From a virus, in the IMG/VR virus record IMGVR_UViG_3300037847_002934, positions 1 to 26,173 of that record: DNA of 26,173 nt. One strand, written 5' to 3'. Positions 1 through 26,173 of the stretch are shown here, piece after piece. Under the pieces are notes generated by a model. It ran no database searches, was not told where the DNA came from, and saw only the letters and a program-made list of their open reading frames with translations. Made by a program: the position numbers and the translations under genes. The stretch's first letter is position 1; the number at the start of each line of letters is the position of its first letter.

Positions 1-54
1 GACTGGAGCGTTGACCCAAACCCTGTCAATGACGATCTCAGGGATCTCCGCCAC
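1..54 (-). CDS. Start of an unidentified gene, cut by the window edge
   Basis: An open frame begins with GTG at position 54 and reads VAEIPEIVIDRVWVNAPV before the window ends. The GTG shares one base with the TAG stop of the small membrane-protein gene just upstream, the same tight stop/start arrangement used by other genes in this operon. No family can be named from 18 residues. The frame is also open upstream of the GTG, so the start is inferred from the overlap only. Confidence 0.4.
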   Translation of the reverse strand, partial: MAEIPEIVIDRVWVNAPV

Positions 55-293
55 TAAAACGGCAAAGCAGGTCCAGTCGTGCTGGGCATCAACTCTTTGA
101 CCTGGCTAGGCATTGCCTCAGTCACAGAGTCAGACAGCGCTGAATTCAATTTTCGCATCATCACTGCCTGAATCTTGTCCAAGTTCTCCTCGACGATTTG
201 CGGCCCACGCAAAACGGCGTAAGTGATGATTGCCGTGTTCGCAGCCGCAAGGATGAAGCCAGCCGCTCCAAGCACATTGACGTACTTCTGCAT
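54..293 (-). CDS. Small single-pass membrane protein, function unknown
   Basis: A 79-residue protein beginning MQKYVNVLGAAGF. One hydrophobic segment (about residues 4-25) is followed by an amphipathic, charged stretch (residues 28-60) and a C-terminus ending TGPALPF. I chose the ATG at 293 because GGAG lies six bases upstream. A longer in-frame start at 344 would lie inside the terminator hairpin at 307-351 and is very unlikely. I recall similar short proteins with a membrane anchor and a -ALPF end in cyanophages, without an assigned role. A holin-like role is possible because of size and topology, but no lysis partner is visible in the window. It is the first gene after the structural-operon terminator, so it may depend on read-through or a promoter I cannot see. 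Confidence 0.6.
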   Translation of the reverse strand: MQKYVNVLGAAGFILAAANTAIITYAVLRGPQIVEENLDKIQAVMMRKLNSALSDSVTEAMPSQVKELMPSTTGPALPF

Positions 294-306
294 AATTGTC
301 TCCAAG

Positions 307-351
307 AAAAAACCTCCCGGCTTGGTGTGAGGATTAGATCCCACCGGGAGG
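307..351 (-). terminator. Intrinsic terminator ending the tail-fibre operon
   Basis: On the minus strand the arm CCTCCCGG (351-344) pairs perfectly with CCGGGAGG (320-313), and is followed directly by TTTTTTCTT (from 312). The loop is 23 bases and may fold further through GGAT/ATCC. It lies 36 bases downstream of the outer-membrane protein gene and immediately upstream of the ribosome-binding site of the next gene. Confidence 0.85.
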
Positions 352-386
352 CTGCGGGTGTGTTCAAGTCCGCTCTAGCAGACTAA

Positions 387-749
387 TCAGAACTTGACTT
401 TGCCGCCAAGCTTCAGACCGTAACCAGCGTCAATGTTTTCGTATTTTGCATACGAAACCTCGCCGTACAGATCAATGGAGTCAGAAAGTGGTGCGCTAGC
501 GCCGGTCTTTGCGGAGAAACCAACTTCGGTTTCGCCACCATCAGGCTGCAGCCAAGAAGGACCACCCTGAATGTAGAAAGCGCCTTTCTCCCAGCCAACA
601 TGGCCATCCATGACAGCGCCACCAAAGTTAGAACCGCTCCAAGCGCCGTTCCATTCGGGGTTCAGGTAGAAACCGTCAGCCTTTGCTGCACAGAGGGGAG
701 CCAAGGCAAGTGCGCCAGCGGCTGCACCAAAAACAAGCTTTTTGATCAT
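387..749 (-). CDS. Secreted outer-membrane beta-barrel-like protein
   Basis: A 120-residue protein. Residues 1-25 form a clear signal peptide (Lys-Lys, a hydrophobic Ala/Leu core, and a cleavage site after A-K-A before DGFY). The mature part alternates aromatic or hydrophobic residues with Gly, Asn, Ser and Asp (for example YLNPEWNGAWSGSNFGG and AFYIQGGPSWL). It ends in VKF, the C-terminal Phe expected of an outer-membrane barrel insertion signal. At about 95 mature residues it is too short for a classical 8-strand barrel, so it may be a small or oligomeric barrel. I recall similar small proteins in cyanophages, without known function. Its ATG overlaps the stop of the upstream secreted peptide (ATGA), and it is the last gene before the terminator at 307-351. 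Its presence in the late operon suggests action on the host envelope or incorporation into particles; that is inference. Confidence 0.65.
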   Translation of the reverse strand: MIKKLVFGAAAGALALAPLCAAKADGFYLNPEWNGAWSGSNFGGAVMDGHVGWEKGAFYIQGGPSWLQPDGGETEVGFSAKTGASAPLSDSIDLYGEVSYAKYENIDAGYGLKLGGKVKF

Positions 750-934
750 TGGTGGACGTGAAGTACGTTTTTTCCGTGACTACCGTACTGGCTTTCTGCA
801 TTTTCGGTAGTGGTGAGGTTTCCATTTTCTGTTATGTCCACTGACTGCTCTGGTACATACTTGTGATGCGCCCACGCAGTGTTCCCCGTGATAAAGCCGA
901 CTACAAGGAGTGTTAGGGCGAAAACATTGCTCAT
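746..934 (-). CDS. Small secreted His-rich peptide
   Basis: A 62-residue protein. Residues 3-22 are hydrophobic and end in A-W-A, a good signal peptidase I site, so the mature peptide would be about 40 residues beginning HHKYVPEQ. The mature part is polar and carries His at both ends (HH at the start, HGKNVLHVHQ at the end). There is no lipobox Cys, so it does not look like an outer spanin. The start ATG overlaps the stop of the 57-residue gene upstream (ATGA), and its own stop overlaps the start of the beta-barrel gene (ATGA). Two consecutive exported products suggest a shared envelope role. Family not recognised. Confidence 0.6.
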   Translation of the reverse strand: MSNVFALTLLVVGFITGNTAWAHHKYVPEQSVDITENGNLTTTENAESQYGSHGKNVLHVHQ

Positions 935-1104
935 CGATTTTGGTATTTAATCGCCAAGCCAGTGTAAACGCCATGAAACTCATGGCTAGGGTCATCTCGA
1001 CCATCTCGCACGTAAAGATGGTCTAACCAGAGCACCCTGTTGGACATTGCTTCAACATCCCCCGCCCCAGGTTTGCAGGGGATCATTGGGTCGGGACGTT
1101 CCAT
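931..1104 (-). CDS. Conserved-looking 57-residue phage protein
   Basis: A short ORF that reads MERPDPMIPCKPGAGDVEAM and continues through LWLDHLYVRDGRDDPSHE to YTGLAIKYQNR. Its ATG overlaps the TGA of the tail-fibre chaperone gene (TGATG). Its TGA overlaps the ATG of the next gene (ATGA), so it exactly fills what would otherwise be a 170-bp gap. The block containing Leu-Tyr, D-G-R-D, His and Y-T-G-L recalls a recurring short protein in marine phages, recalled from memory only. There is no signal peptide or membrane segment. Function unknown. Confidence 0.7.
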   Translation of the reverse strand: MERPDPMIPCKPGAGDVEAMSNRVLWLDHLYVRDGRDDPSHEFHGVYTGLAIKYQNR

Positions 1105-1565
1105 CAGCTTCCAGCCGCGTTTGCTGGTTCAGAAGGCCAACTGATGTTAGTTGGGTCGCTTTGCTTTGTAATGTCCCGCAGTGCCTGCATGTAGGCATCC
1201 AACTCAGAGATTGTGTCTGTTGTTGGGCTAACCCCTTGGCGGGTTTCGCTTAACCAGCGAGAAATGCGCCATTCAACAGCGTCGATTTTTTGCTTGCGCT
1301 GATCGCGTATCTCGTCCCACAACAGATCTTGCTCTGCTTTTAGCTCTGCCTCGGTTTTGTCGGATACGACCCAAGCGGTGCCACTCCATGTAACTTTTTG
1401 GGTTGTTCCGTCATGAGCAGGGGCGAATCCTGCAAAGACGTAGCCAACATCAGCAATTTCGTCTTCAGTAAAAGACGATGGATCAGTGCGGACGCTGCCG
1501 TCAGACAAACGTATCTTGAAAGGCAGCTCTTTGGGCTCGCCTTGATTAAGTGAGTAGAGGCTCAT
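1104..1565 (-). CDS. Tail fibre assembly chaperone-like protein
   Basis: A 153-residue protein. The C-terminal half (about 85-148) carries the pattern of the phage tail assembly chaperone family (Phage_tail_APC, PF16778): a charged helix (KAEQDLLWDEIRDQRKQKID), then W-R-I-S-R-W, then a second helix with YMQALRDITKQ, and a final S-W-P. The N-terminal part (about 5-70) resembles the small beta domain that often precedes it, with WSGTAWVVSDKT. Such proteins fold or trimerise tail fibres and are usually encoded right after the fibre gene, as here. It overlaps the upstream fibre-like gene by four bases (ATGA). Chaperone function is inferred from family and position. Confidence 0.75.
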   Translation of the reverse strand: MSLYSLNQGEPKELPFKIRLSDGSVRTDPSSFTEDEIADVGYVFAGFAPAHDGTTQKVTWSGTAWVVSDKTEAELKAEQDLLWDEIRDQRKQKIDAVEWRISRWLSETRQGVSPTTDTISELDAYMQALRDITKQSDPTNISWPSEPANAAGS

Positions 1566-2440
1566 GCGACTCCTATGTAGAGAACGTCATTTGGGTCCAT
1601 TGGTTCGCTGCTATAGCCAGTCACGGCATGGGCGATACGAATTTGCTCACCACCTGAAAATGTATAAGCAGGGCTTCTTATTAGTGCGGCTTGGTAACGA
1701 GCTGTGCCGCTGGTCTCTCTGTAGTAGTAGTAAGTATTAGATGACTGAGCCGTTGTTGCAGTTCCAAGAGTCAAAATCGTGTCGCTGCCGCCGTCTCCCG
1801 ATGTCTTGAAAGTGTCAGAAATCCCATCAGCGCAACCTGTGTAACTAGAGCCTGTGCTGGTTGCAAGGGTAAAAGCGCCGTTGCTTCCACTTACGGTGTA
1901 GCTTGTCGAATGGTAAGTTCTAGAAGCAGATGTCGACAATGACTCTACAAATCCGTATGTAGATGTGCCGCTAAGACTGACTGTCAAGTTTCTCCAGCCG
2001 GTATCGTTAGTGTCGTTAAAAACCCAAGACTCAAGCAAGGAAGTTCCAGCATTATTTAGTATTTGAATTGCGGCAACGGGACAGTCGCCGTAATATGTCG
2101 CGCCACTGCCGATTACATGATTTTTGTGCCCTAAGTAAAGGCGAGCTGAGCCGCTAAACGTAGCAGGAACAGTGACTTGAGTCACATCATAGTTACCGTT
2201 GTAGTCAGCACTGCTGCCACTCATATATGTGTCACTTTCGATAAATCGGCGGCTAAATTCAACAAAATCAGCGGTGGGGTCTCCATCAATTTGACCGTCT
2301 ACAACTTCGGGTGACACCGGCCAGCGGCTTGCAGCTTTGTCTATTAACTGCGACTCAAGCTTCCATATGCCGCTTGCAGCAGAACTGGTGGGGACAGTGC
2401 GAGTTTTAGTGATGAAATTGCCGTTGTAATGCCTCATCAA
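1562..2440 (-). CDS. Putative tail fibre / tip adhesin protein
   Basis: A 292-residue protein, rich in Ser, Thr, Gly and Tyr, with predicted beta character throughout. The N-terminus contains SAASGIWKLESQLIDKAASR, similar to short anchoring segments of phage distal tail proteins. The middle (about 95-190) looks like a jelly-roll or carbohydrate-binding fold, including LYLGHKNHVIGSG and the W-V-F-N-D-T-N-D-T-G-W block, but I cannot assign a named domain. The C-terminus reads RIAHAVTGYSSEPMDPNDVL. It lies directly upstream of the fibre chaperone and overlaps both neighbours by ATGA, which supports a structural tail role. Confidence 0.6.
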   Translation of the reverse strand: MMRHYNGNFITKTRTVPTSSAASGIWKLESQLIDKAASRWPVSPEVVDGQIDGDPTADFVEFSRRFIESDTYMSGSSADYNGNYDVTQVTVPATFSGSARLYLGHKNHVIGSGATYYGDCPVAAIQILNNAGTSLLESWVFNDTNDTGWRNLTVSLSGTSTYGFVESLSTSASRTYHSTSYTVSGSNGAFTLATSTGSSYTGCADGISDTFKTSGDGGSDTILTLGTATTAQSSNTYYYYRETSGTARYQAALIRSPAYTFSGGEQIRIAHAVTGYSSEPMDPNDVLYIGVA

Positions 2441-2799
2441 GAAATCTCCTCATAAGAGCAAATTGCTTCTAAGTCGCTTGAGGCGCTTGCCTTTATGCGC
2501 AACTTGTCATTTTCCTCTAAGTAGATCTGAGTGTCCTTTGACACGACAATTAACGTCGCCTCTGCTGGCACGTCAATTTGCTTTGCTAGATAGAAATCAT
2601 TGGAACCGCTTTTCTGCAAGACAACTTCGACAGCAGCTGCATTCGTGCCGTCTACATTTGACACGATCAAAGAGTTGATCTTCATGACCTTATTGCTCGA
2701 AGATGCGTTAGCAACCAAGTCAGCAAAAGAAGTAGTTAATGCGAGCCCTACACTCTTCCCTGTGACGGTTGATAGTCCTGCAATGTTTGGAGCGGTCAT
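2437..2799 (-). CDS. Small virion-associated beta protein, tail fibre region
   Basis: A 120-residue protein beginning MTAPNIAGLSTVTGKSVGL. Beta-strand segments follow (KVMKINSLIVSNVDGTNAA, VEVVLQKS, FYLAKQIDVPAEATLIVVSK, IYLEENDKLRIKAS). I recall very similar 110-130-residue proteins next to tail fibre genes of cyanophages, annotated as hypothetical or virion structural. No signal peptide. It starts 12 bases after the preceding fibre gene and is the first member of the run of overlapping genes extending to 387. Possible roles are decoration or fibre attachment; neither is demonstrated. Confidence 0.6.
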   Translation of the reverse strand: MTAPNIAGLSTVTGKSVGLALTTSFADLVANASSSNKVMKINSLIVSNVDGTNAAAVEVVLQKSGSNDFYLAKQIDVPAEATLIVVSKDTQIYLEENDKLRIKASASSDLEAICSYEEIS

Positions 2800-2810
2800 G
2801 GCGTTACCTG

Positions 2811-4136
2811 TTAGGCGAAGATTAGCGCAATAGCTGTTGACTGGGCACGCGACATTCCGCCGCCGCCACCAGAACCATTAGAAGCAGCTGTGATCCGCCC
2901 TTGAGCGTCAACTGTGATGTCAGCAGATGTGTAACTCCCCGCCGTTACAGCAGTGTCAGCAAGTTTGGCTGCAGTGACAACATCATTGTCAATCGTGAAA
3001 GTTGCGCCGCTGTTTGAGACGGTGATGTCGCCCTTGTCGCCGTCAGAGATGCCCCCGCCTCCGCCTGACGGTGTTGCCCAAGTCGTTCCACCTGAGCCGT
3101 CTGATTGCAAAAACTGCCCAGACGATCCGTACCCGCTTGGAAGCGTGAAGGTGAGGTTGCCTGAAAAATCAGCATGGGCAGGCGCTTGTATTGCAGCATA
3201 GTGAGCATTGCTTGACTCGCAATACAATCGAACTTGTGATCTTGTGCCGTCATTTTTTATACTGAAAACACCTGAAGTCGCCTCTAAGTCAATGCCTGGG
3301 ATGCGAAAAGTGTCTTGATTGCTATTGCCAAGAGTTATCTCTCCTATTGCAGTGGCAGAGCTTGCATCGGCGTTATAACCAAGAATTATGTTGAAAGCGC
3401 CGGTGGTTAGGCTATCCCCGGCTTGGTAGCCCATCAAGACGTTGCTGTTGCCGCCTGACCCTGTCAAGCTGCTCCCAGCCCAATTTCCAATAATTACGTT
3501 GGTATGACCTTCGGTTATTTCCCGTCCAGCGAAAGCACCTATCGAAATGTTGTTATAGCCTGTCGTCGTATCCTCTAGAGCGGTATATCCAACGGCTACA
3601 TTTGAATTTCCATTTGTAGTTGAGTAAAGAGCTTTATACCCAACTGCAACACTGTTGCTCGCGGAGCCACTGCCAGCAAAAGAAAATGCGCCAATAGCTG
3701 TATTCTTGCCATCAGTATTATAAGCGCCAGAGACATACCCTACGAAGACATTGTCGCTGCAAGATACAATATCGCCTCCAGAAAGAGCACCAAGGAAAGT
3801 GTTTCTAATTCCTGTAGTGAGAGACTCGCCGGCCCTATTTCCGAGCCCAACATTAGAGGTGCCTTCTGTAAGGGCAGTTAAAGCCGATTTCCCGATTCCA
3901 GTATTGCCATAGCCATCAGTTTCAGAGTCAAGCGCATTGGCTCCAACACCTAGACTGTCGCTGGCGGTACTGTTATCGACAAGCCCGCTAGTGCTGCTGC
4001 CAACCTCAACGACTGACCCGCCATCGGTCTTGGTAAAAACACCGCCATCGCTTGTATTGATGGCGAGTTCGCCTACGGCAAGATCTGACGCTCCAGGATC
4101 GGATGTCCCGCGCTTGTGCTTGATTGTATTTGCCAT
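2811..4136 (-). CDS. Tail fibre with Mtd-type N-terminus and YadA-like repeats
   Basis: A 441-residue protein. Residues 1-45 ([19 protein letters not shown], then [19 protein letters not shown]) match the pattern of the major tropism determinant N-terminal domain (Mtd_N), a virion-anchoring module. Residues about 60-275 are repeats of roughly 20 residues with an N-(S/T)-x-x-G-x-x-A core ([55 protein letters not shown]), as in trimeric YadA-type left-handed beta-roll heads. Then comes [15 protein letters not shown], a beta region, a Gly-rich hinge, the segment [20 protein letters not shown] common in phage fibres, and a short tail after GGGGG. It probably forms a trimeric receptor-binding or spacer fibre. 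Confidence 0.75.
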
Positions 4137-4141
4137 TGGTT

Positions 4142-5707
4142 CTAAAAAGTGCCCCCATCGAGTTCGAAACCGCTTACAGATCCGTTTTCGAGGAAGGTCA
4201 CAAGATCGCTCAGTGCAACTTGAACCATCGTTCCAGCGTCATTAACAACCATGCGATCTGCTGTCGCCAAGGTCGTAGAGGTCGCAGAAGTGCTGCCGTC
4301 GACAATGTTCAGCTCTGATGTTGATGCGTTTAACCCATCAAGCTTGTTGATTTCAGCAGTGTCAGCAGTAACCCCATCAAGCTTGTTGATCTCTGTAGCG
4401 GTTGCGGTTACGCCGTCAAGAACATTCAGCTCGGCAGTAGTAACAGTTGCGCCATCAAGAATGCCGACCTCTGTTGAAGTCAATGCAACCAAAGCAGTCG
4501 CAGTTGCGCTGCTGGCTCCTGCAAAAGTGTCTAGCTGGGCATCATATGCCTGGACATTTGTGCCGATCCCGAGCCCCAGAGATGCTCTGGCGGTTGAACC
4601 GTTTTCAGCAACAAATGTGCTGCCGTTACCAACAATGATGTTGCCGTCAGTGACGCCAAGGCCAGAAATCGCATCAAGCTTTGAGCTGTAGGCGAGAATG
4701 TCGCTGCCTATTGCCAGACCTAGTGCCGTTCGTGCGTCAGAGGCAGTTGTAGAACCTGTCCCGCCGTCGACAACTGCAAGCGTACCTGTAATGTTTGACG
4801 CACCAAGGTCAACAGCAAGCTCAGCAGACTCAATAACAAGGCCGCCATTAGCTTTTCGGTCAACGCTTACGGTGCTTCCGCTTACGTCAATACCATCACC
4901 GGCTGATGGTGCGCCAGATGATGCGATTGTGATCCCACCAGAAGAATTGGTGATGGTCACGTTGCTTCCAGCGGTCAAGGTTGCCTTGGAAAGCGAACCG
5001 CTTGAGTTGCCGATTAACAGCTGACCGTTGCTGTAGCTGGTTTGGCCTGTCCCACCCTTGCCGGTGACGATTGTTGACGCAGACCACGTTCCAGAAGTCA
5101 GCGTGCCAACAGAAGTAAGACTGGAAGCAATGACACCAGAACCAAGAGCGTTATCGCTAAGAACGCTAGAGCCATTGATTTTGAAAGCTTTGCCAGCGGC
5201 AAGATTTACATGCTCAGAAAAGTCCCAACTATCAGTGCTGTTGGCCCAAAGGATTGTGTGATCCGTAGCACCCTTGAGTGTTAAACCTCCCCCGTCTGCC
5301 GTCGAATCAGTCGGCGTATCAACCTTTCCAAGCTCAATGTTTTTATCTTCGACGTTTAAAACACTTGAGGATATTTCAGTTGTGGAGCCATTCACAGTCA
5401 AGTTGCCGCCGACAACAACATTCCCCGATGTAGCCAGTGACGAAAGCGTTGGCAGAACAACCGTGCCAGTGAAGGTCTTATTGCCGCTTACTGTTTGGTT
5501 CCCGGACAGATTGACAAACGCACCATCACCACCAATAGCAATAATGCTTGACGCACTACCCCCGGCACCTCCCGTGCCTTTGCCGTAATACAAAATGCCA
5601 TCACCGGCATCTGCCTCATTGAAAGCTAACTCGGCATTTTCCAGAGAAGAAGGCGCTCCGGTGCTCCCTCCTGACGCCCGACGCTTAATCCGAAGAGTGT
5701 TAGCCAT
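4142..5707 (-). CDS. Long tail fibre with Mtd-type N-terminus and LDG repeats
   Basis: A 521-residue protein. The N-terminus ([14 protein letters not shown], then [20 protein letters not shown]) is the same anchoring module as in the next fibre gene. Residues about 65-130 contain [14 protein letters not shown] and [12 protein letters not shown], followed by [20 protein letters not shown], a segment typical of cyanophage fibres. Two copies of an A-R-x-(A/S)-L-G-L-x-I-G-(S/T) repeat follow (about 325-390). Five 13-residue units ([50 protein letters not shown]) precede the end, which is [10 protein letters not shown]. The architecture suggests an extended trimeric shaft. No catalytic domain is visible. 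Confidence 0.75.
4291..4485 (-). repeat. Five in-frame 39-bp repeats coding for LDG units
   Basis: Imperfect tandem units of 39 bp encode a 13-residue motif of the form T-x-(A/S)-E-(I/L/V)-x-x-(L/V)-D-G-x-x. The two central units are nearly identical at DNA level (both contain CCATCAAGCTTGTTGAT on the plus strand), so unit number could change by slippage or recombination. The boundaries are approximate. Confidence 0.7.
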
Positions 5708-5709
5708 GG

Positions 5710-5982
5710 TCAGAAATTGCCCCCGTCGGCAAGTGTGTCAGTCGTCCAGGTTGTATCAGCCCGGAACGTGTTGGCAGTTGCGTCGTAATAAATAACGCTT
5801 CCCTCCACTTTAGACGACGAATCAAGGACAAGCCCAGGATCTCCGGTATCACCTTTAGGCCCTTGAGGGCCAGCGGTTGTGGCTGTGACAGTTGTTGTGA
5901 CAGGGGCCTGAACAACGGTCGTCCCATCAGGTGTGGTGACAAGGACCTTGTTCTCAGCAGTTGTGACGTTGACCGTGGTCAT
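5710..5982 (-). CDS. Short collagen-like tail protein
   Basis: A 90-residue protein. A Thr/Val-rich N-terminus (MTTVNVTTAENKVLVTTPDG) is followed by one short collagen-like run of Gly-X-Y triplets (GPQGPKGDTGDPG, about residues 38-50). A C-terminal segment (VIYYDATANTFRADTTWTTD) ends TLADGGNF. The terminal DGG-N/T-F is shared with the end of the neighbouring long fibre. It overlaps the upstream adaptor-like gene by ATGA and sits two bases before the long fibre gene. It is likely a small trimeric linker in the fibre network; exact role unknown. Confidence 0.6.
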   Translation of the reverse strand: MTTVNVTTAENKVLVTTPDGTTVVQAPVTTTVTATTAGPQGPKGDTGDPGLVLDSSSKVEGSVIYYDATANTFRADTTWTTDTLADGGNF

Positions 5983-6320
5983 GGTGACGTGTACCCCTGA
6001 GAGACAAAAATGACGCCCTCCAGGTAATAGTCCCTGTTGCCGCTGCCGTTTTCAAGCATTACGTCGTAGTAAAGCTCGTCCGGGAAAGTTGCCGTTTGTG
6101 CGTCGGTAAGGCTGATAGTGACCTGCCCGTTGGAGCGGTTGGTGTACGCGACAGCAAAATCCGCGTACTTGGTTGACCGCGCCTTGTCCCACGCTTGCGC
6201 GTAAGCAGTAAAGCCCGTTAAGTCAATTACCGCATCATTGCTGTCCTTGAACTGCAGCAACAGGGAGTAGTCAGCCCTCCGCTGAAGCGTGAAATTGTGC
6301 GTTCCAGGTTGAACAGACAT
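5979..6320 (-). CDS. BppU-like fibre adaptor protein
   Basis: A 113-residue all-beta protein. The pattern is a strand with basic residues (NFTLQRRADYSLLLQFKDSN), then VIDLTGFTAYAQAW, a stretch NGQVTISLTDAQTATFP, and ELYYDVML...YYLEGVIFVSQ at the end. This order of strands resembles the N-terminal domain of baseplate upper proteins of the BppU type, which attaches fibres to the tail tip. I recall such stand-alone domains in cyanophage fibre clusters. Position between the collar fibre and the collagen-like gene fits an adaptor role, which is inferred. Confidence 0.6.
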   Translation of the reverse strand: MSVQPGTHNFTLQRRADYSLLLQFKDSNDAVIDLTGFTAYAQAWDKARSTKYADFAVAYTNRSNGQVTISLTDAQTATFPDELYYDVMLENGSGNRDYYLEGVIFVSQGYTSP

Positions 6321-6351
6321 AGCGCACCTCTTAGAGCAAGCTTACCCTGCG

Positions 6352-7314
6352 TCAAGTCTTAATGCAGGCCAGCAGTGCGATGTTGCGTGGTCGTGCCTCA
6401 GTACCCCCATCAGCTTGAATAGTAATTCCAGTTGATGCTGGACCAGTGCTTTGGGCATCGGGGTAATTTTGAGATTCACCGTCGCCAGAGCCGCTTGAGG
6501 AAGTTGCATTAGCAACTCTTGATATGGTGGGCAGGGAGTGAGAGTGGCTGTCATTCTCGACTCCGTGGTTGTGAGTTTTGTTTTGATCCCCCTGAGCACT
6601 TCCAAGCGCTCGATTGCTGTCAACGCCTCTGCCGCTATCTAGTCCGCGAATAAACTCACCACGCAAGTCTGGGAGATTAAAAGTCGTTGATCCGTCGCCA
6701 ACACCGTAATAGTCCTGAATAGCGGCAAACAACGCCGCAAAAGTTGTTCGGCTGACTGGACTGCCATCAGCTGGCAGGTATCCGGGTGGGGCCTTCGGAA
6801 CGGGAGGCGTCTGGGTGAAATCCAACATAGTTGTATAAATAATCGTTCCAGCAGGTGTTTGGTCGCCGTCAAGATGTTTCCATTCGCTCCCCGAATAGCC
6901 CTCGTAAGCATTATTTGATGTGTTGAACCGGATCATTCCGGTGTTAGGGCTGGCAGGGCGCTGGCCTGTTGTGCCCGCAGGCAGATCCAGCGTTCCAGTG
7001 CCGGTCATCTTTACGTTGCCACCGAACGATGCTGTCCCGGTAAAAGTCGGAGACGCAGCAGTAGCTAAGCCAAGGTTTTCAAGCTCAATGCCCCCAACAG
7101 TGCTGACGTTTACAAAGCCATCACCATTTGCATTTCTTATTTTTAATGTGTTGTCGCCTGTATCTGCATACCACTGGAACTGGAAATTGCTGCCGCTGCC
7201 CGGCGGGTCGGAGCCTCCGCTGTTATTCGTGCGGATGGCTTTCAAGCAACTATTTATATCGTTAAGAAAAGCAGCCCCGTTTTGGTCAGCTAAGTCGTAA
7301 TCGTGGTTAGCCAC
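6352..7314 (-). CDS. Tail fibre with C-terminal collar domain
   Basis: A 320-residue protein. The N-terminus (MANHDYDLADQNGAAFLNDI, then CLKAIRTNN and FQWYADTGDNTLKIRNANG) matches an attachment segment I know from many cyanophage fibres. Residues 75-125 are a shaft segment (SPTFTGTASFGG, TTGQRPASPNTGMIRFNTSN). The C-terminal half is a phage tail collar domain (PF07484): PAGTIIYT, PPGYLPADGSPVSRTTFAAL, YYGVGDGSTTFNLPDLRGEF, a His-rich loop (THNHGVENDSHSHS) and the end EARPRNIALLACIKT. The His clusters are typical of collar-type fibre tips that bind metal ions. It follows the J homologue directly and is the first fibre gene. Confidence 0.85.
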   Translation of the reverse strand: MANHDYDLADQNGAAFLNDINSCLKAIRTNNSGGSDPPGSGSNFQFQWYADTGDNTLKIRNANGDGFVNVSTVGGIELENLGLATAASPTFTGTASFGGNVKMTGTGTLDLPAGTTGQRPASPNTGMIRFNTSNNAYEGYSGSEWKHLDGDQTPAGTIIYTTMLDFTQTPPVPKAPPGYLPADGSPVSRTTFAALFAAIQDYYGVGDGSTTFNLPDLRGEFIRGLDSGRGVDSNRALGSAQGDQNKTHNHGVENDSHSHSLPTISRVANATSSSGSGDGESQNYPDAQSTGPASTGITIQADGGTEARPRNIALLACIKT

Positions 7315-7342
7315 AAGCAGTCAGCGGTTTCTTGCAGACATT

Positions 7343-10300
7343 CTACTCCTGCTTGCCAAAGCCGGAAGCAACGTAATCAAAGTCCCGTTCGACAAGCCCG
7401 CTACCGTTTGGGTTGTTAAATCCAATATAAAAACCTTCCCTATCTTCAGAAGCAAGTGTAAACCCTTCGCCAGCGGTGTTATTTTTAGGGATTATGATTA
7501 GCCGAGGTGGCACACCGGGCAAAGCGTGTGTATCGTGGCCAGGCCCATATTGATTAAGTTGACTCGCGTCTAAAGTATACGCAGCTCGCCCATTAAAAAA
7601 TTTATTGGCGTAAGTTACGGCGATTGGAACTGTTGAGCTTGTAGTAATTGTTGAGCTACTTTGCTCTGTTCGCTGTTGCAGTTTTACGTTGACGCCTAAC
7701 TGGTCAACAAGAATGTTCTGAGACGGGTCATTTGACGTGAGCACAACCTTAAACTGAAACGCTCTTGCTGTCAGCGACGCGCTTGTCAATTCCTCCCACT
7801 TAGAAAAATCAGCGTCATCAAATATAGGGTTAGAAGTAGACTTTGTTGTTCGCACATAAAGTTTAGCGTTTGTCCCGTCTACAACGTCCCCGCCTAAAGG
7901 CGGCCAAGTGCTTATAAGGGCCTCTTTACTACCAATAGTATCGTCTGGGTAGTTGCCGCGAGCTACGATATGTCGTTCTAAATCAACAGTGTAGATATTG
8001 CCAAAATCAAGTGTTTTTTCAAACTGATACTCACCCGATGATTTAACAGTTCCGCCCACAAGTGAGTATTCAGAATTGCTGCCGCCTGAAGTCCCTATAT
8101 CAACAGGACTGCCGCCATCAGTTTCACTGACCTTAAAAGTATTTGCTGTTAAACCTGACGAAAGAACAAAATAAGTAGTTCCTACTTGCAGGCCGGATGG
8201 CAAGACAAAAGGAGTGGTGTTTATGCGAAACTGCACTTTATCACCCGCAGAGAGTTGATGGTTGACAAGGTTTGGGGTGAACCCACTAAACGTCCCATCA
8301 AAAGTTTTTATTGTATCGTTTGTTGCGTCAAATATAACTAACTTAAACCTTGACCCGGTAATGCCTGGAGTATCTTGCCTCGTTAAAGACAAAGCATTCC
8401 CGGAAGCATTGTATATAGCGTTAGTTTTTGCGCCCGCGAACGGCGTAGGAGATATTGTGTCTTCCCTTATACTTTTGACGCTCTGAAAATCCTGCGCATT
8501 TGGTACTTCAGTTACGATAACGCTTGCTTCTGTTACGCTTTTTCTGCCCCCGTCATCAGCAAACTTAACTAAATACTCTCCTGCGATTAAAGGCACTTCT
8601 TTTTCTGTAGAGTTTCCGGCAACCGCGTTTACAAGGTCAGAACTATTTGACCATGATGCAGTGCCATCAGTTAAATTGCTGTGCCGAATATGCACCTTGC
8701 CACCTACTTTTACGTCTAGGTCAACCGTTTCGTCCCAGCGCAATCGGGCGTTTTTCTGACTAACTGGTTCTATAGTTAAATTTTGAACATCTCCAGGTAA
8801 AGCTAATTTTGCTTGTATAGTATGTTCGTTTGTTGCGACGGGGCTTGTCTCCCCCGCAAAGCTTCTAGCCACGATCTTTACTTCCAGCAGTCCATCTTTT
8901 AATCCCTTAACTTGAACCGATGGAGTAGCAGTAGTTAGCCCGATAAAATTACCGCCGTCTAAGCGATACTCGAGAGCAAAATCTTTTACGTTAGTGGCTG
9001 TTACAGCCACCCCATCAGGATTACGTTCGGGGTCGGGGAGTACGACAGTAGGGGTTTTCCAGCTTATATCGACGCCAACACGAACTACACCCTTCTCTGC
9101 GTATAAAAAATCTTGTATGACTATGCCTGAAACTGCTTTAGGCGCATCAGAGATGCCTGATATCTCGCGTTCTTCAAACTCTGCCCCCTCCTCAGCCGCC
9201 CCATAAATAGTTTGGTTGTATTTGACTGCAGTGACTCCGTAGGTGTGGTCATCGTTTTCAACGACAGCCATTACACGGAATTGTTGGGATTGAATGTCGT
9301 CGGTTTGAATTAACCAAGGAGCGTTTGCCGCCGGAACCTCACTTAAGGCACTGGCTAAAGTTACGACGGCCCCGCTAAGGGTAAAACTGCGCGTTTCAAG
9401 CAACCCGGATGGCAGCATGAACGTGATTTTGGGCGTTTTTTGGGAATTTACAGATAAATCAGTAGAGGTATCAAGTGTTATTTGTGAGGCGCTGGCGGCA
9501 GAAGCAACGCGACCGCTTCTGCGTGTGTCGGCTCTTAAAGGATCAGCAATATCTACAACCGTTCCAGGGCGCAGAACAACCCCTGAATCAATGCCGATGG
9601 AAAACGTGCATATCTCATTTAAGTTTTGCTCGCTAAGCAGCGTCCACTTACCCAACCGCCTTGCTTGCCCTTGTGAGTAGCAACCAACCGCTCTGATCTC
9701 TTTGTTGTTTACCCCGTACTTTGCTATTGCGTTTTCGTCTTTTACGTGCTCAAACGCTACCTCACCTTTTTCTTCGTAAGTTTGGTATGCAACGGTCGCG
9801 CTCGTATGCCTGCTGCGTAGTGATGTTCCTGAATAAGAAAACATCCCGTCAACAACATTCGATGGACCTAAGGTATATTGCGAATCGGTTGGCCTGTCTT
9901 GCAGCAGAACCAATGAACCTGCTCCGTAGTAAGAAATGCCACGGAAAATGCTGGTCATATCCCTGATCGCGTCATAAACCTCTTTACGCTGGTTAATCAA
10001 TAAATTGCAACTAAAGCGAGGCTCTTGACCATTCTTCCCATCGTCTACTAACTCGTTGCAGTATTGCGATATAGCAAAGAAATCATATCGGTCTAAAGAA
10101 GACGCAGGCACGCCTGCTCCATAGCGCGTGCTTGTCAGCAAATCCCAAAAACACCACGCTGGGTCATTTGTCCAAACTGTTCCCCCTGGGGCACCTGCAT
10201 CAGTGCTCAGTTGGCCGGTCCAGACACCGTCGTAAGTGATCCTGCCGGGAATCCCATTTTCTATTGATTCAGTTTGGCCAGTAGCCACAACAAGCCTTTG

Positions 10301-11116
10301 AGTTTCACTTTGATCAATTTTTGCGTTAGTCGGAACACCCACTTTTATGCCACGGATCAGATATTTTCGTGTCGGGATTGAGCCGAATTGCCGAGCGTCA
10401 AACCTAAGCCCTACTAAAGCAGCGTTTGGAAACCCATATTTTTTATCTCGTATCTCTGTATAGCTTGACCAAACTGTATCGTTTGACAACCTTACGCTTT
10501 CACTGTCCTCTGTGTCGCGCCTAACTTTTATGTATGCAGGGCGAGTATCGTTTAACTTAAACACATAATCCCGCTGGTATGAGTTCCTACTTTTGCCTTT
10601 TATAGTGTCTGCCTTGACTACGTTAAAGCCGCCTCCGTTGTAATCAACTAAAATACTAATACTAACTTTAGTGCCTACAATATCCCCGTCATCTTCAATT
10701 TTTTGCAAAGATGGGATAGAAATGGTAACCCGAACACGATCGACGGTGGCATCTTGAATAGTTATTATGGGGGAGTTATCCTCTTTTATTTGTGTGTTAA
10801 CGATTCTTGCAGTTTCGACAGTGTTAAAAGGTCCAGGCAAGTAGTCTTGGGTCGGCGTTCCGGTTCTAGTCTCAACCCGAAAATTTGAAAAGTTATTGCG
10901 GCCCCTCGTATCTTCAACAGGCGTCCCATCAAGAAATATGCTTTTGTTGCCGTCGTCTAGGCCTTGGATTTCGCCCTCGCTGAGCAAGTCAATGACATTG
11001 GCAAATTGTCTTGACTGAAGCGAATCGGCATCTTCTGTCGGGGGAGAACTGCTGCCGCCTCCGCCGCCTTTTCCCCCGCCGTCCCCAGCGCCTGCTATGT
11101 ATTTGGGATTAATCAT
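7343..11116 (-). CDS. Tail tip host-specificity protein, lambda J family
   Basis: A 1257-residue protein. After a Gly-rich start, the segment SLQSRQFANVIDLLSEGEIQ is the hallmark lambda J N-terminus. Strong J-like blocks follow: WSSYTEIRDKKYGFPNAALVG (about 215), RKYLIRGIKVGVP (about 250), DPAWCFWDLLTSTRYGAGV (about 315), ISQYCNELVDDG (about 345), LVLLQDRP (about 400) and AIAKYGVNNKEIRAVGCYSQ (about 455). The middle (about 655-880) contains fibronectin-III-like beta domains. The C-terminal ~350 residues differ from lambda J and probably include the receptor-facing part. The protein forms the central tail tip. It lies two bases after the I homologue, as in lambda. Confidence 0.92.
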   Translation of the reverse strand: MINPKYIAGAGDGGGKGGGGGSSSPPTEDADSLQSRQFANVIDLLSEGEIQGLDDGNKSIFLDGTPVEDTRGRNNFSNFRVETRTGTPTQDYLPGPFNTVETARIVNTQIKEDNSPIITIQDATVDRVRVTISIPSLQKIEDDGDIVGTKVSISILVDYNGGGFNVVKADTIKGKSRNSYQRDYVFKLNDTRPAYIKVRRDTEDSESVRLSNDTVWSSYTEIRDKKYGFPNAALVGLRFDARQFGSIPTRKYLIRGIKVGVPTNAKIDQSETQRLVVATGQTESIENGIPGRITYDGVWTGQLSTDAGAPGGTVWTNDPAWCFWDLLTSTRYGAGVPASSLDRYDFFAISQYCNELVDDGKNGQEPRFSCNLLINQRKEVYDAIRDMTSIFRGISYYGAGSLVLLQDRPTDSQYTLGPSNVVDGMFSYSGTSLRSRHTSATVAYQTYEEKGEVAFEHVKDENAIAKYGVNNKEIRAVGCYSQGQARRLGKWTLLSEQNLNEICTFSIGIDSGVVLRPGTVVDIADPLRADTRRSGRVASAASASQITLDTSTDLSVNSQKTPKITFMLPSGLLETRSFTLSGAVVTLASALSEVPAANAPWLIQTDDIQSQQFRVMAVVENDDHTYGVTAVKYNQTIYGAAEEGAEFEEREISGISDAPKAVSGIVIQDFLYAEKGVVRVGVDISWKTPTVVLPDPERNPDGVAVTATNVKDFALEYRLDGGNFIGLTTATPSVQVKGLKDGLLEVKIVARSFAGETSPVATNEHTIQAKLALPGDVQNLTIEPVSQKNARLRWDETVDLDVKVGGKVHIRHSNLTDGTASWSNSSDLVNAVAGNSTEKEVPLIAGEYLVKFADDGGRKSVTEASVIVTEVPNAQDFQSVKSIREDTISPTPFAGAKTNAIYNASGNALSLTRQDTPGITGSRFKLVIFDATNDTIKTFDGTFSGFTPNLVNHQLSAGDKVQFRINTTPFVLPSGLQVGTTYFVLSSGLTANTFKVSETDGGSPVDIGTSGGSNSEYSLVGGTVKSSGEYQFEKTLDFGNIYTVDLERHIVARGNYPDDTIGSKEALISTWPPLGGDVVDGTNAKLYVRTTKSTSNPIFDDADFSKWEELTSASLTARAFQFKVVLTSNDPSQNILVDQLGVNVKLQQRTEQSSSTITTSSTVPIAVTYANKFFNGRAAYTLDASQLNQYGPGHDTHALPGVPPRLIIIPKNNTAGEGFTLASEDREGFYIGFNNPNGSGLVERDFDYVASGFGKQE

Positions 11117-11118
11117 GA

Positions 11119-11736
11119 TTAAACCTGATCAACGTCAAGACCTGCTGAAACGACCGCCGACCCAACGAACACACGCCCATAGGCTATCGGTACAGCCACG
11201 CCTTTCTTAGTAGTGTTAACTATCCCACTAAAACTACTCGACTCCAAAAGCGTAGGCTCTTCGCTAGCTGTTATGGGCTGCGGGACGGGTGAAATCATTT
11301 CGGCTACGCCGTTAAGCACTAAGGACGCCCCAACCAGCCCAAACGCTGTGGCAGTCCCTGCAGCAAACACTGGAGCACTAAGGCCAATAGCTGTAAAACC
11401 AATCGGCCCGAGCAGAATAGCCGCAGCGATAAAACCTAAACCAGTTAGCACCTGTGTAAACCCGCCCGCGCCCATCAAAACAGGCGTAATGCTAAAAACT
11501 TCTTTTTCGCTCCAGGGTAGGTACAGACCCGTAACGTCCTTGTCGTGAACCGCCTGTGTACCCACTGTTACTTGATACGCAACGCCTCGTTTTTCGCTGT
11601 CTAGCAACCACTTTTCAAGTTTAGGGAAATTAACCAGCAGAGCCTTTAACGCTTGAGCAGGCGTGTCAGCCACAAACTCAAACCGTCCTTGGCCAAGCTG
11701 CTCTTTTAATGCGCCGTAGACCTTAACGACTTTCAT
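11119..11736 (-). CDS. Tail assembly protein, lambda I family
   Basis: A 205-residue protein. The N-terminal ~85 residues are a ubiquitin-like domain (VKVYGALKEQLGQGRFEFVA, ALKALLVNFPKLEKWL). A hydrophobic Gly/Ala-rich stretch follows (about 92-145, GFTQVLTGLGFIAAAILLGP and on), then a C-terminal segment containing VPIAYGRVFVGSAVVSAGL. This layout is that of lambda gpI (Lambda_tail_I), which is needed for tail tip assembly but is not found in the finished virion in lambda. It overlaps the K homologue by 14 bp and precedes J, the exact lambda order K-I-J. Confidence 0.85.
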   Translation of the reverse strand: MKVVKVYGALKEQLGQGRFEFVADTPAQALKALLVNFPKLEKWLLDSEKRGVAYQVTVGTQAVHDKDVTGLYLPWSEKEVFSITPVLMGAGGFTQVLTGLGFIAAAILLGPIGFTAIGLSAPVFAAGTATAFGLVGASLVLNGVAEMISPVPQPITASEEPTLLESSSFSGIVNTTKKGVAVPIAYGRVFVGSAVVSAGLDVDQV

Positions 11737-12436
11737 GCCTTAGAACGCACGCCACGTTTTTCAGATAATACTCGCCCAACACGTCTCTGCTGCTTAGTCG
11801 GCCTTGTACGTGGTGCAAAACCTGCTGGTCTCCGATGTAGACCGCCGCGTGGTTTGGCACAGGCGAAGACAACTGGATTAACAGTAAATCACCTTTTTGC
11901 AGTTGTGCCATTGGAATGCGGTGAAAACCTTCCTTTTCAAAATTGTCTAAATACAGGTTTTGGCCGTTTTCCCACCACCGATCACGCCTTGGGTAATTCC
12001 TTAGCTCAACACCTAGCTCACGCTTATACCAGTCGCGGCACAGGCTGTAGCAATCAACCACTCCATGGGAAAACGCCCGCCCCACATAGGGCAGCTCAAA
12101 TCCTTCTGGCTCGCAGTATCCCCAGTTCCCTGTGTTTGGGTTGACGATATGCCAAGGGAGACCGCTTTGCTCGCACGCCACTCGGTCTGCCTGCGATGGT
12201 GCGTGGTTTGTAACCGGGTGGCTATGGATAACAGCCACAATTTCGCCTTGCTCTTCTACCGCTGCGTAATCTCGTGGATCAAGAACAAAGTGCTCCTGGG
12301 GCGTAGTAGCGAGGTTTTTGCATGGGAAATATCTGCGGCGGCCTTTGACTACAGCTACTAAGCCACAGCATTCATTGGGGCTTTCCTCCGCTGCGTGTGC
12401 TTGAATTTTTTCTTTTAGGGAAGGGGGCAGCGTCAT
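11723..12436 (-). CDS. Tail tip JAMM / NlpC-P60 peptidase, lambda K family
   Basis: A 237-residue two-domain protein. Residues 1-110 are a JAB/MPN metalloprotease domain with an intact JAMM motif: E22 in SPNECCGL, H71 and H73 in HSHP, and D84 exactly ten residues after H73. Residues 120-237 are an NlpC/P60 domain with the catalytic Cys129 (GVVDCYSLCRDWY), His196 in NHAAVYIG and a polar third residue near H208-H209. Family knowledge: lambda gpK acts in tail tip assembly, and the NlpC domain is thought to cleave peptidoglycan during DNA entry. All key residues of both domains are present, so both may be active. This is the only peptidoglycan hydrolase-like gene in the window. Confidence 0.9.
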   Translation of the reverse strand: MTLPPSLKEKIQAHAAEESPNECCGLVAVVKGRRRYFPCKNLATTPQEHFVLDPRDYAAVEEQGEIVAVIHSHPVTNHAPSQADRVACEQSGLPWHIVNPNTGNWGYCEPEGFELPYVGRAFSHGVVDCYSLCRDWYKRELGVELRNYPRRDRWWENGQNLYLDNFEKEGFHRIPMAQLQKGDLLLIQLSSPVPNHAAVYIGDQQVLHHVQGRLSSRDVLGEYYLKNVACVLRHESR

Positions 12437-12456
12437 AAAAATAGCGGCAAGACTTA

Positions 12457-13215
12457 TTAGGCAGACGGTAGCTCGCCGTCCTCACCGACGACACGCCCAG
12501 GAATTTTTTTATTAGGCAAATCGAATTTGCTTGCTAATTCAAAGCTAACAACATCTCGGTTTTCAAGTGACTTGCGGTCTATAAACCACTCTTCTATAGG
12601 AAAAGTCGCGTAGGGGTCTGCGCTGCTTTCATTATCAAGAAACTTTTTCAAAGTGCGTATCCTCCTAACCTTGGCTCCTATTAAGTCGTTGTTTGGGGTC
12701 ACGCTATTAACCCCCGTGTCTTTGTTGATGAGCATGTCTGTGACAACCCCGCTTAAATTAGCGACCGTCAACGTCGGGCGAGGCAGCGTCCCAGTGTTTG
12801 TGTACTCAAAACCCTCTGCCTTTACTGGAACGCGGGAGTAAGTCTGCCCTGCCCAGAGGATATCCCCGGTTATGTCCGCGTTGCTGCCCGCGTGAAAGCG
12901 CACTACGACAGATTGATTGTTGCTGTCTAGGCCGTGCAGAGCATCGTCGTAATGCAGCTCGAATAATTCAATAATCGCATTAACGGCTAAACCTGACAGG
13001 TCGGCATAAACCGAGCTGATCGCAGTCCAGACAACTTCGTTATCCGTGACTGTGCTGCCAATGTCAGTAGGCCAGTTTGGCTCTTCGCTGCCTGACGTTC
13101 CAGTCCCTGTTATTGCGGTGCATTTGAACACCAAGCCGCTATTTTGTGCAGCAGTTGCACGACGAATAGCGCCAACAGCGAAATCGGTACTAGGAGCCCA
13201 AGCAGCAACAGCCAT
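12457..13215 (-). CDS. Minor tail protein, lambda L family, without Fe-S domain
   Basis: A 252-residue protein. Residues about 5-65 form an extra N-terminal module (W-A-P-S-T, G-A-I-R-R, KCTAITGTGTSGSEEPNWP, TVTDNEVVW), a beta motif often seen in phage tail proteins with possible carbohydrate-binding character. Residues about 68-252 match lambda gpL: IIELFELHYDDALHG, WAGQTYSRVPVKAEGFEYTN, GTLPRPTLTVANLSGVV, GAKVRRIRTLKKFLD, VSFELASKFDLPNKKIPGR. Lambda-type gpL continues into a Cys-rich domain that binds an iron-sulfur cluster. This one stops 13 residues after KKIPG and has only one Cys (C32), so that domain is absent. It overlaps the M homologue stop by one base. Confidence 0.82.
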   Translation of the reverse strand: MAVAAWAPSTDFAVGAIRRATAAQNSGLVFKCTAITGTGTSGSEEPNWPTDIGSTVTDNEVVWTAISSVYADLSGLAVNAIIELFELHYDDALHGLDSNNQSVVVRFHAGSNADITGDILWAGQTYSRVPVKAEGFEYTNTGTLPRPTLTVANLSGVVTDMLINKDTGVNSVTPNNDLIGAKVRRIRTLKKFLDNESSADPYATFPIEEWFIDRKSLENRDVVSFELASKFDLPNKKIPGRVVGEDGELPSA

Positions 13216-13556
13216 TACGGTTCAAAGACTTGCCTGAATGTTGCCTGGATTGTGGCGCGGTTCAAGTACGGAATCGACTTGCTCCACTCTTCGCAAACAA
13301 ACTTGGAGCTGCTTCCTTCGCCTGGCGGGGTGAAGTCAAAGCTTGCGCTGTCTGCAGCTCTTGCGTCTAAGAATGTCTCAATGGTGTCTGCTTCGGTTTC
13401 TGAAACATTAAAAGTCAGGCTGTATGACTTTGGGTTTTGGTTTAAGCCAAAACTTAAACGCTGCTCATAGCCATCACCAAAGCGCACCGTGCGGGTTGCT
13501 GGTGCGCTTGATTTTTGAAGCCCGTAAGCAGGCGTGATTGAGGGAAAGGTTGCCAT
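13215..13556 (-). CDS. Minor tail protein, lambda M family
   Basis: A 113-residue protein matching the phage minor tail family (PF05939). The pattern is P-A-Y-G-L-Q, then TRTVRFGDGYEQRLSFGLN, a strand YSLTFNVSETEADTIETFLD, SFDFTPPGEG, and W-S-K-S-I...ATFRQVFEP. Lambda gpM is about the same length (109) and works in the tail tip initiator complex. It overlaps both the tape measure gene and the L homologue by one base (TAATG-type junctions), so the M-L pair is likely translated together. Confidence 0.88.
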   Translation of the reverse strand: MATFPSITPAYGLQKSSAPATRTVRFGDGYEQRLSFGLNQNPKSYSLTFNVSETEADTIETFLDARAADSASFDFTPPGEGSSSKFVCEEWSKSIPYLNRATIQATFRQVFEP

Positions 13557-16500
13557 TATGCAAGTAAACCTCCAGGTCGTTTTTGTTTAATTAGCTCAGC
13601 TTGAACGGCAGCGCCGAGCATCTTGCCGAGTTGACTTGCTTGGGCAGAATCGCCTTCAACACTAGAGCCAGAGGCATCGACGTTCACAGTTACGTTAGCG
13701 CTGCCCATTGCGCTGTTCGGGACAATGTTGCCTTGAGCACCTGGAACGAACAGCTCAGGCCCACGTTCTCCGACCAAATAAGGCCGGTTGCCAGAAACTA
13801 AGCCGCCATTAGCTTTGCCTGTAAATGCACCTGGATTAAAGAAACCTGCCATGTTGGAAGTGTTTAATCCTGCAGGAGCAGCGCCTGAACCGCCAAAAGG
13901 CATTCCGCCCCCTGACACGCTGTAGTCCCCGCCGCCCATCCCAGCGAACATACGAGCGATGCCGATCGCGATGTATTGGGCGATCATTTGTTTAGCTGCT
14001 TGGAACAGCATGTCTGCGATGCTTCTTAGGAAGTCAGCAAAGGCTTGCTCTGCTGTTTTCGTTCCTTCAGCAACAGCTTGTAAGCTATCAAACAAACTAT
14101 CAACAACTGGAGTAGTTAAAGCGAGTGCTTCGTTGTATTTTTCTTGGAATACAGTTGCACTTAAAACAGCTTTTTCTATTTGGACATATGCGTCTCTTTG
14201 TCGTTTAAGCTGTTCCGCCGCTTTTCTATCAGATTCTTTTTTACTCTCTGCAGCTTTTCCTTCGGCTGTTCTTATTGCGGCGTTTTGCTTTAATAGCTCT
14301 TGCTCAATGCGAAGATTACCTAAAACTTCGGTAGTCATTGACCCGCCAAAAAGTCCCGTAAACGCGGGGTTTACAGCTAATTCTTGCTCTCTTAGCCTGA
14401 CACCGCCTTCAAATTTTTGAATCGCTAAAGCGTCTTCATTAGCCAAGTCTTGATTAGCTAACGCTACTTTTAACTGTCTTTCACGTTCTTTTGTTAAATC
14501 TTGCTCTAGGTTAAATTTAGACGTTAATTGAGTAAGTTCTATGTTGTTTAAAGCTATAAGGTCGTCACGTATATCTCTATTACGAACATCGGCTAGTTGT
14601 TCTTTTAGTTTAATTTCTAGTTTTTTCTTGTCTATGTCAAAAAGAACTTTGTTTTCAGCTTTTTTCAGCTCTAACAACTCTGTTTCGTTTGCAGATAGGC
14701 TTAAAATTTTTGTAAATTCTTGTACGGTCTGTTTTTCTAAATCTAACCTAGCTTTATCTACGGCTAATGAGCTTTTGGTAAGCCTTAAAGTCTGTTCTAT
14801 AGTCTCTTTTTCTCTTTTTCGATTTGCTATAATTCGCGCTGTAGTTTTATCGTTTTCTTGTAACTGACTTAAACCCGCAAGTTGATCCAGTACAAACGCT
14901 CCGCTCCCGTCTCCGCCTCCAAGTTTAAATAACTCTTTAAATCTAGGTTCGTACTTTCTTTTTATTTGTGTTTCTTGTTGCCGTAAACCTACATCAATGT
15001 TAGTAAGGCGATCTGTAGATGTTAAACCGAGTGTAATTTGTTTTTCAAGGTTTAAATCTTCAGTGCTTCTAATAAGTTCTTCTCTAATTGCACGCCCTAG
15101 TTCTTCAACTTTTACTCTTGCTTCTTCTAGCTTTTCGTTTACACCGCCTAAAATTTCTGCTGCTGATTTTGTACCCCCAAGATCTTTATATAAATTTCTA
15201 ACACCTAAAGCAATAAGTTCAAAAAACCCATTTATAAGTTTTAAGGGTAGGAGTAATGCTTCAAGGGCACCTGTAAGCCCAATAACAAGGGGCACCAAAA
15301 GAGTACCTACCAGTGCCCCAAAACTTTGCACAAACTGCATACTTACGCGCCCCAGCTTAGCGAATATCTCGTTAAGTCCTTCTAAGCTCTTACCGCTCAA
15401 ACCAGTGGTCTGTCTTACTTTTTCGGAAACCATGTTTTGAGCTTCAGACAGCCTACCTAAACGCTCAAGTTTTTCAATAGCTATTTGAAATTCTGCATTT
15501 ACTAAAATTCCTGCTTCACGTAAACCATCAAGATTTATATTTTTTGTTATTTCTCCTAATTCAAGCGCTTTAGTTACAGATTGCTCTAACTGCTGACCGA
15601 TAGCACTACCGAATATCTGGCCACCGAAGGTCGCGCCAAAAGGAGCGCCTAATGCCCCTCCTAGTAGGCTCCCGCCTATAGACCCTGCCCCGCCTCCGAA
15701 TAAAAGCGGAAAACCTGCTCCTAGTAACTGATCATTTAACTGTTTACCCTGCCTCTTTCGTCTAATTTTTCTGATGTTGTTAAGGCGTTCTCTAGCTGCG
15801 GATCTAGTTGCTTTAGCTTGTCGTTCATTTTCTCTAGTTATAGATTTTTCTATTTGCAGTTTTTTATCCAACGCTGCATTTATTGCGGCACGCTCTTGAT
15901 CGGTTCTTACTTGAAACTTACCCGAAGTTTGCCCTGCTGCGGGAAGTAGCGGAACCTTTGTGCCAAACGGGTCAGCGGGCATAGGCTCAGACGCTCGTTT
16001 AATTTGCGTGCGGATAGAAAGCTCTCGTTCTACAAATTTGTTTCTTGCTTTTGCCAGTAAATTAAAAGATTCGCTACCGGCAACACTATTTTCAAGCAGT
16101 AAATCAATTTCAGCAAACTGTTGCCTAGATGCTGCTAACGTGCGCGGTAAACTTGAAAGATCTTTAATAATCTGTTTAGTGCTGCCCGCTGCGCCTGTGG
16201 AGGGGTTGCCTATAGCATCTAGTCCCTGTCCGGTTAGACCTAACCCTTGCCCCCTAGCGGTTTGGCCTGCTCCCCCTAAAACAAGTGAACGCCCTTCTTC
16301 TCTAAGAGCTTTAAACCGTAGCGCTAAAACACCGAGAGCAGCACTTTGTCTTTCGACTGCAGTAGTTGCTCTTCTAAATTGACCAGAAACTTTTTCGCTT
16401 GCACCAGAAATTTCAATTAAACTGTTTTTTACAGCTCTTATGCCCCCAGGTTTGCCAAGCGCATTGATAAGTTTTTTTGCCGATGCTTCTAACTTTTCAA

Positions 16501-16645
16501 GATTTTGTACCGACTTAGTGGTATCTAAATTTATTTTTACTTTATTGAGCTTACCTACTTGCTTCTCTACCTCAGCAATGCGCTTACTAAGATCTTTTAC
16601 CTGCCTTTTATCTACCTTTACGGCAAGTGAGATGTCTTGTACCAC
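13556..16645 (-). CDS. Tail tape measure protein
   Basis: A 1029-residue protein with a GTG start at 16645; the frame is closed by a TAG 18 bases further upstream, so no ATG is available. The N-terminus is a coiled coil (KDLSKRIAEVEKQVGKLNKV). Residues about 315-355 form a Gly-rich hydrophobic region (GAGFPLLFGGGAGSIGGSLL) and about 430-480 a second hydrophobic block (LVPLVIGLTGALEALLLPLK), typical of tape measure membrane segments. Long helical, Lys/Glu-rich stretches follow (500-850). The C-terminus contains NGGLVSGNRPYLVGERGPEL, a signature of this family. Using the usual ~0.15 nm per residue, the tail would be about 150 nm. It is among the most A+T-rich genes here (one 60-base line at 14581 has 18 G+C). 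Confidence 0.92.
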   Translation of the reverse strand: MVQDISLAVKVDKRQVKDLSKRIAEVEKQVGKLNKVKINLDTTKSVQNLEKLEASAKKLINALGKPGGIRAVKNSLIEISGASEKVSGQFRRATTAVERQSAALGVLALRFKALREEGRSLVLGGAGQTARGQGLGLTGQGLDAIGNPSTGAAGSTKQIIKDLSSLPRTLAASRQQFAEIDLLLENSVAGSESFNLLAKARNKFVERELSIRTQIKRASEPMPADPFGTKVPLLPAAGQTSGKFQVRTDQERAAINAALDKKLQIEKSITRENERQAKATRSAARERLNNIRKIRRKRQGKQLNDQLLGAGFPLLFGGGAGSIGGSLLGGALGAPFGATFGGQIFGSAIGQQLEQSVTKALELGEITKNINLDGLREAGILVNAEFQIAIEKLERLGRLSEAQNMVSEKVRQTTGLSGKSLEGLNEIFAKLGRVSMQFVQSFGALVGTLLVPLVIGLTGALEALLLPLKLINGFFELIALGVRNLYKDLGGTKSAAEILGGVNEKLEEARVKVEELGRAIREELIRSTEDLNLEKQITLGLTSTDRLTNIDVGLRQQETQIKRKYEPRFKELFKLGGGDGSGAFVLDQLAGLSQLQENDKTTARIIANRKREKETIEQTLRLTKSSLAVDKARLDLEKQTVQEFTKILSLSANETELLELKKAENKVLFDIDKKKLEIKLKEQLADVRNRDIRDDLIALNNIELTQLTSKFNLEQDLTKERERQLKVALANQDLANEDALAIQKFEGGVRLREQELAVNPAFTGLFGGSMTTEVLGNLRIEQELLKQNAAIRTAEGKAAESKKESDRKAAEQLKRQRDAYVQIEKAVLSATVFQEKYNEALALTTPVVDSLFDSLQAVAEGTKTAEQAFADFLRSIADMLFQAAKQMIAQYIAIGIARMFAGMGGGDYSVSGGGMPFGGSGAAPAGLNTSNMAGFFNPGAFTGKANGGLVSGNRPYLVGERGPELFVPGAQGNIVPNSAMGSANVTVNVDASGSSVEGDSAQASQLGKMLGAAVQAELIKQKRPGGLLA

Positions 16646-16672
16646 AGCGCCGCGCCAGGACTATGCCTAATC

Positions 16673-16861
16673 CTAGCGCCTGCCCGTAGACTGCGCCCTC
16701 GCGGACATCTTTGCCCGCTCCATGGCTTTTTCCTCTTCCTCCCCTTTTATCTCGAAGAAGGCAGCCCACGCTGTCATCTCTTCGACTGTCAGCTCCTGGC
16801 AGAGCCGGGTCACCGTCATACCCAGCTCTTTTGCAACATGAAACAGAAATACCCAGTCAGG
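16673..16861 (-). CDS. T-type extension of the tail chaperone, made by +1 frameshift
   Basis: This frame has no start codon of its own before the conserved part, and it is entered from the G frame at 16860-16862. It encodes 62 residues beginning PDWVFLFHVAKELGMTV, then CQELTVEEMTAWAAFF, a Glu run and a basic end (SARAQSTGRR). This is the pattern of lambda-type T domains (a helix with A-K-E-L-G, then T-x-E-E-M-x-x-W). The frame is closed by a TGA at 16871-16873, so the shift must occur in the 12 bases between that TGA and the G stop. The likely site is TCC TGA C, a +1 shift from TCC to CCT. The fused GT product would span 16673-17213 (about 180 residues). T domains bind the tail tube protein in lambda. 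Confidence 0.82.
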   Translation of the reverse strand, partial: PDWVFLFHVAKELGMTVTRLCQELTVEEMTAWAAFFEIKGEEEEKAMERAKMSARAQSTGRR

Positions 16862-17213
16862 ATTTGCTTTTCAAGTCTGCTTTAGCGTCCTCCACTTTGT
16901 TCTCCGCTCCAGAGGTCAGCATGGCTAGCTGGATTTCTTGAAGAACAGAGGCGTCAACAGCGTTCTTTAAAGTTGCTTTTTCGCCGTCTTGGAACAAACG
17001 CTTGCCTTCTTCATCCAAAGCTTTTTCTACCATCAACCCAAGCGCAAAATCGTTTGCATCGTCAGATCCCGCTTTCTTCTGGATCGACTCACGCTCTGCG
17101 ATGGTCAAAGGGTGCCAAAAAACCGTAAAAATAACTTCGTCATCAGCCTTAACGTCGTAGCTATAAAGCTGGCTTACGCCAAACTTGTTACGCAGTAGTT
17201 CAACAGCTCGCAT
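16857..17213 (-). CDS. Tail assembly chaperone, lambda G type
   Basis: A protein of 118 residues from the ATG at 17213 (MRAVELLRNKFGVSQLYSYD); a GTG at 17222 would add three residues, and neither has a clear Shine-Dalgarno sequence. Central region: VIFTVFWHPLTIAERESIQK, a fold seen in G-type chaperones, followed by acidic helices with EKALDEEGKRLF. It ends KADLKSKS, then TGA. The position between tail terminator and tape measure is the standard one for the G/GT chaperone pair, which coats the tape measure during tail growth. Frame-shifted read-through into the T segment is described separately. The lambda-like tail tube gene normally found between the terminator and G is not here. Confidence 0.82.
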   Translation of the reverse strand: MRAVELLRNKFGVSQLYSYDVKADDEVIFTVFWHPLTIAERESIQKKAGSDDANDFALGLMVEKALDEEGKRLFQDGEKATLKNAVDASVLQEIQLAMLTSGAENKVEDAKADLKSKS

Positions 17214-17241
17214 GAAGAGCACAATTTATTTCAGTAACACT

Positions 17242-17670
17242 CTACGCTATTGCGCTAAATTGGCAAGATACAAGCCCGATAAAGTGCGACCTATCCTCGA
17301 TCTCCAGTGGGACGGGGCCGGACACTTCAAGTACACGAGGCTTACAGCTAAACGTATCTGTGTAGTCCGGAGCGTTTACAGACGTAAGGCCGTCGATTAT
17401 AGACTCGCCGATGGCGGAGAAAGTAGACGTGCCAGCAGATTTTGGTGTGTAGATACTGCATTGAACAACGCCTACATAAAAGTCGGATGAAGCGCCGTGA
17501 GTCTGAATTGTTGTTTGGTTGTACGTGATTGACATAACTACATACTTTTTATTTTTACCGGGCGTCGTAAACCTCACATTGTCGTAGACCATTGAAACGG
17601 TGCTATCGGCTGCCGTTACGGCGTCAGTAACTGCTTTTTCAAAAGCAGCGCGAGAAGATACAAGACTCAT
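17242..17670 (-). CDS. Tail terminator protein, lambda U-like
   Basis: A 142-residue protein. The N-terminal helix (SSRAAFEKAVTDAVTAAD) is followed by MVYDNVRFTTPGKNKKYVVM and strands including YVGVVQCSIYTPKSAGT, a helical segment FSAIGESIIDGLTS, and the end IGLVSCQFSAIA. The helix-strand order and the Y-D-N...P motif are those of phage tail terminator proteins (DUF4128 / gpU type), which cap the tail and join it to the neck. The stop is 28 bases before the chaperone GTG/ATG region, and the start overlaps the upstream neck gene by ATGA. Confidence 0.75.
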   Translation of the reverse strand: MSLVSSRAAFEKAVTDAVTAADSTVSMVYDNVRFTTPGKNKKYVVMSITYNQTTIQTHGASSDFYVGVVQCSIYTPKSAGTSTFSAIGESIIDGLTSVNAPDYTDTFSCKPRVLEVSGPVPLEIEDRSHFIGLVSCQFSAIA

Positions 17671-18155
17671 ACAACTCCCTGGTAACGAGCGCCACGATCA
17701 GTGCCTGTACCAGAAACTCTAAGCGACACACCAGGCTTTGCCCCGAAAAATAATTTTGCGCCTGCCTCGGCCTTGTATAGAAACGGGACGATGCCGCTAG
17801 GCCGTTGTAGAGCGTAACGGGCGTACTGTGCTGTGTTTCCTATATACACAGTGTCGCTGCTCGTAAAATTAGGAAAACTAAAACGAGGCTGAACTTGTGG
17901 AGAAATTGCTTTATGAGCAGAGCCTAGTCTGGCTTTATCCTTTTTTATCTGGCTCCAAGGTGCAAAATTCTCTACTTCGTCTTTGGGGCGTGGACGAGTG
18001 TTGCTTACTTTCCAGCTAGACGCAAAAAATCCTGTGTAAGCAGGGCTAATCACCTCTGTAGAAAGCTCTAGCCACACAAATTTAACAAAAGCCCTAAATG
18101 CTTGGTCTAAATCCGCGTCGATTTGTTGTTCTATCTGTTTTGCAAGTTTTCCCAT
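17667..18155 (-). CDS. Neck / tail completion protein, HK97 gp10-like
   Basis: A 162-residue protein. An N-terminal helix (LAKQIEQQIDADLDQAFRAF) leads to VISPAYTGFFASSWKVSNT, and the C-terminal half contains VYIGNTAQYARYAL. The combination of a helix, T-G-x-x-x-S-S-W and N-T-A-x-Y-A-x-x-L is typical of the HK97 gp10 / lambda gpZ group, which acts at the head-tail joint. It overlaps the upstream stopper gene by one base and the tail terminator gene by four. Assignment is by motif pattern and position. Confidence 0.72.
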   Translation of the reverse strand: MGKLAKQIEQQIDADLDQAFRAFVKFVWLELSTEVISPAYTGFFASSWKVSNTRPRPKDEVENFAPWSQIKKDKARLGSAHKAISPQVQPRFSFPNFTSSDTVYIGNTAQYARYALQRPSGIVPFLYKAEAGAKLFFGAKPGVSLRVSGTGTDRGARYQGVV

Positions 18156-18541
18156 CAGAAACGTACCAGCAAGATGTAGAGGTACTCTTGGCCGCCCCTG
18201 TAGGTTTCGATGTTCGTTATTTGAGCGGCTTCACCTGAACCTGCGAACTTAAGCACAATCTCATCCTGCATGGTCGGCTGGTTGCCGCCAATTTGCTCTG
18301 GTGCAATGTAGATGCGGGCTTGTCGTTCTTCTCTCCCCTCTTCCTCTTCAGACCGGATAAATTCAACTGGGCATTTCAAATCAAAATAAGGACGGTCAAA
18401 CGTTGTAAACGCGCCTTTAGCAACGTCGTACTTCCCGTCAAACTTTCGCGTGTAATCAATAGTCGTATCAAGGCTGTCGCCAAGCTCTTGAACGATTGAC
18501 TTGGCTGCAGCTCGAAAAGCTTTGTCTAACGCTCCAGGCAT
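18155..18541 (-). CDS. Head closure / stopper-like protein
   Basis: A 128-residue protein. An N-terminal helix (ALDKAFRAAAKSIVQELGDS) is followed by a beta-barrel region: TTIDYTRKFDGKYDVAKGAF, CPVEFIRSEEEEGREERQAR, IYIAPEQIGGNQPTMQDEIV, and a final strand QEYLYILLVRF. The size, the beta-barrel pattern and the position right after the connector support a head-completion stopper (gpFII/gp16-like). No catalytic motif is present. Start is one base after the connector stop region; the downstream gene overlaps by one base. Confidence 0.65.
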   Translation of the reverse strand: MPGALDKAFRAAAKSIVQELGDSLDTTIDYTRKFDGKYDVAKGAFTTFDRPYFDLKCPVEFIRSEEEEGREERQARIYIAPEQIGGNQPTMQDEIVLKFAGSGEAAQITNIETYRGGQEYLYILLVRF

Positions 18542-18542
18542 A

Positions 18543-19073
18543 TCAACCTCTCACGGTACGGATTTGGTAGCTGCCGCTCCCGCCAGCGCAATAAGCGCCA
18601 AGGTAAGACTGGAGCCAAGGATAAACATCAAAGACATTATTGACGGTTCCCGTAGCTTGGCTAGCAGTGTTGTACTCCACTTCCATCTCGCCGAGCTTGA
18701 CGGATTTGTATAACCCCGTATCGCCGGTAGACCCTGTAATTGACTCCGTGTCATTAGCTAATGCGTTAGCTAACTCGTATGTAGCGTATTTAATCTCGTT
18801 TGGGATGACAGTGCAAACTAACTCCACTCGATCAACGTGGTAATTGTTGCGCGGCCAATTCAACGCTTGTGATGTGTCACAGCGGTCGCCATAAAACTGC
18901 AACGTATCGATCCAGCGGGTGGCTGAGATCAATGCACGGTTTTTGCTGTCGTCGGTCTTGTTGTCCCAGTTGGTGCTGCTTGGGACGGTTTCAAAATACG
19001 TGTTGGCTTCAGCCAAGGTCACGTAGCTGTTGGCTGACGCGCTGCTGAGAGTGGCGTTGATCGTGGCAGCCAT
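18543..19073 (-). CDS. Head-tail connector (adaptor), 'DnaT-like' family
   Basis: A 176-residue protein. SYVTLAEANTYFETVPSSTN, W-D-N-K-T-D-D-S-K-N-R-ALISATRWIDTL, then WPRNNYH and VIPNEIKYATYELANALAND are the pattern of a phage family that databases name 'putative DnaT-like ssDNA-binding protein'. That name is misleading: by position between capsid and stopper genes these are head-tail adaptors. The C-terminal part (VKLGEMEVEYNT and WLQSYLGAYC) fits. The ATG lies only five bases after the T-run of the terminator at 19079-19112 and has no Shine-Dalgarno sequence, so this gene is likely translated at a low rate from read-through mRNA. Confidence 0.78.
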   Translation of the reverse strand: MAATINATLSSASANSYVTLAEANTYFETVPSSTNWDNKTDDSKNRALISATRWIDTLQFYGDRCDTSQALNWPRNNYHVDRVELVCTVIPNEIKYATYELANALANDTESITGSTGDTGLYKSVKLGEMEVEYNTASQATGTVNNVFDVYPWLQSYLGAYCAGGSGSYQIRTVRG

Positions 19074-19078
19074 AGCTG

Positions 19079-19112
19079 AAAAAAGAAGGTGGCCCCACCT
19101 AATGGTAGGGCC
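19079..19112 (-). terminator. Intrinsic terminator after the major capsid gene
   Basis: On the minus strand GGCCCTACC (19112-19104) pairs with GGTGGGGCC (19099-19091) through nine base pairs, one of them G-T, with a four-base loop (ATTA). ACCTTC and then TTTTTT (19084-19079) follow. It lies 17 bases after the capsid stop codon and just before the connector start. Likely it gives high capsid mRNA with partial read-through to the neck and tail genes. Confidence 0.82.
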
Positions 19113-19128
19113 TTTACTCTGATCAAGA

Positions 19129-20208
19129 TCAGATGGTGCTGGTGTCCAGCGGGCTGTTGACGGTGACCTGAACCAGAGGGATCAGATCGATGTCATAAGT
19201 GGCGGCCCACTTGTTAGCGGTTGCCAGGTTGGCGTTGGTGGGGTTGTCACCAGCGTCAGCCCACTTGGTGCCCATCACGTGATAAGCAGAGTGGTAGTCA
19301 ACAGAAAGAACGTCCTGCTTCGAGAGCACGTTCCGGTCAGCCTCGATGCGAAGCTCTTGCTGCTGACCCTCCAGGATGGTGCCTGACTTGGTCAAATAGC
19401 AATAGAACTCACGCTGGTGGCCGCCAGTGCCAGGAGCCACAGTGTTAACTGCAGGATCCATGATTACGTTCATACCGGCAAATTCGCCAATAGAACGAGC
19501 GCCAACGCCAACACCGCCGCCGCCCCAGGTCACGGCACCGCCAGTAGACAGCGCAGAGGTGGAGAAGGTCAGCAGGCCAACCTGATACAGGTAGAAGCCA
19601 ACAGAAGGGTGGACAACGAGGGTGTCCAGCTCATCGCCACGCTCACCGAGCTTGGAACGGGCTTCTGCCACTGTTGCAGCAGTCAGGAAATTGGCTTCAG
19701 CAGCGCCAGAAGCGGCTGCCTTGCCTTTGTCTATGGCGTTGCCAGAAAGAGCAGTGCCAAACAGACCAGCAAGGTGAGAGAACAGACGAGCGCTGTTCAG
19801 CTTGTTGATTGCATCTGCAAGCTGGTTGCGGATGTGAAGCATTGGATCTTCACCAGCAGCCAGAACTGCCATGTCATCTACCGCATACGCAAATGCGCGG
19901 TGGCAAATTGTGGCGATCTGAGTGCCAGTACCGATCTTTTGAGGGGTTAGGTAGCCAGCGCCGCTGGTTCCCCATGTCGCTGTACCGTCCAGAATCTCTT
20001 CCGTTGGTGCGATTGGATTGAACTCAGGGACTTGAATGCGAGTACCGCCTTCGCGTGAATCGAGAAGAGCGTTACGGACAACAGCGCCAGACTTGATAAA
20101 CAAGCTGCGCTCTTTGATTGCCTCAGACACGTAGGTGCTGAGATTATTCCTTTTTACGATGTCCGCCAAAAGGACACCGCCGGAATAATTCTGAAATGGA
20201 GCGGCCAT
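19129..20208 (-). CDS. Major capsid protein
   Basis: A 359-residue protein. Diagnostic parts are the N-terminus MAAPFQNYSGGVLLADIVKR, the segment FIKSGAVVRNALLD, V-P-E-F-N-P-I, the region HRAFAYAVDDMAVLAAGEDP (about 103-122), the line GDELDTLVVHPSVGFYLYQV (about 190-209), MNVIMDPAV and the C-terminal half LRIEADRNVLSKQDVLSVDY. This pattern belongs to the HK97-fold capsid group with a coat-protein-13-like shape (PF20036-type). I see no N-terminal delta domain and no separate protease gene, and the scaffold is a separate gene. GGA lies a few bases before the ATG. The codons are more regular than those of neighbouring genes, as expected for high expression. Confidence 0.88.
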   Translation of the reverse strand: MAAPFQNYSGGVLLADIVKRNNLSTYVSEAIKERSLFIKSGAVVRNALLDSREGGTRIQVPEFNPIAPTEEILDGTATWGTSGAGYLTPQKIGTGTQIATICHRAFAYAVDDMAVLAAGEDPMLHIRNQLADAINKLNSARLFSHLAGLFGTALSGNAIDKGKAAASGAAEANFLTAATVAEARSKLGERGDELDTLVVHPSVGFYLYQVGLLTFSTSALSTGGAVTWGGGGVGVGARSIGEFAGMNVIMDPAVNTVAPGTGGHQREFYCYLTKSGTILEGQQQELRIEADRNVLSKQDVLSVDYHSAYHVMGTKWADAGDNPTNANLATANKWAATYDIDLIPLVQVTVNSPLDTSTI

Positions 20209-20236
20209 TTCTTATCCAGGATTAAGGTGTGCGGTT

Positions 20237-20271
20237 TACAAGTCACGGACTTGTAGATGTCCCACGGGGAC
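20237..20271 (-). promoter_or_regulatory. Two tandem hairpins with the same loop, upstream of the capsid gene
   Basis: In the 62-base gap between scaffold and capsid genes there are two perfect hairpins in series on the minus strand. The first, GTCCC-CGT-GGGAC (20271-20259), starts within the scaffold stop codon. The second, TACAAGTC-CGT-GACTTGTA (20255-20237), follows after three bases. Both loops are CGT and neither is followed by a T-run, so they are not typical terminators. They could protect the capsid mRNA 5' end or act as an RNase processing site. Confidence 0.6.
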
Positions 20272-20978
20272 TACTTACCTGCCTCTCTCTTGAGCACGGC
20301 TGCAAGATCAGGGTCGGTATTCTCTAACATCATACGCTGAGTCAGGTTTGATGTCGCGTCTAAATAAGGATTAGCGATGCCTGCAGCGCTAGCTGTTGAT
20401 GTATTTGGCTTTGCGCCCATCCCAGCTTGAGCGCTTGGTTTGAAGTGGTGCTCGTAAGAAGAGCCAGGGTTTTTAAGCTTGGCAAGGTAGACACTGATGT
20501 CTTGCTCAATGCCCCCGTCTAAAACTTTGACAGTGCCGTCCTCGGCTTTTTTGAGACTGCCTTGAATTAACTGGAGCATTTGATCCGAGTTAATTGCGCC
20601 AGCTTGATTGATTGCTGAGAGTGCAGCGTTTTTCATCGCTGCTGTTTCGTTAGAAGCCTGCAAATCTTGCAGTTGCTGCTCTAACTCAGCAATGCGTTTG
20701 TCTTTTTCAATGCCGGACTTGTTGGCTTCTTCCCAAAGAGGTTGCCACTGGCCTTGCTCTTCAAGGTTTTGACGGCGCTGATCGTCTTGTTTTTTGTAAA
20801 CGTCGTCAAGCTTGCCTTTGATGCCTTGGAACTTTTCCTCGGCCTCAGCAGCGCGCTTTTGCAACGCTTTAATTTGCTGCTCGTAAGCAGATGTGTCAAC
20901 GCTGGCGGTAGTTTCAGTCTCAGCCACGGGCTGTTCAGAGGACGCCACGGGCGTCTCCTGGATGACTTGTTCTTCCAT
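20271..20978 (-). CDS. Capsid scaffolding protein
   Basis: A 235-residue, acidic, Gln-rich protein. Residues 1-30 are low-complexity (PVASSEQPVAETETTASVD). Residues 32-120 form long coiled coils (YEQQIKALQKRAAEAEEKF, KRIAELEQQLQDLQASN). The C-terminal third contains DISVYLAKLKNPGSSYEHHF, TSTASAAGIANPYLDATSNL and the basic end AVLKREAGK, a usual feature of scaffolds that bind the capsid protein. It lies between portal and major capsid genes, the standard place. No protease motif is seen. Confidence 0.8.
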   Translation of the reverse strand: MEEQVIQETPVASSEQPVAETETTASVDTSAYEQQIKALQKRAAEAEEKFQGIKGKLDDVYKKQDDQRRQNLEEQGQWQPLWEEANKSGIEKDKRIAELEQQLQDLQASNETAAMKNAALSAINQAGAINSDQMLQLIQGSLKKAEDGTVKVLDGGIEQDISVYLAKLKNPGSSYEHHFKPSAQAGMGAKPNTSTASAAGIANPYLDATSNLTQRMMLENTDPDLAAVLKREAGK

Positions 20979-20980
20979 TA

Positions 20981-21100
20981 TTAGGATTTAGTGGACTCGT
21001 CTACTTTACTAGGCTTTACTTTTTTAGTCGTCTTTTTGGGCTCGGGCATTGGGCACTCCTGATTCTTAGGAGGGTTAATCTCTTCAAAGCGCATTCCCAT
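20981..21100 (-). CDS. Very short Lys-rich ORF between portal and scaffold
   Basis: An ORF of 39 codons from the ATG at 21100 (MGMRFEEINPPKNQECPMPE, then PKKTTKKVKPSKVDESTKS). The first ATG has no Shine-Dalgarno sequence, but the internal ATG at 21049 is preceded by AGGAG at a good distance, which would give a 22-residue peptide. It fills most of the 136-bp gap between portal and scaffold and ends two bases before the scaffold ATG. The AGGAG can pair with an upstream CTCCT (seven-base loop), so access to the ribosome site might be controlled. Function unknown; a small DNA- or head-binding peptide is possible. Confidence 0.45.
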   Translation of the reverse strand: MGMRFEEINPPKNQECPMPEPKKTTKKVKPSKVDESTKS

Positions 21101-21114
21101 GGGAATAAAAGCCG

Positions 21115-22566
21115 TTACTGCTCTACTGTACCGCTTTGTGGCGTTTCTGCCGAGTTAGGCAAAATCTCGCCCTGCACAAGCATGTCGCGGAACTCTTCGC
21201 GGTCAATAATTTGCCCCTCGAAGAGCTGCGCCATTGCTGCAATATCCTGGCCAATTAAACGTTGAAGGTCAAAGTCACGGCTAATCTTGACCTTTGGTGC
21301 TTCGATGTTTAAGTAACTAGCTGCAAGGTCATAGGCTTTTTGCAAGCCAGACTCCAAGTCCATTGAAACCATCGCCAGCATCGAGTTTTGGTCAATACGG
21401 TCTAAACGACGAGCGTCAGCAGACTCAGCGACAAATTTTTGTTGGCCTAACGTGCTAATCCCTAGCGAACCCATTTGTTGCTGTAATTCTTGAATCTCCG
21501 CTGATTGCGCTTCAAAAGCGCTAGATGCCGGTTCCACGTAATAGACCTTGTTTCCCGGCTGTGTCGCCATCGCATAATTGACGCTGATCGCCATATCCTT
21601 AGTCTGATCGTCCCATCCCTCCAAAACAAGCATCGGCTGGCTGGCGATGTGCAGGCTGTGGATCAAATCAGCTTGGCGTTGATAGTGAGCCAGGTTCAAA
21701 TGAGCAATATCCAGCAGTGGTGGCCTGCTGGTTAAAACATCAGTCTTGTTGGCATAGATCGTGACAAGTGGGATCTGTCCTAACGAGAAATCGCCCGAAT
21801 CAACCAGCTCGTACTCTTCTGTAGCGTCGGACTGATTGAAGGAAGCGGGGTATGGAAATGGCCCTTGCATTTCTTTTTTCTGCTCCTCTTGCCTAAATAC
21901 CCGATAACGGCCTGGCTCAATGACACGGATTTGGTCATAGCATTTTTCTCCAAAGTCACCGTCTGCAACGACAGCTTTTTCGCCAATACGGACTTGAGTC
22001 AAGTTGCCGTAATTTGATTCGCGATCCAGCCGCCAGCCATACACATTGGTTGGATCAACTTCTATCCAGTAAGGACGGCGGTTTTGAGCACGCTCTTCAG
22101 CCAAACTACGGGCTGCAGATGGTGCAGGAAAGTCCACCAACGTATGACAGTGGCCATAAGTCAAAGCACAGGTCAGAAGCCTGCGGGCAAACTCTTCAAT
22201 GTCCGATCCACAGCCATCAACATCCTTATTAAAGACCTCTGTCCAATAAGGATCGCCTTCGACGCTGATTGGTTTACGCAGAATTAGACCAGTTGCTGCT
22301 CGGATCAGGCGCTGTGTGTATGGCGTGAATACAGAACGGTTTACACGAGCTAAATACGCTGTGTAGTCCTCGCGTGGTTCGAGCGGCAGGAAGGTTTCGC
22401 TGTTTGTGCGTAAGTAATCAGTTCCTGAAGTGACAGCTTTCATAATCTCCCAGCCCTTCATCTGGTCGATTACGGCCCGTGTCCTGACAAACGGACTGTC
22501 AACACTTCCCATGTAGGAAGAGCTGACAAGGTGCGTTCTAACAAGACCAGGGACGGAGTAAGTCAT
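21115..22566 (-). CDS. Portal protein
   Basis: A 483-residue protein of the DUF4055-type portal family. Recognisable blocks are RTRAVIDQMKGWEIMKAVTS (about 28-47), ARVNRSVFTPYTQRLIRAATG (about 73-93), LILRKPISVEG, EFARRLLTCALTYGHCHTLVD, the segment RPYWIEVDPTNVYGWRLD, IPLVTIYANK, the stem-helix stretch LDIAHLNLAHYQRQADLIHS (about 283-302), and SADARRLDRIDQNSMLAMVS near the C-terminus. The portal forms the dodecameric ring through which terminase packs DNA. It lies downstream of terminase and upstream of scaffold and capsid, as usual. Confidence 0.87.
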   Translation of the reverse strand: MTYSVPGLVRTHLVSSSYMGSVDSPFVRTRAVIDQMKGWEIMKAVTSGTDYLRTNSETFLPLEPREDYTAYLARVNRSVFTPYTQRLIRAATGLILRKPISVEGDPYWTEVFNKDVDGCGSDIEEFARRLLTCALTYGHCHTLVDFPAPSAARSLAEERAQNRRPYWIEVDPTNVYGWRLDRESNYGNLTQVRIGEKAVVADGDFGEKCYDQIRVIEPGRYRVFRQEEQKKEMQGPFPYPASFNQSDATEEYELVDSGDFSLGQIPLVTIYANKTDVLTSRPPLLDIAHLNLAHYQRQADLIHSLHIASQPMLVLEGWDDQTKDMAISVNYAMATQPGNKVYYVEPASSAFEAQSAEIQELQQQMGSLGISTLGQQKFVAESADARRLDRIDQNSMLAMVSMDLESGLQKAYDLAASYLNIEAPKVKISRDFDLQRLIGQDIAAMAQLFEGQIIDREEFRDMLVQGEILPNSAETPQSGTVEQ

Positions 22567-22586
22567 GACACTTCAGAGTTGAGTTA

Positions 22587-22847
22587 CTAACAGCCCCATC
22601 GACGACGAGCGGCTTTACCCCGTTCACCAGTCCAGTTACGACTTCGAGCGCAGAAAGAACGCTTACGGGCAGCTTCTTCTTTTGTTTTTGGCTTACCTGT
22701 GACCGGTGCTTTTAGGTTGGAACCTGTTTTTCGGTTGTACTTAGCCCGACCTTTAGCGGTCAGGCCAGCGCCTTTACTGGCAGGCAGTTTTTCGCCACGT
22801 CCAACACTAAGGTTGGGGCCACGTTTACGCTTTTTGCGCTCTGCCAT
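22587..22847 (-). CDS. Small basic protein, DUF6321-like
   Basis: An 86-residue, strongly basic protein. The core SVGRGEKLPASKGAGLTAKG, then KYNRKTGSNLKAPVT and RKRSFCARSRNW, is one I recognise from many marine phages (I believe the DUF6321 family, by memory). It ends ARRRWGC. The first six residues, MAERKK, are shared with the basic protein encoded at 23335-23637. No function is established. The Lys/Arg content suggests nucleic acid binding, and the position before the portal suggests a packaging or head role; both are inferences. Confidence 0.7.
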   Translation of the reverse strand: MAERKKRKRGPNLSVGRGEKLPASKGAGLTAKGRAKYNRKTGSNLKAPVTGKPKTKEEAARKRSFCARSRNWTGERGKAARRRWGC

Positions 22848-22857
22848 AACCTTAAGG

Positions 22858-23274
22858 TCAGATGCCGCTTGTAATGTCGCCGGATGTGATGAAATTGCAA
22901 GTAACTACTTGCAAATCACCAGTCGTGGCTGCTACATCCATACTGGTAATAATCCCACTGAAAACAAAACTTTTGTTTCCGGCAGTTTTAGTGAAAAGCT
23001 CAAACTTTGCGTTTGCCGGGTCTTGAGCTACAAGCGCTTCGTCAATTACATCAGCAGCAGCATCTGCAGCGCTGTCGTCGTAAACCAGCTCAAGAGTTCC
23101 TGAGCCTGAAATCATGCTGCCAACATACGAGCGAGATGTTTCGCCGTGACGACTGCAGTCCAAGGTGTCCTTGGTAATGTTCAACGTCCAACTGCGCGTT
23201 CCAGCGACAGCTTGTAAGGTGCCGCCATCCTTATCAAAGGAAACGGAGCCCTCTTCACCGCGTACAAAAGCCAT
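22858..23274 (-). CDS. Major tail (tube) protein-like, displaced upstream of portal
   Basis: A 138-residue, mostly beta protein. The pattern GEEGSVSFDKDGG, SWTLNITKDTLDCSRHGETS, YVGSMISGSGTLELVYDD, a helical insertion (AAADVIDEALVAQ), AKFELFTKT, FVFSGIITSMDV, and LQVVTCNFITSGDITSGI is like siphovirus tail tube proteins. These have a W-x-L-x-x-x-x-D-x-L-D core, a gly-ser strand and a last strand with V-x-x-x-F-x-x-x-G-x-I. No other tube candidate exists between the tail terminator and chaperone genes, where lambda gpV lies. A head decoration protein is the main alternative. Start is 60 bases after the preceding gene. Confidence 0.65.
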   Translation of the reverse strand: MAFVRGEEGSVSFDKDGGTLQAVAGTRSWTLNITKDTLDCSRHGETSRSYVGSMISGSGTLELVYDDSAADAAADVIDEALVAQDPANAKFELFTKTAGNKSFVFSGIITSMDVAATTGDLQVVTCNFITSGDITSGI

Positions 23275-23334
23275 GAGTAGACATAGGAAGGGTCTATAGC
23301 CAACAGTCTAACCGTTCGCATTGCAAAGACCATC

Positions 23335-23637
23335 TCAAGACTTCTTTTTCTTGGCCTTGCGCCGCTTATGCTGATAAGAAATCTTCTTTGAACCAGTCTT
23401 TTCTCTCTTAAACCGAGCTTTTTCGGCTGGTGTCATCTCTTTTGTTGTTTTAGGCGTTTTATCTGACACCCGCCTTGATGGACGACACGCTGGGTATTCG
23501 CGGTCTTCGCCCTTAGAACGGCCACAAGGCTTTCCGGTCTTTACATCGACCCACTTTTCGTCAAACCATCTGCCAAGGCCACCGCGACCTTTACTTTTTG
23601 GTTTTGCGGGTTTTCGTGGTTTTTTGCGTTCCGCCAC
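23335..23637 (-). CDS. Small Lys/Arg-rich protein, DUF5872-like
   Basis: A 100-residue polycationic protein. After MAERKKPRKPAKPKSKGRG comes GLGRWFDEKWVDVKTGKPCG, then EDREYPACRPSRR, MTPAEKARFKREKTGSKK and a Lys-rich end. The block GLGRWFxEKWVD...PCGR...YPxCRP is a conserved small domain I recall from marine phages and some large viruses (I believe DUF5872; by memory). The two Cys and the compact W-F...W segment suggest a folded core in basic tails. The start overlaps the upstream small gene by 47 bp. Function unknown. Confidence 0.7.
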   Translation of the reverse strand: MAERKKPRKPAKPKSKGRGGLGRWFDEKWVDVKTGKPCGRSKGEDREYPACRPSRRVSDKTPKTTKEMTPAEKARFKREKTGSKKISYQHKRRKAKKKKS

Positions 23638-23791
23638 TGGTTACCTTGCGATAGGTGCCGCCGCGCTTTTTATACTCGCGCACCAGCCACGCATTTGCAT
23701 ACGCGCTTGGGTAAACGTCGAATTTACGCTTGGCGGCGGCTTTGACGCGGGCGTAAAGGGCTTTATTGGTTGGCTCGTTTCTAGCAGCCAT
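23591..23791 (-). CDS. Small basic protein with a YPSAYANAW motif
   Basis: A 66-residue protein. It reads ALYARVKAAAKRKFDVYPSA, YANAWLVREYKKRGGTYRK and ends in a Lys/Thr-rich tail. The (V/F)-Y-P-S-A-Y-A-x-x-W/A-x-V-x-x-Y/C-K motif recurs in short proteins of marine phages (memory only). The start ATG lies inside the end of the 35-residue gene upstream (11 bp overlap), and the stop lies 47 bp inside the next gene. These overlaps indicate that the three tiny genes are translated as a unit. Confidence 0.7.
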   Translation of the reverse strand: MAARNEPTNKALYARVKAAAKRKFDVYPSAYANAWLVREYKKRGGTYRKVTSGGTQKTTKTRKTKK

Positions 23792-23888
23792 GGCCGTGGC
23801 GCATCTTTTTAGAGCCTTTCTTTACTGCCTTCTTTTTCTTAGGCGGACGGCCCTTCTTTGTGCCGTAAGTTCCAGGGCCCTTAGGCAT
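23781..23888 (-). CDS. 35-residue Lys-rich protein, MPKGPGTYG type
   Basis: A short ORF: MPKGPGTYGTKKGRPPKKKK, then AVKKGSKKMRHGHGC. The N-terminus MPKGPGTYG(T/S)K...GRPPKK is familiar from many cyanophage genomes and supports the cyanophage assignment. K-K-G-R-P-P-K-K resembles an AT-hook core (G-R-P flanked by basic residues), which would bind the minor groove of DNA; that is inference. Ends with H-G-H-G-C. It starts 36 bases after the terminase stop and overlaps the next gene. Confidence 0.75.
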   Translation of the reverse strand: MPKGPGTYGTKKGRPPKKKKAVKKGSKKMRHGHGC

Positions 23889-23924
23889 GGCGCAAAATGC
23901 GACGACAACACCAGTCTAAACCAG

Positions 23925-25178
23925 TTAGTACAGCCTGTAACTGGTGGTGCCGAGGGTTTCGGGTTTTGCCAAGTTGAATTGTTGGAGGCATAAGTAGCCG
24001 AAGGCGTCGAATGCGTGGTCTACGCCTAAGTTTTTGTTGGGGAGGCCGGTGCCTGGGGCGTAGGTGAGGGTGCGGAGGGCTTTGATCAGTTCTTTGCAGC
24101 GGGGGTGGATTAGGACGCGGCGCGTTCCAGACGCATCTAGTAATCCGGTGTTGACGGCGGTGATTTTGTCGCGGATTTTCCAGGGGGAGCGGGGGGATTG
24201 GACGTTGAAACCGCTGCGGCGGAGGATTGCGTGGTCGGTTACGCCGACTCCGCTGGTTTTGCGGGCTCCGCCAGTTGGGTCGGGGCAGGCGATGATTCGT
24301 CGGTCCACGCCATAGCGGCGGGTTACTTCTTCTGCGAAGTCCCAGGTGGTTGCGCCGCCGGTGAGCATTATTTCGTCGAAGACGTAGAGGTTTTGGTCGT
24401 GTTTGACGGCGACGATGCCGCTCATTGGGTCAACGTTGAAGTCCACGCCTAGGAGCAGGGGTTGGATGGAGATGTCTTTTGCGGTGGTGGATATGTTGTC
24501 GTCGGAGAAACTTATGGCGACGAGGCCGGTTAGGTTCTCGAAGCTGGCTTCAAATTCTTGGCGGAAGGTTCGTTGGTCTAGTTGTGCGCGAGCGGCTTCA
24601 ACTTCTGTGGGGCTGACGTTACCGCCTTCGATGGTTGTGAAGCTCCAGCGCTTCCATAAATTGCTGGTGTCTTCTTCGACGAAGCACCATAAGTCGTAAA
24701 ACCAGCTGGCGGTGCCGTCGGGGGTTGAGATGAATAGGGCCCAGCCTTCTTTGTCGGCTAAGGCGGGTCTTATGACCTCGAACCAGACCTCGGCGTCCAT
24801 GAATGCGGCTTCGTCGAGAACTACCCCGCTGAGGCTGCGGCCACGCAGGGCCATGGCGTTTTCAGTGCCTTTTAGTTCGATTGTTGAGTCGTTTATTAGG
24901 TCCAGGCGGAGGTCGGTTTCGTTCTTTGTGCGGATGTATTCCTTAGGGACGATCTTTTTTAGGGTCTTCCAGGCGATGTCTTTCGCCATGCGGTAGGTGG
25001 GGGCGCAGTAAAAGAAGGTTTCACCGGGGCGTTCCAGGGCTTTGGTGAAGAGTTCGACGCAGGAGAGGTAGGACTTGCCGAAGCGGCGGCCTGCTACGAG
25101 GACTCGGAATCTATTTTTTGCGCTGAATACTTCGCCTTGCGCGGGACGAAGACTTAGGTCGAGTGTTTTTGTCGCCAA
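23925..25178 (-). CDS. terL: Terminase large subunit
   Basis: A 417-residue protein. ATPase part: Walker A AGRRFGKS (29-36), the segment YCAPTYRMAKDIAW (57-70), Walker B VVLDEAAFMD (119-128; D122, E123) and the coupling motif STP (151-153). Nuclease part (RNase H fold): LGVDFNVDPMSG with D246, the second acidic site around D300 (ACPDPTGG), and GVDHAFDAFGYL with D388/D391. All key acidic residues are present, so it looks intact. The protein packs DNA into the head through the portal. The gene has a striking strand bias: on the plus strand G far exceeds C (for example 25 G against 12 C in the line at 24001), unlike the capsid gene. Confidence 0.95.
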   Translation of the reverse strand: MATKTLDLSLRPAQGEVFSAKNRFRVLVAGRRFGKSYLSCVELFTKALERPGETFFYCAPTYRMAKDIAWKTLKKIVPKEYIRTKNETDLRLDLINDSTIELKGTENAMALRGRSLSGVVLDEAAFMDAEVWFEVIRPALADKEGWALFISTPDGTASWFYDLWCFVEEDTSNLWKRWSFTTIEGGNVSPTEVEAARAQLDQRTFRQEFEASFENLTGLVAISFSDDNISTTAKDISIQPLLLGVDFNVDPMSGIVAVKHDQNLYVFDEIMLTGGATTWDFAEEVTRRYGVDRRIIACPDPTGGARKTSGVGVTDHAILRRSGFNVQSPRSPWKIRDKITAVNTGLLDASGTRRVLIHPRCKELIKALRTLTYAPGTGLPNKNLGVDHAFDAFGYLCLQQFNLAKPETLGTTSYRLY

Positions 25179-25187
25179 AGAGCGGAT

Positions 25188-25631
25188 TTACTCGGGTTTT
25201 TCGATCTTAACCTTAATTTCGGGTAATGTGCTACTTACTTCTGGTTGGTCGCAGCCGACCATACGGGCCAGGGAATCGAGAACGTTTGCGGCGGTTTGCA
25301 TTTGGCCGCGTTTGATGGCTGAGTTGTAGAGGCGTGAGCGCATTGAGAAGATTCGGGAGGCCATTTCCTCGCGTTCGCGGTCAAAATCTTCGCGATTTAG
25401 CGCTTGGACGGCTTTCCAGTCGCGGAATGCGGTGGCACGTCCCACCTGTTCTTTTGATGCGTGGTCGAGAACAAGTTGGAGGGCAGGAAGTCCTTCGAGT
25501 TGACGGCGGTACAGCCGCATGATGCGTGCTTCCTGGATGTCCTTCGGGTTCTTAGGACCACCGAATCGTTTTACTTCTTTGGGTTCGGAGGTGTTTTCAT
25601 CCATAGCAAAAGGCACGACCTTTTCGGACAC
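25188..25631 (-). CDS. terS: Terminase small subunit (putative)
   Basis: A 147-residue protein from a GTG at 25631 (an ATG at 25604, MDENTSEP, is an alternative; neither has a strong ribosome site). It lies nine bases before terL. The content is helical and charged: NPKDIQEARIMRLYRRQLEG, then LVLDHASKEQVGRATAFRDW (a helix-turn-helix-like stretch, about 55-75), REDFDREREEMASRIFSMRS and QMQTAANVLDSLARMVG (C-terminal oligomerisation helices). Small terminase subunits recognise the packaging site and are poorly conserved. The call rests on position, size and helix pattern. Confidence 0.72.
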   Translation of the reverse strand: MSEKVVPFAMDENTSEPKEVKRFGGPKNPKDIQEARIMRLYRRQLEGLPALQLVLDHASKEQVGRATAFRDWKAVQALNREDFDREREEMASRIFSMRSRLYNSAIKRGQMQTAANVLDSLARMVGCDQPEVSSTLPEIKVKIEKPE

Positions 25632-25641
25632 ATTAGCAAGT

Positions 25642-25659
25642 TATATCGCCAGAGATATA
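25642..25659. promoter_or_regulatory. Perfect inverted repeat ahead of terS
   Basis: TATATC (25642-25647), six bases (GCCAGA), GATATA (25654-25659). It lies 11 bases upstream of the terS GTG, a place suited to an operator or to an mRNA hairpin over the ribosome site. With short A/T-rich arms it may also be chance. Confidence 0.4.
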
Positions 25660-25735
25660 GGTGCTCTTTTAAACAGGGGGTGTGCTACATTGTGTTTGCT
25701 CTTCAACCCCTGCCCCCCGGTAGCACAATAGAAAA

Positions 25736-25768
25736 GTTTGGCGGTATTTATTTAAGTTCCCCGCAAAC
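25736..25768. repeat. Imperfect inverted repeat with an A/T-rich loop
   Basis: GTTTGGCGG (25736-25744) pairs with CCGCAAAC (25761-25768) except for one unpaired G. The intervening 16 bases are A/T-rich (TATTTATTTAAG). It could be an operator or a packaging or replication site; nothing decides between these. Confidence 0.35.
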
Positions 25769-25831
25769 CGCTAGGGTATGTGCGATTTGCTACCCCACCC
25801 CGTCACATGTAGCACATAGATTTGTATCACA

Positions 25832-25863
25832 TTGACAGACAGGGTGGCAGGATGTAGTATAAT
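25832..25863 (+). promoter_or_regulatory. Sigma-70-type promoter, rightward
   Basis: A perfect -35 box TTGACA (25832-25837) is followed by TAGTAT (25855-25860) at a 17-base spacing, or by a perfect TATAAT (25858-25863) at 20 bases. Either would direct transcription to the right, away from the late genes. The spacing ambiguity lowers confidence. Confidence 0.55.
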
Positions 25864-25929
25864 AAAGAAGTGAGGGGGAGAGGCTTAGCCCTTACTCTCA
25901 CTAGCGGGTCTGGCATTTTCAGCCGGGTC

Positions 25930-25940
25930 TGTGCTACAAT
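25930..25940 (+). promoter_or_regulatory. Extended -10 element within the fourth repeat
   Basis: TGCTACAAT (25932-25940) fits an extended -10 (TG, one base, then TACAAT). No good -35 is seen at the correct distance. It would start a rightward transcript with a leader of about 190 bases before the ATG at 26134. Confidence 0.4.
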
Positions 25941-26054
25941 ACCTACAGTTCGACGGAGGCAACCGACCACACCGCACCAGCAGCCGAAGAGAATCGACGC
26001 AGAAAAGCCAGACCACTAGGTTGCTGGGCGCTGCTAAGGGGTTTCCAGTAGGCG

Positions 26055-26073
26055 TTCACGCTTCACGCTTCGC
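26055..26073 (+). repeat. Short TTCACGC tandem repeat
   Basis: TTCACGC occurs twice in tandem (26055-26068), followed by the related TTCGC. It is in the untranslated leader region. Function unknown, possibly chance. Confidence 0.5.
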
Positions 26074-26133
26074 ACCTTGAAAACAACCGTTAAAGCCGGG
26101 GAGATATTAGATCTGTTCCTTCTCTTTCTTGTC

Positions 26134-26173
26134 ATGAACAAAACGACTCAGACAACATTCAAAGGACTCAGCG
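26134..26173 (+). CDS. Possible rightward gene, cut by the window edge
   Basis: An open frame starts with ATG at 26134 (MNKTTQTTFKGLS) and runs to the window end. It is the first plausible ORF downstream of the rightward promoter elements. No Shine-Dalgarno sequence is found directly upstream, so the start is uncertain. No family can be assigned from 13 residues. Confidence 0.35.
   Translation, partial: MNKTTQTTFKGLS

Follow-up and report, generated by a model that had tools for sequence, protein, structure and literature searches.

The stretch analysed here (the window) is an entire IMG/VR entry of 26,173 bases, in which a putative small terminase gene (terS), the large terminase gene (terL) and late genes for portal, major head protein, a tape-measure-like protein and a central tail fibre all run leftward, and a gene with its ATG at 26134 runs rightward. 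The initial annotation had described a divergent start at this place, with four copies of the 8-mer TGTGCTAC in 257 bases (plus, minus, minus, plus) and one of them overlapping an extended -10 element. The divergence was confirmed and all four copies were found where and on the strands it had placed them. The features are as follows, with related sequences referred to by their G and L handles.

23925-25178, minus strand: terL, large terminase (phrog_2, 8e-43; Terminase_6N, 9e-16)
25188-25631, minus strand: putative terS, small terminase, preceding terL; predicted helix-turn-helix and long helices
25227-25234, plus strand: fifth copy of TGTGCTAC, within terS (3' part) and antisense to it
25681-25689, plus strand: TGTGCTACA, near-palindromic TGTRSYACA, word copy 1
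25705-25763, minus strand: conserved block GGGGAACTTAAATAAATA...TGTGCTACCGGGGGGCAGGGGT, defined by alignment; candidate terminase recognition/packaging site
25720-25727, minus strand: TGTGCTAC within the conserved block, word copy 2
25808-25816, minus strand: TGTGCTACA, word copy 3, lineage-specific and lying upstream of the block
25832-25860, plus strand: second rightward promoter candidate, TTGACA-N17-TAGTAT
25930-25940, plus strand: TGTGCTACAAT, extended -10 element of the predicted rightward promoter, word copy 4; -10 hexamer TACAAT at 25935-25940
26134-26173, plus strand: beginning of the rightward gene, truncated at the record end, running on in L006 and related to a 92-aa protein of G001

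Relatives of the 92-aa protein lie at the corresponding place in other close records. Annotated phages showed no DNA similarity to the region, the phage collection searched held no close named relative of these phages, and Rfam gave no match at gathering thresholds. A limited literature search returned nothing about the promoters or the packaging site of these phages, nor anything relevant to TGTGCTAC. The best named relatives of terL are approximately 40-44% identical and include those of Vibrio phages and cyanophage S-2L. Because a Prochlorococcus single-cell contig carries a terL 81% identical to that of the window, and because the GC content of terL relatives ranges from 34 to 57%, the hosts are likely marine picocyanobacteria.

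The initial annotation had staked its reading on the word being rare elsewhere in the genome and retained in relatives, and the counts went in its favour on both. Outside the four copies (25681, 25720, 25809 and 25930), just one further exact copy (25227) was found in 26,173 bases, where chance predicts 0.78 +/- 0.94; four copies in 257 bases have a Poisson probability of about 1e-10 before correction for approximately 100 windows. One-mismatch forms were not enriched in the record (15 observed, 21 expected), so that only the exact word stands out. Across 19 close-relative records (G001-G016 and G023-G025) there were 93 copies of TGTGCTAC against 7 of the reversed control word, although these are not 93 independent sites because several of the records are near-identical or overlapping; a larger sequence pool yielded 142 distinct contexts. 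When 8-mers were ranked by over-representation, counting a word and its reverse complement as two ranks, TGTGCTAC stood 13th in the window and 28th, 21st, 8th and 5th in G001 (42 kb), G003, G013 and G014, respectively, these four relatives being 13-42 kb long. It did not rank among the top over-represented 8-mers of G017-G019, which are more distant, and in G020-G022 its over-representation was weak. A host motif was considered and set aside, as the enrichment was inconsistent in cyanobacterial DNA (11 copies against 4 of the control in a Prochlorococcus single-cell genome, 4 against 57 in a freshwater cyanobacterial bin).

Copy 25930 reads TGTGC-TACAAT, with TG at -15/-14, a TAnnnT hexamer and T at -7, which bears out the overlap with an extended -10 that the initial annotation had remarked on (TGTGCTACAAT). 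No clear -35 is present for this copy in the window, whereas TTGAC is found at other members of the family; the same position carries the allele TGTGCTATAAT in G013/L086 and TGGACA-N17-TACAAT in G014/G015. Copies of the word in G001 outside the terS region lie upstream of an SSB-like gene (34444), a ribbon-helix-helix operon (37250) and the DNA polymerase region (38053). The SSB-like gene of G001 has TTGACA-N16-TACCTT with TGTGC immediately before TAC, and its TTGAC is retained in the distant G010, G017, G018 and G019, with TACTAT, TACAGT, TAGTTT and TAGCCT as candidate -10 hexamers. Alleles of the ribbon-helix-helix promoter include TGTGCTACGGT, TGTGCTACTGT, TGTGCTACATT, AGTGCTACATT and TGTGCTATTGT, and those orthologous to window positions 25855-25860, where G001-type relatives have TTGAC/TGTGC-type promoters, run from TGTGCTACACT and TGTGCTATACT through TGTATTACAAT to a plain TATATT without TGTGC. 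Across these orthologous promoters (SSB-like, ribbon-helix-helix, DNA polymerase region and rightward gene) the alleles thus drift but keep T-12, A-11 and T-7, the bases that sigma-70 requires, and both the SSB-like promoter and most ribbon-helix-helix promoters are preceded by TTGAC at 15-17 nt. As a separate observation, the 5' leader of the SSB-like gene (G001 ~34402-34440 and orthologues) holds a conserved GCACCGGGCAAnnnGCCCnCAGCA, in which a short GGGC/GCCC stem-loop appears possible by eye.

After removal of terS, block, 25681-type and coding copies, 57 contexts were left, still including 25809-type copies; T at -7 was present in 46 of these 57 and a TTGAC-type -35 at 15-18 nt in 16, compared to T at -7 in 0/22 block copies and 2/21 of the 25681 copies in majority orientation, counts that describe the classes rather than blindly test them because the grouping rules were written after the sequences had been seen. 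The comparison supports copy 25930 as the extended -10 of a sigma-70-type promoter for the rightward genes. Host RNA polymerase carrying a sigma-70-type factor would recognise a TRTGnTAnnnT element of this kind, and 25930 would belong to a promoter family that also serves other early genes of these phages.

The initial annotation had also suggested that the copies form a family of phage promoters, and this stood for 25930 and for the copies elsewhere in relatives. Extended to all four words, firing in both directions, the suggestion is very improbable. While 25930 fits it well, and 25681 in the orientation of the window reads TGTGC-TACATT, neither 25720 (TACCGG) nor 25809 (TACATG) has T at -7, and in most relatives the 25681 site lies in the other orientation, followed by TACACC and with no -35, so that it is promoter-like only in the lineage of the window. 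By these signals 25681 and 25720 are not promoters.

An alignment of 33 distinct clade sequences upstream of terS gave these two copies a different setting. Read towards terS, the consensus of the block is GGGaACTTAAATAA.Ta..gC.AaAc.T.TcTA.TGTGCTAcC, followed by GGGGGyAGGGGTc; TGTGCTA, within which 25720 falls, is present in 33/33, and the base after it is C in 31 sequences and G in the other 2. GGGAACCTA...TGTGCTAGGGGGCAGGGGTC, exact or slightly altered, is found in relatives whose terS shares 61-70% identity. In a sister clade (L009, L012-L016, L020, L021 and L034) terS is reversed, so that it and terL run in opposite directions, yet GGGGAACTTAAAcATATATC is preserved and most members also have a GGGGGCAGGGGTC-like box (by eye). 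A terminator-like hairpin, GCCCCC...GGGGGC followed by AAAAAA, was also seen by eye after the end of the sister-clade terS, upstream of terL. On the terS side of the block, TGTRSYACA is found in all 33 sequences in one orientation or the other (a regular expression matched 30, and the remaining three are visible in the alignment), as TGTGCTACA in most, TGTACTACA in four and the inverted TGTAGCACA in five, these five (L006, L086-L088 and L090) being the window's own sub-lineage. Because inversion in place is tolerated, 25681 reads as a symmetric binding site rather than a promoter, and protein binding to sites of this palindromic type is likely. Copies 25809 and 25930 are confined to the same sub-lineage, in which the 25809-type site is inverted in L087/L088 and has an additional neighbouring copy in L086/L090. 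The fifth copy, inside terS, covers codons AGT AGC ACA that are frozen in 33/33, which is no more than suggestive, since approximately 11 of the 64 columns that can be compared show no variation in any sequence.

The conserved block is most likely a terminase recognition or packaging site, a reading drawn from its position, its conservation and its independence from the reading direction of terS; a conserved non-coding block lies beside terS in 33/33 sequences and also in distant relatives. Contig ends gave no sign of a cos cut, the ends of the 27 contigs matching the block not being piled up there; cellular DNA would not show such ends. The assignment of terS is itself putative, based on position and on the predicted architecture of helix-turn-helix plus long helices (mean pLDDT 79). 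Profile searches gave no family match for the protein, no homologue was found in named phages, and a Foldseek search of the model against the PDB returned nothing below E 0.001, the first five hits including two phage G20c small-terminase chains with E above 2. A conserved early protein (L160:11830-12180 in G001, and orthologues), predicted to form a helix-turn-helix and a helical pair, aligns with terS (hhalign probability 72.5, E 3e-5) and is a possible terS paralogue; the phages thus seem to carry a second copy of a terS-like helix-turn-helix protein in the early region.

The initial annotation's other proposal, an operator array switching between rightward and leftward genes, was not supported for the four words taken as a single array: only the sub-lineage has 25809 and 25930, 25681 and 25720 lie beside and inside the packaging-like block, and the candidate repressor considered below does not co-vary with the word. 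The four copies comprise one extended -10, two copies in the conserved putative packaging region and, beside that region, one lineage-specific palindrome. Upstream of terS in L091, L093-L098 and others, dyad pairs of the form GTAKC-AAAT-GMTAC (GTATCAAATGATAC, GTAGCAAATGCTAC), about 41 bp apart, flank a G-rich box, and quite different direct-repeat arrays occupy this intergenic place in L009 (~terL-815 to -630, in units of ~29 bp around CTATTGCAACTGAGAATCACTCTCA) and L062 (~terL-750 to -620). The palindromic copies and the dyads could together form a late/early switch operator unrelated to packaging, since the dyads lie between the divergent promoters and, in G014, G015 and G004, adjoin the rightward promoter at its -35 TTGACT. 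The dyads are degenerate in the window, however, and the most conserved copies (25681 and 25720) are on the terS side, in or beside the block and away from the promoters, which makes such an operator unlikely.

That the same exact 8-mer occurs in both the promoter and the block classes would be an awkward coincidence if the jobs were unrelated, and a common binding protein would explain it better. One phage-encoded repressor, of ribbon-helix-helix or terS-like helix-turn-helix type, might bind TGTGCTAC everywhere, covering early -10s, marking the terminase region and shutting early genes off late in infection. The ribbon-helix-helix protein was taken as the first candidate because of its similarity to phage repressor families (phrog_876, 3e-5) and because its own promoter contains the word. 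Full palindromes TGTGCTACnGTAGCAC(A/C) in L114, G013, G015 and L090, and the C found at -13 and often at -10, which sigma-70 does not require, also speak for a common binder. Such palindromes were seen in the early region far from terS (G013 14796, G015 10248, L114 ~2590). Against this, the promoters lose the TGTG part and retain the -10 core and -35, and a second ribbon-helix-helix protein is present also in G020-G022, which are poor in TGTGCTAC. For the ribbon-helix-helix protein, the three residues predicted by analogy with Arc to contact DNA are E,T,R in G001, E,K,Y in G013 and Q,K,T in G003, the word being common to all three. This protein is therefore unlikely to be the common reader and was rejected as such, its contact residues not co-varying with the word. 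One common regulator of all copies is not supported, and a single repressor acting at every copy appears rather unlikely. A related reading, in which one phage protein, possibly of the terS-like helix-turn-helix type, reads the word at early promoters and in the packaging block, is quite improbable; if true, packaging onset and early-gene shut-off would be coupled through one DNA word.

A different 8-mer, CTGGAACG (with CTGGAGCG and CTGGTACG), is the most over-represented in these phages (window, G001 and G020-G022), with 12 copies in the window where 0.9 are expected (for example at 25030-, 24123-, 23197-, 13096-, 9560- and 6991-) and 72 in a pool of four where 5.9 are expected. It is strongly strand-polar regardless of gene direction (4 on the plus and 32 on the minus strand of G001), is densest around a PD-(D/E)XK nuclease gene, and numbers 309 against 90 control copies in the freshwater cyanobacterial bin. 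It may be a Chi-like or other polar motif.

Taken together, we favour, with modest confidence, a reading in which the word serves two jobs, 25930 representing a sigma-70 promoter family and 25720 and 25681 belonging to a putative packaging block whose palindromes are bound by protein. Copy 25720 would then be part of the conserved block in front of terS, with 25681 as the flanking near-palindromic 9-mer, and 25681 and the lineage-specific 25809 would most likely be bound by a dimeric DNA-binding protein, terS or another. The promoter word can serve to annotate early transcription across many environmental contigs, and the block offers a concrete place to seek the packaging start.

Phage operator arrays between divergent promoters, of the lambda OR type, likewise place repeated words between divergent gene sets, but here the array as such is not conserved, since 25681 and 25720 alone are constant, and no co-varying regulator was found. 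Known cos/cosB and pac sites include the R sites of lambda cosB and the pac sites of SPP1 and P22. The candidate block was not matched to any known cos or pac sequence, but like them it is non-coding and conserved, lies next to terS and has short symmetric sites that recur, with an extra copy inside terS. Extended -10 sigma-70 promoters have the consensus TRTGnTATAAT. The predicted promoters described here differ in that the -10 often has TAC rather than TAT and that C is nearly always found at -13; like known extended -10 promoters, 25930 and the early copies have TG one base before TAnnnT within a T-R-T-G run, and like sigma-70 promoters the early copies of TGTGCTAC often have a TTGAC -35 at 15-17 nt. 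The promoter and block elements are both of known kinds.
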